Positions 1 to 64,000 of a stretch of 64,000 nt of DNA are shown in pieces. Each line of letters begins with the position of its first letter. Position 1 is the stretch's first letter. A model generated the notes under the pieces. That model was not told the origin of the DNA. It did no database searches and was given only the letters and a program-made list of their open reading frames with translations. The position numbers were made by a program, and so were the translations under genes. The stretch lies in the NCBI GenBank assembly GCA_019454145.1, contig CP075366.1, forward strand, positions 785,564 through 849,563, given 5' to 3'. This stretch comes from Fimbriimonadaceae bacterium. Lineage in GTDB: Bacteria; Armatimonadota; Fimbriimonadia; Fimbriimonadales; Fimbriimonadaceae.

Positions 1-132
1 AACAGTTTGAACACGGCTGTTTTGTCGTGCCTTAACAAAGTTGGGAACGGCGATCGCTAGCAAAATGCCGATGATCAAAACAACAATCATGATTTCAACA
101 AGCGTGAAACCTGAATTCTTTCTACTCTTCAT
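1..132 (-). CDS. Type IV prepilin/pseudopilin, N-terminal part (cut by window edge)
   Basis: The minus strand encodes 44 residues before the window ends. They begin [20 protein letters not shown], a textbook class III prepilin leader. The short basic leader ends in Gly8, the mature protein starts with Phe9, Glu13 is the conserved +5 glutamate, and a hydrophobic helix of about 20 residues follows up to AIAVPNF. Prepilin peptidase PilD should cut and methylate it, and the product should assemble into a type IV pilus or type II secretion pseudopilus. A GGAGGA ribosome site lies 12 bases upstream of the ATG. The C-terminal domain is outside the window, so pilin and pseudopilin cannot be told apart. 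Confidence 0.9.
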
Positions 133-305
133 AGTGTGCTCAAATCCTCCGGTTACAATGCACTTCACACAAGGCGAGCGAATGAACCGCTATCCCCTTC
201 TTTCCGTTCACGTGGATCAAAATAACTGATAAAAATACTGTAAATATTCAATCCGTTCTTCCCAGCTATGGCAACTTTGCACGTAAAGGAGTCGTCAGAA
301 TCAGC

Positions 306-1235
306 ATGAAAGTGCGTTGTCTCATTCCTGTCGTAGCGGCGTTTGCACTGCTCACTCCGGCGAGTGCCGATCCATTTCGACCAAGTGTTCGGCAACAAAT
401 AGACTTAGGAAAAGAAGCCGCAGCCCAAGTTCGGAAAGAAGAAAAGATTCTTCCAGATTCTGACCCTCGCGTCAAAGAACTCCGCCGTCTCGGAGCAATG
501 CTCGTTTCTCAAATTCCTGATAAGGAAAAAAAAGATAAACCGTTTGAATACACATTCGACGTGATTGATTCAAAAGAAATCAACGCATTCGCTTTACCTG
601 GTGGGCCGATCTTTTTCTACACTGGCCTTCTCGACAAAATGAAAACCGAGGATGAGGTAATTGGAATCCTGGGACACGAACTCACGCACATCCGAAACCA
701 ACACTGGGCCAGCCAATATGCTGACAATATGAAGCGGAAAGTTGGAATCTTGGTAGTTCTCACTATTCTTCAGGCGAACAGCGATATTTTGAATGCCACC
801 GATATGTTGGATAGCATTTTAGTTGGACTGCCATACAGCCGCAAGCACGAAACGGAGTCGGATAATGTTGGCTACGACATGATGACCAACGCTGGCTACA
901 ACCCGCGAGGAATGATTGATGTTTTCAAAATCATCATTGCCGAAAGCAAAGGTAGTAAGCCACCCGAAATTCTGAACTCTCACCCAGATACAGAGAAGCG
1001 AATTCAGAGCCTAGAACAAAGAATCAAGGCTGATAAGCGCAAGTTCCCCGCAATGCGACCGAGAAAAGTAACGACCTTCGTAACGGCTGCAGATGTCACT
1101 TGGAACGCTGGCTGGCCTAACCTTGGCTCGGGACAAAGTTCAAACTCTGCCCCTCTTCAGAAGGGAGGTTCCGGCTCACTGCTACAACGCTTGCTTGCCG
1201 AGCAACCTCGCCCGCAATGGTGCGGAACGCACTAG
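306..1235 (+). CDS. M48-family metallopeptidase, exported
   Basis: This is a zinc endopeptidase of family M48, probably periplasmic and used in envelope protein quality control, like BepA/LoiP. The first 21 residues are a signal peptide ending ASA. The zinc motif HELTH is at 124-128. The third ligand is a glutamate in the segment HETESD (181-186), as in the family's ExExxAD box. The peptidase domain ends near residue 250 and a Ser/Gly-rich tail of about 55 residues follows. An AAAGGAG site lies 14 bases before the ATG, which is rather far. The last 119 bases overlap the convergent mrp gene, so the tail and stop are less certain than the core. Confidence 0.88.
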   Translation: MKVRCLIPVVAAFALLTPASADPFRPSVRQQIDLGKEAAAQVRKEEKILPDSDPRVKELRRLGAMLVSQIPDKEKKDKPFEYTFDVIDSKEINAFALPGGPIFFYTGLLDKMKTEDEVIGILGHELTHIRNQHWASQYADNMKRKVGILVVLTILQANSDILNATDMLDSILVGLPYSRKHETESDNVGYDMMTNAGYNPRGMIDVFKIIIAESKGSKPPEILNSHPDTEKRIQSLEQRIKADKRKFPAMRPRKVTTFVTAADVTWNAGWPNLGSGQSSNSAPLQKGGSGSLLQRLLAEQPRPQWCGTH

Positions 1236-2211
1236 CCTGATCTCCTTCTGGCAAAGATTTCATCACAGGCACGCCGATATCCGATGAGTAGCTGATTTCC
1301 TGGCTCATCGGCACAGCACCGAGGTATGGAACCCCTAGCTCTTCGGCAAGTTCGTCGCCAGACTTTCCGGCAAATATCCGCATAGTTTCGCCGTTCGGCA
1401 GGATCATTGCTCCCATGTTTTCAAGAACTCCGAGAACAGGCGTATTCAGGCGGCGGAACAGGGACGCACAGCTTCCGGCAATATTTGCCGCAACGTTGTG
1501 AGGAGTAGTCACAATCACAACCCCGGTAAGCGGTACTTGCTGAGCCAACGTCATTGGCGCATCTCCCGTTCCAGGAGGAAGGTCAACGAGCAAGTAATCA
1601 AGTTGGCCCCATTTCACATCGTTCAGGAGTTGCTTGACGGTTCCCGCAACCATCGGCCCTCGCCAGAGTGGAGCTTGGCCTTCTTGGAGCAAATAGCCCA
1701 GGCTCATCATGGCGACACCAAACCTTTCGATCGGAATGATCTTGGAATCTTGAGTGAGTGGATACTGACCCAGAGTGCCCGTCATCATTGGGATGCTGGG
1801 GCCGTAGACGTCAGCATCCATTATTCCGACTCGTGCACCTTGTTCTGCAAGTGCAACAGCAAGGTTCACAGTAACCGTGCTCTTCCCTACTCCACCTTTT
1901 CCAGATGCAATAGCGATGATCTGTTTGACATTTGGCAATGTGTCGGCAGGGTTGGGTCGTTCACGCACTTGCGCCGTCATGGTGAGATCAACTTCGGTAA
2001 CTCCTTCAATTGAAGCAACTGCATCTCTAGCCTGCGCCTCTAGAATATCTTTGACCGGGCAAGCTGGGGTGGTGAGCTCTACAGTAAAACTCACTTTAGA
2101 GCCTTCGATCACCACATTTTTCACGAATCCCAGGCTCACAATATCGCGGTGAAGGTCAGGGTCTTCAACTGATTTGAGGGCTTCGAGGATTTGTGCTTCG
2201 GTGATTGCCAT
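1117..2211 (-). CDS. mrp: Mrp/ApbC family iron-sulfur cluster carrier ATPase
   Basis: This cytoplasmic P-loop ATPase carries and transfers Fe-S clusters to apo-proteins. An MIP18/DUF59 domain occupies residues 1-80 and includes the conserved TPACPVKD with Cys51. A deviant Walker A, GKGGVGKS, is at 104-111. The family signatures DADVYGPSIP and DLPPGTGD follow. The length of 364 residues is normal. The segment after ENMG, where most relatives carry a CPxC cluster-binding pair, reads MILPNGETM and has no cysteine. The gene is probably monocistronic. Its 3' end overlaps the M48 peptidase tail to tail by 119 bases, and the last 20 or so residues are poorly conserved in type. Confidence 0.92.
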   Translation of the reverse strand: MAITEAQILEALKSVEDPDLHRDIVSLGFVKNVVIEGSKVSFTVELTTPACPVKDILEAQARDAVASIEGVTEVDLTMTAQVRERPNPADTLPNVKQIIAIASGKGGVGKSTVTVNLAVALAEQGARVGIMDADVYGPSIPMMTGTLGQYPLTQDSKIIPIERFGVAMMSLGYLLQEGQAPLWRGPMVAGTVKQLLNDVKWGQLDYLLVDLPPGTGDAPMTLAQQVPLTGVVIVTTPHNVAANIAGSCASLFRRLNTPVLGVLENMGAMILPNGETMRIFAGKSGDELAEELGVPYLGAVPMSQEISYSSDIGVPVMKSLPEGDQASAFRTIAGEVARQASVVAVSRNLPSEEGQSLNFVPSQG

Positions 2212-2287
2212 GTCGCAGATGTAGGTTACCAGTCGGGTTCATTCGTCCCCAGGTTAGATCGTCTCAAGTGAAGTTTATTGCTTCACT

Positions 2288-2310
2288 AACACGGGTTGAA
2301 ACCCGTGCCA
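2288..2310 (+). repeat. Family A palindromic repeat, copy 1
   Basis: The core is CACGGGTTGAAACCCGTG followed by CCA. It is an 18-bp near-perfect palindrome with an asymmetric tail. The same unit recurs at 6848, 7468, 37648 (inverted), 38226, 41333 (inverted) and 41433 (inverted). Confidence 0.85.
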
Positions 2311-2349
2311 ATCTATTTGAGGGAGTTCAAGAAGGGAGTAGTCAGAATT

Positions 2350-2374
2350 TCCCTCCCCAATTCTGGGGAAGGCT
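2350..2374. repeat. Family B palindromic repeat, copy 1
   Basis: This is a CCCTCCCC-AATTCT-GGGGAAGG inverted repeat between mrp and the VOC gene. It is a diverged member of the CCCTCCCC/GGGGAGGG family seen at many intergenic sites in the window. Confidence 0.75.
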
Positions 2375-2400
2375 GAGAGGCGTTTATTTTCATAAACATA

Positions 2401-2889
2401 TCAAGGCTCAAGTTCAGATAGCAAGTCCTTTAGATCCAACGGATCGGAAACCATCGCCAGACCACCGTCTTCGGTTCTGGGCCATTCCGATTCTGGCTTA
2501 TCCCAGTAAAGCTCGATACCGTTACCATCTGGATCGCGTAAGTACAGTGCTTCGCTGACTCCGTGGTCTGCCGATCCATCTAATTGAATTCCTGCATTGT
2601 TCAACCGGTTGAGAGCATCTGCCAGTTCTTGGCGAGTGGGATAAAGAATCGCTACATGATAGAGGCCCGTCGTTCCGGGAGCAGGGGCTAAGCCACCTCT
2701 GCTTTCCCAAGTGTTTAATCCAATATGGTGGTGATAACCGCCCGCGCTCACAAACGCCGCGCCACGTCCATACCGCTGGGTGAGTTCGAACCCGAGAACT
2801 CCAACATAAAACTGAAGCGCCTGTTCTAAATCAGCGACTTTGAGATGAACGTGGCCAATGCGAACACCAGGATGAATTGGTTTTGCCAT
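2401..2889 (-). CDS. VOC-family dioxygenase/glyoxalase-like protein (CatE-like)
   Basis: This 162-residue protein has two beta-alpha-beta-beta-beta modules of the vicinal oxygen chelate fold. Likely metal ligands are His15 in IGHVHLKVAD, the His of GLYHVAIL and the Glu of GIELYWD. This layout is typical of CatE-like extradiol dioxygenases and bleomycin-resistance/glyoxalase relatives. DPDGN before the last ligand is the usual family turn. The substrate cannot be read from sequence. The gene stands alone between repeats and a membrane-protein pair on the same strand. Confidence 0.85.
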   Translation of the reverse strand: MAKPIHPGVRIGHVHLKVADLEQALQFYVGVLGFELTQRYGRGAAFVSAGGYHHHIGLNTWESRGGLAPAPGTTGLYHVAILYPTRQELADALNRLNNAGIQLDGSADHGVSEALYLRDPDGNGIELYWDKPESEWPRTEDGGLAMVSDPLDLKDLLSELEP

Positions 2890-2936
2890 TTATTAGAAAT
2901 GACTCCCAAAGATTTGGACATTCGATATGCCTGTGA

Positions 2937-3338
2937 CTATCGACTTGCCCTTTGACGACGCCGTCTTGTTGCTCGCTTTCGACCAAAGTAGATTTCGATC
3001 AGCGGCTCACGTGACCAAAAGATAATCAAAGGAATTGCAAAGAAAATACACGAGCCCAGCCCCATAATTTGGTGAAAAAGATGTGCCCACCATCAGAATT
3101 TCGTCTTTGGTGCAGAAACAAGGATCCCACTTAACACGCCACCGCAGATCAAAGGGACTTGAAAAGTAAAGAGTAGCCAAGTGATTTGGCTCAAGAATTC
3201 GCCTTCCGACCTTAATAATTCACCATTGTCAATAACAAAAATATAGGCGCAGATTAGCAAAGTCAGTATTCCAAATTGAATACACGCCATGATCACACAA
3301 TAAAGGTGATTCCAAGAAAGAGTCACCTGTGGGTTCAT
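2937..3338 (-). pseudogene. Paralogue of the neighbouring membrane protein, interrupted by one TGA
   Basis: The first 81 codons (3338 to 3096) encode a hydrophobic protein starting MNPQVTLSWNHLYCVIM, then comes a TGA at 3095-3093. The same frame stays open for 51 more codons to a TAG at 2937-2939. The translation after TGA begins WWAHLFHQ and continues with a hydrophobic helix and a basic tail. This matches the upstream gene, where KAWWLAHLINH occupies the same position. The TGA stands exactly where the paralogue has its first Trp, so a TGG to TGA change is the simplest reading. Either the gene is inactivated, the product is truncated, or the base is a sequencing error. The start overlaps the upstream stop by 4 bases. 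Confidence 0.75.
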
Positions 3339-3769
3339 TCCGTTCCTTCATCGAACAAAGCCTGAACATCTTTGCGTAGCCACATCACCAACATGGGGAC
3401 GGCGATGGGAATGCAACAGCACTTAATAATTCCCGCCGCGTGGTTGATTAAATGAGCCAGCCACCAAGCCTTCGTTCGAGGAACAAACAGTAATCCGATA
3501 TTCATTCCCGCCATAAGCAAAGCATAGTAACCGATGAATTGATACAAAAATGCTATGTCACTTCGGGAGATATCGTAGCCGCTTTCCGCCATGCTTGATT
3601 TCACAAGGTCAATTGCCGTGGTTGCCGTAAAGCAAGCCGAGGCTAAGAGAACATAAAATATAACCATTGCCCAGCAATACGCTTTGTTCCAGGTAATGAC
3701 AGTTTCTGGCTTCATACCAAGCAGATTATGTACTGCGTGTGCCAAGCTATTTTCCTGATGGGTCGCCAC
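3335..3769 (-). CDS. Small multi-pass membrane protein of unknown function
   Basis: I do not recognise a named family. The 144-residue product has about three hydrophobic segments (near residues 32-55, 80-98 and 112-130), a Cys run KCCCIP, and the motif PRTKAWWLAHLINH between helices. A GTG start at 3769 has a GAGGGAG ribosome site just upstream. The internal ATG at 3715 (codon 19) matches where the downstream paralogue begins and could be the true start. It forms an overlapping pair with the interrupted copy at 2937-3338 and probably arose by tandem duplication. Confidence 0.7.
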   Translation of the reverse strand: MATHQENSLAHAVHNLLGMKPETVITWNKAYCWAMVIFYVLLASACFTATTAIDLVKSSMAESGYDISRSDIAFLYQFIGYYALLMAGMNIGLLFVPRTKAWWLAHLINHAAGIIKCCCIPIAVPMLVMWLRKDVQALFDEGTE

Positions 3770-3934
3770 TTGGCTCCCTCGCTTGCATGCCTGCTTGTTG
3801 GAATAGTTTGCCTGAGCCTAGTGATGTTTGATGTCGTCGCTGGCCCATCGGCAAAGCTATTACTTACCGTCGCTACGGTTGACTTCGTAGCGGCAATACT
3901 CATCCTTGTCTGGCCCGAGCGCAAAAAGGAATAA
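3758..3934 (+). CDS. Small two-helix membrane protein upstream of rqcH
   Basis: This is a 58-residue hypothetical protein with two hydrophobic stretches (LACLLVGIVCLSLVMFD and LLLTVATVDFVAAILILVW) and a basic end, PERKKE. An upstream ATG at 3728 would add 10 residues. It ends 21 bases before rqcH on the same strand, so it may be cotranscribed. It overlaps the 5' end of the opposite membrane gene by 12 bases (42 from the upstream ATG). There is no good ribosome site, which lowers confidence. Confidence 0.45.
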   Translation: MGRHLAPSLACLLVGIVCLSLVMFDVVAGPSAKLLLTVATVDFVAAILILVWPERKKE

Positions 3935-3955
3935 GGTTTACAATCTATTTCTGCC

Positions 3956-5563
3956 ATGGTGCGGCGAACCCCTTTTGATGCTATCTGCTTAGCGGCGGTT
4001 GTTCATGAACTCCAGCCGCTGGTTGGCGCACGCCTGCAGCGTATCGCCCAAACCGACGACCACACCCTCATCCTAGGTTTGTACCGAAGTCAAAACTCGG
4101 CCGAGAACGACCTCGCCGGAGAGAACCCTCTAGCGATTATCTGGCACCCAGAATTCGCCCGAATGCATTTATTGGCGAGGCGTCCATCGTCGCCGAAAAA
4201 TCCGACTTCGCTAACGATGACTCTGCGAAAGTTTGTGAGCGAAGGTCGAATCGCCTTTATCCGCCAACGTGGATTAGATCGGATTGTTGACATCGGAATC
4301 TCTGCACCGGAAGGAGATTTTCAGTTAGTGATCGAACTGATGGGCAGGCACAGCAACGTGATCCTAGTTGACAGCCATCGCAAAATCTTGGCCTGCGCGA
4401 AGCACGTTTCCCCGAAGCAATCCAAACGGCCAATCCGCCCGGGGATTGCCTATGATCCGCCGCCATTCGAGTCTAAGCCGTCGCTTTTAGAAATTGATTC
4501 GACAAGCGACCTGAAAGGAGTTGAGGGCGTTTCGCCATTCTTACGAGAACTTATAGGCGAGGAAATCAGCATTGAGCAGGTGCAGAGAGCGGTTAAAACC
4601 GGAGATTACGATCCACACTTTTCCCACGAATACGGGGCATATCCTTTTCCTTTTTCAGTGGACTCCATACCCCGAGTTTCGATGTCAATCGCGCTGGAAC
4701 AAGCCTTCGCATTACGCGAACAAGGCGACGAACTCAGAGCAAAGCAGACTTCCCTTTCAGCCCAACTTCAACGGGTGATTGATGCTCGTAACACGGCTCT
4801 CGCTGGAATTCAAGAAGCGATCGAACTCGCTGACCGGAGTCAAGAAATCCAGCAGCAAGGTGAACTCATTCTCGCTTATCAGGGACAAATTAGGATTGGC
4901 GATACCAAGCTTGATGCTTACGATTACGAAGGTAATCCGATTACGATTGCCCTTCTCCCGGATAAAACCCCAATCGAAAATGCCAATCGGTTGTTCAACC
5001 GTGCGAAACACGCGAAAGAGCGGCGCTCTGAAGTACTAAGCCAACAAATCCGACTTCAGCGCGATTTGAATGAAGGGCAATCCGTATTTGATCAACTCCA
5101 ATCGGCAACTACGCTCGACGAGATCGAGAACCTCCGCGAAGTCGCCCAGCAACACAAATGGCTACACGTCAGCGGTGCCCCAAAAGCCAAAGAAGATCGG
5201 CCATTTCAGGGATTTCCGATTCGTGAACTCCTCAGCCCAGGCGGATATCGCGTGCTTTACGGAACGACTGCCACGAGTAACGACTTTCTTACGAACAAGG
5301 TTGCCAAAGGCAACGACTGGTGGTTTCACGTTCGCGGTCAAACTTCCGCCCATGTTGTGCTCCTCACCCAGAACCAGCCGGAGAAAGTGCAGATGCCCGA
5401 TTTGGTATTTGCCGCCACGGTCAGCGTGAAAAACAGCGTCGCTAAGCATTCTTCGCACGTCCCAGTTGATTACACTCTCAAAAAATACGTTCGCAAACCC
5501 CGCGGCTCGGCCCCTGGTTTAGCGGTTTATGAACGAGAAAAAACGCTCCATGTCGATCCTTAA
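3956..5563 (+). CDS. rqcH: RqcH, NFACT-family ribosome quality-control factor
   Basis: This is the bacterial Rqc2/NEMF homologue (formerly annotated as fibronectin-binding protein A). It binds stalled 50S-peptidyl-tRNA and directs C-terminal alanine tailing. The NFACT-N domain covers roughly residues 1-240, with the DRIV segment near residue 104 and ELMGRHSNVILVD just after it. A helical coiled-coil middle (about 245-400) is rich in Glu, Gln and Arg. NFACT-R (about 420-520) carries NDWWFHVRGQTSAHVVLL. At 535 residues the length is normal. The 3' end overlaps the next gene's 5' region slightly. Confidence 0.95.
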   Translation: MVRRTPFDAICLAAVVHELQPLVGARLQRIAQTDDHTLILGLYRSQNSAENDLAGENPLAIIWHPEFARMHLLARRPSSPKNPTSLTMTLRKFVSEGRIAFIRQRGLDRIVDIGISAPEGDFQLVIELMGRHSNVILVDSHRKILACAKHVSPKQSKRPIRPGIAYDPPPFESKPSLLEIDSTSDLKGVEGVSPFLRELIGEEISIEQVQRAVKTGDYDPHFSHEYGAYPFPFSVDSIPRVSMSIALEQAFALREQGDELRAKQTSLSAQLQRVIDARNTALAGIQEAIELADRSQEIQQQGELILAYQGQIRIGDTKLDAYDYEGNPITIALLPDKTPIENANRLFNRAKHAKERRSEVLSQQIRLQRDLNEGQSVFDQLQSATTLDEIENLREVAQQHKWLHVSGAPKAKEDRPFQGFPIRELLSPGGYRVLYGTTATSNDFLTNKVAKGNDWWFHVRGQTSAHVVLLTQNQPEKVQMPDLVFAATVSVKNSVAKHSSHVPVDYTLKKYVRKPRGSAPGLAVYEREKTLHVDP

Positions 5564-6242
5564 CCTGCTGCCTTTTTGGAAAGTTGACCGCGACCTTCTG
5601 CGGTTTATCCATGTGGATCTGCACCGAGATTGGCTAGATCGAATCATGTTGCTGTTCACCTACACAGGTGACGGTCATATCCAGATTCCAGTTCTGATCG
5701 GCCTGTGCGCTCTTAAAAAGACACGCAAAATTGGGCTCGCCTTGCTCGCAGCATTTGTGGTTTGCGGAGGAATTCGGTTGCTACTCCGAGATATTTTTGA
5801 ACGTCAGCGACCAACTAACTACGATTTTGTGAACCCGGTTAGCTGGCCCGGCGGGCTTCCCGGTTGGTGGGGAGAAACATTTGATGTCATCCCTTATGGC
5901 GACAGCAGTTTCCCCAGTGGGCACTCCACCACTTCATTCGCGATGGCGCTGATGCTGGCTTGGATGCTGTACAAAACAAAATACACGTGGGTAGGTTATG
6001 TTGCGTTCGCATGGGCGTTCATGGTCGGGTTCTCGCGTGTCTATATTGGCGTTCACTACCCTGCCGATGTTCTTTCTGCCCTTGCGCTTGCGGTCATTAT
6101 CACCAGTGCATTAAGAATGCTCTGGGAATCACGCGGATGGATCGCCGAAGAGCTTCATTTGGGCGAAGAATTAGAAGAACTTGAAGAAACCGTCGAGGAC
6201 ATTATCGAAGAAAATCCTCAATCTTCGTGTTCAAATAGCTGA
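5550..6242 (+). CDS. PAP2-superfamily membrane phosphatase
   Basis: This integral membrane phosphatase acts on lipid or polyprenyl phosphates such as undecaprenyl diphosphate or phosphatidate. Motif C1 appears as RDIFERQRP (Arg replacing the usual first Lys, then six residues and RP). C2 is SFPSGHST and C3 is SRVYIGVHYPAD, so the catalytic His pair and Asp are present. About five hydrophobic segments are visible, and the end is strongly acidic (EELEELEETVEDIIEEN). I chose the ATG at 5550. An in-frame ATG at 5529 lies inside rqcH. The 3' end overlaps the opposite gene by 25 bases. Confidence 0.88.
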   Translation: MSILNLLPFWKVDRDLLRFIHVDLHRDWLDRIMLLFTYTGDGHIQIPVLIGLCALKKTRKIGLALLAAFVVCGGIRLLLRDIFERQRPTNYDFVNPVSWPGGLPGWWGETFDVIPYGDSSFPSGHSTTSFAMALMLAWMLYKTKYTWVGYVAFAWAFMVGFSRVYIGVHYPADVLSALALAVIITSALRMLWESRGWIAEELHLGEELEELEETVEDIIEENPQSSCSNS

Positions 6243-6769
6243 AGTCCCATGCTTTCTGTGACTTCAACCGTCACTACTTCGCTAGTCCAGCCGACGGGTA
6301 ATCCGTCAATCAGTTCGACATCGTCCACTTCCATCGGCATCGCCAAAGCGGCTTGATGAATCGTGCGTCGGTACCACTTCTGCCCCGGTTCTAGAACCCA
6401 ATCAGGCGGATATTCTGGATTCAAAAAGTAAGCCGGGTCAAACGCCTCCCAACCATTTTCTGCGTACCGTTCCACCCACACTGCGGCAAGAATTCCCCCC
6501 TTGAGTTCGTGGACAATCCGGGTCATCGGGGTCATCAACCAGCGCATGCACCAAGCGGCTTCTTCAGGATCATCGAAATGCGTGTGCCATCTCTCAGCGG
6601 AAATCATCAGCTCGTCGCCTTGATCGTAAAGCGTTGCCTCAAACCCCTGGTGTGGCTTGACGAGAATCGAACTGGCTCGTTGCTCCCAAGCGATTGCATC
6701 CTCACCTGTTTCTTTTAGAAGTTCCACAGTGATCGCCATCGCCGCCTGCCCGAGAGTCATTTCTTGCAC
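6218..6769 (-). CDS. Hypothetical acidic cytoplasmic protein
   Basis: I do not recognise this 183-residue protein. It has no signal peptide or membrane helix and is rich in Glu, Asp and Trp. Notable segments are ERWHTHFDDPEEAAWCMRWL and AENGWEAFDPAYFLNPEYPP. The composition and even codon use fit a real soluble protein. It converges on the PAP2 gene with a 25-base overlap and is followed upstream by two palindromic repeats. Confidence 0.7.
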   Translation of the reverse strand: MQEMTLGQAAMAITVELLKETGEDAIAWEQRASSILVKPHQGFEATLYDQGDELMISAERWHTHFDDPEEAAWCMRWLMTPMTRIVHELKGGILAAVWVERYAENGWEAFDPAYFLNPEYPPDWVLEPGQKWYRRTIHQAALAMPMEVDDVELIDGLPVGWTSEVVTVEVTESMGLQLFEHED

Positions 6770-6795
6770 GGGATGATTATGAAGGTTTCTAAAAC

Positions 6796-6837
6796 TAGCC
6801 CCCTCTCCGTTTTAATAGAGAGGGGTTAGGGGTGAGG
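6796..6837 (+). repeat. Family B palindromic repeat with G-rich tail
   Basis: This is the inverted repeat CCCCTCTCC...AGAGAGGGG followed by the tail TTAGGGGTGAGG. The same arrangement recurs at 20931, 33244 and 39627. Confidence 0.85.
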
Positions 6838-6845
6838 TTCTTATA

Positions 6846-6870
6846 TACACGGGTTGAAACCCGTGCCACC
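6846..6870 (+). repeat. Family A palindromic repeat, copy 2
   Basis: CACGGGTTGAAACCCGTG is at 6848-6865 and is followed by CCACCC. It is identical to copy 1 and lies 8 bases after a family B unit, so the two families are neighbours here. Confidence 0.88.
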
Positions 6871-6885
6871 CAATTTTAAGAGTTA

Positions 6886-7257
6886 TCAATAAGTTTCAAG
6901 AATCGCTAGAAGTTCTTCCCGGCCAGAAACCTTGGCGCGCACGCGAACTGGCGCGTTCATTAACCATCCGTCCACCAGCAAGCCCTTAAGCTGGTTCAGA
7001 GAAATTGCATCTAAATGAACCAACATTGCCGGGTGCCCTTCGTAGTGCGGAGTCTGAAAATACTTTTCTGGCTCGGCGGCGATAAATGCCATTTTCTCTT
7101 CTACGCTGTGCCGACCCACCATCAAGGCGTACGGTTGTTGACGAATCCGAGCGAACATTTTGCCTTTCACGCGAAAACTTGGAGAACGTTCATAGGGGCG
7201 TTCTTCAGTTTCCGGTAAAGCAAGGCATATTCTGCGGACATCGTCTTCGGTTGCCAT
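6886..7257 (-). CDS. MmcQ/YjbR-family protein
   Basis: This 123-residue protein belongs to the MmcQ/YjbR (CyaY-like fold) family, often annotated as DNA-binding. Visible family marks are the N-terminal RRICLALPETEERP, the strand pair FRVKGKMFARI, and the C-terminal WLMNAPVRVRAKVSGREELL. The length is typical. Its biochemical role is unknown across the family. The gene is flanked on both sides by repeat clusters. Confidence 0.85.
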   Translation of the reverse strand: MATEDDVRRICLALPETEERPYERSPSFRVKGKMFARIRQQPYALMVGRHSVEEKMAFIAAEPEKYFQTPHYEGHPAMLVHLDAISLNQLKGLLVDGWLMNAPVRVRAKVSGREELLAILETY

Positions 7258-7287
7258 GGACTATTTTGAATTTAACCCTCTGATTAT

Positions 7288-7670
7288 TAATAAGTGCGTT
7301 AAAACCAGTGCCGTACAAGATAAACCATATTCCCGCCCCAAGGATTGGGGAGGGTGGCCCGAGAATCGGGTCGGGAGGGGTTGATTAGAAGATTTTGTAA
7401 GTAACAACCCCTCTCTCAATCTCCCCCCAACCATGGAGGGAGAAGCGAAGCCGAAAACTTTTGTATACACGAGCCGAAACCCGTGCCACTCAAGACTCAA
7501 CACTTTCCCTCCCCGAGATCGGGGAGGGTTAGGGTGGGGTTGATGCAACTGTTGAACCTCTCCTTCCCCAGGTTTACTGATGGAATTCAGCTTCCCTACC
7601 TTTGACTTTCAAAGGTAGGGGAACCCACAAGTAAAAATTCCCTCCCAATTCTGGGAGGGCTAGGAAGGCT
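7288..7670. repeat. Intergenic cluster of degenerate family A and B repeats
   Basis: The 424 bases between the YjbR gene and hpd hold no convincing gene. They contain a degenerate family A unit near 7293-7313, another (CACGAGCC...CCCGTG plus CCA) at 7468-7488, and several family B units (about 7333-7384, 7401-7443, 7503-7545 and 7641-7670). A separate palindrome at about 7597-7619 reads CTACCTTTG...CAAAGGTAG. An open frame of 95 codons here is made of repeat sequence and is not a gene. Confidence 0.8.
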
Positions 7671-7681
7671 TCTATCAGAAC

Positions 7682-8770
7682 TTACAGAGTTCCGCGCAGA
7701 GCTTGTTCGCGCTCAATTGATTCAAACAACGCCTTGAAGTTGCCTTTACCGAAGCTCTTTGCCCCTTTTCTATGAATAATCTCGTAGAAAATCGTTGGGC
7801 GGTCGGTGACAGGCTTCGTGAAGATTTGGAGCAGATACCCCTCGTCGTCGCGGTCAACCAGAATGCCGAGATCGCTCAACACTTCGATGTCTTCATCAAT
7901 CGTTCCGACCCGATCCGGCAACATATCGTAGTATGTTTTTGGCACGCTGAGGAATGGAATTCCCCGTGCGCGCAACCGGCTGACCGTGTGAATAATGTCG
8001 TCGGTGAGCATAGCCACGTGCTGAACCCCCGCACCACCAAAGAACTCAAGAAATTCGTCAATCTGTGACTTCTTTTTTCCTGGGGCTGGTTCGTTAATCG
8101 GAAACTTCACGCGGCCATTGCCGCTCGCCATGACCTTGCTCATCAGAGATGTGTATTCGGTGCTGATGTCGTTGTCATCAAAGCTGATCAGGTTTTTGAA
8201 CCCAAGAACATCTTCGTACCACTTCACCCAGTAGTTCATTTTTCCGAGTTCGACGTTGCCAACGCAGTGGTCAACTTCGATCAAACCAATCGGATCGCCT
8301 GGTTCGTTTTCTTCACGGAACTGAGGCATAAACTCGCCCTTGAATTCGTCGCGGTTGATGAGGCTGTGCACGACGTTTCCGTAAGTGCGGATCGCCGCTT
8401 GGCGAACTCGACCGTTGCTGTCTTCGAGCCAAGTCGGTTCCATGAACCCTTCTGCGCCGCGCTCAATTGCGGTTTTGTACGCCCAATCCACGTCGTCTAC
8501 TTCAAAAGCGATGTCTTGAACAAAATCGCCATGTTCCGAAATCAGCGGCGCCATCGGGTGGCCCGGTCGCATCGGCGCGCTGAACACCAGTCGAATGTTG
8601 TTTTGCTCCAGCAGGTAATCCACCTGGTCGCGCGAGCCGGTTTCCAACCCTCGGTACCCGGTGATCGAAAATCCAAACGTGTGTTGGTAAAAGAACGCAG
8701 CTTGGCGGGCGTTGTTCACAAAGTGGCGGACATGGTCTACACGCCGAATTGGAAATGAATCAGTACTCAT
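7682..8770 (-). CDS. hpd: 4-hydroxyphenylpyruvate dioxygenase
   Basis: This Fe(II) dioxygenase converts 4-hydroxyphenylpyruvate and O2 to homogentisate and CO2 in tyrosine catabolism (also the entry to tocopherol or pyomelanin routes). It has two VOC half-domains. The iron ligands are His168 (IEVDHCVGN), His251 (GVQHVAM) and Glu330 (IFYEIIHRKG). The C-terminal gating region, with GKGNFKALFESIE, is intact. The length of 362 is normal. The ATG at 8770 gives a standard N-terminus. No homogentisate dioxygenase or other tyrosine-degradation gene lies nearby. Confidence 0.96.
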   Translation of the reverse strand: MSTDSFPIRRVDHVRHFVNNARQAAFFYQHTFGFSITGYRGLETGSRDQVDYLLEQNNIRLVFSAPMRPGHPMAPLISEHGDFVQDIAFEVDDVDWAYKTAIERGAEGFMEPTWLEDSNGRVRQAAIRTYGNVVHSLINRDEFKGEFMPQFREENEPGDPIGLIEVDHCVGNVELGKMNYWVKWYEDVLGFKNLISFDDNDISTEYTSLMSKVMASGNGRVKFPINEPAPGKKKSQIDEFLEFFGGAGVQHVAMLTDDIIHTVSRLRARGIPFLSVPKTYYDMLPDRVGTIDEDIEVLSDLGILVDRDDEGYLLQIFTKPVTDRPTIFYEIIHRKGAKSFGKGNFKALFESIEREQALRGTL

Positions 8771-8888
8771 CTCAAAGTTTCCTTGAATTCATTATACGGG
8801 CGGAATTTGCTGGGGAGACCAATTCCTGGGTGGAACTGCCCCCAATTCCCCAGTTGATGCTCAAACCTAGCCGCATCAGTCGGGGATT

Positions 8889-8897
8889 TGCCATAAT
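8889..8897 (+). promoter_or_regulatory. Possible extended -10 promoter of tRNA-Thr
   Basis: TGCCATAAT fits an extended -10 element (TGn plus one mismatch to TATAAT). It ends 14 bases before the tRNA 5' end, a plausible distance for a tRNA promoter. No clear -35 is present. Confidence 0.45.
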
Positions 8898-8911
8898 GTT
8901 GGCTCACAAGG

Positions 8912-8986
8912 GCCACTTTAGCTCAGCGGTAGAGCAGCTGTTTCGTAAACAGCAGGTCACCGGTTCAAGTCCGGTAAGTGGCTCCA
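8912..8986 (+). tRNA. tRNA-Thr, anticodon CGT, reading codon ACG
   Basis: The cloverleaf can be drawn fully. The acceptor stem is GCCACTT paired with AAGTGGC, the D arm is GCTCAGCGGTAGAGC, and the anticodon stem CTGTT/AACAG encloses CGT. The T arm is CCGGTTCAAGTCCGG. The discriminator T at 8983 is followed by an encoded CCA (8984-8986). The CGT anticodon marks threonine. Confidence 0.96.
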
Positions 8987-8988
8987 GA

Positions 8989-9030
8989 ACATAGAAAAGC
9001 CAAGTTCCTAGGAACTTGGCTTTTCTATGT
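8989..9030 (+). terminator. Perfect 42-bp palindrome acting as tRNA terminator
   Basis: The left arm of 21 bases (ACATAGAAAAGCCAAGTTCC plus T) is followed with no gap by its exact reverse complement. TTTTTC follows a few bases later. It starts two bases after the tRNA CCA, so it most likely ends tRNA-Thr transcription. The perfect 21-bp arms without a loop are unusual. Confidence 0.75.
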
Positions 9031-9291
9031 ATGCTTTTTCCAAGGCATGTTACCCAACATACGACATGCAACTCTTGATTACACTTTTTGTCTCGATAGA
9101 ATTACTTAGGATCAGCAGGGCAAAAAAATGCAACGAACTAAGGGCTTAGTGCGTCTTGTTGATTGTAGTCGCCACTAACGGCTACGAGGACAAACATGAT
9201 TACATCAATTAGTTGTTCTCCCCCAGAAGGGCAACGCTAAAAAACTGAATATCGCGGTCAGGGTAATTCCCTGTAACTACACCAGACGTCA

Positions 9292-9615
9292 GTGGGGAGG
9301 CGTGTGGAAGGCGTTACATTGGAAACTACTTGGATTACGAAAGTCAAAATTTGGTTATGGAAAGGTTTGGGTTGGGCAACGTCCAAGTTAAGTAAGTTGC
9401 TAAAATGCTCGCCTCGTCAGCAAAACTCTATTCTAAAAATTCGATTACATCTAAAACTTCCCTCCTTTGAATTCAGTTATGAAAAAATACATGCAACTGG
9501 CAAAGGTATTGAATCGTCTGCCGTTCATCACGACTTACAACCGAAAGAATTGACAGAAAACAAAATTGCGAGTAAAGCATTGATTGACAAGTCAAACGAT
9601 GGCAAAAGTAGGTGA
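9292..9615 (+). CDS. Doubtful hypothetical protein
   Basis: An open frame of 107 codons from GTG with no ribosome site. The product is basic, with a Trp/Leu/Lys-rich stretch (KVKIWLWKGLGWATSKL) and a Lys/Ser-rich end. No family is recognised. It is listed only because nothing else explains this interval, and chance is a serious alternative. Confidence 0.2.
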   Translation: MGRRVEGVTLETTWITKVKIWLWKGLGWATSKLSKLLKCSPRQQNSILKIRLHLKLPSFEFSYEKIHATGKGIESSAVHHDLQPKELTENKIASKALIDKSNDGKSR

Positions 9616-9704
9616 TCAATTATCTAGATTGGGAAAAATGCGAATCTTCGCCGCGAGGCACTTCTGTGCTTTTCACTGAAAAGATATCTGAGCCTATCTG
9701 ATAA

Positions 9705-9899
9705 ACTCACCCAGTTGATCAGGATCAAGATCAGCGATACGATCGCCCGAATCTCAGCAGTTCTGAACAAACACTCAAAGGGTACAAACTTGCCAAAGAG
9801 TTCAACATCCCGCTCCAGCCCACCGACCTCTCCAAATCACTCAACACGCTCGCAATGTCCGATACGAACCGATTTCAATCAAATTCAACACTCAAATAA
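9705..9899 (+). pseudogene. Start-less coding relic
   Basis: The frame between TAA at 9702 and TAA at 9897 encodes about 64 residues of protein-like composition, including SSSEQTLKGYKLAKEFNIPL and LSKSLNTLAMSDTN. It has no upstream start codon and no ribosome site. A longer open frame overlapping it in another phase is Ser/Arg/Pro-rich and less protein-like. It could be the tail of a decayed gene. The family is unknown. Confidence 0.3.
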
Positions 9900-10041
9900 T
9901 TTGACCTGCGGGATGCTTCCGGCTTCATTAGTCATTTCGTATCCGAATAGATTGTTAACAACCTTTTTGAAAATCGCCCTTCACTGGTATATCCTACAGG
10001 CAGGTGAATCCACACCATGTGCAAAACACTCTTACAAAAAA

Positions 10042-10290
10042 ATGGGCCGACGCTCTCTCTTTGGGAGATTCGTGCGATTCAACAAAGATTGTGATTGGCG
10101 ATTAGAGCGAATATGGACGGTTCAAAACAACATCCTGATCACGCTCGAAGGTCGCCGCCATTACCTCACTGTTCCGCAGCTACAAGACTACAAAATCAGG
10201 CACGAAAAACCAGACCGATTTTGGATAAGAGGACGTGATTTCACGTTTGATCAGCCGCCAGACTTTGTCCAGCACCCTGAACTCAACTAA
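10042..10290 (+). CDS. Small protein of a two-copy local family (WRL...GRD)
   Basis: An 82-residue product from ATG 10042, although the frame stays open upstream. The family cannot be named. It shares a pattern with the next gene: (D/N)WRL near the start, an aliphatic middle, then W(I/V)(R/N)GRD followed by F. It has no signal peptide or membrane helix. The ribosome site is poor. The shared pattern between neighbours is the main argument that both are real. Confidence 0.5.
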   Translation: MGRRSLFGRFVRFNKDCDWRLERIWTVQNNILITLEGRRHYLTVPQLQDYKIRHEKPDRFWIRGRDFTFDQPPDFVQHPELN

Positions 10291-10450
10291 CACACTGTTT
10301 CGTTTCTTTGCTTGAACTCTCGCCGCGATTGACCTCATGCGGTGAGAGTCAAAGAAGATGCGTCCATTTCTTATTTACACTCAATAAAGTTTCCATAAAC
10401 AATTATTTGCAAGCGCAACAAATCGTTCTGAATTGCCTTACCTTGAAACT

Positions 10451-10648
10451 ATGTTGAATGGCGATTTAGAACAGAACTGGCGGCTCGTTTATGTGTTGCA
10501 CAGCCAAGGACGCGCACTTTATCACCCTAACGGGATGAGGATTTTAACCGACGAGCAGTTTGAAGAATACAATCAAACGGCTAACCCAACCAAGATGTGG
10601 GTCAACGGACGGGACGTGCGGTTTGTGAATCCTGACATTAAGAATTGA
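10451..10648 (+). CDS. Small protein of a two-copy local family (WRL...GRD), second copy
   Basis: A 65-residue soluble protein from ATG 10451 (a TTG at 10433 would add six residues). It contains NWRLVYVLHSQGRAL and MWVNGRDVRFVNPD and aligns over its length with the product of 10042-10290. Function is unknown. It lies 160 bases downstream of its paralogue and 73 bases before the next gene on the same strand. Confidence 0.55.
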   Translation: MLNGDLEQNWRLVYVLHSQGRALYHPNGMRILTDEQFEEYNQTANPTKMWVNGRDVRFVNPDIKN

Positions 10649-10721
10649 CCGCACGTTTGTTGATTGTGAGATTTTTAGAATTTTTATGAACTGTTTCATT
10701 CGAAGTTGACACTAAGCTTAT

Positions 10722-11315
10722 ATGTCCGACAAAAACGACGTAAGAATTGCCAAACCGTGTCCTAAAGATTGGAACGAAATGACCGGCGATGACCAGTCGC
10801 GGTTTTGCTCACATTGCGAAAAATCGGTACACAATCTCGCGGAAATGTCGGCTAACGATGCCGAGCAGCTGCTCTGCAACACCAGCGGACGCGTTTGCAT
10901 CCGCATGGTCAGAGGCCCGCAAGGAAGTTTTAAGACTAAGCAAGGCTGGTTTAGGCGGGTGGCGTTAGCCGGGGCGGCAACTCTCACGCTAATTCCAATG
11001 ACTGGCTGTGAGCCAGGATATGCAACTGTCACTGGAGATGCGGTTGCCCCGCCTGACCAATCCCAACCAGACCCAGGCTATAAATCCAACGCCGCTCTAG
11101 GTGAAACGGTTGCCGAACCATCTCCCAGAATGGGTGATATGGTTCCGCCGGATGTTGAGCAAGGCGAGGTTGCTCCTGAAAACACGCCATTAATGGGCAA
11201 AGCCGCCTGCCCGCCAGAGAAAGAAGAACCGGAAGAAAGATACATCACTTTGGGAATTTCTGTAGCAGTTCCAATAGAGCCTGCTCCAGAACTCAGCGAA
11301 TCAGAGTCTCGATAA
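10722..11315 (+). CDS. Membrane-anchored protein with N-terminal cysteine-rich W/C motif
   Basis: The first 60 residues contain CPKDWNEMTGDDQSRFCSHC followed by KSVHNL. This pattern is shared by a widespread family of short N-terminal modules in Bacteroidota, Planctomycetota and relatives, and is likely a small metal-binding or redox fold (Cys13, Cys29, Cys32). A single hydrophobic segment follows (about 78-97, VALAGAATLTLIPMTGC). A long Pro/Glu-rich outer part has no known domain. The topology suggests a cytoplasmic sensor head with an exported tail. A hairpin terminator follows the gene. Confidence 0.7.
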   Translation: MSDKNDVRIAKPCPKDWNEMTGDDQSRFCSHCEKSVHNLAEMSANDAEQLLCNTSGRVCIRMVRGPQGSFKTKQGWFRRVALAGAATLTLIPMTGCEPGYATVTGDAVAPPDQSQPDPGYKSNAALGETVAEPSPRMGDMVPPDVEQGEVAPENTPLMGKAACPPEKEEPEERYITLGISVAVPIEPAPELSESESR

Positions 11316-11341
11316 AGCCAACGTACGAAAGTATGCTCATC

Positions 11342-11374
11342 TCGCCCGGTGCTCCCTGCCGGGCAATTTCATTT
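11342..11374 (+). terminator. Intrinsic terminator
   Basis: GCCCGG...CCGGGC forms a stem (11344-11364) followed by AATTTCATTT, 28 bases after the stop of the upstream gene. Confidence 0.55.
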
Positions 11375-11516
11375 AAGACTCCGCTTCAATCTCCCGAAAA
11401 TTGATGTAGTCAAACGGGTTCTGAGCCAAGTTTGACCCCGACGTGATCTGGTAATCTCGTCGTTGAGTTTTCCGAAGGCATGATGCAATCCCCCACGCTC
11501 AAGAGGTTGACCTCCT

Positions 11517-12821
11517 ATGGCTAACATGAAGCCGTTGGTCGGCGCTCCCTACATTCGCGGCGAAGTCGGGGCGGCACGCAATACAGAAGCTCTGTTTAAG
11601 CTAGTTATTGGCACGCTGTTCATCATTATGCCTCTGGCATTTATTGCTTGCCAGCTTGTGCAGTTCGAAGCGGAAATCGCATTTGTAGGCGTTTGGCTGG
11701 TGACAACCGCCCTCGCTATTTATGCGGAATACCACATTAAGCCAAAAGTTAAAGTCAACGCTTTTCAACTATTCAGCCTTCTTATTGTCTTGATTGGTGT
11801 GCCTGGCGTACTCTTTCTGCGCCCGGGATTACTCGGATTGGGGCAGATTCTTGCGTACGTTTTTATTCTTACCATGCGGCTTGTTGTTGTGTTTATTATC
11901 GTTCCTCGGTGTATGACTCGCAGTAAAACTCCTGCAATCGAGCACATTCTTCGGTGGTTGATTGTTGGGGCGGGCATTATTTCGTTTGCCACAAATGCGT
12001 ACTATTTGATGAAGGGCGTGACGATCTTTAACTCTGGTCGCGGTGCATTTGAAACCTGGCTTCACCCAAACCTCTGCGCCCAATTTGCCTCGATCCTTGT
12101 TTACACAACGTTTATGGATCCAAAGCTTAAAATGTGGGCTCGGGTTTTCCTTGTTGGTGGCGGTGCCTATACGCTCTTGCTCACTCAGAGTCGGTCGGCA
12201 CTCGTAGCGACCATATTGGCTCTTCTATTGCTATTTCTGCTCAACTTGATTGAAAATCCAAAAAAATACTCGGTACGTGGTTTTGTGGGATTTATCGGCT
12301 CCCTCATCATGATCGGTTTGTTCGGGTCTGCGTTTCGAGAGGTTCCTGTTGTAAAAAATATTGAAAGAAGAACCTTTGGCGTTGACGACCCCACCGCTGG
12401 ACGCCTTGATATCTTTAGTCGTATTCTTGAAGTCTGGCAAAACTCCCAATTATTTGGATACGGGTTCCGATCGGGTGGTGCTGACAACCTCTATATCACC
12501 TTGCTACTACAGACCGGAATCGTAGGAGTTTTCTTCTACCTAGCCTTGTTCTTTGTAATTATTTATAAGGGATTTGAACATTTCCGATTTAGTCAAGGAT
12601 CGAACCGTTTGCTTGGAAAATTCATTCTGGTTGCTTCGCTTTCCATGTTTCTCCGCTCTTTTGCGGAAACCACGAGTTACCTGCAGCTGACCGACATTAT
12701 GTCGAATGCCTACTGCATTGCGGGCGCACTCGCGTTTTTGACTCCGGTGAAAAAGCGTAATTTGAGTCAGATGGTTCCTACCTTAAGGCCTCTTAAGCCT
12801 GTCGACGCGCCAAGTGAGTGA
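11517..12821 (+). CDS. O-antigen ligase/polymerase-like membrane protein (WaaL/Wzy)
   Basis: This 434-residue protein has about ten hydrophobic segments and the Wzy_C/WaaL domain. The periplasmic loop carries the family marks TQSRSALVATILALLL, then GRLDIFSRILEVWQNSQLFG and YGFRSGGADNLYITLLLQTG. It should polymerise or ligate undecaprenyl-linked glycans at the outer face of the inner membrane. It heads a four-gene run of sugar genes and overlaps the next start by 4 bases. Ligase and polymerase cannot be separated from sequence alone. Confidence 0.85.
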   Translation: MANMKPLVGAPYIRGEVGAARNTEALFKLVIGTLFIIMPLAFIACQLVQFEAEIAFVGVWLVTTALAIYAEYHIKPKVKVNAFQLFSLLIVLIGVPGVLFLRPGLLGLGQILAYVFILTMRLVVVFIIVPRCMTRSKTPAIEHILRWLIVGAGIISFATNAYYLMKGVTIFNSGRGAFETWLHPNLCAQFASILVYTTFMDPKLKMWARVFLVGGGAYTLLLTQSRSALVATILALLLLFLLNLIENPKKYSVRGFVGFIGSLIMIGLFGSAFREVPVVKNIERRTFGVDDPTAGRLDIFSRILEVWQNSQLFGYGFRSGGADNLYITLLLQTGIVGVFFYLALFFVIIYKGFEHFRFSQGSNRLLGKFILVASLSMFLRSFAETTSYLQLTDIMSNAYCIAGALAFLTPVKKRNLSQMVPTLRPLKPVDAPSE

Positions 12822-13657
12822 CTAGCTTGACGCTCATCATTCTTGCTGGTGGACTTGGTACGCGTTTTGGCGGGCCAAAGCAGTTTTTTCCTCTTGGCCC
12901 AAATGACGAATGCCTATTTCACTATTCACTGTTCCACGCAATGCAGAATGGTGTGGATCGGCTGATTTTGCTAACACGGTCAGAAGTTCTGCCTCAGGCT
13001 CAGGAAGCAGTAAAGGGATTGCCTATCCCCATAGAAATTGTCCTGCAAAAAACTCCAAACGGAAAGCCTCGCGGAACAGCGCATGCAGTTATCTCCTGCT
13101 TGCCTGCCCTAGAAACAGACCAAGCAATCGTGATTAACGCGGACGATTACTATAGAGCGGCAACGTTTATCGCAACCCAAAAGCTTTCACATGCACATCC
13201 CCAAGCCGCGACAGTTCCGTATTTGCTCAAAAATACGCTATCTGAATACGGAGGAGTTTCAAGGGCAATATGCACCATTGAGGACGATTATCTTGTTGAT
13301 ATTCAAGAGACTCACAAAATCGTTCGTGCGGGTGACCATGCTAACGGTGAAGCTAACGGTCAAAGCATCAATGTTGCCCTCGATGCGCCTGTTTCAATGA
13401 ACTGCTTTCTCCTCTCTCGTTCCCTGATTGAACTCATGGCACAATACGTGCAAGAAAAACTAGATAACCAGACATCGGCGGAAATCACCTTGCCGGACTT
13501 CTTGCAACACGAAATCAATCATTCAGATCTTAAAGTACACACAATGCTCAGCGACTCCGAGTGGTTTGGACTCACGTTCAAAGAAGATATTGATTCCGTA
13601 AAAAGCAGACTCAAGCAATTGCATAAATCCGGAATGCTTCCGCCACGTCTCTGGTAA
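12818..13657 (+). CDS. Sugar-phosphate nucleotidyltransferase
   Basis: This GT-A-fold nucleotidyltransferase makes an NDP-sugar from a sugar 1-phosphate and an NTP. The signature AGGLGTRFGGPKQF is at residues 10-23. The metal-binding Asp lies in VINADDYYRAATF and is followed by the sugar-binding strand TVPYLLKNTL. The start GTG overlaps the preceding stop by 4 bases. The next gene is a NahK-like kinase, which would supply the sugar 1-phosphate. This pairing resembles hexosamine salvage in bifidobacteria. The exact sugar is unknown. Confidence 0.85.
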   Translation: MTSLTLIILAGGLGTRFGGPKQFFPLGPNDECLFHYSLFHAMQNGVDRLILLTRSEVLPQAQEAVKGLPIPIEIVLQKTPNGKPRGTAHAVISCLPALETDQAIVINADDYYRAATFIATQKLSHAHPQAATVPYLLKNTLSEYGGVSRAICTIEDDYLVDIQETHKIVRAGDHANGEANGQSINVALDAPVSMNCFLLSRSLIELMAQYVQEKLDNQTSAEITLPDFLQHEINHSDLKVHTMLSDSEWFGLTFKEDIDSVKSRLKQLHKSGMLPPRLW

Positions 13658-13676
13658 TGTTATTGAGAAAATTGGT

Positions 13677-14768
13677 ATGGCGATCTTAAGTCCGATTACT
13701 CCGCAGTTTTTGCCGCACGGGCAACTCTTGCAAGATACTCAAATCGAACAAGGTCACATCAATCGCACATATATGACCGTGGTGCGTGAGGGTGGCGAAA
13801 CCCTTCGTTATATCCATCAGCACATCAATACGAACGTTTTTCCAAACGCGCCGGAAATGATGAAGAACATCCGTAAGGTTGTAGACCACCTAGCGGAAAA
13901 GCGCCCAAATTTTGCGGGCAACCTGCACCTAATTCCGAGTCAAGATGGGCAAGATTATTATTTGGATGACGATGGCCACTACTGGCGGTGTTATAAATAT
14001 GTTGAGGGCTCAACCAGCTTTGATATCGTTCCTAATCCTGATATCGCTTATCAAGCTGCACTGACCTTTGGAACATTCCTCAATGATCTCAGCGACCTAA
14101 ACCCGTCTGATTTCCATATCACGATTCCGGATTTTCACAACACTCTTTTTCGGTTGAGCCAATTTGACCAGGCGCTCGCGAATCCAGTTGAAGGCCGCGT
14201 GGAACTGGCACAAGAAGAAACCGAATTCGTCCAATCTCATCGAGAGCTAGCCGGAAAGTTGATGGCAGTGATCCAAAACTATCCCGAAGCGATTCGGGTC
14301 ACCCACAACGACACGAAAGTCAACAATGTGCTGTTCTGCGAAGAAACCCTCACCGGACTCACAGTTATTGATCTCGACACAGTGATGCCCGGCACGGCGT
14401 TGTTCGATATTGGAGATTTGATCCGCACTGCTTGCAACACGGCTGCCGAAGACGAGCGCGACCTGACCAAAGTGGTTTTTGACCAATCCAAATTTGCTGC
14501 AATCATCCGTGGATTCGCTGAAACTACTGGCAAATCACTACATCCTGCCGAATGGGATGCCATGCCTTACTGCGGTGCGGTTATCACTCTTACAATTGGC
14601 ATCCGGTTCCTGACAGATTTCCTGAACGGAGATACATACTTCCGCACTCATCGGCCAAACCAAAATCTTGACCGGGCACGGACGCAAATCCACTTGGTTA
14701 AGCAGATGCTTCAACAAATTGAAGCACTTAAGCAAATTGTGGAAACTCAGCGAGCTATTCACGCCTGA
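13677..14768 (+). CDS. NahK-like sugar kinase / APH-family phosphotransferase
   Basis: This protein-kinase-like phosphotransferase has 363 residues. The catalytic loop is VTHNDTKVNNVL (Asp212), and the metal-binding IDLDTVMPG lies at 231-239. Both are close to N-acetylhexosamine 1-kinase and the wider APH family. A short N-terminal lobe with GHINRTY resembles the NahK nucleotide loop. It starts 19 bases after the nucleotidyltransferase, so the pair probably converts a free amino sugar to its 1-phosphate and then to the NDP-sugar. A homoserine-kinase-type role is a weaker alternative. Confidence 0.82.
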   Translation: MAILSPITPQFLPHGQLLQDTQIEQGHINRTYMTVVREGGETLRYIHQHINTNVFPNAPEMMKNIRKVVDHLAEKRPNFAGNLHLIPSQDGQDYYLDDDGHYWRCYKYVEGSTSFDIVPNPDIAYQAALTFGTFLNDLSDLNPSDFHITIPDFHNTLFRLSQFDQALANPVEGRVELAQEETEFVQSHRELAGKLMAVIQNYPEAIRVTHNDTKVNNVLFCEETLTGLTVIDLDTVMPGTALFDIGDLIRTACNTAAEDERDLTKVVFDQSKFAAIIRGFAETTGKSLHPAEWDAMPYCGAVITLTIGIRFLTDFLNGDTYFRTHRPNQNLDRARTQIHLVKQMLQQIEALKQIVETQRAIHA

Positions 14769-14790
14769 TCAGCCGCTAAACTAGCACCCG

Positions 14791-15885
14791 GTGTCCGAAA
14801 AACTCCCGCCGCATATCCATATTGGTAGCTCCATGCACAAAGATTGGGGCGGCATTGAGCGGTACATCGCCTTTCTCACCAGCGAGCTAGCGCGCAATGG
14901 TCATCTGGTTACCGTAACAGCTCCCAATGGATCACCGCTGGCGCAACACTTGGAAGTTCCCTCTTACAAAATCAGGTTGGCAACCAAGTATGATCCTATT
15001 GCTTTAGCGTCGCATATCCGATTATTTAGGCGCGAAAATCCGCACTTCATTGTCACTCATTTTTCGCCTGATTACATCGTTCCGGCCCTCGCTGCGCGCA
15101 TAGCTAAAGTGCCAAAGAACCTGATGACCCGCCATGTCGCAGTGAACTTCAAAGGCAAGCGTGCAAAACATTACAACCGGCTGTACGACGGGTTCGTTTC
15201 CATCTCACAAACTGTAAGCGACCATCTTATTGCCGATGGCATACCGGCTAACAAAATTCAACTTGCTCTTAGTGGTTCACCATATTTGATGCCAACCGTT
15301 TCGATAGATGAAGCTAAAAAATCGTTAGATGGCTCCCTCTTCCATATCGGAGTGTTTGGACGCCTGCATTGGGTGAAAGGTCAAGATGTCGCGATCAAAG
15401 CGATAGTTAACTTACCGAACGCTATTCTGCATATCTTTGGAGAAGGGCCACACGAAACGGAGCTTCGCAATCTCGTCGCACAGCTCAATCTGAGTAACCG
15501 CGTCGTTTTTGAAGGATACAAAACCGATGTCGCCAACCATATGCTGGCAATGGATGCGGTTATGGTTCCGAGTATTTGGAAGGAAGCGTTTGGACTGACG
15601 GTAGTTGAAGCCATGTCAATCGGCAAACCAATCATCGCAAACGCCACGGGAGGAATTCCTGAAATCCTAACTCACGATAAAAACGCTTTGCTCATCTACT
15701 CCGATGACCCGGAAAAGCCGAATCCTCTTGATTTTGAATCGGCAATCAAACGATTGCTGGAAGAAAAAGAATTGAGCCAAACGCTTGGCCGCGACGCAAA
15801 AGCTACATTTGATTCCAGATTTACTCTTGAACACATGACGGAGCGAGTAGTTACCGCTTACCAAAATCTGCTGGACTTAAAGTAA
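14791..15885 (+). CDS. GT4-family glycosyltransferase
   Basis: This 364-residue GT-B transferase moves a sugar from an NDP-donor to a growing glycan on the cytoplasmic face of the membrane. The N-domain has the acceptor-side DWGGIERYIAFLTSEL. The C-domain has GVFGRLHWVKGQD, HIFGEGPHE and the donor-binding EAFGLTVVEAMSIGKPIIA with the E-x7-E pair. The start is GTG, 22 bases after the kinase. It completes the polysaccharide operon that begins at 11517. Confidence 0.92.
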   Translation: MSEKLPPHIHIGSSMHKDWGGIERYIAFLTSELARNGHLVTVTAPNGSPLAQHLEVPSYKIRLATKYDPIALASHIRLFRRENPHFIVTHFSPDYIVPALAARIAKVPKNLMTRHVAVNFKGKRAKHYNRLYDGFVSISQTVSDHLIADGIPANKIQLALSGSPYLMPTVSIDEAKKSLDGSLFHIGVFGRLHWVKGQDVAIKAIVNLPNAILHIFGEGPHETELRNLVAQLNLSNRVVFEGYKTDVANHMLAMDAVMVPSIWKEAFGLTVVEAMSIGKPIIANATGGIPEILTHDKNALLIYSDDPEKPNPLDFESAIKRLLEEKELSQTLGRDAKATFDSRFTLEHMTERVVTAYQNLLDLK

Positions 15886-15886
15886 A

Positions 15887-15918
15887 CCGGCCTCCTGAAT
15901 AAACAGGAAGCCAGCCGG
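15887..15918 (-). terminator. Hairpin between convergent genes
   Basis: CCGGC...GCCGG with an inner CCTG/CAGG stem. On the minus strand it is followed by TTTACTTTAA, so it most likely ends the small gene at 15945-16127. It may serve both strands. Confidence 0.5.
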
Positions 15919-15944
15919 ATTTGAGGATTTGAGAAGAAAATCTT

Positions 15945-16127
15945 TTAAGCTCGTTTGCGGTTGAAGGCAAACGCAACGGAAGCAATGAACGGAATTATCG
16001 GAGTCGCAAGTTCTGGGGTCACTGAACTAGAACCACCTGATGCCTGCGCCGCCACCGCCGACCCTACCAGCAGAACAATCAACCCTCCAGTTATCAGCCG
16101 CTTGTTCTGCTTACTGCCAGATGCCAT
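15945..16127 (-). CDS. Miniature exported protein with PEP-CTERM-like tail
   Basis: A 60-residue product from ATG 16127. A basic N-terminus (SGSKQNKRL) leads into a signal helix ending VAAQA. Only about eight Ser/Gly residues separate this from a C-terminal tripartite tail: TPELATP, a hydrophobic helix, and the basic end NRKRA. This copies the architecture of PEP-CTERM sorting signals (compare VPEPAT...RRKRK in the protease at 20982) with almost no mature protein in between. An upstream GTG-type extension to 16172 is open but less likely. Confidence 0.6.
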   Translation of the reverse strand: MASGSKQNKRLITGGLIVLLVGSAVAAQASGGSSSVTPELATPIIPFIASVAFAFNRKRA

Positions 16128-16222
16128 GGACTGCTTATATGCACCTGGCGTGCCAACTCTTGTGACGCGCAAAAACCTGGAGTCCTTACCGGGATATTGA
16201 ACCTTCGGACATACTTTCTCAC

Positions 16223-17749
16223 TTGGAGCACCAACTCGTTTCCGTTGTTGATTTTGGTGGGCAATACACCCAGCTTATCGTGCGCCGAGTGCGCGAACAA
16301 GGCTGTTATTCTGAGATGGTGCCTTGGCAATCCGCCGCCGAGCACATTCGAGATCGCAAACCCAGCGCGGTGATCCTATCTGGCGGGCCAAAAAGCACTC
16401 TCGGAGCCGATGCTCCCGATTTAGATTTCTCAGTTCTGGAAGGCATCCCAACTCTTGGGATTTGCTATGGTCAGCAACTCATGGCACTGCGCTTGGGTGG
16501 ACTCGTCGAAAAGAGTCCAGCCCGCGAATACGGTCGCCGTCATTTGGGCAAAACCGAACCAGGTTCGTTTGTTTCAGTGTTGAACAACGATCAAGTTTGG
16601 ATGTCTCACGGTGATAAAGTCACCGCAGTTCCTCCCGGATTTCAAATCACCGCGCATACCGAGACTTGCCCAGTTGCAGCGATGGAAAATGTCGCGGCAA
16701 AAAAGTACGGAGTGCAGTTCCACCCGGAAGTCACCCATACAATCGATGGGCGAGCACTACTCAAGCGGTTTTTATTTGACATTGCCGGGCTAAAAGGAGA
16801 TTGGACTCCGCAGAACTTTATCGAAGATACGCTCAAATCTATCCGTGAACAAGTGGGAGACGGCAAGGTTCTCTGTGCCGTTTCTGGTGGCGTGGATAGC
16901 TCGGTTGTCGCGGCACTACTAGCAGAAAGCGTTGGATCGCAAACCACGTGCGTATTTGTTGATCACGGGCTTCTCCGCAAAGGCGAAGCCGAGCAAGTGC
17001 GTGAAACATTCACCAAAACATTTCATCCCAACCTCATCGTGATCAATGCGCACGACCAATTTTTTGGCGAACTCAAAGGTGTCACCGATCCAGAAGCCAA
17101 ACGCAAAATCATCGGTGAAAACTTTGTGGTTTGTTTTGAGCGAAACAAAGCGGTTTTGCAAGCCCACGATTTCCTTGCACAAGGAACGCTTTATCCCGAC
17201 GTGATTGAATCCGGTTCTCCGACCGCTTCCAAGATCAAAACTCATCACAACGTTGGTGGATTGCCTGATTGGATGAAGCTCAAAGTAATTGAACCGCTCC
17301 GCTGGCTATTCAAAGATGAAGTCCGCGAAGTCGGCCGTGCACTTGGCTTATCCAGCGAAGTTGTTGACCGCGAACCGTTCCCTGGCCCGGGACTTGGAGT
17401 TCGGATTCTTGGCGAGGTCACTCCAGAGCGGGTAAAGATTGTTCAAGACGCAGACTGGATTTTCCGCGAAGAACTGCTAAAAACTGGACTCAACAAAGGC
17501 ATCTGGCAATCATACGCCGCATTACTTGATGTGCGAAGCGTCGGCGTCATGGGTGACGAGCGCACTTACGAGCAACCTATCGTTTTGCGCGCAGTAACAA
17601 GCGAAGATGCGATGACCGCCCAGGCGTTCCCTTTTGCTTTTGACTTCCTAGAGCACGTTTCTAACCGTATCGTCAACGAAGTGGATGGAGTCAACCGGGT
17701 TCTTTACGATCTGACATCCAAGCCTCCGGCTACAATTGAGTGGGAATAG
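16223..17749 (+). CDS. guaA: GMP synthase (glutamine-hydrolysing)
   Basis: It converts XMP, ATP and glutamine to GMP in the cytoplasm. The class I glutamine amidotransferase domain has nucleophile Cys81 (LGICYGQQL) and the His167/Glu169 pair (GVQFHPEV). The ATP pyrophosphatase domain has the PP-loop SGGVDSS at 221-227. The dimerisation domain ends in the universal PATIEWE. The start is a TTG giving MEHQLVSVVDFGGQY, the expected position for the family. Three bases separate its stop from the next gene. Confidence 0.97.
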   Translation: MEHQLVSVVDFGGQYTQLIVRRVREQGCYSEMVPWQSAAEHIRDRKPSAVILSGGPKSTLGADAPDLDFSVLEGIPTLGICYGQQLMALRLGGLVEKSPAREYGRRHLGKTEPGSFVSVLNNDQVWMSHGDKVTAVPPGFQITAHTETCPVAAMENVAAKKYGVQFHPEVTHTIDGRALLKRFLFDIAGLKGDWTPQNFIEDTLKSIREQVGDGKVLCAVSGGVDSSVVAALLAESVGSQTTCVFVDHGLLRKGEAEQVRETFTKTFHPNLIVINAHDQFFGELKGVTDPEAKRKIIGENFVVCFERNKAVLQAHDFLAQGTLYPDVIESGSPTASKIKTHHNVGGLPDWMKLKVIEPLRWLFKDEVREVGRALGLSSEVVDREPFPGPGLGVRILGEVTPERVKIVQDADWIFREELLKTGLNKGIWQSYAALLDVRSVGVMGDERTYEQPIVLRAVTSEDAMTAQAFPFAFDFLEHVSNRIVNEVDGVNRVLYDLTSKPPATIEWE

Positions 17750-17752
17750 TCC

Positions 17753-18508
17753 ATGATTACCGCCATTTACCTGGTGCTCCAAACCCAGCTTTCGCAGCCA
17801 AAAATTGTTTCGGATATTGACGACAACTTTTTCCCCGTTTACTGGAAAACAGAAGAGATCAAGCCGACCGCGGTCAAGATTGATGATCGCGAAAAAGAAC
17901 GATCTATCGCTGCGATCAAAAAAGCGATTCCCAAGTATCCAAGCGACTTTTTGAACCGGAATCTGAAAACCATTTTCATTGCCAAATCTATCGCATTCTA
18001 TGGACTCGAATATGGTGGTACGAACTCCCTGGACGCAATCTATTTGGCAAACAGCGGTGCTCGAAACGGATTTAGCGATGCGTACCTTGAGGAAGCATTC
18101 CACCATGAATTCAGCAGCATCCTCCTCCGCAACTACGCAAAAATATTCCCCACAGCTGAATGGAATGCCGCACTACCAACCTTATTCAAATACCGCGGCG
18201 ACGGAACCCAATCGCTGAGGGAAGGCACCGCAGACATTACTCACAGTTCCAAGTATCACGAAAAGGGTTTTATTTGCGAATATTCAACAAGTAGTAAGGA
18301 AGAAGACTTGAATATGTTTGCCCAGGCCCTGTTTACGGGAGACAAAGTGTTTTGGAAGGCATACGATAAGTATCCGGCGCTGGCGAAAAAGGCTGACCTC
18401 GTCATCCTGTTCTACAACCGGATGAATTCAGCTTTCACTAAGCAGAAGTTCCGCGATTTTGCCCAGGCCCCAACCAGTTCATCCGGCACAATTCCTCAAC
18501 GCCGATGA
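17753..18508 (+). CDS. Metallopeptidase-like protein with degenerate HExxH
   Basis: This 251-residue protein resembles putative zinc peptidases of the Mx1 type (PF15890). The pattern is FHHEFSSILLRNY at 116-128, where peptidases have HEFAH, followed by EEDLNMFAQALF in the place of the ED-FAEMF box. Ser122 stands where the second zinc His should be, so ordinary HExxH catalysis is doubtful. The N-terminus is weakly hydrophobic. It lies 3 bases after guaA and overlaps queD by 4 bases, so it is cotranscribed with purine and pterin genes. The assignment is tentative. Confidence 0.5.
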   Translation: MITAIYLVLQTQLSQPKIVSDIDDNFFPVYWKTEEIKPTAVKIDDREKERSIAAIKKAIPKYPSDFLNRNLKTIFIAKSIAFYGLEYGGTNSLDAIYLANSGARNGFSDAYLEEAFHHEFSSILLRNYAKIFPTAEWNAALPTLFKYRGDGTQSLREGTADITHSSKYHEKGFICEYSTSSKEEDLNMFAQALFTGDKVFWKAYDKYPALAKKADLVILFYNRMNSAFTKQKFRDFAQAPTSSSGTIPQRR

Positions 18509-18942
18509 CTGAGCCAATTCCCACAACCATATCCAAGGAATACCGATGGGAGATGGGTCACCGGCTGAGTTACCACACAGATGGTTGCCAGAACCTGCAC
18601 GGACATTCCTACCGCATTTGCGTGACTCTCACGGGCACGCTTAACCAAGGCGGAATGGTGTTCGACTTTGGCGACATCACCCGCATCATCAAGCCGATCA
18701 TTGATGATCTCGACCATTCAACCATGCTTCATGAAAACGATCAGCCTCTGGTGGATTTTCTTATTTCGCAGGGCATGAAGCTCTCACTTGTTCCGTTCCA
18801 CCCCACCACCGAAGAACTTGCGGCGTGGTTCCTCGGCAAAATAGTCGATCCGCTCAAGCCTTACAGCAACATTTCCGAGTTGCAAGTCACGATTTTTGAA
18901 ACCGCCACTTCAACCGTCACCCTCACCCACAAATTATCATGA
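18505..18942 (+). CDS. queD: QueD/6-pyruvoyltetrahydropterin synthase family
   Basis: Members convert 7,8-dihydroneopterin triphosphate to 6-carboxy- or 6-pyruvoyl-tetrahydropterin (queuosine or pterin synthesis). The zinc ligands are His19, His32 and His34 (EMGHRL and NLHGHSY). The catalytic Cys28 sits in DGCQN. Further marks are MVFDFGDI and LDHSTML. The length of 145 fits. The C-terminal Glu is in TIFETATS. ATGA overlaps join it to both neighbours. No queC/queE is visible, so the QueD assignment is by family likelihood. Confidence 0.85.
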   Translation: MTEPIPTTISKEYRWEMGHRLSYHTDGCQNLHGHSYRICVTLTGTLNQGGMVFDFGDITRIIKPIIDDLDHSTMLHENDQPLVDFLISQGMKLSLVPFHPTTEELAAWFLGKIVDPLKPYSNISELQVTIFETATSTVTLTHKLS

Positions 18943-19475
18943 GTCACAAATTAGAAACGCTGATTTCCGCCGAACAGATCCAAATCCGAGTCTCAGAAAT
19001 AGCCGCTGAGATTCGCAAAGATGTCGGCGACGAAACCATCGTTCTACTGTGTGTACTCAAGGGCGCATTCCCTTTCCTCGCTGATCTTGCTCGCGAACTG
19101 AAAGGTAACGTGATGTTCGACTTTATTCAGGTCAGTAGTTGGGATGGCGGACGAGAAACCACAGGCACGGTTCGTATTAAAAAAGACCACGACTTTGATA
19201 TCAAGGGCAAACACGTTGTGATCGTCGAAGACATTATTGACTCTGGTTTAACTATTACCCACCTTCGCCAACTGCTATTAACCCGGGAGCCAAAGTCGCT
19301 CCGGGTGGCCTCACTTCTCTCTAAACCAGATGCGAGGACCCACGAAACTGAGGTCGAATATATAGGATTTGAAATTCCGAACAAATTTGTGGTAGGTTAT
19401 GGATTAGACGATAAAGAGATGTATCGCAATCTGCCTTATGTCGCTCTACTCGTTGATACGAGCTCAGCCGAATGA
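18939..19475 (+). CDS. hpt: Hypoxanthine-guanine phosphoribosyltransferase
   Basis: This salvage enzyme uses PRPP to make IMP or GMP from the free base. The PRPP loop is VVIVEDIIDSGLTI with the acidic pair and following Ser/Gly/Leu/Thr. The flexible-loop region contains SSWDGGRETTG. The purine-binding end has FVVGYGLDDKEMYRNLPYVA. The length of 178 is typical. It overlaps queD by ATGA and forms a purine cluster with guaA. Confidence 0.93.
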   Translation: MSHKLETLISAEQIQIRVSEIAAEIRKDVGDETIVLLCVLKGAFPFLADLARELKGNVMFDFIQVSSWDGGRETTGTVRIKKDHDFDIKGKHVVIVEDIIDSGLTITHLRQLLLTREPKSLRVASLLSKPDARTHETEVEYIGFEIPNKFVVGYGLDDKEMYRNLPYVALLVDTSSAE

Positions 19476-19546
19476 TATTCGCAACTGATTGCTCCCCCAA
19501 ACTCCTCTCCATTTAAGGTAACGCATTACTTGCGTATCAGACCCCT

Positions 19547-20923
19547 ATGAGTCACACATTCCGTCCGCGGAAATCAGAAAGCGGCTCACGCCAGCGCACT
19601 CGGCGCCACCGTGACCGACCCAGAGACAACGACGTCGTTGATTTGGAAAGCCTGCCAAAAGAAGATTACAACTACTTCGACCAGCTTTCTCCCACCGACC
19701 TTGCCAAGCTTGCCAAAAAGGCAAAAATCTCCATTGATCAGGAGCGCAGCAAGGTTATTGAAGAACTCCTCATCACGACCAATGCAGAAGCTGGCGCAGT
19801 TTATCGACGTGGCATTCTGGAAATGGTCAACGATGGTTGGGGATTCTTGCGCCAGCCGAACTACCAGCAGTCTTCCGAAGACGTTTACATCAGCCAGTCG
19901 CTGGTGAAAAAGCATTCCCTCAAGCCAGGCGACACTGTTTTCGGACAAGTGCGATTGCCAAAAGAAGGCGAAAAGTACATGGGCATGCTCCGGGTTGAAT
20001 CGGTCAATAGCTTGGCCACCCAATCACCCGAATTGCAAGTTCGCCGAGACTTTGAAACTCTTACTCCCCTCTTCCCTGATGAGCGGTTTAAGCAAGAAAC
20101 TCTGCCCGACCGAACTATCGGCCGAATCATTGACCTCATCGCTCCAATCGGTAAAGGTCAACGGGGATTGATTGTCGCTCCACCCAAAGCCGGGAAAACC
20201 ACAATCGTCAAGGCAATCGCGCAAGCAATCGCCGAAAACACTCCCGACGCAGTTTTGATGGTTCTGCTTGTTGACGAACGACCAGAAGAAGTCACCGATA
20301 TGCGGCGATTTGTGAAAGGTCAAGTCATCAGCTCAACATTCGATGAACCAGCCGAAAACCACATGAGAGTCGCCGACCTTTGTTTGGAACAAGCCAAGCG
20401 TCAGGTGGAAGCAGGCAAAGACGTTGTTATCTTGCTAGATAGCATCACCCGCTATTCACGGGCAAGCAACCTCACCATCAACCCATCTGGTCGAACCCTA
20501 TCCGGTGGTCTTGATCCTGCCGCTCTTTACCGTCCGCGGCGGTTCTTTGGTGCAGCGCGAAACATTGAAGAAGGTGGTTCGCTCACGATTATCGCAACGG
20601 CGTTGATTGATACTGGTTCCAAGATGGACGATGCGATCTTTGAAGAATTCAAAGGAACCGGCAACATGGAGCTTGTTCTTGATCGAGAACTCGCCGAGCG
20701 ACGCATCTGGCCAGCAATCGACGTGCGTCGCTCTTCAACCCGTCACGAAGAGCAGTTGTTCAACGACAACACTCTGGAAGCGGTTTACCACCTCCACCGA
20801 ATGCTCGCCAACGCGAAAGACACGGTGGATGCAACCGAATCTTTGATCAAGTTGCTGAAACGCACTCCAACCAACGAAGCCTTTTTGGCGGGCGTTATCG
20901 CCAAAACGCGGGCTACCGTTTAA
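19547..20923 (+). CDS. rho: Transcription termination factor Rho
   Basis: This hexameric RNA helicase ends transcription. A basic, Arg-rich N-terminal extension of about 35 residues precedes the Rho N-domain. A cold-shock-like RNA-binding domain lies near 85-160 ([16 protein letters not shown]). Walker A is APPKAGKTT (211-219), Walker B is [10 protein letters not shown], and the R-loop is [13 protein letters not shown]. At 458 residues it is normal to slightly long. It is followed by a family B palindrome that may act as its terminator. Confidence 0.97.
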
Positions 20924-20930
20924 AACAACA

Positions 20931-20975
20931 ATCCCCCTCTCCGTTTTAATGGAGAGGGGGAAATAGGGGGTGAGG
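20931..20975 (+). repeat. Family B palindromic repeat, possible rho terminator
   Basis: A perfect CCCCCTCTCC...GGAGAGGGGG stem around GTTTTAAT, with the tail AAATAGGGGGTGAGG. It lies 8 bases after the rho stop and 7 before the convergent gene end. Confidence 0.85.
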
Positions 20976-20981
20976 TCGGTT

Positions 20982-21896
20982 TTACTTTCGCTTACGCCGA
21001 GCCACAATCGCGGCAAGACCCGCCAAAGCAAACATGGTCGCTGGCTCGGGCACTGGATTGATCGTATTTTGGATCCAGCCCATGTTTCCGCTTACACTTG
21101 TGAATCCGGAGAGCGAACCGTAGCCATAAGGAACGGAGGGCGGGACATCCCAGCCTGCGAATGAAGAAATACCTGCTAAGAAATACTGTCCGTTTTCTTC
21201 GAGGAACAATCCGCCGCCAGAGTCTCCACCGGCAACATTTCCTTCCAGATCAAGCCAATCTGCGGTTCCTACTTGGTTATGACCTGCAGTCGTATCATCA
21301 AAATCGCTGATAAACGTATTTGTCCGGCTTGCTGAACCCTGAATGTCTCCTGGATCACCGCCAGGCACTGGTTCAACGTACAAGTCGATTGTATTTCTCA
21401 TTCCTCGCTTGACCCCTGCGCCAAGGCTCGCACCACTTGTGCCAGATCCGCCGGAACCAAATCCAATTGCGGAAGCGGTGTGTCCTACTTCCGAAGTTCC
21501 TGTGTAGAGTTGGGCTGGGTTTACGCCCACAACATTCGTGGTTAATTTTATGAGGGTCAAATCTGTGCCGTTAGTTACAACTGTGTTGACGTTTGAACCC
21601 AATGGAGCGAGATTATAAACTTCTGCGCCAGTATAAAAACCGCCATTAATGCCAAAAACCGCATCGCTAGGGTTTGAAACATAGCCAGACGCGACGTGCC
21701 AAGCGGTCAGCACCCAATTAGGCGCAATAAGCACACCGCTACCACTGCCAATTCTTCCTACTGATTGAAATTGGCTCTGGGCCGCAAACGCCTGGGAAGC
21801 CGCATCGGAAACATCATCGCGAATTGTAATCGCGTTCGCAACAAAAGGAACACCAACCAAACCAAGCACGGCAAACGCCGAAAATTTCTGTCTCAT
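20982..21896 (-). CDS. Exported trypsin-like serine protease with PEP-CTERM tail
   Basis: This 304-residue protein from ATG 21896 (an open extension to 21965 lacks signal character) has a signal peptide ending VANA. The chymotrypsin-fold triad is His67 (LTAWHVA), Asp112 (GTDLTLI) and Ser226 (GGDSGGG). The C-terminus has VPEPAT, a hydrophobic helix and RRKRK, the PEP-CTERM sorting signal recognised by exosortase. It should be anchored or released at the cell surface. No exosortase gene is in the window. Confidence 0.92.
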   Translation of the reverse strand: MRQKFSAFAVLGLVGVPFVANAITIRDDVSDAASQAFAAQSQFQSVGRIGSGSGVLIAPNWVLTAWHVASGYVSNPSDAVFGINGGFYTGAEVYNLAPLGSNVNTVVTNGTDLTLIKLTTNVVGVNPAQLYTGTSEVGHTASAIGFGSGGSGTSGASLGAGVKRGMRNTIDLYVEPVPGGDPGDIQGSASRTNTFISDFDDTTAGHNQVGTADWLDLEGNVAGGDSGGGLFLEENGQYFLAGISSFAGWDVPPSVPYGYGSLSGFTSVSGNMGWIQNTINPVPEPATMFALAGLAAIVARRKRK

Positions 21897-21956
21897 AGCA
21901 CTGCTCCGCTCACACCTCGCATACCGAGAGTGAAGCACCTCTATTTTAATACACTT

Positions 21957-21993
21957 TGCGGGCAATCGCCATCACCAACTGCCCGCAATTTTT
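21957..21993. terminator. Hairpin between the protease and lyase genes
   Basis: TTGCGGGCA (21957-21965) and TGCCCGCAA (21980-21988) form a 9-bp stem followed by TTTTTAT on the plus strand. Both flanking genes are on the minus strand, so it may end the upstream lyase transcript in spite of a weaker U-tract on that side. Confidence 0.4.
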
Positions 21994-22007
21994 ATAGACT
22001 TTTAGTT

Positions 22008-23405
22008 TTACTTCCCTGGAATGCCAGGTTCGGTAAGCAGTGCAGGATCAAGTGAACGCGTTAGAGTTTCTTCATCCAGCAGCCCCTCTTCCCGCACTAC
22101 TTGCGGGATCGTTTTGCCGGAAGCAAGCGATTTTTTGACCACATCTGCCGCCGCTTTGTAGCCGATATGAGCGTTGAGTGCTGTTGCCAAACTGGGCGAT
22201 GTTTCTGCGTACATCTTGCACCGCTCTTCGTTTGCAGTGATTCCAACTATGCAGTTATCAACGTACGTATCGATTGTATTCGCTAGAATTTGAAGCGAGA
22301 ACTGCGAGCTAAATGCCATGCTCGGCATCATCACGTTGAGTTCTAACTGACCAGCCTGCACACAGTAATCCAACGCCTGACATTGACCCAAAACTTGGAA
22401 CAGAACTAGGTTCATGTTTTCCGCCATGCTCGGATTGACCTTCCCTGGCATGATGGAACTTCCTGGCTGAACCGCTGGCAATGTGATTTCTGCAAGACCC
22501 GTGAGCGGCCCGGAGCACATCAAACGCAAATCGTTAGTAATGCGAGTGAGTTCTAAGCACAGCACCCGTAGTCCACTAGAAAGAGCCGCCATACAAAGTT
22601 GGCTTTGCATCGCCTCGCGCATATCTTCGCTGGCCCGGAATGGCAATCCGGTGTATTCACCGAGTAATTCAACAACCCGGAATCGGTACTGCGGATGGGT
22701 GTTCATGCCAGTACCAGCCGCAGAACCGCCAATTCCTAAATCTTCAAGTTCCCAAGCAGCCATTTCGAGCCATTTCCTGGCTCGTTTGATGCTCGCCGCA
22801 TAAGCATTGAACTCCTGACCTAACCGGATGGGAACCGCATCTTGCAGGTGGGTTCGCCCGCTCTTGAGAACGTGATCGAACTCTTTGCCTTTGTCGGCAA
22901 GTGCTTTTTCTAATCGGTCAACTTGCTCGAATAGAGGCTCCATCATCAAACGCGACATCACGCGCATTGCCGTCGGGAACGTATCGTTTGTAGACTGACC
23001 GTAATTCACATGGTCGTTGGAACCAACCAGCTTGTATTCGCCTTTGTTACCACCCAGGATTTCTTCGGCGCGGTTCGCCAAGACTTCGTTGCAGTTCATG
23101 TTAAAGCTGGTGCCCGCGCCCATGTGGAACACGTCAATCGGGAACTGGTCTCGCAGCTTTCCTCCCAGGATTTCATCGGCGGCTTGAGCAATCGCATCGG
23201 CTTGCTTTTGGTCGAGTAAACCAAGTTCGCCGTTAGCGACCGCGCATGCTTTTTTGAGCATGATGTAGGCATCAATCATGCGAGGGTGCTCGGTTAAACC
23301 GCTGATTTTGAACAAGCCACGGGTGCGCTCGGCTTGGCTTCCCCAATATGCGTCGGCAGGCACATGAACGTCGCCTAAACTATCTTTTTCAATCCGGGTG
23401 GACAT
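22008..23405 (-). CDS. Aspartase/class II fumarase-family lyase
   Basis: This homotetrameric lyase interconverts fumarate with aspartate plus ammonia, or with malate. The superfamily loop is GSSIMPGKVNPSM. Two spots favour aspartase: GAGTSFNMN (aspartases have GTS, fumarases GTQ) and GQSTNDTFPTA (QSTND rather than QSSND). DHVN before the latter and IGYKAAADVVKK near the end are more fumarase-like. The length of 465 suits both. The gene stands alone, so context does not decide. Confidence 0.85.
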   Translation of the reverse strand: MSTRIEKDSLGDVHVPADAYWGSQAERTRGLFKISGLTEHPRMIDAYIMLKKACAVANGELGLLDQKQADAIAQAADEILGGKLRDQFPIDVFHMGAGTSFNMNCNEVLANRAEEILGGNKGEYKLVGSNDHVNYGQSTNDTFPTAMRVMSRLMMEPLFEQVDRLEKALADKGKEFDHVLKSGRTHLQDAVPIRLGQEFNAYAASIKRARKWLEMAAWELEDLGIGGSAAGTGMNTHPQYRFRVVELLGEYTGLPFRASEDMREAMQSQLCMAALSSGLRVLCLELTRITNDLRLMCSGPLTGLAEITLPAVQPGSSIMPGKVNPSMAENMNLVLFQVLGQCQALDYCVQAGQLELNVMMPSMAFSSQFSLQILANTIDTYVDNCIVGITANEERCKMYAETSPSLATALNAHIGYKAAADVVKKSLASGKTIPQVVREEGLLDEETLTRSLDPALLTEPGIPGK

Positions 23406-23490
23406 GCCCTGAGTTTACGCTCATGCGCATACCCTTCGTGAGACTCGGAACTGCAACCATTTGCTCATGTTCTGCCATACTAAACACCGC

Positions 23491-24246
23491 ATGCTCATCC
23501 CGCAGTTCAATGGTGTCAAGGCGATCTATTTTGACCTCGATGACACACTCTGCACCTATTGGGATGCCGCGAAAGCCGGACTCCGTAAAGCGTTTGAAGA
23601 CCACCCAGAACACGGGAGCACTCCCGAGGCCATGCTCAGTGAATGGGCCATTGCGTTTTCCAGCTTCGTGGAAACAATCGGCAAAACCCACTGGTACGAA
23701 AAATACTGCGCCAGCGGCGAAATCACCCGCGTCGAACTAATGCGACGGATGCTAGAGCGACTTAACATCTTCGACGAAGAACTTGCCTTCCGGCTCTCAC
23801 ACACCTACCATGTAGAACGGCAAGCCGCCCTTGAGCTCTTTCCCGAAGCATTAGAAGTCATTCAAAAACTCGCAAAGGAATACCCTCTTGGGCTGATCAC
23901 CAACGGCCCGGCGGATATCCAGCAGCAGGAAATCCAGAAACTCAACATCCGCGAATACTTCCCGCATATCTTCATCGAAGGCGAGCACAAAATCGGCAAA
24001 CCTGATGAGCGCATTTTCCGGATGGCGGAACAAGCGGTCGGCCTGCCTCCCGAAGAGATTTTGTTTGTTGGCAACAGCTACAAACACGATATTGTTCCGG
24101 CGATAGAATACGGATGGAAAACGGCCTGGATTCGCCGCCCGAGCGACGTGCCGCCTTCTTCGCGGACGGGAAAACCAGAGGAACGCGGCGAGGATTCGGT
24201 CGCTCCGGATGTGACGATCTCTGATCTTAGAGAATTACTGAGTTAG
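23491..24246 (+). CDS. HAD-superfamily hydrolase, subfamily IA
   Basis: This Mg-dependent phosphatase from ATG 23491 has 251 residues. Motif I is FDLDDTL (nucleophile Asp15, acid Asp17), motif II ITNGP, motif III KPDERIF and motif IV FVGNSYKHD. The cap is an alpha-helical C1 type with HTYHVERQAALELFPEA. The closest known relatives are YjjG-like nucleotidases and phosphoglycolate-type phosphatases. The true substrate is unknown. A TTG start at 23461 is possible but less likely. Confidence 0.9.
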   Translation: MLIPQFNGVKAIYFDLDDTLCTYWDAAKAGLRKAFEDHPEHGSTPEAMLSEWAIAFSSFVETIGKTHWYEKYCASGEITRVELMRRMLERLNIFDEELAFRLSHTYHVERQAALELFPEALEVIQKLAKEYPLGLITNGPADIQQQEIQKLNIREYFPHIFIEGEHKIGKPDERIFRMAEQAVGLPPEEILFVGNSYKHDIVPAIEYGWKTAWIRRPSDVPPSSRTGKPEERGEDSVAPDVTISDLRELLS

Positions 24247-24308
24247 AGTTTTCAATTTCAGAATCTATATGCTGTAACAAATTGCCAATTTGAAGAATCG
24301 AAAGACAA

Positions 24309-24788
24309 ATGATTAACCGACGCGAATTCCTATTTTCCAGCATGGCGATTGCCATGCATTCGGGAGCAGAACGTTTTTTGGGCGAAGCATTTCAACCGAT
24401 GCCCGACCGTACAAAAACTCCCGTCAGCATTTACTATTTGGAATATGTGACGGCTGATGTTGACAACACTTGCAAACTGCTCTCTGCTCTCCACGGAGTT
24501 ACTTTTTCTCCAAAGTCTGACCCCAACCTTGGCGGAGCTCGAACCACCATGCTCAAAGGCGGAGGCCTGGTAGGCGTGCGTGCACCGTTGCGCGAGTCAG
24601 AAAAACCTATTGTCAGGGCTTATAATCAACTCACATCAAATATTTTAACGAGCATTAAGGCTGCAGAAAAACTGGGGGCAACTGTAGCATTACCTCCTAC
24701 GAATATTGAACAGCACGGTGCCTGCGCAATTATTATTTATGGCGGTCTGGAGATTGGGTTATGGCAACCAGCAAATTTGTCCTCTTAA
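24309..24788 (+). CDS. Tat-exported VOC-like protein
   Basis: The N-terminus NRREFLFSSMAIAMHSGAE carries a Tat-like twin-arginine motif (RREFLFS). A VOC half-domain pair follows (YYLEYVTADVDNTCKLLSAL, GGLVGVRAPL, and a C-terminal GGLEIGLWQP). No full metal triad is evident, so it may bind a ligand without catalysis. The 159-residue protein is probably periplasmic. It is monocistronic, with a weak ribosome site. Confidence 0.65.
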   Translation: MINRREFLFSSMAIAMHSGAERFLGEAFQPMPDRTKTPVSIYYLEYVTADVDNTCKLLSALHGVTFSPKSDPNLGGARTTMLKGGGLVGVRAPLRESEKPIVRAYNQLTSNILTSIKAAEKLGATVALPPTNIEQHGACAIIIYGGLEIGLWQPANLSS

Positions 24789-24880
24789 CCATCGATCCAT
24801 CGAGTTCAGTCTGGCGTCCAGAAACAAACTAAACCGTTCCCCGCAGTAAACAGCAACTGAAATAAGCCAAAGGCACAGAT

Positions 24881-25426
24881 TTAATCTTCGGCAGGAACCG
24901 GGCAGCTGAGGCTGTTGCTGTACTGCCCCGAGCGGTCGAAGCAACAGATCCGCTTTTTGCCTTTGCTGAGCATGTCGATCATTTTTTCTAGCCGGATGCC
25001 GCGGGTTTCGGCCTTTTTGCCAGTGGTCATCCAAAAAATCCAGTCACGGCGGGCGAGGGGGGTGGTTTTCTCCCAGACCGTGGTTGCTTCGGGCGATGCA
25101 GCCAGTGCGGCTTGCAGGTCGTCGGGAACCTCTGGTTCGGGCTCTACTTCAGTCGGCGCGATTTCGAGTTCCACCACGTCGCCAGCCTGAATCTTTGCCG
25201 CTTTGCTGAGTTTGGGTTCTGCTTTCAGCCAATGCCCGCCTTCCCCATCCGGTTGGAGCGTGGTCACAAATTCAAATCCGTTGATCGTGCCTTCTACCGA
25301 GCACATGCTTCGGGTTGGAAGTTTGTCGCTCGCCGATTGGGGCAGTCGCAAGAAAATCCAGTCCCCGCCATCGGCTGGGCGGTGGAGTTCAGCTTGGAAT
25401 TTGATCAGGGAGGTGGTTTTCGCCAT
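24881..25426 (-). CDS. DUF1905 plus YdeI/OmpD-associated protein
   Basis: The N-terminal 90 residues form a DUF1905 beta-barrel (FQAELHRPADGGDWIFLRLP, VEGTINGFEFVTTL). A Pro/Glu linker (EVEPEPEVPDD) leads to the YdeI/OmpD-associated segment LAASPEATTVWEKTTPLARR with GIRLEKMIDML. This two-part layout is common in soil bacteria and is annotated as bacteriocin-protection related. No biochemical function is proven. It is soluble and cytoplasmic by sequence. Confidence 0.82.
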   Translation of the reverse strand: MAKTTSLIKFQAELHRPADGGDWIFLRLPQSASDKLPTRSMCSVEGTINGFEFVTTLQPDGEGGHWLKAEPKLSKAAKIQAGDVVELEIAPTEVEPEPEVPDDLQAALAASPEATTVWEKTTPLARRDWIFWMTTGKKAETRGIRLEKMIDMLSKGKKRICCFDRSGQYSNSLSCPVPAED

Positions 25427-25572
25427 GCTTGCTTTATTTTAGAATACTCCGCTTCCTCCACTGAACATCCTAGGCAGCTGCATAAACCAAAACTCTGAAC
25501 CTGCCCCCTCAAGATTCCTCGTAAATCTACCGAAGCTATCCATAGGCGGAAATTACGCCCATTTGAACTCGC

Positions 25573-27672
25573 ATGAACAACGTCGCTAAGGTGCTCAAGA
25601 ATACCGACTTGCTACTCGGTGTGGGCATGATCCTAATCGTTGGCATGCTGATTCTTCCCTTGCCAGAAATCCTGGTTGACCTTGGCCTTGTCATCACAAT
25701 GGCGAGCGCGGTAGTGATTATGCTCACTGCGGTCAACGTAAAGGAACCACTCCATTTTAGTGTTTTCCCTTCCCTGCTCGTTGTCACCACGCTTTTACGG
25801 GTTGCCCTGAGTATTGCCGCAACCAAACTCATTTTAGGTTCTGGTTCTGCGGGACACGTGATTCAAACTTTTGGTGAATTCGTTCTCGGCGGAAACTTTG
25901 TCGTCGGATTCATCAGCTTCATCATCCTGATGATCGTCCAGTTTGTCGTTATCACAAACGGTTCGACCCGGGTTTCAGAAGTTGTCGCTCGATTTACCTT
26001 GGATGCGATGCCCGGTAAACAAATGGCGATTGACGCTGACCTAGCCAGCGGATTGATTGACGAAGACCAAGCCCGTACCCGGCGTAAAGCAGTTAAAGCC
26101 GAAGCCGACTTCTACGGTGCGATGGATGGTGCTTCTAAGTTTGTAAAAGGCGACGCCATCGCCAGCCTGCTCATCATCCTGGTCAACATCATTGGCGGGT
26201 TCATCATGGGGTTCACCCGTGGCGAAGGCGACATCATGACGATTCTCAGCACCTACGCCATGCTCAGCGTGGGTGAAGGCATGGTCAGCCAAATCCCGGC
26301 GCTTTTGATTTCAACCGCTAGCGGTTTGCTCGTTACCCGAAACGGTCAAGAAACCGGCATGGCGGGAACCATGTTCGGCCAGTTGCTGAACCAGCCTCGC
26401 GTTTTAGGAGTCGCGGGCGGCGCGATGGTGCTCTTCGCATTTATTCCTGGTTTCCCCACCATGATCTTTTTGATGATCGGCGGCGGGTTGATTGGTTTGA
26501 GTCGGCTTTCCGAGAAAAACCCATCGTTCAAACGCATGGCGTCTGGAGAACCAGAGCCAGAAGCAGTTGCTCCGGTGGAAGTTGCTCCCGAAGTTCCGGT
26601 TGGGCCAGAGCAGGTGCTGGCGCTGGTCGGGGTTGACCCAATCGAAATCGAAATCGGATATTCGCTCACAAAGCTTGCCGATGTGCGGGCGGGCGGCGAT
26701 CTAGCTGACCGAGTCGGCGCAACCAGACGGCAAGTTGCCGTTGAACTTGGCTATGTGATGCCCAGCGTTCGGATTCGCGACAACGCGGCACTCAAGCCAA
26801 ATGAATATGTTCTAAAAGTCCGCGGCGAAACCGTGGCTCAAGCGACCGCTTATCCAAACGAACTCCTTGCCATTGATAGCGGCGCGGTGATTCATCCGAT
26901 TGCGGGCACACCAACCAAGGAACCAGTTTTTGGCCTCAACGCGCTCTGGATCGAGCCAGGCATGCAGGAAATGGCCGAACGCAACGGCTACACGGTAGTC
27001 GAGCCAGCCGCGATGATGACCACCCACCTCACCGAAGTCATCAAAAACCACGCAAGCGAACTGCTCACCCGCCAAGAAACGACCAAGCTTGTTGAGAACA
27101 CCAAAACTCTAAACGAGACAGTTGTCAGTGAACTCGAACCTATGGGAATCACTCCAGGCGACGTTCAAAAGGTTCTTCAGCACCTCCTTCGTGAACGAGT
27201 GCCGATCCGCGATATGGTCACGATTCTTGAAACCATGACCGACTTTGCCGGACGTATTAAAGATATGGAGCAAATGGGCGAACTTGTCCGAGCTTCTATC
27301 GCTCGTACCATCACGCGGCAGTTCTCCGATGATTCTGGAAAGCTTTGTTGCATCACCTTGGAACCAGTTTTAGAGCATCAGATCGGCGAATCGGTGCAAC
27401 ATACGGCCGGCGGAGTTACTCTCGCAATGGAACCAGCATTGGGCAAACAAGTGGTGGACGACGTACAATCCGCGGTTGACCAAGCCAACAGTAGCGGAGT
27501 TTCGCCAATCGTTCTTTGCAGCACACAGATCCGGCTTCCACTCCGTAAGCATTTGGAGCGCAATGGCTTGCATGTTCCGGTGATTGCCTACAACGAAGTC
27601 AGTTCGAATGCCGAAGTTGAATTCGTCGGGCAGATCACGCAAGATTCTGATTTCAGCGCATCGGTAGCTTAG
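25573..27672 (+). CDS. flhA: FlhA/SctV-family export gate protein
   Basis: This is the export-gate component of the flagellar (or related type III) secretion apparatus. Residues 1-310 contain eight membrane helices and the FHIPEP signature around ARFTLDAMPGKQMAIDADLA. The cytoplasmic nonamer-forming domain runs from about 340 to 699 and includes LPLRKHLERNGLHVPVIAYN. A long Pro/Glu/Val linker sits near 325-345. At 699 residues it is typical of FlhA. No other flagellar gene is in this window, so the flagellar assignment relies on similarity to FlhA. Confidence 0.9.
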   Translation: MNNVAKVLKNTDLLLGVGMILIVGMLILPLPEILVDLGLVITMASAVVIMLTAVNVKEPLHFSVFPSLLVVTTLLRVALSIAATKLILGSGSAGHVIQTFGEFVLGGNFVVGFISFIILMIVQFVVITNGSTRVSEVVARFTLDAMPGKQMAIDADLASGLIDEDQARTRRKAVKAEADFYGAMDGASKFVKGDAIASLLIILVNIIGGFIMGFTRGEGDIMTILSTYAMLSVGEGMVSQIPALLISTASGLLVTRNGQETGMAGTMFGQLLNQPRVLGVAGGAMVLFAFIPGFPTMIFLMIGGGLIGLSRLSEKNPSFKRMASGEPEPEAVAPVEVAPEVPVGPEQVLALVGVDPIEIEIGYSLTKLADVRAGGDLADRVGATRRQVAVELGYVMPSVRIRDNAALKPNEYVLKVRGETVAQATAYPNELLAIDSGAVIHPIAGTPTKEPVFGLNALWIEPGMQEMAERNGYTVVEPAAMMTTHLTEVIKNHASELLTRQETTKLVENTKTLNETVVSELEPMGITPGDVQKVLQHLLRERVPIRDMVTILETMTDFAGRIKDMEQMGELVRASIARTITRQFSDDSGKLCCITLEPVLEHQIGESVQHTAGGVTLAMEPALGKQVVDDVQSAVDQANSSGVSPIVLCSTQIRLPLRKHLERNGLHVPVIAYNEVSSNAEVEFVGQITQDSDFSASVA

Positions 27673-27753
27673 TAAACTATCGCACACAAGATTTCCACCG
27701 CATTTTTGGTTGAACCCAAATGAGCCTGAATCTGCCAGGTATTCTCACCCTCT

Positions 27754-28575
27754 ATGCTCGCCCGGAAGTCAGCGCCGCAAGCACCTAACCCAAACTTTGT
27801 CCAATGCAAAGGATGCAAAAAAACGCTATTCCTCGCTGATTTTGAAGCTAATCTTTGGGTCTGCCCCAATTGCGGGCACCACCACCGACTCACCTGGCAA
27901 CAACGGGTAGAAGTTACTTTCGATATTGGTTCATTCGAGCAACTTGACCTCGACTTGTACAGCGGCGACCCGCTGGAATTCCCGGAATACGAAGAAAAGT
28001 ACGCTCAAGCCCAGGCCAAGCTCGACCAAAAAGATAGTGTGGTTTCTGGCCTCGGGCGGATTGACAACAAACTGATTTCAACTGCGATTGCAGACTTCCA
28101 CTTTATGGGTGGCTCGATGGGTTCAGTCGCGGGAGAAAAAATCGCCCGGGCAATGGAACGTGGAGTCGAAAAAAACTGCCCCGTGGTTATCTTCTGCGCC
28201 TCTGGTGGAGCGCGCATGCAAGAAGGTTTGCTGAGTTTGATGCAGATGGCAAAAACCACCGCCGCAGTTGATGCATGCCGCCGAAACGGGATTCCTTACA
28301 TCGCAGTTTTCACCGACCCGACAATGGCGGGGGTTCTTGCGAGCTACGCTTCAATCGCCGACGTGATCATTGCCGAACCCAAAGCACTGGTCGGGTTCGC
28401 CGGGGCACGCGTGAGCGCACAAGCGGGGGTAAGCAAAATTCCAGGCGACTTCCAAACTGCGGAATTCGTGTTCCGCTCAGGGATGCTGGATCGGATTGTT
28501 GAACGCTCGGAGATGAAATCAACACTAAGCCAACTTTGCGGGTTGCTTGGCGCGCATCTCAAGGGGATTAACTAA
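27754..28575 (+). CDS. accD: Acetyl-CoA carboxylase carboxyltransferase, beta subunit
   Basis: This is half of the carboxyltransferase that moves CO2 from carboxybiotin to acetyl-CoA, the first committed step of fatty acid synthesis. The N-terminal zinc ribbon has Cys18, Cys21, Cys37 and Cys40. The crotonase-like core has IFCASGGARMQEGLLSLMQM and FAGARV. The length of 273 is normal. The stop overlaps the accA start by one base (TAATG), so the subunits are made in a coupled manner. Confidence 0.96.
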   Translation: MLARKSAPQAPNPNFVQCKGCKKTLFLADFEANLWVCPNCGHHHRLTWQQRVEVTFDIGSFEQLDLDLYSGDPLEFPEYEEKYAQAQAKLDQKDSVVSGLGRIDNKLISTAIADFHFMGGSMGSVAGEKIARAMERGVEKNCPVVIFCASGGARMQEGLLSLMQMAKTTAAVDACRRNGIPYIAVFTDPTMAGVLASYASIADVIIAEPKALVGFAGARVSAQAGVSKIPGDFQTAEFVFRSGMLDRIVERSEMKSTLSQLCGLLGAHLKGIN

Positions 28576-29549
28576 TGGCGAATTCGTGGAAAGAGTGGGA
28601 AAAGCCAGTTCTTGATCTGGAAGAAGGCGTTGCCAAGCTCAAAGACCTGGCGAGCAAGGAAACCGATGAATCTAAGCGTAAGGCTCTGGAAACTCGCATC
28701 AAAGAGTTTGAGCAACGCATCACAAACTTCATCGAAGTTCGGTATTCGCGGCTTGGCCCTTGGGAGCAGGTTCTACTTGCCCGCGCCGAACCCCGGCCAT
28801 ACACGCTCGATTACATCAATACGATTTTCACTGAGTTTTTAGAACTTGATGGCGACCGCCGGTTTGGGCAGGATCACGCGATTGTGGCTGGTCCGGCTAG
28901 GTTCAACGAAACAGCCGTGATGGTGGTCGGTCACCAAAAAGGGCGAAACATCCAAGAGCGCGGCTACCGCAACTTTGCGATGGCAAAACCTGAGGGTTAC
29001 CGGAAAGCTATCCGAATGTTCGAGATGGCCGAGCGGTTCCGCATGCCGGTCATCACTTTTGTAGATACCCCCGCCGCCGACCCGGGCGTGGAATCAGAAT
29101 CCCGCGGGATTTCCGAGGCAATCGCGGCCAGCATGCTCAAGATGTTTGAACTTACGGTTCCCGTCATCAGCATCGTTATCGGCGAAGGTGGAAGTGGCGG
29201 CGCTATTGGAATCGCCATTGCCAACCGTGTTTATATGCAAGAACACGCGGTTTACAGCGTGATTCCGCCCGAAGGATGCGCGGCAATCCTCTGGCGCGAC
29301 CCTATGAAGAAGGCTCAAGCCGCCGCCGCTTTGCAACTTACTTCCGATTCTGCTTTGAAGTTAGGATTAGTCGAAAAGGTTCTGCATGAACCGTTCGGCG
29401 GAGCGCACCGCAACCCCGCCGAAGCATCAGATATCGTGAAGGAAGCAATTGAAAAGGGGCTGAGCGAATTGGTTCCGATGACAGGCGAACAACTCCGTGT
29501 TCAAAGGTACGAACGGTTCCGTTCGCTTGGGCATTTGCTGGGCGAATAA
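28575..29549 (+). CDS. accA: Acetyl-CoA carboxylase carboxyltransferase, alpha subunit
   Basis: This is the partner of AccD in the heterotetrameric carboxyltransferase. Residues 1-60 form the Glu/Lys-rich helical region typical of AccA. The core carries LDGDRRFGQDHAIV, HQKGRN, FVDTPAADPGVESESRG and GEGGSGGAIGIA. The length of 324 is normal. It is coupled to accD. About 90 bases separate it from the pseudopilin-like array. Confidence 0.97.
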   Translation: MANSWKEWEKPVLDLEEGVAKLKDLASKETDESKRKALETRIKEFEQRITNFIEVRYSRLGPWEQVLLARAEPRPYTLDYINTIFTEFLELDGDRRFGQDHAIVAGPARFNETAVMVVGHQKGRNIQERGYRNFAMAKPEGYRKAIRMFEMAERFRMPVITFVDTPAADPGVESESRGISEAIAASMLKMFELTVPVISIVIGEGGSGGAIGIAIANRVYMQEHAVYSVIPPEGCAAILWRDPMKKAQAAAALQLTSDSALKLGLVEKVLHEPFGGAHRNPAEASDIVKEAIEKGLSELVPMTGEQLRVQRYERFRSLGHLLGE

Positions 29550-29641
29550 TCTGCTTGCTTTGTTCTTGGCGTTGCAGTATCATTAACGCCGGAGTGGCAT
29601 CCTAGGTTTGAGATAATTGTTTGGCGGAACTAGGAATCTGA

Positions 29642-30187
29642 ATGACAACGATCCGCCACATTCTTGTATGGGTTTTAGTAATTGGGGTTCTTGGCGTACT
29701 CCTGTTTCCAGTTTTTGCCCGACCCAAAGTGGCAGATGAAGGCATGGATCGCAGTCAGAGCAGATACGCCGGTTTAGCTACGGCTTTAATCATTTATGCT
29801 TCGGACTTTGACGATACATTTCCTGCCGCCGCCTCCGAACAGACTCTCCGAGCGCTTACTTACGACTATATCAAAAATCACACCGTCTATGAACCGGGGA
29901 TACACGCAGGAAAAGCCATGTTCAATTTCAACCTTGCTGGCGTTTCGATGGGTGCACCACCCTATCATGGAGGTATCAAAGTAGAACCAAGTAAGGTGAT
30001 TGTAACGTGGGCTCGGAATCCTAAAAAGCAGTATGAATTCTTTGTCTATTACTTAGCTAACGAACGTGGCACTCTCACGAGTTCGCAATTGTTAAAAGCT
30101 TTAGAACCTCAGTTCGACCGCAGAGGCGTTGTTCTCATGCCCGCCGACTACCTCGCCGACCAAGACCCGTTGAAGGACAAGAAATGA
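29642..30187 (+). CDS. Leaderless pseudopilin-like protein, array member 1
   Basis: A 181-residue protein with one N-terminal helix ending LLFPVFARPK. The segment ALIIYASDFDDTFPAAA closely recalls the ALMMYAQDYDETFP-type stretch of DUF1559/H-X9-DG pseudopilins. Family-specific marks follow: FNFNLAGV, QFDRRGVVLMPADYLADQDP and LK. No prepilin leader (G-F-T-L-x-E) is present, so PilD processing is unlikely. AGGA lies 6 bases before the ATG. It is the first of five coupled paralogues. Confidence 0.78.
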   Translation: MTTIRHILVWVLVIGVLGVLLFPVFARPKVADEGMDRSQSRYAGLATALIIYASDFDDTFPAAASEQTLRALTYDYIKNHTVYEPGIHAGKAMFNFNLAGVSMGAPPYHGGIKVEPSKVIVTWARNPKKQYEFFVYYLANERGTLTSSQLLKALEPQFDRRGVVLMPADYLADQDPLKDKK

Positions 30188-30753
30188 CAAAATACGTCAA
30201 TAAACAAGGATTATTTGCCTTCATCCTCATAATTTTCTTAATGATTCTCGCTGGCATCGCCATACCAGTTTTCCTCGGTTCCAAACCGGCCCCCAAAAAA
30301 ACACAAAGCCTTTCCAACCATAAACAAGTCGCTACCTCTCTCTTAATCTACTCGGCAGACAACGAAGGAACTTATCCGAATGGTTCAGGTATGCCAACAA
30401 TCCGTGTTCAGCTGACGCCTTTTACGAAACGCAAAGAGTTATTTATTCCCCACAAAAACTACACAACTACCCCTTATTTCAATTTCAATTTGGCAGGGGT
30501 CAAAGATACTTTGCCTCCATATCCGGGAACTGAGCAACGAGAACCAGCAGAAGTTGCAATGTGGTATTCCCACATCTTGGCAAAACCATACGGCTTTATC
30601 GTCGCTCATGCCGATTCTTCGGTGAAGTTCTATTCGGCTGCAAAACACGGTGAATACCGAAATCTGTTAGTCCCGCAATTCGACCGAAAAGGAGTCCAGC
30701 TCTTGCCGCCGGACTACCACGCCGATCAAGACCCATTGAAGGAGAGCGAATGA
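30184..30753 (+). CDS. Leaderless pseudopilin-like protein, array member 2
   Basis: 189 residues, starting inside the previous stop (ATGA). The N-terminus NKQGLFAFILIIFLMILAGI still resembles a prepilin leader, with Gly followed by a hydrophobic helix ending AIPVF, but the +5 Glu is replaced by Ile. SLLIYSADNEGTYP, FNFNLAGV, VAHADSSVKFY (compare the DGHVKF end of H-X9-DG proteins) and QFDRKGVQLLPPDYHADQDP follow. AAGGA precedes the start. Function is unknown. Confidence 0.78.
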   Translation: MTKYVNKQGLFAFILIIFLMILAGIAIPVFLGSKPAPKKTQSLSNHKQVATSLLIYSADNEGTYPNGSGMPTIRVQLTPFTKRKELFIPHKNYTTTPYFNFNLAGVKDTLPPYPGTEQREPAEVAMWYSHILAKPYGFIVAHADSSVKFYSAAKHGEYRNLLVPQFDRKGVQLLPPDYHADQDPLKESE

Positions 30754-31331
30754 ACCGACTTCTCAAAATAGCTGGCTGGACACTACTCATCTGCATCATC
30801 GGAATTTGCGGATTCGAAGGATTCCATTTGACAATGAGTGCGCAAGTTGCAAGCCGCCAAGTCTATCCTCACATCATTTTCGACTCCTTACAAAAATCTA
30901 TTCAAATTTATGCAAGCGACTATGACGACCGCTTGCCTGCGGCATCATCGATGCCGACATTCCGAGCCTTGCTTTCACCATACGAAAAAACAAACGCCAA
31001 CTGGAAATCAGATAAGGGCTATTCTCAGGTGCAATTTAACTTCAATCTTGCCGGGGTAGAACTTTTGTATAATTCATTCCCCGACCCACTAGGTTACGAG
31101 TTTCTCGCCGAAGAACCGATTGTGTTTTACATTTTTGATACAAAAGAAAATCGGTATGCGACATGTGGATGGGGACAGGATTTCAAATTTAAGTGGTATT
31201 TGGGCGGCAGTCAGAGCGAAAACAAAGAGGATTCAGAGTTCTTCCGTAGGCTCTCGTATCAATATGATCGCAAGGGTGCCAAGCTCTTCCCACCCGACTA
31301 TCTTGCTAATGAGGATCCACTCAAAAAATGA
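30750..31331 (+). CDS. Leaderless pseudopilin-like protein, array member 3
   Basis: 193 residues, 4-base overlap with member 2 and an AGGAG site. One N-terminal helix (LLKIAGWTLLICIIGICGF) is followed by IQIYASDYDDRLPAASSMP, QFNFNLAGV and YDRKGAKLFPPDYLANEDP. The middle differs from members 1, 2 and 5 and is close to member 4 (PLGYE...VFYIFD). This suggests two sub-types in the array. Its product probably sits in the inner membrane with the body outside. Confidence 0.78.
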   Translation: MNRLLKIAGWTLLICIIGICGFEGFHLTMSAQVASRQVYPHIIFDSLQKSIQIYASDYDDRLPAASSMPTFRALLSPYEKTNANWKSDKGYSQVQFNFNLAGVELLYNSFPDPLGYEFLAEEPIVFYIFDTKENRYATCGWGQDFKFKWYLGGSQSENKEDSEFFRRLSYQYDRKGAKLFPPDYLANEDPLKK

Positions 31332-31906
31332 AAACTTCTCTCAAATTCTTACTCTGGTTTGTTGGCATCGCAACGATCTTGTTCTTTATCACTGGTATGC
31401 CACATATTTTCAGAAGTGCCAAATCGGCGGCCCGATCATCTGAAGCTATGTCCCGGCTACGAAGCCTCTCGCAAGCAAATTCTCTCTACATGAACTATTT
31501 TGATGGTGTGTTCATGCCGGCCTCATCAATGGCAACAGTTCGGGCACTACTGCAGCCTTACGCGCCTGGCAAATCAAGCGACATAAACTGGCAAGCTTCA
31601 GAAAACTTCTCGGAACCACAATTCAACTTTAACTTGGCAGGAGTGAGTTCAGAAAACGTTCTTTCCCCATTGGGATATAAGTCGGTTGAAACAGATGATA
31701 TTTTAGTTTTCTATGTTTCCGATTATGAATTCAATCGGATATTTGGCGTAGATTTGGGAAACAAATTTCTGCGCTATTCGGAATCCTTTTCTCTTAACGA
31801 AACAGACTTTCTCCGCCACCTTTCTTACCAATTTGACCGCGAAGGCGTCAAGCTCTTTCCACCCGATTACCTCGCCGAACAAGACCCGCTGAAGGAAAGT
31901 AAGTAA
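31328..31906 (+). CDS. Leaderless pseudopilin-like protein, array member 4
   Basis: 192 residues, 4-base overlap with member 3 but a weak ribosome site, so coupling may be needed. The N-terminal helix FLLWFVGIATILFFITGMP is followed by SRLRSLSQANSLYMNYFDGV and SSMATVRALLQPY. QFNFNLAGV and FDREGVKLFPPDYLAEQDP complete the pattern. It is most similar to member 3. No known catalytic motif is present. Confidence 0.78.
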   Translation: MKTSLKFLLWFVGIATILFFITGMPHIFRSAKSAARSSEAMSRLRSLSQANSLYMNYFDGVFMPASSMATVRALLQPYAPGKSSDINWQASENFSEPQFNFNLAGVSSENVLSPLGYKSVETDDILVFYVSDYEFNRIFGVDLGNKFLRYSESFSLNETDFLRHLSYQFDREGVKLFPPDYLAEQDPLKESK

Positions 31907-32472
31907 TGCAACCGAAACACCATTCTAGCCAACTGTCAATTTGGAGCGTCCTCTTTATCACTCTCGCCGCAATTATTCTGTTTCTAATGTTTATGCCAGT
32001 TGGCTACAGTCACACAGGCGCATACAAGACTGTTCTCCTTTCAAAGCTAAGGCAGATCAACACTTCGGCGTCAATCTACTGTAGTGATTTCGATGGTCTC
32101 TACCCGGCAGCGAGTGGGATGCCTGCAGTCCGGGTCGTGATGAATCCGTATATAAAAAACTCGAACCTTTTCGAGCCAGCTAGCAGATATTCTCCGCCCG
32201 CTCAGTTCAACTTTAACTTGGCAGGAGTATCCGAAAAATTGCCCCCGTACCCCGGCACAACACAGACGAATCCAGAAAGTGTTGCCGTTTTCTACGCTCC
32301 GTTTTGGGGAGAGACAAGAGGCGTAGCGGCAGTGTTTGTAGATGGTCACCACAAGTTTTTCCGCGAAGAACGTTGGAATGAGTTCGCGCCTTCGCTCAGT
32401 GGTCAGTTTGACCGGAAAGGCGTTAAGCTGTGGCCAGCCGATTATCTCCAAGCTCAAGACCCACTCAAGTAA
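31906..32472 (+). CDS. Leaderless pseudopilin-like protein, array member 5
   Basis: 188 residues. The start shares one base with the stop of member 4 (TAATG). LSKLRQINTSASIYCSDFDG and LYPAASGMP match the N-L-K-Q-I...Y-x-x-D-Y-D-E pattern of DUF1559 pseudopilins. VAAVFVDGHHKFF near the end matches their terminal DGHVKF. QFNFNLAGV, YPGTTQTNPE and FDRKGVKLWPADYLQAQDP tie it to member 2. The array ends here. Confidence 0.8.
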   Translation: MQPKHHSSQLSIWSVLFITLAAIILFLMFMPVGYSHTGAYKTVLLSKLRQINTSASIYCSDFDGLYPAASGMPAVRVVMNPYIKNSNLFEPASRYSPPAQFNFNLAGVSEKLPPYPGTTQTNPESVAVFYAPFWGETRGVAAVFVDGHHKFFREERWNEFAPSLSGQFDRKGVKLWPADYLQAQDPLK

Positions 32473-32483
32473 AATCTCACTGG

Positions 32484-32585
32484 ATGCCGCGCGAATTCAA
32501 ACCCTATATGCCTTTTCTGTTCGCCCTCAGCGGAATCATCGTCACGGTGCTTATGCTGATCGAACTCTATATTCTTTCCCACTAA
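32484..32585 (+). CDS. 33-residue single-helix membrane peptide
   Basis: The ATG lies 12 bases after array member 5. The product begins MPREFKPYMPFLFALSGI, runs through one hydrophobic helix, and ends YILSH. It is too short for standard gene finders. Its composition (one basic turn, one helix, stop) and its place at the end of the array suggest a small membrane protein cotranscribed with it. It may also be chance. Confidence 0.4.
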   Translation: MPREFKPYMPFLFALSGIIVTVLMLIELYILSH

Positions 32586-32630
32586 CCGTTTACGGAACAC
32601 ACCATTCCCCAGCAGATGTAAACTAAATAT

Positions 32631-33173
32631 ATGCCGACCATCCAAGAACTCGAACAACAGATTTACAAGCTGAAAGAAGAACTCAAAGCCGCCCGCAAAG
32701 ATAATCCCGCCGAACCGGTCAAAAACTACACATTCCAAACCGCGAACGGCGAAAAATCACTTTCCGACCTATTTAACGGCAAAGATGAGCTATTTGTCAT
32801 CCACAACATGGGTATTGGGTGCAGTTACTGCACCCTGTGGGCAGATACGCTGAACTCTAACGTGCCCAAAATTCGCACAAGGGCCGAAATTGCACTTTGC
32901 AGCCCCGACCCGGTAGATGCTCAAAGCAAAATTGCCGCCGACCGCAAATGGGATTATCAAATGGTCAAGGATGATTCCAACTTCACCACTGAACTTGGCT
33001 ACTACAAGGAAGGCCAGGGCTACTGGCCTGGCGTGAGCGCGTTCAAAAAGCTGGAAGATGGCTCCATCGTTCGCACCAACCACACAGAATTCGGCCCCGG
33101 CGACGACTTCTGCCCGATCTGGCCCATGTGGGATCTGCTCGGCGGCGAAAACGGCTGGGAACCCAAGAACTGA
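32631..33173 (+). CDS. DUF899-family thioredoxin-like protein
   Basis: This 180-residue protein has a thioredoxin-like fold of the DUF899 type. An N-terminal helix (IQELEQQIYKLKEELKAAR) leads to ELFVIHNMGIGCSYCTLWAD, where CSYC takes the place of the thioredoxin active site. GDDFCPIWPMWDLL near the end is the usual family C-terminus. Members are often near stress genes, but the function is not proven. It is a stand-alone gene with no signal peptide. Confidence 0.85.
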   Translation: MPTIQELEQQIYKLKEELKAARKDNPAEPVKNYTFQTANGEKSLSDLFNGKDELFVIHNMGIGCSYCTLWADTLNSNVPKIRTRAEIALCSPDPVDAQSKIAADRKWDYQMVKDDSNFTTELGYYKEGQGYWPGVSAFKKLEDGSIVRTNHTEFGPGDDFCPIWPMWDLLGGENGWEPKN

Positions 33174-33243
33174 GTTCAAATTCTCCTACCTTGGGATTGG
33201 AAGAAAACAAACGGTGCCCCTACTTTGCAAAGCGAAGGAAGGG

Positions 33244-33353
33244 AGTTGCAAACTTTAACCCCGCCCCTGCCCCTCCCCAGAATTGGGGAGGGAAATAAAA
33301 GCCCCCTCTCCGTTTAAATGGAGAGGGGGTTGGGGGGTGAGGTCAGACCTCAC
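33244..33353. repeat. Back-to-back family B repeats
   Basis: One unit in inverted orientation (tail first, then CCCCTCCCC...GGGGAGGG, about 33258-33295) is followed by one in direct orientation (CCCCCTCTCC...GGAGAGGGGG, then the tail TTGGGGGGTGAGGT). They end in the palindrome GTGAGGTCAGACCTCAC at 33337-33353. There is no gene here. Confidence 0.85.
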
Positions 33354-33405
33354 AGGGACTCAACAACACCTCCCGGCTCAGACCGTATAAACTAATAACC
33401 ACGCG

Positions 33406-34677
33406 ATGAACCTCGACGTCACCTACCCGCGCCGCGCCACGAAACCTTGCCGAGTGGGCAACATCACTATGGGCAACGGGCACCCGGTGGTAGTTCAGAG
33501 CATGATCACCGAAGAAACCCGCAACATCGAAGCGTGCGTCGAGCAGATCATTGCCCTGCACAAAGTGGGTTCCGAAATCGTCCGTGTCACTACCCCGACT
33601 CTCGGCGAAGCGAGTTGCCTCGAGGAAATCAAAGCAAAAGTCCGCGAGCGCCACGAAGATGTCCCGATGACCGCCGACGTGCACCACCAAGGCACTAAGA
33701 TCGCGGTGGAAGCGGCTAAATACGTGGATGAAATCCGGGTCAATCCTGGCCTATTTGTATTCAAACGGCACGGTTCCCGCGGCGAACAAACCGGCACCGA
33801 CAACGGCGATATGCGTGGCCGCACTGAAGAAGATTTAACCAGCGTGGAAGCGCTCCGGTCACAATTAGCTTATTCGGAAACCGAATGGAATAACGAGATC
33901 GCCGCGATAGAAGAAGACTTTGTTCCAGTTGTAGAAGCCTGCAAGAAGTACGACCGCGCCATGCGAGTCGGCGTGAACCATGGTTCGCTTTCCGAACGAA
34001 TTCTCATCACCTACGGCGATACTCCGCGAGGCTTGGTGGAGTCGGCGCTGGAATACCTGCGTATCTGCGAAAAGCACGGCTACTTCAACCTCAATATCTC
34101 CGCCAAGGCCAGCCGAGTTCCGGTGATGATCGCTGCCAACCGCATGATGGCGATGCGCCTAGATGAAGAAGGCATGAACTACCCGCTCCACCTCGGCGTG
34201 ACCGAAGCCGGCGACGGGCAGTATGCACGCATCAAGTCCACCGCCGGGATCGCTACCCTGCTCGCGGAAGGAATCGGTGACACGATTCGGGTGAGTCTGA
34301 GCGAAGACCCGATCAACGAAATCCCCGCGTGTTACGAGATTCTGCAGGCCATGAACCTGCGCAAAACCCAGGTGGAATACATCGCCTGCCCCAGTTGTGG
34401 ACGCACCAAGTTCGATCTACCGAGCGTGCTGAACAAAGTTCGCGACGCCACGCGCCACCTCAAGGGGCTGGATATCGCCGTGATGGGCTGTATTGTCAAC
34501 GGCCCGGGTGAAATGGCCGATGCTGATTACGGCTATGTCGGCGCGGCGGGCGGCAAAATCACGCTGTACCGCAAACGCGATGTTGTTAAGTCAGGGATTC
34601 CACAAGAGCATGGGGTAGAAGAGTTAGTCAATCTTCTGAAGGCTGACGGGGTTTGGAATGAACCGAGTGTGGTTTAG
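33406..34677 (+). CDS. ispG: 4-hydroxy-3-methylbut-2-enyl diphosphate synthase (IspG/GcpE)
   Basis: This [4Fe-4S] enzyme of the MEP isoprenoid pathway reduces MEcPP to HMBPP. The TIM-barrel part has [20 protein letters not shown] and [13 protein letters not shown]. The cluster-binding part has Cys328, Cys331 (CPSCGR), Cys362 (GCIVNGPGE) and Glu369. The length of 423 is normal. The final residues (NEPSVV) differ from those of a second copy of the 3' end found at 35342-35500 (VWR then stop). The stop overlaps the convergent toxin stop by 4 bases. Confidence 0.96.
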
Positions 34678-35003
34678 CTGTCAATAGATAGTTCAATTAC
34701 TTTGCCCGGCACCAATTCAGATGGGTCAAACACAAATTCTCTCAAAACCCGCCGGCATGATTCCAGATCAGTATTTCTAATACGTAAGACAACAATCGCA
34801 AGCCCGATTTTCTGCAAATTGTGTTGATGCGGAATTCCCTTATCAGCAGTTAAAAAAACTTCAAACCCTGCATCAAATGCAAGTTGCATCAGTTCACCAT
34901 TTTTGATGCTCTGCCATCCTAGGTTAACAACGTGATGCGCGTCATCTCCCTCTAGCAAATTCTGGACTCGCCTAGGCAAATTCTCGTCAATAAGAATTTT
35001 CAC
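34674..35003 (-). CDS. DUF5615 PIN-like toxin
   Basis: A 109-residue PIN-like nuclease candidate of a VapBC-like pair. Family marks are [13 protein letters not shown] with the acidic Asp6-Glu7, [35 protein letters not shown] and VVLRIRNTD. The GTG start overlaps the antitoxin stop by 4 bases (GTGA), the usual translational coupling of such pairs. The toxin probably cleaves RNA, but this is inferred from the fold. Its stop overlaps that of ispG. Confidence 0.85.
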
Positions 35004-35233
35004 GAGGCTTCTTCAAAAACCTTACGTGAATTTCCAACTTGCCATTTCAGCACTGCTTCGATAGCAGACTCCGTAACTCGCGGAAAATCTTCTTTGAATT
35101 CGGATATCTTGTTCGCAGCAATGTAATCCAGCAAGGTAGTTACAGGCACCCGAGTACCTACGAAGCAAACAACCCCAGACATAACTTCCGGGTCACTTGA
35201 AAGAATTTGCTTGAGATCATCGGGGATTCTCAT
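35000..35233 (-). CDS. DUF433 antitoxin
   Basis: This 77-residue DUF433 protein has the expected GTRVPVTTLLDYIAANKIS and DFPRVTESAIEAVLKW, the winged-helix-like core of the family. It lies upstream of and overlaps a DUF5615 gene, the standard antitoxin-toxin order. It should neutralise the toxin and repress its own promoter. A TATAGTAC-like AT-rich stretch just upstream (about 35240) may hold that promoter. Confidence 0.85.
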   Translation of the reverse strand: MRIPDDLKQILSSDPEVMSGVVCFVGTRVPVTTLLDYIAANKISEFKEDFPRVTESAIEAVLKWQVGNSRKVFEEAS

Positions 35234-35302
35234 ACTAATAATATAGTACGCTACAATAATCGATAAAGCTACACGTTCCTATAGAGTCACTCAGTCCAAA
35301 AT

Positions 35303-35338
35303 TTTCACCGGGGCCAGCGGACGGGAGAAACTTCTCCC
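35303..35338. repeat. 36-bp direct repeat, left copy
   Basis: It matches 36448-36483 at 34 of 36 bases. Its right end holds the inverted repeat GGGAGAAACTTCTCCC. Read on the minus strand it encodes [10 protein letters not shown] then stop, nearly the same as the C-terminus of the PIN-like gene at 36450-36779 (GEVSTVRWPR). It is therefore a detached tail of such a gene, or a duplicated target. Confidence 0.85.
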
Positions 35339-35341
35339 AGC

Positions 35342-35500
35342 TCGGGTGAAATGGTCGACGCCGATTACGGCTATGTCGGCGCGGCGGGCGGCAAAATCAC
35401 TTTGTATCGCAAGCGGGATGTGGTCAAGTCCGGCATTCCGCAGGAGCATGGAGTGGAAGAGTTGGTGAATCTTCTGAAGGCTGACGGGGTTTGGAGGTAG
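35342..35500 (+). pseudogene. Detached 3' end of a second ispG copy
   Basis: The plus strand encodes 52 residues identical to the IspG C-terminus except one Ala to Val change (start [17 protein letters not shown], end LLKADGVWR then TAG). Over 51 codons it differs from the intact gene by 18 bases, 17 of them synonymous. The last 28 shared bases are identical (34630-34657 and 35468-35495). No start codon or upstream gene body exists. This is a remnant with the signature of a once-functional, diverged allele. Confidence 0.92.
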
Positions 35501-35506
35501 ATAATT

Positions 35507-36430
35507 ATGGCTGAGAAATCCACCATAGAAAAACCAGCAAAACTTAAGTCCTCATTCGGGGCCTGTGCATTTATTGATATTCTAGGTCATAGCGAAAAAT
35601 TACTGCTCGAACAGAGCAATGGTAATTTGGATTCGATGGATGAGCTTGTAAGTGAATTTCAAGAAAGTATAGTAAACGCCGTTAGAGATATGCCCCGCCT
35701 CGTGGAAAATACTTCTTTCAACTTCCAAATGATCTCAGATAGTGCTTTTCTGTATGTTACACGTGACGTCAATGTTGAGCACCCAAAAGATGGTAGTGAC
35801 CGCGAGATGATAGTTTATCTAAGCATGATTTTGTCAATGATCCAGTTTAATTTACACTCATCGGGGATACCGACAAGAGGCGGGCTTTCATGTGGACACA
35901 TGATAGCAAGGGATAATATCGTTGTAGGGTTACCAGTTATCCATGCTGTCCAATTAGAGAAGTCAGTTTCTAAATTTCCTATAATCTCTCTGTGCTGTGA
36001 ATCTGAAGCACTCGTTCGAAACTACCTCACCAACGATAATGAGTCTATCCCAGTACTCAAGAAAATGGCTATTGATTCGATGCTATTTCGATTTAAAGAT
36101 GACGGTATTATGTTCATTAATCCTTTTTCGACTATCAAAATTATCGAAAATATTACTGAACCAGACATACTGGACGCATCATTAAGCGTATTGCATACAA
36201 GATTGAGGTATTCGCTATCATGCTATCAGCAGAACGAAGACATCTATCCTAAGTATCAATTTCTGAAAGACCTTTGGAATTATTGTGTAAATCGAAAGAT
36301 GATAACTTCAAAATATATCTTTGTGTCTCCGGGTAGAGACAAGCCATACTCTTTTTACGCAATTTCAGAATTCTTGCAACCCATTGTAGATCATGCAGAA
36401 AAAATTGCTTCAAAAGATTTTCCTTTTTGA
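35507..36430 (+). CDS. Class III nucleotide cyclase-like protein (orphan)
   Basis: 307 residues, more A/T-rich than its neighbours. The layout follows class III cyclase cores: CAFIDILGHS with Asp24 (like F-x-D-I-x-G-F), QMISDSAFLYV with Asp78 (like I-G-D-x-x-M), then IPTRGGLSCGHMIARDNIVV and GLPVIHAVQLE (like the R-x-G-I-x-x-G and N-x-A-A-R-L-E segments). No signal peptide or membrane helix is present. Such stand-alone proteins occur in mobile and defence islands, including Pycsar cyclases, but no effector partner is obvious here. Activity is inferred only. It begins 6 bases after the ispG remnant. Confidence 0.6.
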   Translation: MAEKSTIEKPAKLKSSFGACAFIDILGHSEKLLLEQSNGNLDSMDELVSEFQESIVNAVRDMPRLVENTSFNFQMISDSAFLYVTRDVNVEHPKDGSDREMIVYLSMILSMIQFNLHSSGIPTRGGLSCGHMIARDNIVVGLPVIHAVQLEKSVSKFPIISLCCESEALVRNYLTNDNESIPVLKKMAIDSMLFRFKDDGIMFINPFSTIKIIENITEPDILDASLSVLHTRLRYSLSCYQQNEDIYPKYQFLKDLWNYCVNRKMITSKYIFVSPGRDKPYSFYAISEFLQPIVDHAEKIASKDFPF

Positions 36431-36447
36431 CTTTCGTATATCGCCTC

Positions 36448-36483
36448 TTTCACCGAGGCCAGCGGACGGTAGAAACTTCTCCC
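36448..36483. repeat. 36-bp direct repeat, right copy
   Basis: It matches 35303-35338 with two differences. It forms the C-terminal coding end of the PIN-like gene on the minus strand. The two copies bracket the ispG remnant and the cyclase-like gene. Confidence 0.85.
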
Positions 36484-36779
36484 GCCCTTGCCCCCAAAAT
36501 CCCCGACCGAATCCGATCCAACTGTTCCGTCAACGTCGCTTCGTCCAGCGGAGAGATTTCCAAGAACAAAATCCCGAATGTCCAGCCTTCTGACCCCATC
36601 GGGAACCGCAGCGAGCGGTCGGTGGTCACCACCACGTCGAACTTCATATCCCGCGATTCGCGCATGATGGTGGACGGCCCTTTTCCATCCAGACCCATCC
36701 CCCGCGCCGTGAGGCCATTAAAACCGCTGAGCCGCTCCTTCAAAAACTCCAATTCTGGCTGGACAAACAAAACTTTCAC
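36450..36779 (-). CDS. Divergent DUF5615/PIN-like protein
   Basis: A 109-residue protein with the PIN-like core MKFDVVVTTDRSLRFP and FGILFLEISP near the expected positions of DUF5615 toxins. The usual N-terminal acidic box (DENLP) is replaced by VQPELEF, so the active site is altered. No DUF433-like antitoxin precedes it. A PhyH gene follows directly upstream on the same strand. The last 36 bases form the right direct repeat. It may be a decayed toxin or a domesticated protein. Confidence 0.6.
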   Translation of the reverse strand: MKVLFVQPELEFLKERLSGFNGLTARGMGLDGKGPSTIMRESRDMKFDVVVTTDRSLRFPMGSEGWTFGILFLEISPLDEATLTEQLDRIRSGILGARAGEVSTVRWPR

Positions 36780-36788
36780 GGGTTAATT

Positions 36789-37583
36789 CTACTTCGCCAT
36801 TCCGGCGGAGTTGCGCGTTGCGTGATGGTTCCAGCCCGATAACACCAAATGCTCGTCGGGATGCTGAATTCCTGGCTCAACGCGATCAGAACCAGAGTGC
36901 ATCTGCACCAGAACCGTTTTGCGGGTTTTGGGTGAGCGGTTGGGCATAGAACCGTGAATAGTGAAGTAGTGGAAGAACACCACGTCGCCCGGTTCGGCTT
37001 CTAACGGAAGGGCGTTTTCCAGTGGATAATTCGCCAGCATTTCTGATTCGGTTTGCCCGTTGCTGCCTTCCACCCGCCCGAGTTTGTGCGAACCAGGATA
37101 AACCCGCAGGCAGCCCATTTCGTCGGTCGCCGCGGAAACATGGATGATCCCCGCCATCATCGTGTCGTTCACGGTTGGGAAGTACGTCCAGTCTTGGTGC
37201 ATCGGGAACGGCGCGCCCTCTTCGCTGGGCTTTTGGAACAACTTGCTGTGGTGCAGCACTACATCCGGGCCGAGAATATCGGTCGCGGCTTGGATGAACC
37301 GCTCTTGATAAAACGCCTTGGCCCACACCGCCGAATACTGCTGAACGTTGTGGGTGTGCAGAACCACAAGTTTCTGGCTATCGAGCCGATCCATTTCTGG
37401 CCCGCTCCACCGCGCGTTCACCCCTTCACCACTCGCCAAAATTTGGTTGACGATGCGGTCGAAATCGGATTCTAGCCCGCGGACTTCATCGGGGCGGTAG
37501 ACGCCCTTGGCGATGTAGTATCCGTCTTTGGCGAACTGGCGTCCTGCTTCTGTGTCGGCGGCGGGAATGGAGAAGGTGTTCAT
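36789..37583 (-). CDS. Phytanoyl-CoA dioxygenase (PhyH) family oxygenase
   Basis: This Fe(II)/2-oxoglutarate oxygenase from ATG 37583 has 264 residues (an open extension to 37634 is less likely). The metal motif HxD is in FPMHQDWTYF, the distal His in TIHGSMPNRS, and the 2-oxoglutarate Arg in SPKTRKTVLV. A core strand pair GCLRVYPGSHKLG is typical of the family. The substrate is unknown. Bacterial members act on lipids, amino acids or secondary metabolites. It lies 9 bases after the PIN-like gene in the minus direction. Confidence 0.88.
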   Translation of the reverse strand: MNTFSIPAADTEAGRQFAKDGYYIAKGVYRPDEVRGLESDFDRIVNQILASGEGVNARWSGPEMDRLDSQKLVVLHTHNVQQYSAVWAKAFYQERFIQAATDILGPDVVLHHSKLFQKPSEEGAPFPMHQDWTYFPTVNDTMMAGIIHVSAATDEMGCLRVYPGSHKLGRVEGSNGQTESEMLANYPLENALPLEAEPGDVVFFHYFTIHGSMPNRSPKTRKTVLVQMHSGSDRVEPGIQHPDEHLVLSGWNHHATRNSAGMAK

Positions 37584-37647
37584 GCGTGAGGTTAGTTTTA
37601 CTGAGAAAATGGGTGACAGGTCAAGGTGAGTCAAGAGACTGCTACAT

Positions 37648-37671
37648 GGGTGGCACTGGTTTTAACCAGTG
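37648..37671 (-). repeat. Family A repeat, left flank of the transposase gene (inverted)
   Basis: GGGTGG followed by the perfect palindrome CACTGGTTTTAACCAGTG. In minus orientation it matches the family consensus with a compensated change in both arms (CGGG to CTGG and CCCG to CCAG). Confidence 0.88.
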
Positions 37672-37700
37672 CAAAGAAACCTGTCGGATAAAATCAAGGT

Positions 37701-38189
37701 GTGTTCCCGACTTATCCGGCCAAGACCAAGACTCGGAAGTCATTTGATATTCCAGGCCATGTTCACGAACTAACTTTCAGTACAAAGAATCGCCATCAGT
37801 TTCTTGCTAAGCCCGAAATCGCTAACTACTTTGTTGAAAATCTGGATAGCGTTCGAAAAGTACATGATCTCGAAATACTTGCTTATGTTGTAATGCCTGA
37901 ACACTGCCATATCCTCATCTTGCCTAATCATGAACACTATTCAATATCAAAAATCCTACGTGTGGCTAAGGCGCCAGTGGCACTATATGCTTTGAAGCAA
38001 TATCCAGAATTAAGAGAGCAATGTGCAGTTGTTAAGCAAGATGGTTTAACTACTTACCAGTTCTGGCAACCAGGGGGAGGCTACGATCGAAATATGTGGA
38101 CAGACGAGGCAATTCAGAACAGCATTGCTTACATTCACAATAATCCAGTGAAGCGTTGCTTAAGCACTACCCCAGAAGATTGGCCCTAG
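37701..38189 (+). CDS. REP-associated tyrosine transposase (RAYT, Y1 family)
   Basis: This single-domain Y1/HUH nuclease related to IS200/IS605 TnpA is of the type that maintains REP palindromes. The N-terminus has IPGHVHELTFSTKNRHQFL. The HUH motif is His68-Cys69-His70 (VVMPEHCHILIL). The nucleophile is probably Tyr144 in IAYIHNNPVKR. The length of 162 is typical. GTG is the start. Two family A palindromes flank it in opposite orientation, at 30 bases on the left and 36 on the right, as expected for a RAYT with its own REPs. Confidence 0.92.
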   Translation: MFPTYPAKTKTRKSFDIPGHVHELTFSTKNRHQFLAKPEIANYFVENLDSVRKVHDLEILAYVVMPEHCHILILPNHEHYSISKILRVAKAPVALYALKQYPELREQCAVVKQDGLTTYQFWQPGGGYDRNMWTDEAIQNSIAYIHNNPVKRCLSTTPEDWP

Positions 38190-38225
38190 TCATCAGCTTC
38201 CCGGCCGTTGAAATAGTTTTGCGTA

Positions 38226-38249
38226 CACGGGTTAAAACCCGTGCCACCC
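38226..38249 (+). repeat. Family A repeat, right flank of the transposase gene
   Basis: CACGGGTTAAAACCCGTG is a perfect palindrome followed by CCACCC. It is opposite in orientation to the left-flank copy, so the tails point outward from the transposase gene. Confidence 0.9.
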
Positions 38250-38301
38250 TTATTAGACATGAGCCCAGCTATTCCAGTCCCAGCCCACTCTGAACCCACC
38301 C

Positions 38302-38311
38302 ATGCTATAAT
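38302..38311 (+). promoter_or_regulatory. Extended -10 promoter of rplJ-rplL
   Basis: ATGCTATAAT contains a consensus TATAAT (38306-38311) with the TGn extension. No strong -35 lies 17 bases upstream, which extended -10 promoters tolerate. Transcription would start just before the L10 leader. Confidence 0.65.
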
Positions 38312-38324
38312 TTCATCGGCTCAA

Positions 38325-38410
38325 ACACCAGAGACAGCAGGCGTCGCAAGTAAGCGACCATAAGAAACCAGCCCGCCGAGGAGAACGAGACGAACACAAC
38401 CAGTTTTACG
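38325..38410 (+). promoter_or_regulatory. Ribosomal protein L10 leader
   Basis: The stretch GAGACAGCAGGCG...AAGCGA...CCCGCCGAGG matches the L10 leader pattern, in which the L10-L12 complex binds mRNA to repress its own operon. GGCG pairs with CGCC and TCGC with GCGA inside. It lies between the promoter and rplJ. A Rfam covariance search would confirm it. Confidence 0.75.
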
Positions 38411-38505
38411 CCATTGGCGGCACTCAGGTCGGTTCCTGTCCCCTCAACCTCAAGGACAAGAGCCGATTTTTTCGTTTCGCAAGAACCGAAAAAGGCAAAC
38501 GCAAT

Positions 38506-39219
38506 ATGCAGACCGCCGAAAAACCTCAAATCATCGCAAAGGCTAACGTTGTCGAAAGCGCGCAGGAAAAATACCAGCGCGCGGCAGGCGTAATCTTCAC
38601 CGATTACCGCGGCCTCAAGGTGAAGGAGATTCAATCCCTCAGAAAACAACTGAAGGAAAAGGGCGGCGAGCTTCATGTCATCAAAAACACACTGTTCCGT
38701 AAGGCAGCAGGTGATGATTCCGCTAATATCAGCGAAGAAATGACCAGCGGCCCAACCGCATACGCCTTTGTTTATGAAAACGAAAGCGATTGCGCCAAGG
38801 TGCTGTTCGACTTTGCTAAAGCCAGCAAAAAGCTGGTGGTTAAAGGCGGAGTTCTTGGTGGCAAGGAATTCAGCGGCGACGCCGTTGAAAGCCTGAGCAA
38901 GCTCCCACCGCGCGAAGTATTGATCGCCCAAGTTATTGGTGCCATCTCTGCTCCGCTCTCCAACCTGGTTGGCGTTATCGAAGCCCTTTACGCAGATCCG
39001 ATCCGCGTGATTGGCGCCGTCGCCGACAAGGTAGCCGAAGGCTCACCGATCGAAGCCAAAGCCGCACCCGCAGAAGCTCCAGCCGTAGAGGCTGAAGCCG
39101 AAGCACCCGCCGCTGAAGCAGCAACCGATGTCTCAGATTCTGCACCGGCCGAAGAAGCCGCTGCCCCGACCGCAGAAGAAACCCCTGCCGCAGATGAACC
39201 TGCAAACGAAACGGAGTAA
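38506..39219 (+). CDS. rplJ: Ribosomal protein L10 (uL10) with acidic tail
   Basis: This is the stalk-base protein that anchors L7/L12 dimers to the 50S subunit. The core (1-175) carries [31 protein letters not shown] and [12 protein letters not shown], then helix alpha8 for L12 binding ([20 protein letters not shown]). A tail of about 57 residues made mostly of Ala, Glu and Pro follows, making the protein 237 residues long against about 165-180 usually. Autoregulation through the leader is likely. It is 8 bases from rplL. No rplK/rplA is upstream. Confidence 0.96.
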
Positions 39220-39227
39220 CCAACACA

Positions 39228-39617
39228 ATGGCAAGCACTGTAGAAAAGCTCGTCGATACCATTAGTGGTATGACCGCATTAGAATTGAGCGAACTCAAGA
39301 CCGCTCTCGAAGATAAGTTCGGCGTAACTGCCGCTGCACCTATGATGGGCATGCCCATGATGATGGGCGGTGGTGGCGGTGGCGCTGCTGAAGCTGCTGA
39401 AGAAAAGACCGAATTTGATGTCGTTCTTGCTGAAGCTGGCGGAAACAAGCTCGGCGTTATCAAGGTCGTTAAAGATGCTCTTGGTTTGGGCCTCAAGGAA
39501 GCTAAAGACATGGTCGATGGCGCTCCTCAAAAGCTCAAAGAAGGCATCGGCAAAGACGAAGCAGAAGAGCTCAAGAAGAAGCTCGAAGAAGCTGGCGCAA
39601 AAGTCGAAATCAAGTAA
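39228..39617 (+). CDS. rplL: Ribosomal protein L7/L12 (bL12)
   Basis: This stalk protein recruits and activates translational GTPases. The N-terminal dimerisation domain is at 1-34 ([19 protein letters not shown]). The hinge has an unusual Met/Gly-rich stretch ([14 protein letters not shown], about 39-52). The C-terminal domain has [20 protein letters not shown] and [14 protein letters not shown]. The length of 129 is normal. rpoB does not follow, unlike in most bacteria. A repeat and a terminator follow instead. Confidence 0.97.
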
Positions 39618-39626
39618 TTCATTTCC

Positions 39627-39675
39627 CCTACTCCCCCTCTCCGTTTCAATGGAGAGGGGGCCGGGGGGTGAGGTT
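39627..39675 (+). repeat. Family B palindromic repeat
   Basis: CCCCCTCTCC...GGAGAGGGGG with the tail CCGGGGGGTGAGG. It lies 10 bases after the rplL stop, directly before the intrinsic terminator. Confidence 0.85.
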
Positions 39676-39715
39676 AAGCCCCCGCCGGGATTTATCTCGA
39701 CGGGGCTTTTATTAT
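39676..39715 (+). terminator. rplJ-rplL intrinsic terminator
   Basis: AAGCCCC...GGGGCTT forms a strong stem with a TTTATCT loop region, followed by TTATTATTT. It ends the ribosomal stalk operon. Confidence 0.8.
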
Positions 39716-39748
39716 TTGTGTGTCCTTCTCTTTTGTGTGTCCTTCTCT
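39715..39748. repeat. Two tandem 17-bp units
   Basis: TTTGTGTGTCCTTCTCT occurs twice in exact tandem, directly after the terminator. Its role is unknown. Confidence 0.85.
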
Positions 39749-39770
39749 TGTTCTTCTTGGAGGTTCCATG

Positions 39771-39816
39771 CAATCTCCCTCCCCAAGCCTGGGGAGGGAT
39801 TAGGGGTGGGGTTGAT
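39771..39816 (+). repeat. Family B repeat at the 3' end of the DUF559 gene
   Basis: CTCCCTCCCC...GGGGAGGG plus the tail TTAGGGGTGGGGTTGATC. The stop codon and last residues of the DUF559 frame lie in this tail. It is opposite in orientation to the unit at 40172-40216. Confidence 0.88.
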
Positions 39817-40162
39817 CAGAACTCTCGTAAATAATCTGAGCGATGCGCGAAGGGTTCTCAAGTGCTTCTATATTAGAAAATCGAAGAACACGCCAGCCAA
39901 GTCCTTCGAGAATCGACTGCCTCTCCTCATCGTGCAGAAGTCTTGAGTCATCGTGACTCTGACCATCTATTTCAATTACGATCCTTGCCTTTATGCAGGC
40001 AAAATCAGCAATATAATTTTCTATAGCGTATTGCCTTCGGACTCGAATTCCAAGTTCACGAAGTTTACGAACTTCCTGCCAGACCAAAACTTATGCGACA
40101 GTCATACGACTTCGGTTCCCTTTTGCTAGATTTTTGGCTTGTGGCGTGGCAGTTCGTCGCAT
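39800..40162 (-). pseudogene. DUF559 endonuclease-like gene broken by one TAA codon
   Basis: From ATG 40162 the frame reads MRRTATPQAKNLAKGNRSRM then TVA, meets TAA at 40093-40091, and goes on in the same frame with VLVWQEVRKLRELGIRVRRQ. It continues through the DUF559 core (YIADFACIKARIVIEIDGQSHDD, then GWRVLRF) to 39800. DUF559 proteins normally read MTxAExLLWxxLR at this spot, so the TAA sits where Glu (GAA) is expected. The intact length would be 120 residues. The family is related to Vsr-like nucleases. It is flanked by inverted family B palindromes. Confidence 0.85.
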
Positions 40163-40171
40163 TGCTCGAAG

Positions 40172-40216
40172 ATTTAACCCCACCCCTGCCCCTCCCCATT
40201 TCATTGGTGAGGGAGA
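40172..40216 (-). repeat. Family B repeat upstream of the DUF559 gene (inverted)
   Basis: AACCCCACCCCTGCCCCTCC followed by a degenerate GGTGAGGGAG arm. The tail faces the DUF559 gene, mirroring the unit at 39771-39816. Confidence 0.8.
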
Positions 40217-40297
40217 TAGATAGCAAGGATTTCGAATACAAACACGTTATCTAGCAGTCTGCAAATCCTTTTCCGTAATGAACCGCGATCCTTTGAA

Positions 40298-40342
40298 TCT
40301 CCCTCCCCAAGCATGGGGAGGGATTAAGGGTGGGGTTGACTA
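40298..40342 (+). repeat. Family B palindromic repeat
   Basis: CTCCCTCCCCAAGCATGGGG followed by AGGGATTAAGGGTGGGGTTG. It is nearly identical to the unit at 39771, 480 bases away, and is in the same orientation. Confidence 0.88.
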
Positions 40343-40381
40343 TTCAATTTTCCGCGTTGCTCCGCTAGGTAGCATCGTGCA

Positions 40382-41317
40382 ATGCGCCAGCCCCGAGGAT
40401 ACGTCTGCCCTTTTACTTCTTCCCTGCCGCCGCTCAGCGACCTCAACCACCCAAGCTGGCAAGCGGCAGAATGGATCACCGAGTGGCACGGCATCCTCGG
40501 CGGCGAAACCAACCCCACGAGCATTGAAGCCAAGCTCCTTTGGGATCACACCCACCTGTATCTTGCCGCGCGGATGAAGGAACACGACCTCTGGGCGTTC
40601 CAAACCGAACACGATTCCAGCGTGTGGCTCGATAACGCGTTTGAACTGTTTCTTGACCCCGATTGCGACGGGCACAACTACTTTGAATGGGAAATCAACC
40701 CGCTTGGCGTGATTTTGGATATGAGTATGGATCGCCCCTATATCTGCGGCGGAACCAGAAATGACGACCTGGAAATCCCTGATCTCGGGCTGGTGCTTAT
40801 CACCGATGGCGCAGTTAACGACCCAAGCGCAACCGAACGAGGTTGGAGGTTTGGCGCGGCGTTCCCTTGGACGTTCCTCACGCAGATCGGGCACAGCGGC
40901 AATGCTCCCTCGGCGGGTGATACGTGGAAGTTCAATATGATGAAGATGTTCTGGCCGGTTGAAGTCCGCAACGGCGTTTACGTGAAGGATCACACCCAGC
41001 CTGAAAAGTATTGGACTTTCGCTCCAACGAACGTCTTGGATATTCACCGTCCGCACATTTGGGGTTCTTTGCATTTTGCGGATTCAGCCAGCAAGGTTCC
41101 GGCGGACGAGGATTGGGATACCAAGTTTGGGCTGATCCAGACGGTGGGGCTTGATTCTCGCTCACGAGCAGAGGGCTTGCTCCCACGTGAGGATTTGCGG
41201 CTGCTCGCGGATCATATTGTGCTGGAACACGAGAGCGGGTTCGCGGTTCGGACGATGTCACCGAGCGGTCGGTTTTATACGATGACGGCGGACGGTCGGC
41301 TGATGTACGAGGGGTGA
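40382..41317 (+). CDS. CBM9-like carbohydrate-binding protein
   Basis: A 311-residue protein of the family 9-like carbohydrate-binding type. The marks are EAKLLWDHTHLYLAARMKE, VWLDNAFELFLDPD, GHNYFEWEINPLGVILDM and WRFGAAFPWTFL, a beta-sandwich that binds sugars in secreted glycan-degrading proteins. No signal peptide is visible from ATG 40382, which makes a cytoplasmic location likely unless the start is further upstream within the repeat region. The C-terminal 60 residues are not conserved in type. Confidence 0.82.
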   Translation: MRQPRGYVCPFTSSLPPLSDLNHPSWQAAEWITEWHGILGGETNPTSIEAKLLWDHTHLYLAARMKEHDLWAFQTEHDSSVWLDNAFELFLDPDCDGHNYFEWEINPLGVILDMSMDRPYICGGTRNDDLEIPDLGLVLITDGAVNDPSATERGWRFGAAFPWTFLTQIGHSGNAPSAGDTWKFNMMKMFWPVEVRNGVYVKDHTQPEKYWTFAPTNVLDIHRPHIWGSLHFADSASKVPADEDWDTKFGLIQTVGLDSRSRAEGLLPREDLRLLADHIVLEHESGFAVRTMSPSGRFYTMTADGRLMYEG

Positions 41318-41332
41318 TGTAGCTTTCTAGAT

Positions 41333-41356
41333 GGGTGCCACGGGTGCAAACCCGTG
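41333..41356 (-). repeat. Family A repeat (inverted)
   Basis: GGGTGC followed by CACGGGTGCAAACCCGTG, in minus orientation, 16 bases after the CBM9 stop. Confidence 0.85.
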
Positions 41357-41380
41357 AAAGCATTTATTTCCCCACTGTTT

Positions 41381-41422
41381 TACCCCCTCCCCTGCCCCTC
41401 CCCAGAATTGGGGAGGGAAATC
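41381..41422 (-). repeat. Family B repeat (inverted)
   Basis: TACCCCCTCCCCTGCCCCTC followed by CCCAGAATTGGGGAGGG. It lies between two inverted family A units. Confidence 0.82.
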
Positions 41423-41432
41423 ATCACGAACT

Positions 41433-41456
41433 GGGTGGCACGGGCTTTAACCCGTG
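41433..41456 (-). repeat. Family A repeat (inverted), overlapping a start codon
   Basis: GGGTGG followed by CACGGGCTTTAACCCGTG. Its last three bases are the GTG used as the only early start of the next open frame. Confidence 0.87.
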
Positions 41457-42017
41457 GATGGGCAAATAACGCCGAAAACATTGCAACTACACCGTATAAA
41501 ATCGGATAATAAGAGTATCGAAGCCACCGCCTCCAATTTGCCGATCACAACCGGGACGAAAACTTATCAGATCGATGAGGAAGGCAATTTAGTAATTAGA
41601 GATTCCGAACAAATCCGCCGAGCGCAAATCATGGTATCGGCAAGTATATTAATTTCAGTTTTGGGAACACTTATTTTTCGTTCCGTATTCATTGAACCTC
41701 CATTCTCAATTTATACTCTTGCACATCCTTATCTTTTATCCTCATGCTTATTTTTTATGCTAGCTCTCAAAGAACTCCGACCTCCCATCAAAGTAACAAA
41801 TAACTGTTTTGTTATCTGGCAACAAAAAGATAAATATCCTCCCGATAAAATCACCGCCGTAAAGGTGAAAAAAGAAATGTGGCATGACTACTGTGTGATC
41901 ATCGAATCTGATTTGGAGAAGCGCAAAGTATCTGGAACGCTTTACATCGAACAAGCCGAACAGGTTCAAAAACTAATCCAGGGTTTTCTTGATCAAAACA
42001 AGGCGGTCAATGAATGA
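41454..42017 (+). CDS. Two-helix membrane protein, paralogue 1
   Basis: A 187-residue protein of unknown family. A short N-terminal beta segment (TYQIDEEGNLVIRDSEQ) precedes two membrane helices (IMVSASILISVLGTLIF and AHPYLLSSCLFFMLAL). A cytoplasmic PH-like half follows (KVTNNCFVIWQQKDKYPPDK). The GTG start lies inside a family A repeat, so the real start may be a later TTG. It overlaps paralogue 2 by 4 bases. Confidence 0.6.
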   Translation: MDGQITPKTLQLHRIKSDNKSIEATASNLPITTGTKTYQIDEEGNLVIRDSEQIRRAQIMVSASILISVLGTLIFRSVFIEPPFSIYTLAHPYLLSSCLFFMLALKELRPPIKVTNNCFVIWQQKDKYPPDKITAVKVKKEMWHDYCVIIESDLEKRKVSGTLYIEQAEQVQKLIQGFLDQNKAVNE

Positions 42018-42532
42018 GTCAGGTCTCGGAACTTCCAAAAGTCATTGGAGCGAATGTCATTCAGATAAACTCATCCGGATACTTAGAGATTGCTGAATCC
42101 AGGGCCTACAAATATCTGACAAATTCCCTACACATAGTTAATCTTTTGATTGCTTTGATAGCCATTGGCTACGTTCTATATACTAAACAGTCTCTTGCAA
42201 CTATAGAAATAATGCCCGCTTGGATGCTACTGCTAGCTACAGTTACTCATTTCTTAGCCAGTAGATCAAGAATATTTTCCGTATCTATGATCTCTAAATC
42301 TGGAGAAGTAGTCATCAAATTCAAAGAGCCTTTGGTGAATGACAACATCAAGGCCATAGAGCTAAAATCCAAAAGGTTTTCCAATAAAGTGATCGCCAGA
42401 GGATACAAATACGATCATGAAATTGGACAGTACTATAAGCGCAGTCAGGCAGAAGAAGTCCGGAACATCATCGACGAATTTATTAACCAATCCCAGGACA
42501 AAGCAAATTCCGTGAACCAATCAGCGTCCTAA
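42014..42532 (+). CDS. Two-helix membrane protein, paralogue 2
   Basis: 172 residues with the same plan as the gene before it: VIQINSSGYLEIAESRAYKY, two helices (IVNLLIALIAIGYVLY and PAWMLLLATVTHFLA), then a Lys-rich domain ending in an amphipathic helix. Function is unknown. It is coupled to paralogue 1 by ATGA and lies 15 bases before msrA, so the three may form one transcript. Confidence 0.65.
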   Translation: MSQVSELPKVIGANVIQINSSGYLEIAESRAYKYLTNSLHIVNLLIALIAIGYVLYTKQSLATIEIMPAWMLLLATVTHFLASRSRIFSVSMISKSGEVVIKFKEPLVNDNIKAIELKSKRFSNKVIARGYKYDHEIGQYYKRSQAEEVRNIIDEFINQSQDKANSVNQSAS

Positions 42533-42547
42533 TACATTAGGAGAACA

Positions 42548-43198
42548 ATGAAACTCGGAATTGCCATCGCGGCGGGAATCGCCTCATTTGCCCTGGCCAC
42601 AGCGGCGATCACCCGGCTGGCTCCCCAATCGCAAGACCAAAAGCCAAGCGAAACTGTTACCCTCGCGCCAACCAAATTCAAACTCAAACCTGGTGTCAAA
42701 GCCCAGCGCGCGGTGGTTGCGGGTGGATGCTTCTGGGGAACTGAAAAGTATTTGCGCCAAACTCCCGGAATCACTGCGACCGCAGTTGGATTCATCGGGG
42801 GCAAAACCAAAAACCCGACTTACAAAGAGGTCTGCTACGAAAACACAGGGCACGCTGAAGCGGTGATGGTGGAGTTCGACCCGTCGATCATTTCTTACAA
42901 GCAAGTTTTGGATCGGTTCTGGAATATCCACAACCCCTGCACCATCAACCGACAAGGCCCGGATGTTGGCACGCAATACCGCTCAGGAATCTATCCGTTG
43001 AACGATGAACAGCGCAAAATCGCCGAGCAGTCAAAGAAAGATGCCGCTCCACTTTTCAAGCGCCCGATCGTGACGGAAATCGTGATGGATCAAACCTTCT
43101 GGATGGCCGAGGATTATCACCAGCAATACAGCGAGAAAACCGGTCGCGCCTGCCACATCGATTTTTCAGACCATGTGAACGGCGGCGCGGGCGGTTAA
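42548..43198 (+). CDS. msrA: Peptide methionine-S-sulfoxide reductase MsrA, exported form
   Basis: It repairs oxidised methionine (S-form) in proteins. Residues 1-20 form a signal sequence or anchor helix, so it acts in the periplasm. The catalytic site is GGCFWGTEKY with Cys61. GHAEAVMVEFDP and GTQYRSGIY are conserved substrate-pocket segments. No msrB is adjacent. A GGAG site sits just upstream (AGGAGAACAATG). Its stop overlaps the convergent amidase stop by 4 bases. Confidence 0.93.
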   Translation: MKLGIAIAAGIASFALATAAITRLAPQSQDQKPSETVTLAPTKFKLKPGVKAQRAVVAGGCFWGTEKYLRQTPGITATAVGFIGGKTKNPTYKEVCYENTGHAEAVMVEFDPSIISYKQVLDRFWNIHNPCTINRQGPDVGTQYRSGIYPLNDEQRKIAEQSKKDAAPLFKRPIVTEIVMDQTFWMAEDYHQQYSEKTGRACHIDFSDHVNGGAGG

Positions 43199-44880
43199 GC
43201 CCACTGGCTCATATCTGGCCGCAGTTTGTGGAAGCCCATTTTCTGTTGAATGGCGTAAGCCGCGCTTGTAAGTACATCTTCGGAATAGGGTCGCCCAATC
43301 AGCGAACAACTCATTGCCCTGCCCCGATCATCCACTCCCCACGGAATCAGAATCTGCGGACATCCGGTGAGGTTCAAGCCGTAGATTCTTTGATAAACCC
43401 GGTCGTCCGCGAGCACAAAATCAACGGTTTCCAACTGCTCTTGATACAGCATCGCAAGGTGCCGACGGTATCGGTCGGCTTGAATGTATTCCACTGCTGG
43501 GATAAGCCGTCCGCTACGGAATGTGTTTGGCCAGGTGGAATACTTTTCTAAATCTTGAATCTCCGGCGAGCGGGTGAATTCTTCAAAGGCGGCAGAACAT
43601 TCTGCAACCAGAATTGCTTCCATCGCATCTGGGTACGCCGGAAGAGTGATCGGTTTAATTGCCGCACCAAGTTCGGAAACCGCTTTGAGCCACCGTTTGC
43701 TTTCGAGATCAACTGGCTTTTGTACGGCCTCATCGGTGGCGACCAAATAACCTACGTTCATTCCTTTAAGGTCTTTGCGAGATTTGTACAGAATCCCGCT
43801 CATCGTCTGGCTCGGGTCGTGACCGGTCATGTGATTCAAAGCGGAATAAACCACTGCGCAATCTTCGGCATCGCGGCATATCGGGCCAATTTTATCAAGG
43901 CTCCAGCACAATGCCATCGCACCCATTCGGCTGATCGTGCCGAAAGTTGGTCGCAAGCCAGTGACGCGGCAGTTGTGGGACGGACTGATAATTGAACCGT
44001 TAGTTTCCGTACCAATAGCGAACGGAACTAGACCTGCGGCAACTGCGCTGGCCGAACCCGCCGAGCTTCCGCTACTTCCTACCCGGGCATCCCACGGGCT
44101 TTCTGTGCGGCCCTTCCACCAAACGTCGCCCATAGCCAGCGCACCCATGCTGAGTTTCGCCACTAAGACTGCTCCAGCGGCACGCAACAGCGTAACGATG
44201 TCAGCATCGCCGTTGCTCATTCTGTCTTTGAAGGTTTCGCAACCCCACGTCGTGGGATATCCAACGGCATCGAACAAATCTTTTGCCCCGTATGGGATTC
44301 CGTGAAGCGGGCCAAGGTAAACGCCTCGGCTGAGTTGCTCGTCTGCCGATTCGGCATCGGTCATCGCCCGTTCTTCTGTTAAGTTGATGACGTTGCGGAG
44401 CTTAGGGCCATATTTTTTCAAGCGAGCAATGTAAATCTTTGTGAGGTCAACGCTCGAAATCTGTTTAGTTTTGATGAGGTAACCAAGTTCAACAACGCTC
44501 AAAAATGCAAGGTCTTCGTCCTTGTCTGGTCGTTTTAAGCCCACTTCGCGGGTTGTCACACTGTGAGCGTATCGTGCGGCTGCCTCGTCGGTCGGCATAC
44601 CCAGGCGGTAGTTGCAACCAGGCCAATTCATGCCTGATGCGGCTTTTCGCAGCGCGGGATAGCTGGTACGGCTTTCTTCTGCCGATGCCAGAACCGCCTT
44701 GAGTTCGTCGTCTTCAAACGTGAGGTTCGCTACTTTCAGTGCAGTTTTAATATCTTCAATTGTCAGGCTTCCGGTGGCTGGTTGATCTTGGAATTCGGCC
44801 CCTACCGCACCCGGCAGAACCATTCCCGCGAGCCCCGCCCCGCTGATTTTGAGAAACTCTTTCCGTGATATGCCCGACAT
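43195..44880 (-). CDS. Tat-exported amidase-signature hydrolase
   Basis: This 561-residue protein belongs to the GatA-like amidase family. The N-terminus SRKEFLKISGAGLAGMVL is a Tat-type signal. The Ser-cisSer-Lys site is seen as GIPYGAKDLF (Lys), TETNGSIISP (cis-Ser) and RVGSSGSSAGSASAVAAG (Ser loop). It should hydrolyse an amide in the periplasm, not act in tRNA transamidation, as no gatB/gatC is nearby and it is exported. The substrate is unknown. Confidence 0.9.
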   Translation of the reverse strand: MSGISRKEFLKISGAGLAGMVLPGAVGAEFQDQPATGSLTIEDIKTALKVANLTFEDDELKAVLASAEESRTSYPALRKAASGMNWPGCNYRLGMPTDEAAARYAHSVTTREVGLKRPDKDEDLAFLSVVELGYLIKTKQISSVDLTKIYIARLKKYGPKLRNVINLTEERAMTDAESADEQLSRGVYLGPLHGIPYGAKDLFDAVGYPTTWGCETFKDRMSNGDADIVTLLRAAGAVLVAKLSMGALAMGDVWWKGRTESPWDARVGSSGSSAGSASAVAAGLVPFAIGTETNGSIISPSHNCRVTGLRPTFGTISRMGAMALCWSLDKIGPICRDAEDCAVVYSALNHMTGHDPSQTMSGILYKSRKDLKGMNVGYLVATDEAVQKPVDLESKRWLKAVSELGAAIKPITLPAYPDAMEAILVAECSAAFEEFTRSPEIQDLEKYSTWPNTFRSGRLIPAVEYIQADRYRRHLAMLYQEQLETVDFVLADDRVYQRIYGLNLTGCPQILIPWGVDDRGRAMSCSLIGRPYSEDVLTSAAYAIQQKMGFHKLRPDMSQWA

Positions 44881-44913
44881 AAATCGAACTTACCCAAAGC
44901 GGATGCAAAAATC

Positions 44914-45123
44914 CTATGAATCCGAAGATGTTGAATCAGCAACAGGTTTTGCTGAATCGTTGATATAGAATCCGGAGCCTTTGAACGCAACACCGACTGG
45001 CTGAATGATTCGCTTAACTTTGCCCTTGCCACATTCGCACTTGGTCAACGGATCTTCAGAGATGCGTTGCTCAATTTCAAAAACCTTTTTGCAGGTGTCG
45101 CATTCGTAAACGTAAATTGGCAT
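44914..45123 (-). CDS. FmdB-type zinc-ribbon protein
   Basis: A 69-residue protein from ATG 45123 beginning MPIYVYECDTCKKVFEIEQR, the standard FmdB/CxxC_CxxC_SSSS start. The Cys pairs are CDTC and CECG. RIIQPVGVAFKGSGFYIND is the conserved middle, and the end is Ser/Asp-rich. The function is unproven, though relatives are called regulators. It lies upstream of the amidase on the same strand. Confidence 0.9.
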   Translation of the reverse strand: MPIYVYECDTCKKVFEIEQRISEDPLTKCECGKGKVKRIIQPVGVAFKGSGFYINDSAKPVADSTSSDS

Positions 45124-45194
45124 CTGACTTTCAACCTGTTTTGGACTGGGTTCCGATCTGTTATTGTGGCAAAATTTCAGCAAGTCCCTAATCC

Positions 45195-45974
45195 ATGTTC
45201 AAGCCTCAACTATTTGAATTCACTGATTTCCCGATCATCGGTGTCTTGATCATCTTGGAAGGGCTTCTTTCTGCCGATAACGCCCTTGTTTTGGCGATCA
45301 TGGTTCGACATCTCCCTAAAGATCAGCGTCAAAAGGCGTTGCTTTATGGGCTAGGCGGGGCGTTCGTTTTTCGCGCGATCGCTATCCTTGCCGCCGGATG
45401 GATCATGTCGCTGTGGTGGCTCCAAACCATCGGAGCCCTTTATCTCATTTTCATTACAGCCAAACACTTCTTCTTTACTCCGGGGCATGAAGACGAAGAA
45501 AAAGTCGGTCACATGGCCGACAATAAAGGGTTCTGGCAAACGGTTATCATGGTTGAGCTGGCCGACATCGCCTTTGCCGTTGATAGTGTGCTCGCGGGCG
45601 TTAGTTTAGTAGCCGCGAGCATTGCCGATAAGAACTCGGAAGCCACCTTTGCCAACAAGATTTGGGTCGTATACGCCGGGGCCATCATTGGCGTCATTCT
45701 TCTCAGGTTTGCCGCTGGAGTATTCATTAAGCTCCTAGAAAAATATCCTTTTCTCGAACACATGGCGTATTTGCTTGTTGGCTGGGCTGGCGTGAAACTG
45801 CTTGTTTATTCGGGCCACAACTTCACCAAACTCACTAAGCCAGGATTCGATATTCCGATCATGCCTCCAGTTCTGTTTTGGGGAGTGCTTATTTTGATTC
45901 TTGTCGGTGGAAGCGTTCATGCCGTACGCACACAGAACAAAGCGGTTGAAGTAGACAGCAACGTCATCGAATAA
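45195..45974 (+). CDS. TerC-family integral membrane protein
   Basis: 259 residues with about seven helices. TerC marks are ILEGLLSADNALVLAIMV near the start with the conserved Glu and Asp-Asn, and VELADIAFAVDSVLA in the middle. Family members move metal ions such as manganese, in support of exported metalloenzymes. No yybP-ykoY riboswitch could fit in the 70-base upstream gap. It is divergent from fmdB. Confidence 0.9.
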   Translation: MFKPQLFEFTDFPIIGVLIILEGLLSADNALVLAIMVRHLPKDQRQKALLYGLGGAFVFRAIAILAAGWIMSLWWLQTIGALYLIFITAKHFFFTPGHEDEEKVGHMADNKGFWQTVIMVELADIAFAVDSVLAGVSLVAASIADKNSEATFANKIWVVYAGAIIGVILLRFAAGVFIKLLEKYPFLEHMAYLLVGWAGVKLLVYSGHNFTKLTKPGFDIPIMPPVLFWGVLILILVGGSVHAVRTQNKAVEVDSNVIE

Positions 45975-46040
45975 ATAGTCTGAACATTGGTTCAGAAAGA
46001 ACTCAAAGCTCAAATTCCCGGTATTCTTGAGGGCACGATC

Positions 46041-46988
46041 ATGAATAAAATCGCGGTTCTCAGTGGTGTCATTTTGGGGTTGGTTATTCTCGGTTGCGGC
46101 GGCGGTGGAGCTGGCACAACCGTAAGTCCCGAGTACTTGTTCGGCGACGCCAATCATCGAATTGCCAGTACATCTAACCTCGGAGGATCAGATTGGTCAA
46201 CATTTGGTAGTTTGGGTTCGGGTGTAAACCAGTTCAATCAGCCACTAGACATTGATGTTGATTCACAAGGAAGAATTTACATTGTCGATCGAAGCAATAG
46301 CCGAATCGTCCGGGTTAATGATAAAAATGGAAGCGGTTGGGTTTCGTTTGGTACCAATGGTTCCGGGGTTAACCAATTTTCACTTCCAACGGGGATCGCG
46401 ATAGATTCTTCTGACCGCATTTATGTTGTTGATGCCAATCACCGAGTTGCCCGGTTCGACGATATGAGTGGTACTAACTGGGTCACTTTTGGCGCTCATG
46501 GCTCAGGTGCAAATCAGTTTGATGCCCCTTTCGATATCGAAATTGATCCCGCCGGACGTATTTGCGTAGCAGATACAAATAACCATCGGATTGTTCGCTT
46601 CGATGATATGGCAGGAACAAACTGGGTGGCCTTTGGTTCACTTGGCTCAGGCGTCAACCAGTTCGATAATCCTTCCGGGTTAGACTTTGATGCGTCAAAC
46701 GGAATTTATATCGCCGATACTGACAACGACCGGATCGTACGAATTAATGATTTGACCGGCACCGGATGGCTTACATACGGTTCAAGTGGTTCTTCATCTA
46801 CTCAACTAGATGGCCCAATAAGGGTTTTTCTTGACCCAATTGGAAGGATTTACATTGTTGACCGACTCAATAACCGCATCGCTCGAATTGACAATATGAC
46901 TGGTTCGACTCGAATCAATTTTGGAAGCTTCGGATCCGGTTCCAACCAATTCGATTCTCCTTTTGCTTTCTACTACCGAGTGAACTAA
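46041..46988 (+). CDS. NHL-repeat lipoprotein
   Basis: A 315-residue protein from ATG 46041 with an AGGG site upstream. The lipobox is VILGCGGGG, so it is probably lipidated at Cys20. Six NHL-type beta-propeller repeats follow, each with the pattern GSG-NQF-P-I-D-GRIYVVD-N-RI-R-DDM-GTNW. The sheets are nearly identical to each other, as in recent internal duplication. It should form a surface or periplasmic propeller that binds protein or glycan. It may have an unclosed propeller. Confidence 0.88.
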   Translation: MNKIAVLSGVILGLVILGCGGGGAGTTVSPEYLFGDANHRIASTSNLGGSDWSTFGSLGSGVNQFNQPLDIDVDSQGRIYIVDRSNSRIVRVNDKNGSGWVSFGTNGSGVNQFSLPTGIAIDSSDRIYVVDANHRVARFDDMSGTNWVTFGAHGSGANQFDAPFDIEIDPAGRICVADTNNHRIVRFDDMAGTNWVAFGSLGSGVNQFDNPSGLDFDASNGIYIADTDNDRIVRINDLTGTGWLTYGSSGSSSTQLDGPIRVFLDPIGRIYIVDRLNNRIARIDNMTGSTRINFGSFGSGSNQFDSPFAFYYRVN

Positions 46989-46998
46989 CAAAATAATT

Positions 46999-47040
46999 GG
47001 GCGGTTATGCGGCTCAGAATCCAAATACGGATAGCCGCCC
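46999..47040. terminator. Long-arm hairpin after the NHL gene
   Basis: GGGCGGTTAT (46999-47008) pairs with ATAGCCGCCC (47031-47040) with one G-U pair. There is no plus-strand U-run, so it may act in an RNA structure rather than as a classical terminator. Confidence 0.4.
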
Positions 47041-47143
47041 TCTAAGAATTACCGGGTCTCCCGATAATTTAAGTATGTGTTTTCGCCAAAAATTGGCTTA
47101 TTTCGCTGAACCCTCAAGCAAGCCAAGACGTTTATCCGCCATA

Positions 47144-48748
47144 ATGCCAATCAATATGAAGCGATGGATCGCATGTATTGCACCATGGATGGTGGTTACA
47201 GCGGCCTGGGCTCAAAACTTCGAGCCAGTGTCCGTGCAATTCACCACAAACCCAATTTCTAAGGTTGATGCGTACCAATTGGGTGATCACTGTTACATCA
47301 CACCCAAGTTAGCTAAAAGCTGGGGCTGGAACATCACGGTCAAAGGCGACGAAATTGAAGTCGCTACCGAAGGCAAACTGTTCCGAGTTCCGACCCAAAA
47401 GCGAAACAACGAACTTGTGCTTAGCCTGACTGATTCCGCACGGTACCTCGGCGCGATTTATGAATGGGATGGCGACTTCTACCGGGTTCTCAGCCGAATC
47501 AGGAATGTCGAACTGACGATGACTGGCTTGCAAGTGGATTCCACAATTAAGTTCAAGCCCAAAATGATGCGACTTTCCAACCCAGATAGGTTGGTCGTGG
47601 ATTTTGTTGGCGCAAAGCTGGATTTAGGCGAAGATAATAAGTTGCCATCTTGGTGGCGTGTTGGTCAGTACACCGACGATACGGCGAGGATCGTCTACGA
47701 GCACCCCGCTTCGGTCGCAATCCCAATAATCAATGGGGCAGAAACTCGCCAGTTTAAGATCACTCTTCCTGAGATCGGAAAAATTCCTCCCGGTGAAGTT
47801 AAGACGCCAATCAAACCTGTTGGCACAAACGCTCAAGGCTCAACTGCAGTGCCTATTTTGAGGCTGTCCGAGCCAAAGGTTGAATCGGATAACAGCGATG
47901 GAACCGTGTTCTCGGTGAACGCCTCTGAAAAGCTTGTTGTGCCTCCAGCGATCAAATATGTCACCCCTACCAAATTACAGATCACGATTTCTAATGCTGA
48001 ATTTGGAAAAGCGATAGACGACAAACTCGCTGGCTCAAGTTGGGTGGAAAGCGTTGAGCAGATAGATGACGGCGGCATGGCGATTTTCAATGTCAACACC
48101 AAGCGGCCGATGGCATTTACTGCTTCGACCAGCGGTTCATTGATTCGGATTCGATTGTTCAACCCCGGCGCGGGCGGAACACTAGCCGGGAAGATATTTG
48201 TTATCGATGCGGGCCACGGAGGCAAAGATTCCGGAACCACCTTTGGCAAGCTTAACGAAAAGAATATCGCTCTGCCCGTCGCGCAAAAGCTCAAAGACCT
48301 TCTTTCTAAAGCTGGCGCATCGGTTCTCATGACCCGAGACTCAGACGTTTATCCAAGCCTCAGCGAGCGAGCACAACTCGCCAACAAAAGCAACGCGACA
48401 ATGTTCATCAGCATTCACGTGAATAGCATCAAACTCAACAATGGTAAATCGGGTGGAATCACTTTCTACCATCAGCAAGATCCGATTGGTCGCTTGCTTG
48501 CCGAGTGCATTCAATCTGAAATCGCAAAGACCAGCAAAATCCCCGATTTGGGTGCTTGGTCGGATAGAAAAATCTATCAAAGTGGTTTTAAAGTATTGAG
48601 AGATAGCAATATGCCATCTGTACTCATCGAAATGGGATTCATCAATCACGATTACGACCGTGCCCAAATGACTAAGCCCGATTTTGCCGACCGGATGGCC
48701 GCCGCTATACTCAGAGGCATTCAACTCTTCCTCGGGGAGAAATACTAA
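47144..48748 (+). CDS. N-acetylmuramoyl-L-alanine amidase with AMIN domain
   Basis: This exported cell-wall hydrolase cleaves the MurNAc-L-Ala bond at septa. It has 534 residues from ATG 47144 (ATG 47156 also fits). A signal peptide ends AWAQ. A copper-amine-oxidase-like N-domain segment (YQLGDHCYITPKLAKSWGW) precedes one or two AMIN-like domains. The Amidase_3 domain starts near 345 with VIDAGHGGKDSG. Zinc ligands are in DAGHGG, KLNEKNIA and FISIHVNS, and the catalytic Glu is in VLIEMGFINH. It is two bases from the GerMN gene. Confidence 0.92.
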   Translation: MPINMKRWIACIAPWMVVTAAWAQNFEPVSVQFTTNPISKVDAYQLGDHCYITPKLAKSWGWNITVKGDEIEVATEGKLFRVPTQKRNNELVLSLTDSARYLGAIYEWDGDFYRVLSRIRNVELTMTGLQVDSTIKFKPKMMRLSNPDRLVVDFVGAKLDLGEDNKLPSWWRVGQYTDDTARIVYEHPASVAIPIINGAETRQFKITLPEIGKIPPGEVKTPIKPVGTNAQGSTAVPILRLSEPKVESDNSDGTVFSVNASEKLVVPPAIKYVTPTKLQITISNAEFGKAIDDKLAGSSWVESVEQIDDGGMAIFNVNTKRPMAFTASTSGSLIRIRLFNPGAGGTLAGKIFVIDAGHGGKDSGTTFGKLNEKNIALPVAQKLKDLLSKAGASVLMTRDSDVYPSLSERAQLANKSNATMFISIHVNSIKLNNGKSGGITFYHQQDPIGRLLAECIQSEIAKTSKIPDLGAWSDRKIYQSGFKVLRDSNMPSVLIEMGFINHDYDRAQMTKPDFADRMAAAILRGIQLFLGEKY

Positions 48749-48750
48749 AC

Positions 48751-49320
48751 ATGGCTAAAAGCTCTGGAAAAAATGTACTCGCAATCATTCTGATCGCCGC
48801 CGGATCAATCACACTGGCTGGTTTGGGGATGTTTGCATCAAACCCCAACGCTCGGTCAGTTCCTAAAGATCAGCAGAAAGTAATTCAGCAAGATCCTTTA
48901 AACGTGGATGTTGTGCCAGACAGCCAGCGTGAGCAAGTCACAACCCTTGATCCTCGAATGGAAGGCGACGACCTTAAGTTCGACGTTAATAAAATGACTC
49001 CGCCTGCGGGAGTTGATCCTAAGGTTTACGCGGTAAACGAATATCTCAAAAAATTAGAGGCCGTTGACCCGAATGCAAAAGCTACCGCCGTAACAATGGA
49101 AAACGGCGTTGCGACGATCAACTTCACCAAAGAGTTCCAAACTGGGTTTGGTTCTATGGATGAAAAAACTGTAGTTGAAGGAGTTCTTTCCGTGATGGGA
49201 TTCTTCCCTGATGTGCAGGCCGTTAAATTCGTGGTTGATGGACAACCCATTGAAACGCTTGGACACATTGATCTGACCGAACCACAGCCAGTCATTAAGA
49301 TCAACGAGCCATCCAACTAA
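48751..49320 (+). CDS. GerMN-domain membrane-anchored protein
   Basis: A 189-residue protein with an N-terminal membrane helix (VLAIILIAAGSITLAGL) and a C-terminal GerMN domain (GVATINFTKEFQTGFGSMDE, EGVLSVMGFFPDVQAVKFVV). GerMN modules occur with cell-wall amidases in many non-sporulating bacteria. Its place two bases after the amidase gene suggests a partner in peptidoglycan remodelling. The stop overlaps the convergent PAP2 stop by 4 bases. Confidence 0.85.
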   Translation: MAKSSGKNVLAIILIAAGSITLAGLGMFASNPNARSVPKDQQKVIQQDPLNVDVVPDSQREQVTTLDPRMEGDDLKFDVNKMTPPAGVDPKVYAVNEYLKKLEAVDPNAKATAVTMENGVATINFTKEFQTGFGSMDEKTVVEGVLSVMGFFPDVQAVKFVVDGQPIETLGHIDLTEPQPVIKINEPSN

Positions 49321-49895
49321 ACCGCTGGGTTCTCCGGCAACTCATCGTGGAGTTCTTCATCTCGAGGAACTCCACGATTCTTTTTCCATCCTTCCCAAAT
49401 TGCGATGAGAGCTAAAGAAACGACCGCGCCAACCACCCAACCAAAAAACACTTGGTACGGATAGTGAACTCCCACATAGATGCGGGAAATCCCGGTGAGG
49501 ATAGCAATCACAAGCCACACATAGCCCGCTTTTCGCCAGTAGAACAAGAATGCCGTAGCAACCGCCATCATGTTCGAGGAATGGGCAGAGGCAGTTCCAA
49601 AACTCGTCAAACGATTTACACGGACGTGTGCATCGAGCAGTTCAACACTTGGCCTTGGCATCATCAGCCAGTTCTTGAGGATATCGCAGACTTCGTTGCC
49701 GATCAGAAACGCCAAAATTCCAATAATCGCCGGGGCACGGGTTTGTTTTCGCCACAGGCAAAACACTAAAAACGCGAGCATAATCAACCGAACAACGAGC
49801 CACTTGTTCCCTTCACTCAGCGTGATAAAGATCGGCTCTAGCCAATCTGGCCAGCCGTTGATCGCTCGAAAAATCGCGAGATCGAATCCTCCCAC
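49317..49895 (-). CDS. PAP2-superfamily membrane phosphatase with altered motif 2
   Basis: A 192-residue protein with about five helices. C1 is KNWLMMPRP (K-x6-RP intact). C3 is SRIYVGVHYPYQV, with Gln where most have Asp. C2 reads TASAHSS instead of PSGHS, keeping the His. Substrates of the family include undecaprenyl diphosphate and phosphatidylglycerol phosphate. The changed C2 and C3 make activity uncertain. It is separate from the better conserved PAP2 gene at 5550. Confidence 0.82.
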   Translation of the reverse strand: MGGFDLAIFRAINGWPDWLEPIFITLSEGNKWLVVRLIMLAFLVFCLWRKQTRAPAIIGILAFLIGNEVCDILKNWLMMPRPSVELLDAHVRVNRLTSFGTASAHSSNMMAVATAFLFYWRKAGYVWLVIAILTGISRIYVGVHYPYQVFFGWVVGAVVSLALIAIWEGWKKNRGVPRDEELHDELPENPAV

Positions 49896-49971
49896 TATCT
49901 GATTCTACTGCCCAGGTCAGCGAAACCCAGCCCGACCGAAATTCGCAAGTACAATCAGATCACCTCAGCTT

Positions 49972-51924
49972 ATGGAGAATCGTACTCATAACGCCGTTCT
50001 TGCCGCCATCGCCGGAGTTACCTTAGGTGCGCCGCGCATTGGTCGAAATCAGTATCAAAAAATGAACGGCTATGAGCCGATCCCAGTTCGCATGGCTCCT
50101 CACCCACTGCTGGACAGTTGGATTGTTTGGGCTAAGGCAGTTGCGGAAGAAAAATCACCCGCCCAACTTGGGCAAGTCTTGCTCGAAAATCTCGACGACC
50201 AAAGCGACGAGACAGCGTTCGGCATGATGAACCTTCGCCGGGGATTTGGGGCTCCGATTTCCGGTGCAATGGATAACCCTCTCCCAAATGGTGCTCGCGG
50301 ATTACTGCGCTCCCTGTTTTGGGGGCTAACACTTCCTGGTTTTGCGGAGAAAGCCACCACTCACGCCTATTACGATGCAAGCATTGATCATGCGGGAGAT
50401 GGGGTCTGGATTCCTGCCGCGTTCGCATACGCTCTTTCTGTTAGCTGGCCTGGAATGACTGCCTCAGAATTCTGGGAAGCGGTTTCATCGGCCCTGCCTA
50501 AACAAAGCGACCTTCACCGAATCGGCCCTTGTTTGGTAGCTCATATCGGTCACCCAGAAGGGCCACAGGAATTCGCCAATCAATTTGCAAACCGATTCCC
50601 AGATTTGGATCGGTATGGCATTGTTGCAACGGCAAGTTTCGCTTTACTGGGGTTGCTCCACTGCAACCAAAATACGCAATCTGCCGCGCTGATAACCGCT
50701 GGATGCGGTGGTCAATCGGACATCGCCACTGCTGTGAGTTGCGCTTGCGCGGCCTATTTATGGTCACCACTTGACGCCAACTTCCTGGAGCCTCTTGGTA
50801 AGGATTACATTGCGACGCACGCTCTGCGGCACCTTACGCCCCCGGCAACGACTCACGATTTCGCCGCACAAATTGAGAGCCAAGTTCAAGAGCAAGAAAA
50901 CGTAATTCCTGAACCCCTAGAACTTATTGCTGAATCAACTGAAAAATTAGAGGCAGAACAAACCACTCCAGAAGACGAACAAGCTCAATCTGCAACCGAA
51001 CCAGATGAAGAACGGTCTGTTGAAACAGTTGAGCCAGCGGAGCCTGTGATCGCCGCTCCGTCTGTTCCTCTTTTCCCAACTTCTCTTGTCAAACTGCTTG
51101 ATCGCGAGCCTGATTTTTGTAAGTTTGAAATCAATGGCGCAGAGCTAACCGCCCATTACATCGATCCCCCGCTTGGTGCAATGCCCACACGCAAGTTCCA
51201 ACTGCTAGTCAAAAACATCAGTGCTGATCCCAACTTCAAGCTGGCCCTGAGCGGCCCGCCCAGTTGGCAGATGGCGCACAGAATTGATGATTGTGTTATT
51301 CCGGTCGGAACTGAAGTGCAATTCCCCGCTGTGATCCAGCCTTCTCAGCCACCGGTTCTAGACCCTCAGCTACGCTTACAAATCAACGGCCTGAGTGTTT
51401 TGATTCCGTTCATCAAACCGCAGGCGTATTGGGTTCTCGGCCCGTTTGTGAATATCGAAGGAACTGGATTCACTTATGTCCACCCACCAGAAAAAGTCCA
51501 GTCGAAGATTCAAGTTTGGGATGCGCCGTTTTCCGGTCGAAGCGATATCGGAATCCGCTGGTCGGAGCACTTCTCTTCCGGCACTGAATTCGATATCGAG
51601 CCAATCTTTAATCAGGGTGCCGGCGTAGCATACTTGTACGCGCATGTGCAGTGGAATCAGCCTGGTGCCATGCGAGTTCTCGCCCACGTCGCGGGCGGAC
51701 TCAAAGTGTGGATTGACGGCGTAGAAGTATTGAGTTATCACGATGCAACCCCCAAACCTTTGCGACTTGGCGGAACCTCGACGGCTGATTTCACGACTCA
51801 CGGAGAATCACATATCCTCGTGAAAGTTGTTCGTGGAAATAGTCCGATTCCTCCGTTGCAACTCGCGTTTTTCGATGAAACGGGCAAGGTTGTGTTCCCC
51901 GCTCAGTTCTTGAATCAGAAATGA
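49972..51924 (+). CDS. ADP-ribosylglycohydrolase-like protein with extra C-terminal domain
   Basis: A 650-residue protein. Residues 1-300 follow the all-helical ADP-ribosylglycohydrolase fold (NAVLAAIAGVTLGAPR; SIDHAGDGVWIPAAFAYAL; TAGCGGQSDIATAVSCACAA). Where true hydrolases have GGDTDT for the two magnesium ions, this has GGQSDI, so catalysis may be lost. An acidic Pro/Glu linker (310-365) leads to a beta-rich part (370-650) ending in a PA14/galactose-binding-like segment (VLAHVAGGLKVWIDGVEVLS). It is coupled to the next gene by ATGA. Confidence 0.72.
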   Translation: MENRTHNAVLAAIAGVTLGAPRIGRNQYQKMNGYEPIPVRMAPHPLLDSWIVWAKAVAEEKSPAQLGQVLLENLDDQSDETAFGMMNLRRGFGAPISGAMDNPLPNGARGLLRSLFWGLTLPGFAEKATTHAYYDASIDHAGDGVWIPAAFAYALSVSWPGMTASEFWEAVSSALPKQSDLHRIGPCLVAHIGHPEGPQEFANQFANRFPDLDRYGIVATASFALLGLLHCNQNTQSAALITAGCGGQSDIATAVSCACAAYLWSPLDANFLEPLGKDYIATHALRHLTPPATTHDFAAQIESQVQEQENVIPEPLELIAESTEKLEAEQTTPEDEQAQSATEPDEERSVETVEPAEPVIAAPSVPLFPTSLVKLLDREPDFCKFEINGAELTAHYIDPPLGAMPTRKFQLLVKNISADPNFKLALSGPPSWQMAHRIDDCVIPVGTEVQFPAVIQPSQPPVLDPQLRLQINGLSVLIPFIKPQAYWVLGPFVNIEGTGFTYVHPPEKVQSKIQVWDAPFSGRSDIGIRWSEHFSSGTEFDIEPIFNQGAGVAYLYAHVQWNQPGAMRVLAHVAGGLKVWIDGVEVLSYHDATPKPLRLGGTSTADFTTHGESHILVKVVRGNSPIPPLQLAFFDETGKVVFPAQFLNQK

Positions 51925-52235
51925 CACACTTTATTGCTCGCCGTATTTGGTGGGGGATGCTCTGGTACATGCGTCGCCCATTCATCCGGCGACTGCAACG
52001 TGCCGCTATCAATCTGGCCAAACCCGAAAAACGAGAACAAGCGCGACAAACAATGATCAAGCAAGAAAAGTTCGCTCGCCGAATTGGTTTGCCTTTAATT
52101 ACTTTTGTGGTCAGATTTTTCTTTTTGAGCGCGGCACTTACCTATCTGACCATGTTCATACTGAACGGCGTTGCGGACGGCTGGTTGGTTATTCCAACTC
52201 AAGACGTGGTTGAACGGCAGAGTTCACCAAGGTAA
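51921..52235 (+). CDS. Small basic membrane protein
   Basis: A 104-residue protein with an Arg-rich first half (MRRPFIRRLQRAAINLAKPE) and one or two helices (RFFFLSAALTYLTMFIL). Family unknown. It begins inside the stop of the ADP-ribosylglycohydrolase-like gene, so the two are cotranslated. Its last 47 bases overlap the mutY 3' end on the other strand. Confidence 0.6.
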   Translation: MTHFIARRIWWGMLWYMRRPFIRRLQRAAINLAKPEKREQARQTMIKQEKFARRIGLPLITFVVRFFFLSAALTYLTMFILNGVADGWLVIPTQDVVERQSSPR

Positions 52236-53199
52236 GAATCTTCCGCCCGGGAGATGAGATAGCGAGTTCATCTAATTCGCTTTTGGCAAACCATCGCAAA
52301 TCTAGCTGATCCGATTGCACTCGATACACTTCAACTGAAATCTTGTGTTTTGTCACGACATGCTTAATAATCCCAACGCGCTCCCGTGAAAGATTTCCGA
52401 AACGCTCGATCAGCTCGGTCTCTTTGCCCCTTGGCGAGTGCCACATCCCCGCCCACCATTCGCCCGGCTGAGCCTGAACAAGCCCAAACTTCCCAGCATT
52501 TACAAACACCCAGGCTTGGTGGAATACCTCAATCCATTCTTTGGCTGGCTTTGGCGAAGGATAGTCCGCTACCGTGCCATTCTGAAACGCCTGACAGTAG
52601 CGTGAAACAGGACACGCACCACAGCTTGGGTTTTTGGGCGTGCAGATAGTTGCCCCAAGCTCCATCAACGCTTGATTCCAGGTTCCTGGATCAGGTTCGT
52701 AGAGATTTACTTTCGCCCAGTGCCAAGCATCGGCTTTCAGCGCAGGATTGATTTTGGGGTTGCACGTTAGCCTGGCAAAAACTCGTTCAACGTTTCCATC
52801 CACTAACGCGGCTGGAATTCCTTGCGCGATTGAAGTAACCGCTCCCGCCGTGTAATCACCCACTCCCGGCAAGGCAAGCCACTCCAGGACAGATTGCGGC
52901 CAACCTTGTGCCTTTACTATTCTCACTGCCGCGAGCAGATTTCGGCAACGCGAATAATAGCCCAGCCCTTGCCAGTAGACGAGCACTTCTTCTTCGCTGG
53001 CTAGGGCAAGTGATTCTAGGGTTGGAAACCGCTCCATCCACCGCAAAAAATAAGGAATTACCACCCCGACCGTAGTTTGCTGGAGCATCACTTCACTCAT
53101 CCAAACTGCGTAAGGATCAATATGGTCAGCTTTGCGCCAAGGCAGTTCGCGGGCGTTGGCTTTGTACCAATTCAGCAACGCCAACTGGAAGTCGGTCAT
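52189..53199 (-). CDS. mutY: Adenine DNA glycosylase MutY
   Basis: It removes adenine mispaired with 8-oxoguanine. The helix-hairpin-helix is LPGVGDYTAGAV. The catalytic Glu36 is in SEVMLQQTTV and Asp134 in LVDGNVERV. The 4Fe-4S cluster is held by Cys186, Cys193, Cys196 and Cys202 (C-x6-C-x2-C-x5-C). The C-terminal NUDIX-like part (about 225-330) recognises 8-oxoG, with HVVTKHKISVEVY. The length of 336 is normal. Its start overlaps the pyrF stop by ATGA. Confidence 0.95.
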   Translation of the reverse strand: MTDFQLALLNWYKANARELPWRKADHIDPYAVWMSEVMLQQTTVGVVIPYFLRWMERFPTLESLALASEEEVLVYWQGLGYYSRCRNLLAAVRIVKAQGWPQSVLEWLALPGVGDYTAGAVTSIAQGIPAALVDGNVERVFARLTCNPKINPALKADAWHWAKVNLYEPDPGTWNQALMELGATICTPKNPSCGACPVSRYCQAFQNGTVADYPSPKPAKEWIEVFHQAWVFVNAGKFGLVQAQPGEWWAGMWHSPRGKETELIERFGNLSRERVGIIKHVVTKHKISVEVYRVQSDQLDLRWFAKSELDELAISSPGRKILTLVNSAVQPRLELE

Positions 53200-53906
53200 T
53201 CTTCGATAAGCCGGAGGCTCCGCAATGCGGCTTCCGGATCACCTGCTCCGGTGAGTGCGCGCCCTATAACGAGATAATCTGAGCCTGCCTCGATCGCATC
53301 CTGACCGTCGCCTACTCGCTGCTGATCATCCGTCTCTTCGCCTGCGGCTCGAATTCCTGGGGTTACAATAACGGCTCCGTGATGCTGCTTTTTCAATATA
53401 GAAGCTTCGTGAACTGAGCACACCAGCCCATCAATCCCTGCATTGATCCCCATCTCACTTAACGCGATCATGTGGTCTTCCAGGCTCCGCATAACGCCCA
53501 GGTGGTCACGAAGATCATTTTCATCTAAGGAAGTCAGAACAGAAACACCGACCAGCAAAGGCCGCTCAACTTGACCGAACATCTTGGCTTCTTCCGCCGC
53601 CGCACTGAGCATTGCCGGGCCACCGCTGAGGTGCACTGTTAGCATCCAAACCCGATGCTTCGCAGCTTCGCGCACCGCAACCGCAACGCTGTTCGGAATA
53701 TCGTGGAATTTAAGGTCGAGAAATATTCGGGTGGCCCCGGCATCTTGCAATCGATCAATCACGTCCAGCCCGTTAGGCAAGGTCAATGCGTGCCCAATCT
53801 TAAATGCGCCAACATAATCTTTAAGCCGTTTAACCGTATTGATTGCGTGCTCAAGATTCCCCGTATCAAGCGCACAAATTATCTTGTGTTGATTGCGATT
53901 CCCCAT
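53196..53906 (-). CDS. pyrF: Orotidine 5'-phosphate decarboxylase
   Basis: This last step of UMP synthesis is a TIM-barrel enzyme. Key motifs are IICALDTGN, FKIGHAL, the catalytic FLDLKFHDIPN, and the phosphate-binding end VTPGIRAAG and YLVIGRALTGAGDPEAAL. The length of 236 from ATG 53906 is normal. An AAAGGA site directly abuts the ATG, while longer open frames upstream are the antisense of the aldehyde dehydrogenase. It is translationally coupled to mutY and divergent from the dehydrogenase with 42 bases between. Confidence 0.94.
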   Translation of the reverse strand: MGNRNQHKIICALDTGNLEHAINTVKRLKDYVGAFKIGHALTLPNGLDVIDRLQDAGATRIFLDLKFHDIPNSVAVAVREAAKHRVWMLTVHLSGGPAMLSAAAEEAKMFGQVERPLLVGVSVLTSLDENDLRDHLGVMRSLEDHMIALSEMGINAGIDGLVCSVHEASILKKQHHGAVIVTPGIRAAGEETDDQQRVGDGQDAIEAGSDYLVIGRALTGAGDPEAALRSLRLIEE

Positions 53907-53948
53907 TCCTTTACATATTCTATACGAACGCAATGCCATCATAAAAGG

Positions 53949-55376
53949 ATGCATCAAGAGTTGCTGATCAATGGAGTGTTTATTGGTGGCCCGTGCGACC
54001 AAAGCATCGGCAAAACTCAGCATTACGCCCCTTACGATGGCGCACTTGTCGGCACTGCCGCGGAGGCAGGATGGAACGAAGTTACCGCCGCCATTGATGC
54101 CGCGAAAACCGCGTTTGAAACCTGGAGATTTTCTGAAAAAGCCGACCGAGCCAAGTTGCTCGATTCCATCGGGCGCACCGTTCGAGAACGAAAAGGGGAA
54201 CTTGCAACTCTCATGGCGCAGGAAATCGGGAAACCGGTTATTCAAGCCAGAGCCGAAGTTGATCGCCTCGCCCTCACTTTTGAGCTCAGTGCAGAGCTGG
54301 CGGTGAAAGATCACACTCGCACAATAGACGTTAGCTACGATCCGCGAGACACTGGCCTCAAATGCACCAGCGACCGGTTCCCCATCGGACCGATTCTGGC
54401 CATCGTTCCTTACAACTGGCCATACAACTTGGCAGCTCATAAAATCGCGCCCGCACTTGCCGCCGGGAATACAGTCGTCGTCAAAACTCCGAGCATGGGA
54501 ACGCTCTGCACTCTGGCACTTGGAAGGATAATTCACGAATGCGGTTGCCCTGACGGGGTTGTCAACGTTCTCAATATGCCTTCGGCTCTCGCCCAAAAAG
54601 CCGCGCAGGATGAGCGCATTGCAATGCTCTCTTTTACCGGTTCACCAAAAGTCGGCTGGATGCTAAAAGAATTGCTCACGAAGAAGAAGGTTGCGCTTGA
54701 GCTTGGTGGCGATGCGACTGCAGTTGTTGCCGAAGACGCCGACGTTGAAAAAGCACTCAAAGAGTTGCCCACAGCCGCGTTTGCCTACGCAGGACAAATT
54801 TGCATCTCACTCCAGCACATCTTGGTTCACGAATCACTCTACGAATCGTTCAAGACTAAGTTTTTAGCAGCGATCGAAGAAATCCAAACCGGCGATCCTC
54901 TAGATGAATCCACGATCTGCGGGCCGGTCATATCTGACGAAGCCGCCGATAAGATCATGGAATTGCTCAGTTCATCTGAAGATGCGGGAGTCACCATCCT
55001 AACGGGTGGTAGCCGGATCGGGAATGTGATCGAGCCAACTGTATTGGAAGGCATCACACGCGATCACACGCTAGGGCGGGAAGAAGCGTTCGCTCCGCTC
55101 GTCACCATCCAGAGCTATTCAACCGACGAGGAAGCGATCAAATGGGTCAATGCCAGCCAGTTCGGAATCCATGCTTCACTTTACACGGGTGATAAATCCC
55201 GAGTTCAGCGCTACTATAACGAGATTGAAATTGGCGGCTTAATCATAAACAACCCGCCCAGTTTGCGGTTCGATGCAATGCCATACGGTGGGGTGAAAAA
55301 TAGTGGTTTTGGTCGAGAGGGAGTTGAAAATACTTTCCACGAAATGACGGAAGAAAAACTCCTGCTTACAGATTAA
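53949..55376 (+). CDS. NAD(P)-dependent aldehyde dehydrogenase
   Basis: A 475-residue ALDH superfamily enzyme from ATG 53949. Motifs are VPYNWPYNLAAHKIAPALAA, FTGSPKVGW, VALELGGDATAVV with the general-base Glu, YAGQICISLQ with the nucleophile Cys, and EEAFAPLVTIQSY. The overall pattern resembles non-phosphorylating glyceraldehyde-3-phosphate or lactaldehyde dehydrogenases. The natural substrate is not decided. An AAAAGG sequence directly abuts the start. Confidence 0.92.
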   Translation: MHQELLINGVFIGGPCDQSIGKTQHYAPYDGALVGTAAEAGWNEVTAAIDAAKTAFETWRFSEKADRAKLLDSIGRTVRERKGELATLMAQEIGKPVIQARAEVDRLALTFELSAELAVKDHTRTIDVSYDPRDTGLKCTSDRFPIGPILAIVPYNWPYNLAAHKIAPALAAGNTVVVKTPSMGTLCTLALGRIIHECGCPDGVVNVLNMPSALAQKAAQDERIAMLSFTGSPKVGWMLKELLTKKKVALELGGDATAVVAEDADVEKALKELPTAAFAYAGQICISLQHILVHESLYESFKTKFLAAIEEIQTGDPLDESTICGPVISDEAADKIMELLSSSEDAGVTILTGGSRIGNVIEPTVLEGITRDHTLGREEAFAPLVTIQSYSTDEEAIKWVNASQFGIHASLYTGDKSRVQRYYNEIEIGGLIINNPPSLRFDAMPYGGVKNSGFGREGVENTFHEMTEEKLLLTD

Positions 55377-55383
55377 AAAATTA

Positions 55384-55401
55384 GGCTCCCATACAGGAGC
55401 C
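55384..55401 (-). terminator. Intrinsic terminator between convergent genes
   Basis: GGCTCC...GGAGCC encloses a short loop. On the minus strand TAATTTTTT follows, so it ends the DUF1579 gene. It may also serve the dehydrogenase. Confidence 0.65.
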
Positions 55402-55422
55402 AAATTAGCTTTCAAAATTGAG

Positions 55423-55935
55423 TTACTTTTTCTTGCGTTTGAACTGGTCGTTGCTGGCGGTTTCCCAACCGTCGCCCGCTTTCATTTCCAATTTGAACTG
55501 CAACACGTCATCCGATACTTTGGATAGTGTTGAACGTGAACTTGCAGGCTGGCCCATTGCTTCCCAAGGATCGCTGAGCATGGTGAGAACCGAACCAGTC
55601 ATGGTTCCACGTTCAATCCGAGGCATATCGGAGAAGTTCGTGTAGGTGGTCATCACATACTGTTTCTTCGCCTTGTCCCAGTGGGTGTATCCGGTTTCAA
55701 TGAGCGTCATTCCCATCATGTTCATTTTGGAAACGCTTTTCAAAAACGGGCCTTCCATAGTCACCGTCCACTCGGCGGTGTACGGCATTTCAGAACCCAT
55801 CATGGTGAACTTCCCTTCCGAAGTCCAATCACCGACCATCCACTTGAGGGCGGAAATTTCTGGCCCAGGTTGTGGCAACTGCGCAAACGCAAACGACGAA
55901 CAAATCAGAGCGAGCATCAATGATAACTTTCGCAT
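55423..55935 (-). CDS. Exported DUF1579-family protein
   Basis: A 170-residue protein with a signal peptide ending FAFAQ. The DUF1579 marks are LKWMVGDWTSEGKF, EWTVTMEGPFLKS, YTHWDKAKKQYVMTTYTNF and the C-terminal basic end FKRKKK. It is a lipocalin-like beta-barrel probably sitting in the periplasm. The ligand is unknown. The gene is alone, with its own terminator. Confidence 0.85.
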   Translation of the reverse strand: MRKLSLMLALICSSFAFAQLPQPGPEISALKWMVGDWTSEGKFTMMGSEMPYTAEWTVTMEGPFLKSVSKMNMMGMTLIETGYTHWDKAKKQYVMTTYTNFSDMPRIERGTMTGSVLTMLSDPWEAMGQPASSRSTLSKVSDDVLQFKLEMKAGDGWETASNDQFKRKKK

Positions 55936-55992
55936 GATAAAAGTGTACCAACGAACAATCTCTTAGTTTTGACTTTCTGTGCGTTAATTTTT

Positions 55993-56817
55993 TCAGGCGG
56001 ATTCTAGTCCGTCCACCCGAACCACGATCACGGTTGCGTTATCGCTCCCGCCGCCAACAAGCGCATCGCCCACCAAACGCCAAGCCGCTTCGCTGGGTGA
56101 CATGGAACTCATAATTCTTGCGATTTGCGAATCCTGCACATGGTTGGTCACGCCGTCTGAGCAAATCATAAACTGATCGCCAACTTGAACATCGTTTTCA
56201 ATCACATCGGGAGTAACATCGCGTTCTGTTCCCAACGCCCGAGTGATCACGTGGCGGTATGGGTGTTGCTCTGCCTCTTCACGGCTCATCATTCCTGCCG
56301 CGACCGTTTCTTCGACCCAAGTGTGGTCAGTTGTAATCTGCTTGAGATCGCCATCACGCATCCGATAAACCCGAGAATCCCCGACTTGCACCACCAGTGA
56401 GCGATCTTGGCAAATGATGAGCGCCGAAAGCGTAGTTCCCATCCCTTTACGGCTGGGTATCGCAATCGAGATATCGTTAATGAACCGGGTTGAAGCAGTC
56501 ACCGCCGCGCGAGCGCAGACCGCAATATCCTCGCTCGGATGCGAGCGGTAAACATCAATGAATGTTTTAGTTGCCAGTTCGCTAGCGCACTGCCCTGCTT
56601 CGTGGCCACCCATGCCATCGCAGACGACGAAGATATTGCCTTTAGCGGCGATTTCACCCTGGTTCTCGGTGATATAGAATTCGTGCTTATCTTCGTTGTT
56701 CTCACGAACCTTGCCCATGTCGGTTTTCGCCCCGAAACTGAGCTTAGGGATCACGCGAAGTTCCATCTTTGGCGCAACTTGCTCGACGGTTATTTCTGCC
56801 GTGATTTCGTCCATCAA
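55993..56817 (-). CDS. PP2C-family protein Ser/Thr phosphatase
   Basis: A 274-residue Mn/Mg-dependent phosphatase. Family motifs are DMGKVRENNEDKHEF, VVCDGMGGHEAG, GMGTTLSALII, VQVGDSRVYRMRDG, ICSDGVTNHV and GGGSDNATVIVVR. It reverses Ser/Thr kinase signals such as those read by FHA domains. It overlaps the FHA gene by 4 bases, so the two proteins likely act together. No kinase gene is in the window. Confidence 0.94.
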   Translation of the reverse strand: MMDEITAEITVEQVAPKMELRVIPKLSFGAKTDMGKVRENNEDKHEFYITENQGEIAAKGNIFVVCDGMGGHEAGQCASELATKTFIDVYRSHPSEDIAVCARAAVTASTRFINDISIAIPSRKGMGTTLSALIICQDRSLVVQVGDSRVYRMRDGDLKQITTDHTWVEETVAAGMMSREEAEQHPYRHVITRALGTERDVTPDVIENDVQVGDQFMICSDGVTNHVQDSQIARIMSSMSPSEAAWRLVGDALVGGGSDNATVIVVRVDGLESA

Positions 56818-57710
56818 CTATCCCCAAACTTGAGGTTCAGTTCGTATTGCCCAAGCCGAACTTTATCGGTCGGGTGGATGAGCGATTTTTGTCCAACCGC
56901 GAGTTTGGCTTCATTTACAAAAGTGCCGTTTGTTGAACCGATATCGGTGATTGAAACTCCATTATCGTCCACATGGAATTCGCCGTGTTTGCCGCTGACA
57001 TAGGGGTCTGGAATTTGAATATCATTATCCGATTTGCGACCAAAGGTATGCGTTCCTGGCGTGAGTGGCTTCTTTTCGCCATCCACGATGACCCATGCAA
57101 CTGCACCTGAGGCGGTAGGAGGGGCGGTCAGCGCGGCAGTTTTTCCGCTCATCGCCGCCATTGTCTTGTTGGCTTCGCCGGGCATCCCTAAGGTTAATTC
57201 AAATCCGCCCAGGCTGATTTTTGCGCCATTTGAAACTGCCGTTTTGGCTTGAGCGGCGATACGGTTGCCATCAACCGCTGTGCCGTTGGTAGAACCAACG
57301 TCGGTCACAAATACTTGACCAGATTCCCAAGAAAACTGAGCGTGAGATCGACTAACCCGCGTGTCTTCGACCGCAATATCGGCCTGCCGTCCGATTGTCG
57401 TTACGCCGGGGCGGAGCTGGTGTTCTCTTCCGTTTGGATCAACCAGTACAGGAACTTGAACCGCTGGTGCTCCGAACGCATCGCCATCCAGAGCCATTTC
57501 AAAAATGAGTCCGCACTCAGTGCAGAACATCATTCCGGGTGGGTTGAACGTTTTGCAGACCGGACATTGCGTCGGCTTAATTGTGACCGTGGCTTCAAAT
57601 GTTGGCGAACCCATGACCGTCCGATTCGGATCAATCGGGCTTCCCAGTTGTGTCCGGTTTGGATCAATAACTGGCGGTGCCCCAAGCTGAGTCTTATTCG
57701 GATCGTTCAT
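56814..57710 (-). CDS. Double-FHA protein with zinc ribbon and DPN-(K/R)-T repeats
   Basis: 298 residues. The N-terminus has three short repeats (DPNKTQLG, DPNRTQLG, DPNRTVMG) with Thr7, Thr20 and Thr31. A zinc ribbon follows (Cys49, Cys52, Cys63, Cys66). Two FHA domains occupy 105-172 and 222-293, each with the phosphothreonine-reading residues (GR, S-x-x-H, GSTNGT). The layout recalls GarA/OdhI, where a phosphorylated N-terminal Thr folds back onto the FHA domain. It is the first gene of the operon with the PP2C phosphatase. Confidence 0.93.
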   Translation of the reverse strand: MNDPNKTQLGAPPVIDPNRTQLGSPIDPNRTVMGSPTFEATVTIKPTQCPVCKTFNPPGMMFCTECGLIFEMALDGDAFGAPAVQVPVLVDPNGREHQLRPGVTTIGRQADIAVEDTRVSRSHAQFSWESGQVFVTDVGSTNGTAVDGNRIAAQAKTAVSNGAKISLGGFELTLGMPGEANKTMAAMSGKTAALTAPPTASGAVAWVIVDGEKKPLTPGTHTFGRKSDNDIQIPDPYVSGKHGEFHVDDNGVSITDIGSTNGTFVNEAKLAVGQKSLIHPTDKVRLGQYELNLKFGDS

Positions 57711-57832
57711 ACGTTCAATTCTCGGTGGATATGCCTGATTCTTGGACGCCTTGAGAGGCGCAAAGGTGGCGGATTCTTGCGGTGCTTAAAATTAATGTCA
57801 CAAAAATGCCCGTAACAGTGGTAGAAAGGAGC

Positions 57833-59407
57833 ATGCTAACTCGTCGCTTAGCGGTTGGCGCACTTTGTGTGGCCGCCTTTGCCTCTTCTGCGCTAGCTGC
57901 TTTGGCCCCGGATACGAACAAGATTTCCGAAACCAATCTCCGCGCACATTTGACCTTTGTCGCTCACGATCTGATGGAAGGTCGCGATACACCTTCCCGA
58001 GGCCTTGATATTACGGCTCAGTACATCGCCGCACAACTCACTATGTACGGCGTTCAACCGGGCGGCGTTGATGGAACCTATTTTCAACCGATCAAACTTT
58101 CGGGCGCGAAACTCAAATCTGATGAAACCACTCTGACAATCAGTGGGAAGAGTTTTGTTTTAGGCGAAGACTTCATGCCTCGCGGACTGAAATCTGCCGA
58201 AGTTCAAGGCACGCCAATCTTTATCGCTTCTGGATACACCAACCTCAAGAAAGATATTGATCCGTTCAAAGGTTATTCAGTGAAAGGCGCAATCGTCGTT
58301 ACCGATGGCAGCTTGCCGCAGGGTGTAACTATGAGAGATGTTTTCTCTTCGGAGGACTGGGAATCACCAGAACAAGCCGCCGCCCGTAACGGTGCCGCTG
58401 CAGTAATTCTTATCAGTAACTCCACTAATACATCAGGTTGGAAACGGCAAGTGGAGCGAATGACGGAAGGCGGTCGCCTAACGCCAAGTAACGACTCACA
58501 AGCATCTATCCCTTCAGTAATGGTTTCAAAGGCGGTTGGAGACACGCTTGTTGGAAGCATCATGTCTGCGGGTCGAGCAGAATTCGCAACGATGGCTCCC
58601 GTCGTAAAACTCACATTAGGGGTTGAACAGCAAGAAGTGATGACCCAAAACGTCATCGGAATCATTCCTGGCAGCGATCCTAAGCAAAAAGCAGAATACA
58701 TCGCGCTTGGTGCTCATTACGACCACGTCGGTATTGGACGGCCTGATGCAAACGGAGACACAATCTACAACGGTGCCGACGACGACGGTTCCGGTACGGT
58801 TGCTCTCATCGAAATCGCACGGGTGATGGCGGCTGGTGCTCATCCTAAACGAAGCGTGATCTTTGTTTGGCACTGCGGCGAAGAAAAAGGCCTCTGGGGT
58901 TCACAGTACTTCGCGGCAAACCCAACAATTGACCTTAAGAATTTGGTTCTCCAAATCAATATTGATATGATTGGTATGGCTAAACAGCCGGGAGATACTA
59001 ATCCGGCAAATGCTCGTCTGACCGATGGAAACAGCCTGTTCGTTATCGGCCCCCGCATTGTCAGTTCGGAAATAACCCAAACAGTTAATTCGGTCAATGC
59101 TTCCGTAGATAACATGACGCTTGATCCGTACTATGACCGGTTGGATGATCCCGAAAGGATCTTCTACCGTAGCGACCATTACAGCTACATTGCGAAGGGT
59201 GTTCCGGCGGTGTTCTTCTTCTCAGGATCACACGTCAACTACCACCGCCCCAGTGACGAAGTCTCAGCGATTGACTTCAAAAAGTACACGAAAGGCGTTC
59301 GATTGATGTACGCACTGGCTTACGAATTCGCAAGCCAAACTGCCCGTCCAAAAATCGACGGGCCAGTTCGAAACGTGCTACCGAATCTTGGCGGCGGGCT
59401 TCCTTAA
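57833..59407 (+). CDS. Exported M28-family aminopeptidase
   Basis: A 524-residue protein from ATG 57833 (AAAGGAG lies 1 base upstream, and longer forms to 57782 are open). A signal peptide ends ALAA. A PA-type domain (about 115-250) sits before the M28 zinc domain. The ligands are in GAHYDHVG (His), NGADDDGSG (Asp), CGEEKGLWG (Glu), INIDMIG (Asp) and NYHRPSDE (His). It releases N-terminal residues from peptides in the envelope. A terminator follows directly. Confidence 0.9.
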   Translation: MLTRRLAVGALCVAAFASSALAALAPDTNKISETNLRAHLTFVAHDLMEGRDTPSRGLDITAQYIAAQLTMYGVQPGGVDGTYFQPIKLSGAKLKSDETTLTISGKSFVLGEDFMPRGLKSAEVQGTPIFIASGYTNLKKDIDPFKGYSVKGAIVVTDGSLPQGVTMRDVFSSEDWESPEQAAARNGAAAVILISNSTNTSGWKRQVERMTEGGRLTPSNDSQASIPSVMVSKAVGDTLVGSIMSAGRAEFATMAPVVKLTLGVEQQEVMTQNVIGIIPGSDPKQKAEYIALGAHYDHVGIGRPDANGDTIYNGADDDGSGTVALIEIARVMAAGAHPKRSVIFVWHCGEEKGLWGSQYFAANPTIDLKNLVLQINIDMIGMAKQPGDTNPANARLTDGNSLFVIGPRIVSSEITQTVNSVNASVDNMTLDPYYDRLDDPERIFYRSDHYSYIAKGVPAVFFFSGSHVNYHRPSDEVSAIDFKKYTKGVRLMYALAYEFASQTARPKIDGPVRNVLPNLGGGLP

Positions 59408-59427
59408 GAAAGGAATCCTTTAACGAT

Positions 59428-59459
59428 GGGCGCGCTTCGATTGCGCGCCTATTTTCTTG
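59428..59459 (+). terminator. Intrinsic terminator of the M28 gene
   Basis: GGCGCGC (59429-59435) and GCGCGCC (59443-59449) form a 7-bp stem followed by TATTTTCTT, 21 bases after the stop. Confidence 0.75.
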
Positions 59460-59952
59460 ATCGTTTTTGCCAGTCTTCCCATTTTCCCTGCGCATACGAA
59501 AGTAATTCTGCTGGCGTAATTTCTACTCCGTTGAGTTGCCACTTCCAACTCTTCGCATTAATTGCAAATCCACTTGCTACATCAAATTGGATTGAGACAC
59601 CCGCTTCACATTCGACTAAAGTTGCACCGTAAATTGCGGCAAACTCATCTTTATTGCTTTGGATTACAGTACAAAACTCAGCTAACGAAACGCTAAAGCT
59701 AACCGCCTCATAGTCGCCTTTATCCAAATTGGGACGAGACCAAATCGCGGAATACACGGAGGCTAATCCTTGAAACGAAATCGTCAGTTCATCATTATTA
59801 GCTTCTGGATAGCCAAGCTCAATTTGAACTTGCAAGGAGAGTTGCCTAAAGTCATAAGATATTTCTGTCAAGTAACCGTCGTGGAAAAGATCCCAAAATT
59901 CAACCGGCTCGTGTCCAAGATTTTTGATATTAGAGGGCGGAAAAGTATCCAT
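59449..59952 (-). CDS. Hypothetical protein between ppk and the M28 gene
   Basis: I do not recognise this 167-residue protein. It starts MDTFPPSNIKNLGHEPVEFW and is acidic, with no signal peptide or membrane helix. Segments such as YDFRQLSLQVQIELGY and SWKWQLNGVEITPAELL suggest a beta-rich fold like immunity or DUF4288-type proteins, but this is a guess. It begins 8 bases after the ppk stop on the same strand, so it is probably the last gene of the ppx-ppk operon. Confidence 0.65.
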   Translation of the reverse strand: MDTFPPSNIKNLGHEPVEFWDLFHDGYLTEISYDFRQLSLQVQIELGYPEANNDELTISFQGLASVYSAIWSRPNLDKGDYEAVSFSVSLAEFCTVIQSNKDEFAAIYGATLVECEAGVSIQFDVASGFAINAKSWKWQLNGVEITPAELLSYAQGKWEDWQKRSRK

Positions 59953-59959
59953 ATTCGAC

Positions 59960-62026
59960 TCACAGGGCAAGCGGAAGAACCTTTGTAGCTGGCTTTTTCA
60001 TCAGTTCATCTTGCGAAGAGTAAGGGGGTTGCCTTTCATCCCGTTGAATTTTAGTGTAACTACCATCCGGCATCCCGAGCCATGCTTTTACGTTATCCAT
60101 GAGCGGAGCCCCGATAGCATCATCAATCAGATAGTCAATTTGATCTGGGTCGCTAACCGGAACCAATACCTCGACCCGGCGATCCAAGTTTCGACGCATC
60201 ATGTCAGCACTTCCGATAAGAGCTTCTGGCTCCCCGCCGTTTGCGAAGTAGTAAATTCGGGAATGCTCTAAAAACCGACCAACAATGCTAACAAGGCGAA
60301 TGTTGTCGCTCATTCCGGGCACGCCGGGCCGCAGACAGCAGATTCCGCGAACAACCAAGTCAATCTCCACTCCAGCGCGGCTAGCTTCGTAAAGTGCATC
60401 AATCACCTCTATATCCACGAGCGAATTGAGCTTAAATGCAATTCTGCCGATTCCGGTCTGGTGTTTGGCTTCGATTTCACGTTCGATTCGCTCAATAATG
60501 CCTTCTCGTAGATCAAGCGGAGCAACAAGCAACTTACGGTATTTCACCTGGCGGCTGTATCCCGTGAGATAGTTGAATAGTTCGGTAATGTCTTGGCAAA
60601 TATCCGGGTCGCAAGTGAACAAACCGATATCGCTATACAGCTTTGCCGTGGACGGATTATAGTTTCCAGTTCCGATGTGAGCGTAGCTCTGGATGCCTTC
60701 CTGGTCTTTACGGACAATCAAGCACAGCTTGCAATGGACTTTCATTTCCACAGTGCCATATGTGACGTGAACACCAGATCGCTCTAAAGCGCGCGACCAA
60801 ATGAGGTTGTTGCTTTCATCAAACCGAGCCTTGAGTTCGACCATGACCGCTACTTGTTTTCCTGCTTCCCCAGCTTCCAGCAAACTTTCAACGACTGGTG
60901 ATTCAGAGCCCACTCGGTATAGAGTTTGTTTAATCCCAATCACCCGTTGATCAGTTGCCGCCGATGAGATAAAGGTCTGAACAGGATCAAAACTATCGTA
61001 TGGGTGATGGACAAGCAGATCCTTGGATTTGATTGCATGGAATAAGTTTTCGCTTTCTTCCAACTGAGGCAGTTCAAAGGGATGGTGAGCTTCAAACTTC
61101 AGTGCTGGTTCATTCAGGCTAGCAAGCTCCCAAAGAAAATCCATCCCCAGCCGACCTGGAACAATGAACGTATCAGAATCTTGTAGTTCAAGATTCTTTT
61201 GTAGGAGTTCCAAAGCGGCTGGAGAAATAGATTCCTCGACTTCCAACAAAACCGGGTCGCCAAATCTACGTAGTCTGAGTGTTTTTTCAACCGCATCAAT
61301 CAAATCAGCCGCTTCTAGTTCACGAATTTCAATATCTGCGTCCCGCACGACTCGGAATTTGTGCGATCCAATCACTTCTATGCCCGGAAATAAATGCCCC
61401 AGGTTGGCTCCTATCAAGTCCTCTAGCAAAATAAACTTCTTTGGGTCGCCATTGACCGGGATCAACCGCGGCAAAACGGGTGGAATTTTCACCCTTGCCC
61501 ATTTGGTTCGCCCATCTTCGTGCAACTCTACCGCTAGGTTCAAACTACGGTTGCTGATGAATGGAAAGGTTTGGGCTGGTTCCATCATCAAAGGGGTCAG
61601 TAATGGAAAGATTTCTGTTTCAAAATAGATATTAAGATTCTTCTGCTGAGCCTTCGTTAGCTTCTCAGGGGAGATAAATTTAATTCCCTGTTTTTCTAAC
61701 TCGGGTACGAGTTCATTTTCCCAAATCTCCGCCGCTTGACGACGAATGGGAATGATCGTTTCGGCAATCATTTCAAGCTGTTCAGCCGGAGTCAAACCAT
61801 CTGGAGTTCGCTGGCTCACGCCCGCCGCATCTTGTTCGATCAGCCCTGAAACCCGAACCATGTAAAACTCATCAAGGTTCGATTCAAAAATCGCCAAGAA
61901 CTTAATGCGTTCAAGCAAAGGGTTTTCTGGCGCAAGTGCTTCTAGCAATACTCGGTGATTGAACTGAAGCCAACTCCACTCTCGGTTGACGTAACGGTGG
62001 GTATCGGTTACTATTCCGTTAGCCAT
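59960..62026 (-). CDS. ppk: Polyphosphate kinase 1
   Basis: It makes inorganic polyphosphate from ATP. It has 688 residues in the four-domain PPK1 layout. The N-domain starts YVNREWSWLQFNHRVLLEA. The catalytic region has KVHCKLCLIVRK and the autophosphorylation-site segment YAHIGTGNYNPSTAKLYSD. HHPYDSF is the conserved head stretch before them. ppx upstream overlaps it by 16 bases, so one transcript encodes both synthesis and breakdown of polyphosphate. Confidence 0.96.
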   Translation of the reverse strand: MANGIVTDTHRYVNREWSWLQFNHRVLLEALAPENPLLERIKFLAIFESNLDEFYMVRVSGLIEQDAAGVSQRTPDGLTPAEQLEMIAETIIPIRRQAAEIWENELVPELEKQGIKFISPEKLTKAQQKNLNIYFETEIFPLLTPLMMEPAQTFPFISNRSLNLAVELHEDGRTKWARVKIPPVLPRLIPVNGDPKKFILLEDLIGANLGHLFPGIEVIGSHKFRVVRDADIEIRELEAADLIDAVEKTLRLRRFGDPVLLEVEESISPAALELLQKNLELQDSDTFIVPGRLGMDFLWELASLNEPALKFEAHHPFELPQLEESENLFHAIKSKDLLVHHPYDSFDPVQTFISSAATDQRVIGIKQTLYRVGSESPVVESLLEAGEAGKQVAVMVELKARFDESNNLIWSRALERSGVHVTYGTVEMKVHCKLCLIVRKDQEGIQSYAHIGTGNYNPSTAKLYSDIGLFTCDPDICQDITELFNYLTGYSRQVKYRKLLVAPLDLREGIIERIEREIEAKHQTGIGRIAFKLNSLVDIEVIDALYEASRAGVEIDLVVRGICCLRPGVPGMSDNIRLVSIVGRFLEHSRIYYFANGGEPEALIGSADMMRRNLDRRVEVLVPVSDPDQIDYLIDDAIGAPLMDNVKAWLGMPDGSYTKIQRDERQPPYSSQDELMKKPATKVLPLAL

Positions 62027-62922
62027 TCGTCCTCCTGCATACGAGCGATTTCGAGAATCGCCCCTTCCCTCACTCCGTATCGGCTGACCTGGACTTCACT
62101 GTGCCCAAACATTCCCATGAGGTAACGCAAAGTGAGCGAACCAGCAAGCAAAGTCCTCGCGCGGTTGATCTTCACGTCGTACCGGTCTACGATGACTTCA
62201 GTGGTCAAACGGGCGCAATCCCAACTGAGGAATTCAAGTTCTTCCACGCTCAACGTTTGGTCGCCATCAGGGTGCAATGCCCGCCAAAGCCCCCGCGAAA
62301 CTCCGCCGCAGGCTACGATTCGCTTAGGTGTCGGATAGCTGGCAACTTCTTGACATTCCGATTCTATGATCTCGTTGACGCGAGCAAGGCTGTATTCATT
62401 GGCGGGTTGATCCAGGCCCGACCGCGCGCGCAGGGTTCCCGACCCGATGGGCAAACTGGTGAGTTCTTGGATCTCCCCGTTCTCACAATAAGCGACCTGA
62501 ACACTTCCCCCGCCTGCTTCGATCAGTACCGTCGGCTCTGTACTCGCGCAATCCATTTGAGTGCTGAGATAACTAAGTTCTGCCTCTCGGCGCGGAGAAA
62601 TTATTTCGACTTTGATATCAAATTTTTCGCGGATTTGCTCAAGAATTTCGTCGTGGTTTTCCGCGCGACGCATCGCCTCGGTGGCGAAAAATGCGGCATC
62701 TTTGACCTTGTACTGGTCAAGCATCGCTCGAAATCGGCCGATCGTGGTCATGAGCTCTTTGAGCTTGGTATCGGAAATCCGCCCTTCGCGGCTCACGACT
62801 TCGCCGAGGGAAAGCCATTCGCTTTCATTTACCAGCCGTTTCAGCCCAGAATTTGTGATGTGAGCAATAAGAAGATGGGCCGTGTTACTCCCGACATCTG
62901 CTGCCGCAATTAACCGACCCAT
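62011..62922 (-). CDS. ppx: Ppx/GppA-family exopolyphosphatase
   Basis: A 303-residue ASKHA-fold hydrolase of polyphosphate and/or pppGpp. The first phosphate loop is AADVGSNTAHLLIA, and the catalytic Glu is in FFATEAMRRAEN (the E-A-x-R motif). The second loop is LIEAGGGSVQVAY, and IVACGGVSRGL follows. It lacks the C-terminal HD-like domain of E. coli Ppx, giving a short single-fold form like those of Actinobacteria. The ppk gene starts inside its last codons. Confidence 0.92.
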   Translation of the reverse strand: MGRLIAAADVGSNTAHLLIAHITNSGLKRLVNESEWLSLGEVVSREGRISDTKLKELMTTIGRFRAMLDQYKVKDAAFFATEAMRRAENHDEILEQIREKFDIKVEIISPRREAELSYLSTQMDCASTEPTVLIEAGGGSVQVAYCENGEIQELTSLPIGSGTLRARSGLDQPANEYSLARVNEIIESECQEVASYPTPKRIVACGGVSRGLWRALHPDGDQTLSVEELEFLSWDCARLTTEVIVDRYDVKINRARTLLAGSLTLRYLMGMFGHSEVQVSRYGVREGAILEIARMQEDEWLTE

Positions 62923-62962
62923 ATCGTTTTTTAGTATGGCAGGTTCCCCTGCTCCTTAACAT

Positions 62963-64000
62963 TTACCAGCGGGTTTCAACCGTGAAGGTCACTTTTTTGA
63001 CCTCGTTTGGCTTGAGCGTTACCGAAAACTCGTAAGTGTTGCTATCAAGTTTCTTGGGTTCCATCGAAGGATTTTTGATGCTGAACTCGCCCCAGAACCG
63101 TTCGATCAAAGTGACGGTTTCCGTCGTTTCTTTCCGGTTTCGTAACTCCACTTCAAACATTTCAGTCATACCGTGGCGAGTATTGTTCACCGTGTACCAT
63201 TTGAAGTCAGTTCGTTTTCGTTCGACCGAGATATCAAACGCCCGACCAACAGTTAATGTGACTTTCTCATCTTTTGGCGTATGGTCAATACGGTCTTCGC
63301 CAAGTAGCTGGAGAGAACCCGAACTATCAGTTTGGTAAACCTTCACAGTTCCGGCAGGGAGAGGCATTCCCATATTGTTCGCCTTGCTGTTTACCATCTG
63401 AAGCTGGATCGTAGGCTTGATGATGCCCGTGCCGACTTCCCCTTCGCTTGGGCGGTAGCCGGTGTAGTACTTCATCGGGTCAACCACTAATCGCTTGGTA
63501 AACGGAACCTTAAACCCTTCGAGCAAACTCACTTGTTTGATTTCTTTGTTCTTAACCGTGGTTGGCCTGCCGAGCGTGTAGAGGTGATAATCGGCGAACG
63601 ATTCTTCGCTGAACTCATTTTTGGCCGCTGCATTCATCGGGGCACCAAAACCACCAGATCCGCCTCGTCCTGGTTGTTGCACTCGTTGCACATCCCCAGC
63701 AAGTAACTTTAGAGTTTTGACATTAAAGCTCGTCCCGCAGTTGTTTGTCAAAGTGACCCAACCCTTCACATCGGCGAACTTCCCGGCCGCATCAAGCGAA
63801 ACGACGTAGTCGCTTTTCCAGTTCACCCCCTGGGTGAGATAACTCAGCTCAACTGTCTGCATTCCGGCAGTTGCCGCTTCTAATAACCAAACCAAAGTTG
63901 GTTTGCTGATCAAACCGTTGGGAATCGAATTCACTTCAATCTCGCCTGTAGGGTTCAAAATCACCTTTCCATCGCTGGTTTGAATCACCATGCCGTTCCA
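62963..64000 (-). CDS. DUF4139-domain protein, C-terminal part (cut by window edge)
   Basis: The frame stays open to the window end, so the N-terminus lies outside. The visible 345 or so residues form a DUF4139 domain: VELSYLTQGVNWKSDYVVSL, then VTLTNNCGTSFNVKTLKLLA, LPAGTVKVYQ and a final beta-sheet ending EVKKVTFTVETRW. Proteins of this kind are exported beta-rich mucoidy-inhibitor-like factors of unknown role. A Gly-rich insert (PGRGGSGGFG) lies in the middle. Confidence 0.85.
   Translation of the reverse strand, partial: WNGMVIQTSDGKVILNPTGEIEVNSIPNGLISKPTLVWLLEAATAGMQTVELSYLTQGVNWKSDYVVSLDAAGKFADVKGWVTLTNNCGTSFNVKTLKLLAGDVQRVQQPGRGGSGGFGAPMNAAAKNEFSEESFADYHLYTLGRPTTVKNKEIKQVSLLEGFKVPFTKRLVVDPMKYYTGYRPSEGEVGTGIIKPTIQLQMVNSKANNMGMPLPAGTVKVYQTDSSGSLQLLGEDRIDHTPKDEKVTLTVGRAFDISVERKRTDFKWYTVNNTRHGMTEMFEVELRNRKETTETVTLIERFWGEFSIKNPSMEPKKLDSNTYEFSVTLKPNEVKKVTFTVETRW

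Follow-up and report, generated by a model that had tools for sequence, protein, structure and literature searches.

Does a nuclease-like gene of the DUF559 family that lies between two facing palindromes belong to a mobile system of its own? This question is raised by a locus in the window, the stretch of 64,000 nucleotides that we analyzed from the genome of a Fimbriimonadaceae bacterium (contig CP075366.1), for which a first-pass annotation had proposed a second REP-like system running parallel to a RAYT. To our knowledge, the RAYT proteins (HUH transposases) are so far the only enzyme class tied to the dispersal of palindromic repeats in bacteria. We favor, with a probability of roughly 60%, the reading that the element is REPtron-like, distinct from the RAYT, and driven by a nuclease resembling Vsr, which recognizes the folded form of its own repeat unit. 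The features of the window on which the analysis draws are the following.

37701–38189, + strand: RAYT-like Y1 transposase (PF01797), a parallel system in its own right, bracketed by inverted repeats of its own at about 37648–37671 and 38226–38249
39776–39811, + strand: left unit (Y arm, loop, R arm, spacer, mirror tail), tail toward the gene
39800–40162, − strand: DUF559 gene (PF04480, 97.8 bits) of the Vsr-like PD-(D/E)XK nuclease family, broken
40091–40093, − strand: in-frame TAA at an invariant Glu (from translation and family alignment)
40178–40213, − strand: right unit, opposing the left unit, one stem mismatch
40299–40334, + strand: third unit, same subtype as the left unit (90% identity over 51 nt)
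39632–39671, + strand: solo unit after rplL, CCCCTCTCC subtype, cognate to DUF559 locus L003 and conserved in the sister genome G004
41384–41418, − strand: solo triplex-type unit
33259–33293, − strand: solo triplex-type unit
33301–33340, + strand: solo triplex-type unit, CCCCTCTCC subtype
20932–20973, + strand: solo triplex-type unit, CCCCTCTCC subtype
6799–6836, + strand: solo triplex-type unit, CCCCTCTCC subtype
7408–7443, − strand: solo triplex-type unit
7506–7539, + strand: solo triplex-type unit

Both palindromes that had been placed at 39771–39816 and 40172–40216 were located, and they face each other with their tails directed toward the DUF559 gene. The left unit is composed of the pyrimidine (Y) arm TCCCTCCCC, the loop AAGCCT, the purine (R) arm GGGGAGGGA, the spacer TTA and the mirror tail GGGGTGGGG, while the right unit reads CCCTCACC-AATGAAAT-GGGGAGGG-GCAG-GGGTGGGG; the third unit is positioned just beyond the element. 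The DUF559 frame between the facing units, itself situated between rplL and a CBM9-like gene, was recognized as PF04480 when its in-frame stop was scored as X. On the opposite strand, its terminal TAA codon (39800–39802) coincides with the spacer TTA that precedes the mirror tail of the left unit. To be added to its description is the single in-frame TAA that interrupts the gene, in place of a Glu that is invariant in the family (E24 of alignment A3). The window copy is therefore a pseudogene, or at best a 95-amino-acid remnant with a TTG start codon, and hence a broken member of its element class.

The RAYT-like gene of the window possesses its own repeat of a different type (GGGTGGCACTGGTTTTAACCAGTG / CACGGGTTAAAACCCGTGCCACCC), and two systems therefore coexist in this stretch of DNA. 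The facing repeats of the RAYT belong to the CACGGGTTnnAACCCGTGCCACCC family, of which the window contains several further copies; the CCCCTCTCC repeats, on the other hand, are cognate to the DUF559 element L003 located elsewhere in the genome and not to the RAYT. No Y1_Tnp match was found in the DUF559 gene of the window (it matches PF04480 instead), and the GTAG or CGTC tag by which REP sequences are defined (PMC3733652) is absent from the window units. Since both the enzyme and the tag are wrong for a RAYT, the element is not one. We also considered whether the CGTC REPs that lack a transposase (PMC3733652) are identical with these repeats, and rejected this; their stems and tags, in the form given by that paper, differ.

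Enrichment of inverted repeats in the flanks of DUF559 genes had been set beforehand as the test of the proposal. We sampled DUF559 loci from the genus, the family, the phylum and other phyla, compared the 300 bp on either side of each gene and took the best inverted match between the two as flank score, a score of at least 30 being counted as positive. Inverted matching flanks were present at 56 of the 82 DUF559 loci, but at none of 30 ParE loci from the same phylum and at only two of 175 other open reading frames of the surveyed loci; the RAYT genes that served as positive control scored in 10 of 12 cases. The outcome that would have spoken against the proposal, DUF559 genes no richer in such flanks than other genes, did not arise. 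Among the named organisms of a plasmid collection, seven of 14 DUF559 loci reached a score of at least 40 [Sinorhizobium pSymB (208), Pseudanabaena, two Deinococcus, two Sphingomonas and Azospirillum]. About one-third of the DUF559 genes lack flanking units, and one genome (G026) carries four DUF559 genes (L191–L194) without bracketing units, yet has 67 triplex motifs. At two loci (L023, L024; genomes G002, G001), a CCA tRNA nucleotidyltransferase-like gene carries an in-frame DUF559 domain at its N-terminal end, and the repeat-derived peptides PSPDGEG and PPPPPGEDLGGG are translated between and inside.

Each element has its own repeat subtype. Where a genome has several elements, the left flank matches the right flank of its own locus in 70% of the comparisons vs. 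18% when loci are mixed, and the similarity of the repeats correlates with that of the DUF559 proteins (Mantel r = 0.29, p = 0.002; 68 loci), distant proteins included. The genome from which the window stems (G000; a 2.76-Mb single contig of the same genus as the Fimbriimonadaceae MAG JAHBTE01) contains three DUF559 genes, all of them bracketed by facing units and each with a subtype of its own: CCCTCCCCAAGNNTGGGGAGGG at the window locus (L001), CCCTCCCCGAAGWTCGGGGAGGG at L002 and CCCTCTCCGTTTNAATGGAGAGGG at L003. Forty-eight of the 61 strict palindromes in this genome belong to these three resident subtypes (30, 7, and 11, respectively), and six more represent a subtype whose DUF559 gene is located in the sister genome G004; a reversed control pattern gave no matches. 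The window alone holds 11 triplex-type units, while shuffled windows have a mean of 0. When searched against Rfam at the gathering threshold, the repeats of the window and of five named loci had no match. A third palindrome family, CCCTACCTTTGnnnCAAAGGTAGGGGCAC, is found beside DUF559-type units in the window (about 7590–7625) and near positions 134527 and 145328 of the genome. The window also carries a 156-nt direct repeat with 88% identity (34502–34657 and 35340–35495).

In the repeat units, a pyrimidine arm, a loop and a purine arm are followed by a spacer of 1–6 nt and a G-rich tail; in many alphaproteobacterial and planctomycete units the spacer is a hairpin. The tail mirrors the 3′ purine arm, at times with A exchanged for T. 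Among 38 unrelated units, the mirror match of an arm to its own tail was 0.776 vs. 0.692 for the tails of other units (p = 5e-5), and in the clearest cases the tail base opposite an A of the arm was T 10 times, A 12 times and C once. A direct-repeat relation between tail and arm showed no specificity in the control test (p 0.08–0.24), and this interpretation was rejected. Judged from its sequence, the mirror tail fits the requirement of a fold-back purine-motif (reverse-Hoogsteen) triplex with G.GC, A.AT, and T.AT triplets, and as a single strand the unit should thus fold into a triple helix. The G runs could permit a G-quadruplex as well; we regard it only as an alternative fold, because a quadruplex gives no reason to expect A at the mirrored position. 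A detector for the triplex motif was positive in 66 of 102 DUF559 loci, with a density of 2.39 per kb of flank as compared to 0.035 per kb in the background of the surveyed loci; ParE loci were negative throughout (0/30), and a single RAYT locus of 12 was positive.

This anatomy leads to the BoxC/PIT/TM_ECO repeats, which were described in E. coli and number 3610 across 262 proteobacterial genomes (PMC4666352). An E. coli TM_ECO oligonucleotide forms a triplex in vitro, the only sequence for which this has been reported, and neither a function nor an associated mobile element was found for these repeats (PMC4666352). The strict TM_ECO consensus has 9-nt stems and a 3-nt second loop; in the window units the stems are for the most part 8 nt long and the tails read GGGG(T)GGGG, and other DUF559 units, such as that at L274, lie far nearer to this consensus. 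The ycjD gene of E. coli K-12 encodes a DUF559 protein and is followed by a BoxC repeat about 170 bp beyond its stop codon, and the C-terminal RRSPSP of YcjD seems to be encoded by a degenerate unit. DUF559 genes of Klebsiella and Lelliottia, found at other loci, have the same 3′ arrangement as ycjD, and in the Enterobacteriaceae that we examined units occur only on this side of the gene. The E. coli strains lacking ycjD offered no clean empty site; here, efflux genes follow sapF. Collectively, we consider DUF559 to be probably the spreader of these repeats, which are widespread and include the E. coli BoxC.

Signs of mobility were found at the window locus itself. The rplL-CBM9 synteny is common to four genomes (G000, G004, G003, G007), but the element resides only in G000; at this site G004 possesses one unit of another subtype, and a comparable unit is lacking from G003 and G007. 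The gene and all three of its cognate units are thus jointly missing in the relatives. When 41 unit clusters were checked against G004, 11 had no counterpart palindrome there, although some of these sites hold diverged remnants or rearranged sequence. Two clean solo insertions in reading frames (L130 at position 146319 and L132 at 187563 of G000) add peptides to the encoded proteins. At L130 VESKVGDLMVLG becomes VESVVALTSPPQSPSPLKRRGGSLVVLG and at L132 GDENRFFIPP becomes GETSPPNPLSIETERGSRYFIPP, different frames of the unit being read. The targets of these two inserts, GACCT/GAT and AACC/GAT, resemble the end of the tail. Neither a target-site duplication nor a sharp target rule was clear from these only two clean empty sites, and since the comparison of G001 with G002 provided no further clean case, we do not claim a target-site rule. 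In other phyla, DUF559 genes are inserted within operons such as sufB-sufC and paaD-paaZ; on a plasmid of Sphingomonas parapaucimobilis (L279), a DUF559 element is positioned between sufB and sufC, 2 bp in front of the latter. An ortholog pair of DUF559 genes (L002/L030) has a dN/dS ratio of 0.047 and hence, in this one pair, evolves under purifying selection.

An AlphaFold2 model of the DUF559 protein (pLDDT 90.6) consists of a single 120-residue domain, the nuclease domain, to which no extended DNA-binding modules are joined. Its fold matches NGO0050 (3hrl; Z 14.7), the catalytic domain of the homing endonuclease I-Bth0305I (Z 12.3) and Vsr (1cw0; Z 10.6), and the resemblance to Vsr-type nucleases put forward from the sequence alone is thereby borne out. 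Sequence profiles agree with the fold (I-Bth0305I profile match, E 1.3e-5). Twelve residues are invariant in 25 DUF559 sequences, among them E24, D53, E64, D66, and H70; the catalytic-domain fold and the conserved acidic and His residues of the EDxHD homing endonucleases are consequently present in the family, with one invariant Glu missing from the window copy. In Caulobacter, the DUF559 protein VsrA has been tied to mismatch repair and DNA damage (PMC12907096).

From these data we infer a small mobile element in which two units point at a DUF559 gene, each unit comprising a 35–45-nt palindrome, a short spacer or hairpin and the G-rich mirror tail. A single strand of the unit would fold back as a purine-motif (reverse-Hoogsteen) triplex hairpin, and the DUF559 protein would recognize its own unit subtype, most plausibly in the form of a folded single strand that replication exposes, and cut at or beside it. 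Repair or strand transfer could then copy the whole element, and far more often a lone unit, to a new place; the dispersed repeats would be what such copying leaves behind, and the lone units the non-autonomous offspring. For the broadest version of this proposal, namely a phylum-spanning, transposon-like class in which a Vsr-like nuclease mobilizes repeats via a fold-back triplex and is the source of BoxC-type repeats, we see about even odds.

The main rival sees in DUF559 a selfish nuclease of the homing type, which cleaves repeats that are already there and places a copy of its own gene in the break, while the repeats spread by other means. The fold and profile match to I-Bth0305I speak for it, and so does the retention of BoxC in E. 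coli strains without ycjD. Some genomes, moreover, are rich in units and devoid of DUF559: ten such genomes carry at least 10 triplex motifs, and in one of them (G050; 97% complete) we found 194 motifs and no DUF559 gene, so that the link between repeat and gene is not absolute. Most of the G050 motifs belong to one subtype, some of them in tandem arrays with a period of about 93–104 bp. Against homing stands the finding that repeat number follows DUF559, and not RAYT, across genomes. In the 81 genomes of the family the median number of palindromes is 13 with DUF559 and 1 without it (p = 5e-7, uncorrected for shared ancestry). Among 144 genomes of the phylum, outside the family, that have either a strong DUF559 match or none, at least five triplex motifs were present in 42 of 67 with the gene vs. 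12 of 77 without it (odds ratio 9.1, p = 6e-9, likewise uncorrected for shared ancestry). Homing is also at odds with the presence of the gene's own subtype on both its sides, with the co-variation of repeats and protein, and with the joint absence of gene and cognate units from the rplL-CBM9 site of the relatives. We therefore judge it unlikely, though it is the alternative to be taken most seriously.

Appreciably less probable still is a repair function, in which a Vsr-like DUF559 nuclease resolves or nicks non-B structures of the repeats and its co-location with them is selected rather than transpositional. The Vsr fold, the ties of Caulobacter VsrA to DNA damage and the association of triplex repeats with genetic instability (PMC4666352) are consistent with this idea; however, it predicts neither the bracketing by facing cognate copies, nor several elements with different subtypes in one genome, nor insertion within operons and genes. 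We give yet less credence to the view that a RAYT or another transposase mobilizes the repeats and that DUF559 is a passenger. The window RAYT is indeed only 1.6 kb away from the element, but it has its own repeat, the triplex motif occurs in the flanks of only one of 12 RAYT loci, and five genomes (G002, G003, G005, G083, G247) contain DUF559 together with 22–79 palindromes in the absence of any Y1 transposase. RAYT presence does not explain repeat copy number, the RAYT was accordingly rejected as the driver of the DUF559-flanking repeats, and the proposal of a second system parallel to it is supported. Finally, a role of the repeats as terminators or regulatory hairpins, which would bracket the gene through short gene spacing, agrees with their palindromic and mostly intergenic nature, but is already contradicted by the control genes of similar size, which show no such flanks, and by the units lying in frame within genes, and can be set aside.

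If the nuclease-driven reading is right, the BoxC/TM triplex repeats, previously without a known mover, gain a named candidate gene, DUF559 (ycjD in E. coli), and the mirror-tail rule connects the triplex fold of the repeat with an enzyme. It would further suggest what the large and functionally unassigned DUF559 family does, and what drives the insertions that add peptides within bacterial genes. In the open-licence PMC literature, which our search covered, we found no published link between DUF559 and repeats.

How does the element relate to known systems? With the EDxHD homing endonuclease I-Bth0305I, DUF559 shares the fold of the catalytic domain, profile homology and, putatively, a selfish nature. 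Unlike it, DUF559 has no intron or intein host and no additional DNA-binding modules, is bracketed by dispersed repeats, and falls far below the known homing endonucleases in size; lacking the intron and the extra binding domain, it is therefore not a typical member of that group. The fold is shared with Vsr as well, and Caulobacter VsrA carries a DUF559 domain, but Vsr is not known to be bracketed by mobile repeats. The in-frame units in protein genes (positions 146319 and 187563 of G000) recall the rickettsial palindromic elements, which are of another sequence class, whereas the DUF559 repeats are tied to a candidate driver gene. REPtrons with their RAYT genes are similar in that a small gene is bracketed by facing cognate palindromes, at frequencies of 10/12 (RAYT) and 56/82 (DUF559), and in their dispersed lone units and unit pairs. 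They differ in that DUF559 is a PD-(D/E)XK Vsr-like nuclease rather than a HUH Y1 transposase and that its units have a mirror tail and no GTAG/CGTC tag. BoxC/PIT/TM_ECO repeats, in turn, share the pyrimidine arm, the loop, the purine arm, the short spacer (often TTA), the mirrored purine tail and the A/T exchange, and several DUF559 units, L040 and L274 among them, are near to or fit the BoxC consensus. While BoxC was reported without an associated mobile gene (PMC4666352), the present class is tied to DUF559, includes a form whose spacer is a hairpin, and reaches the Armatimonadota, Planctomycetota, Deinococcota, Cyanobacteria, and Alphaproteobacteria.
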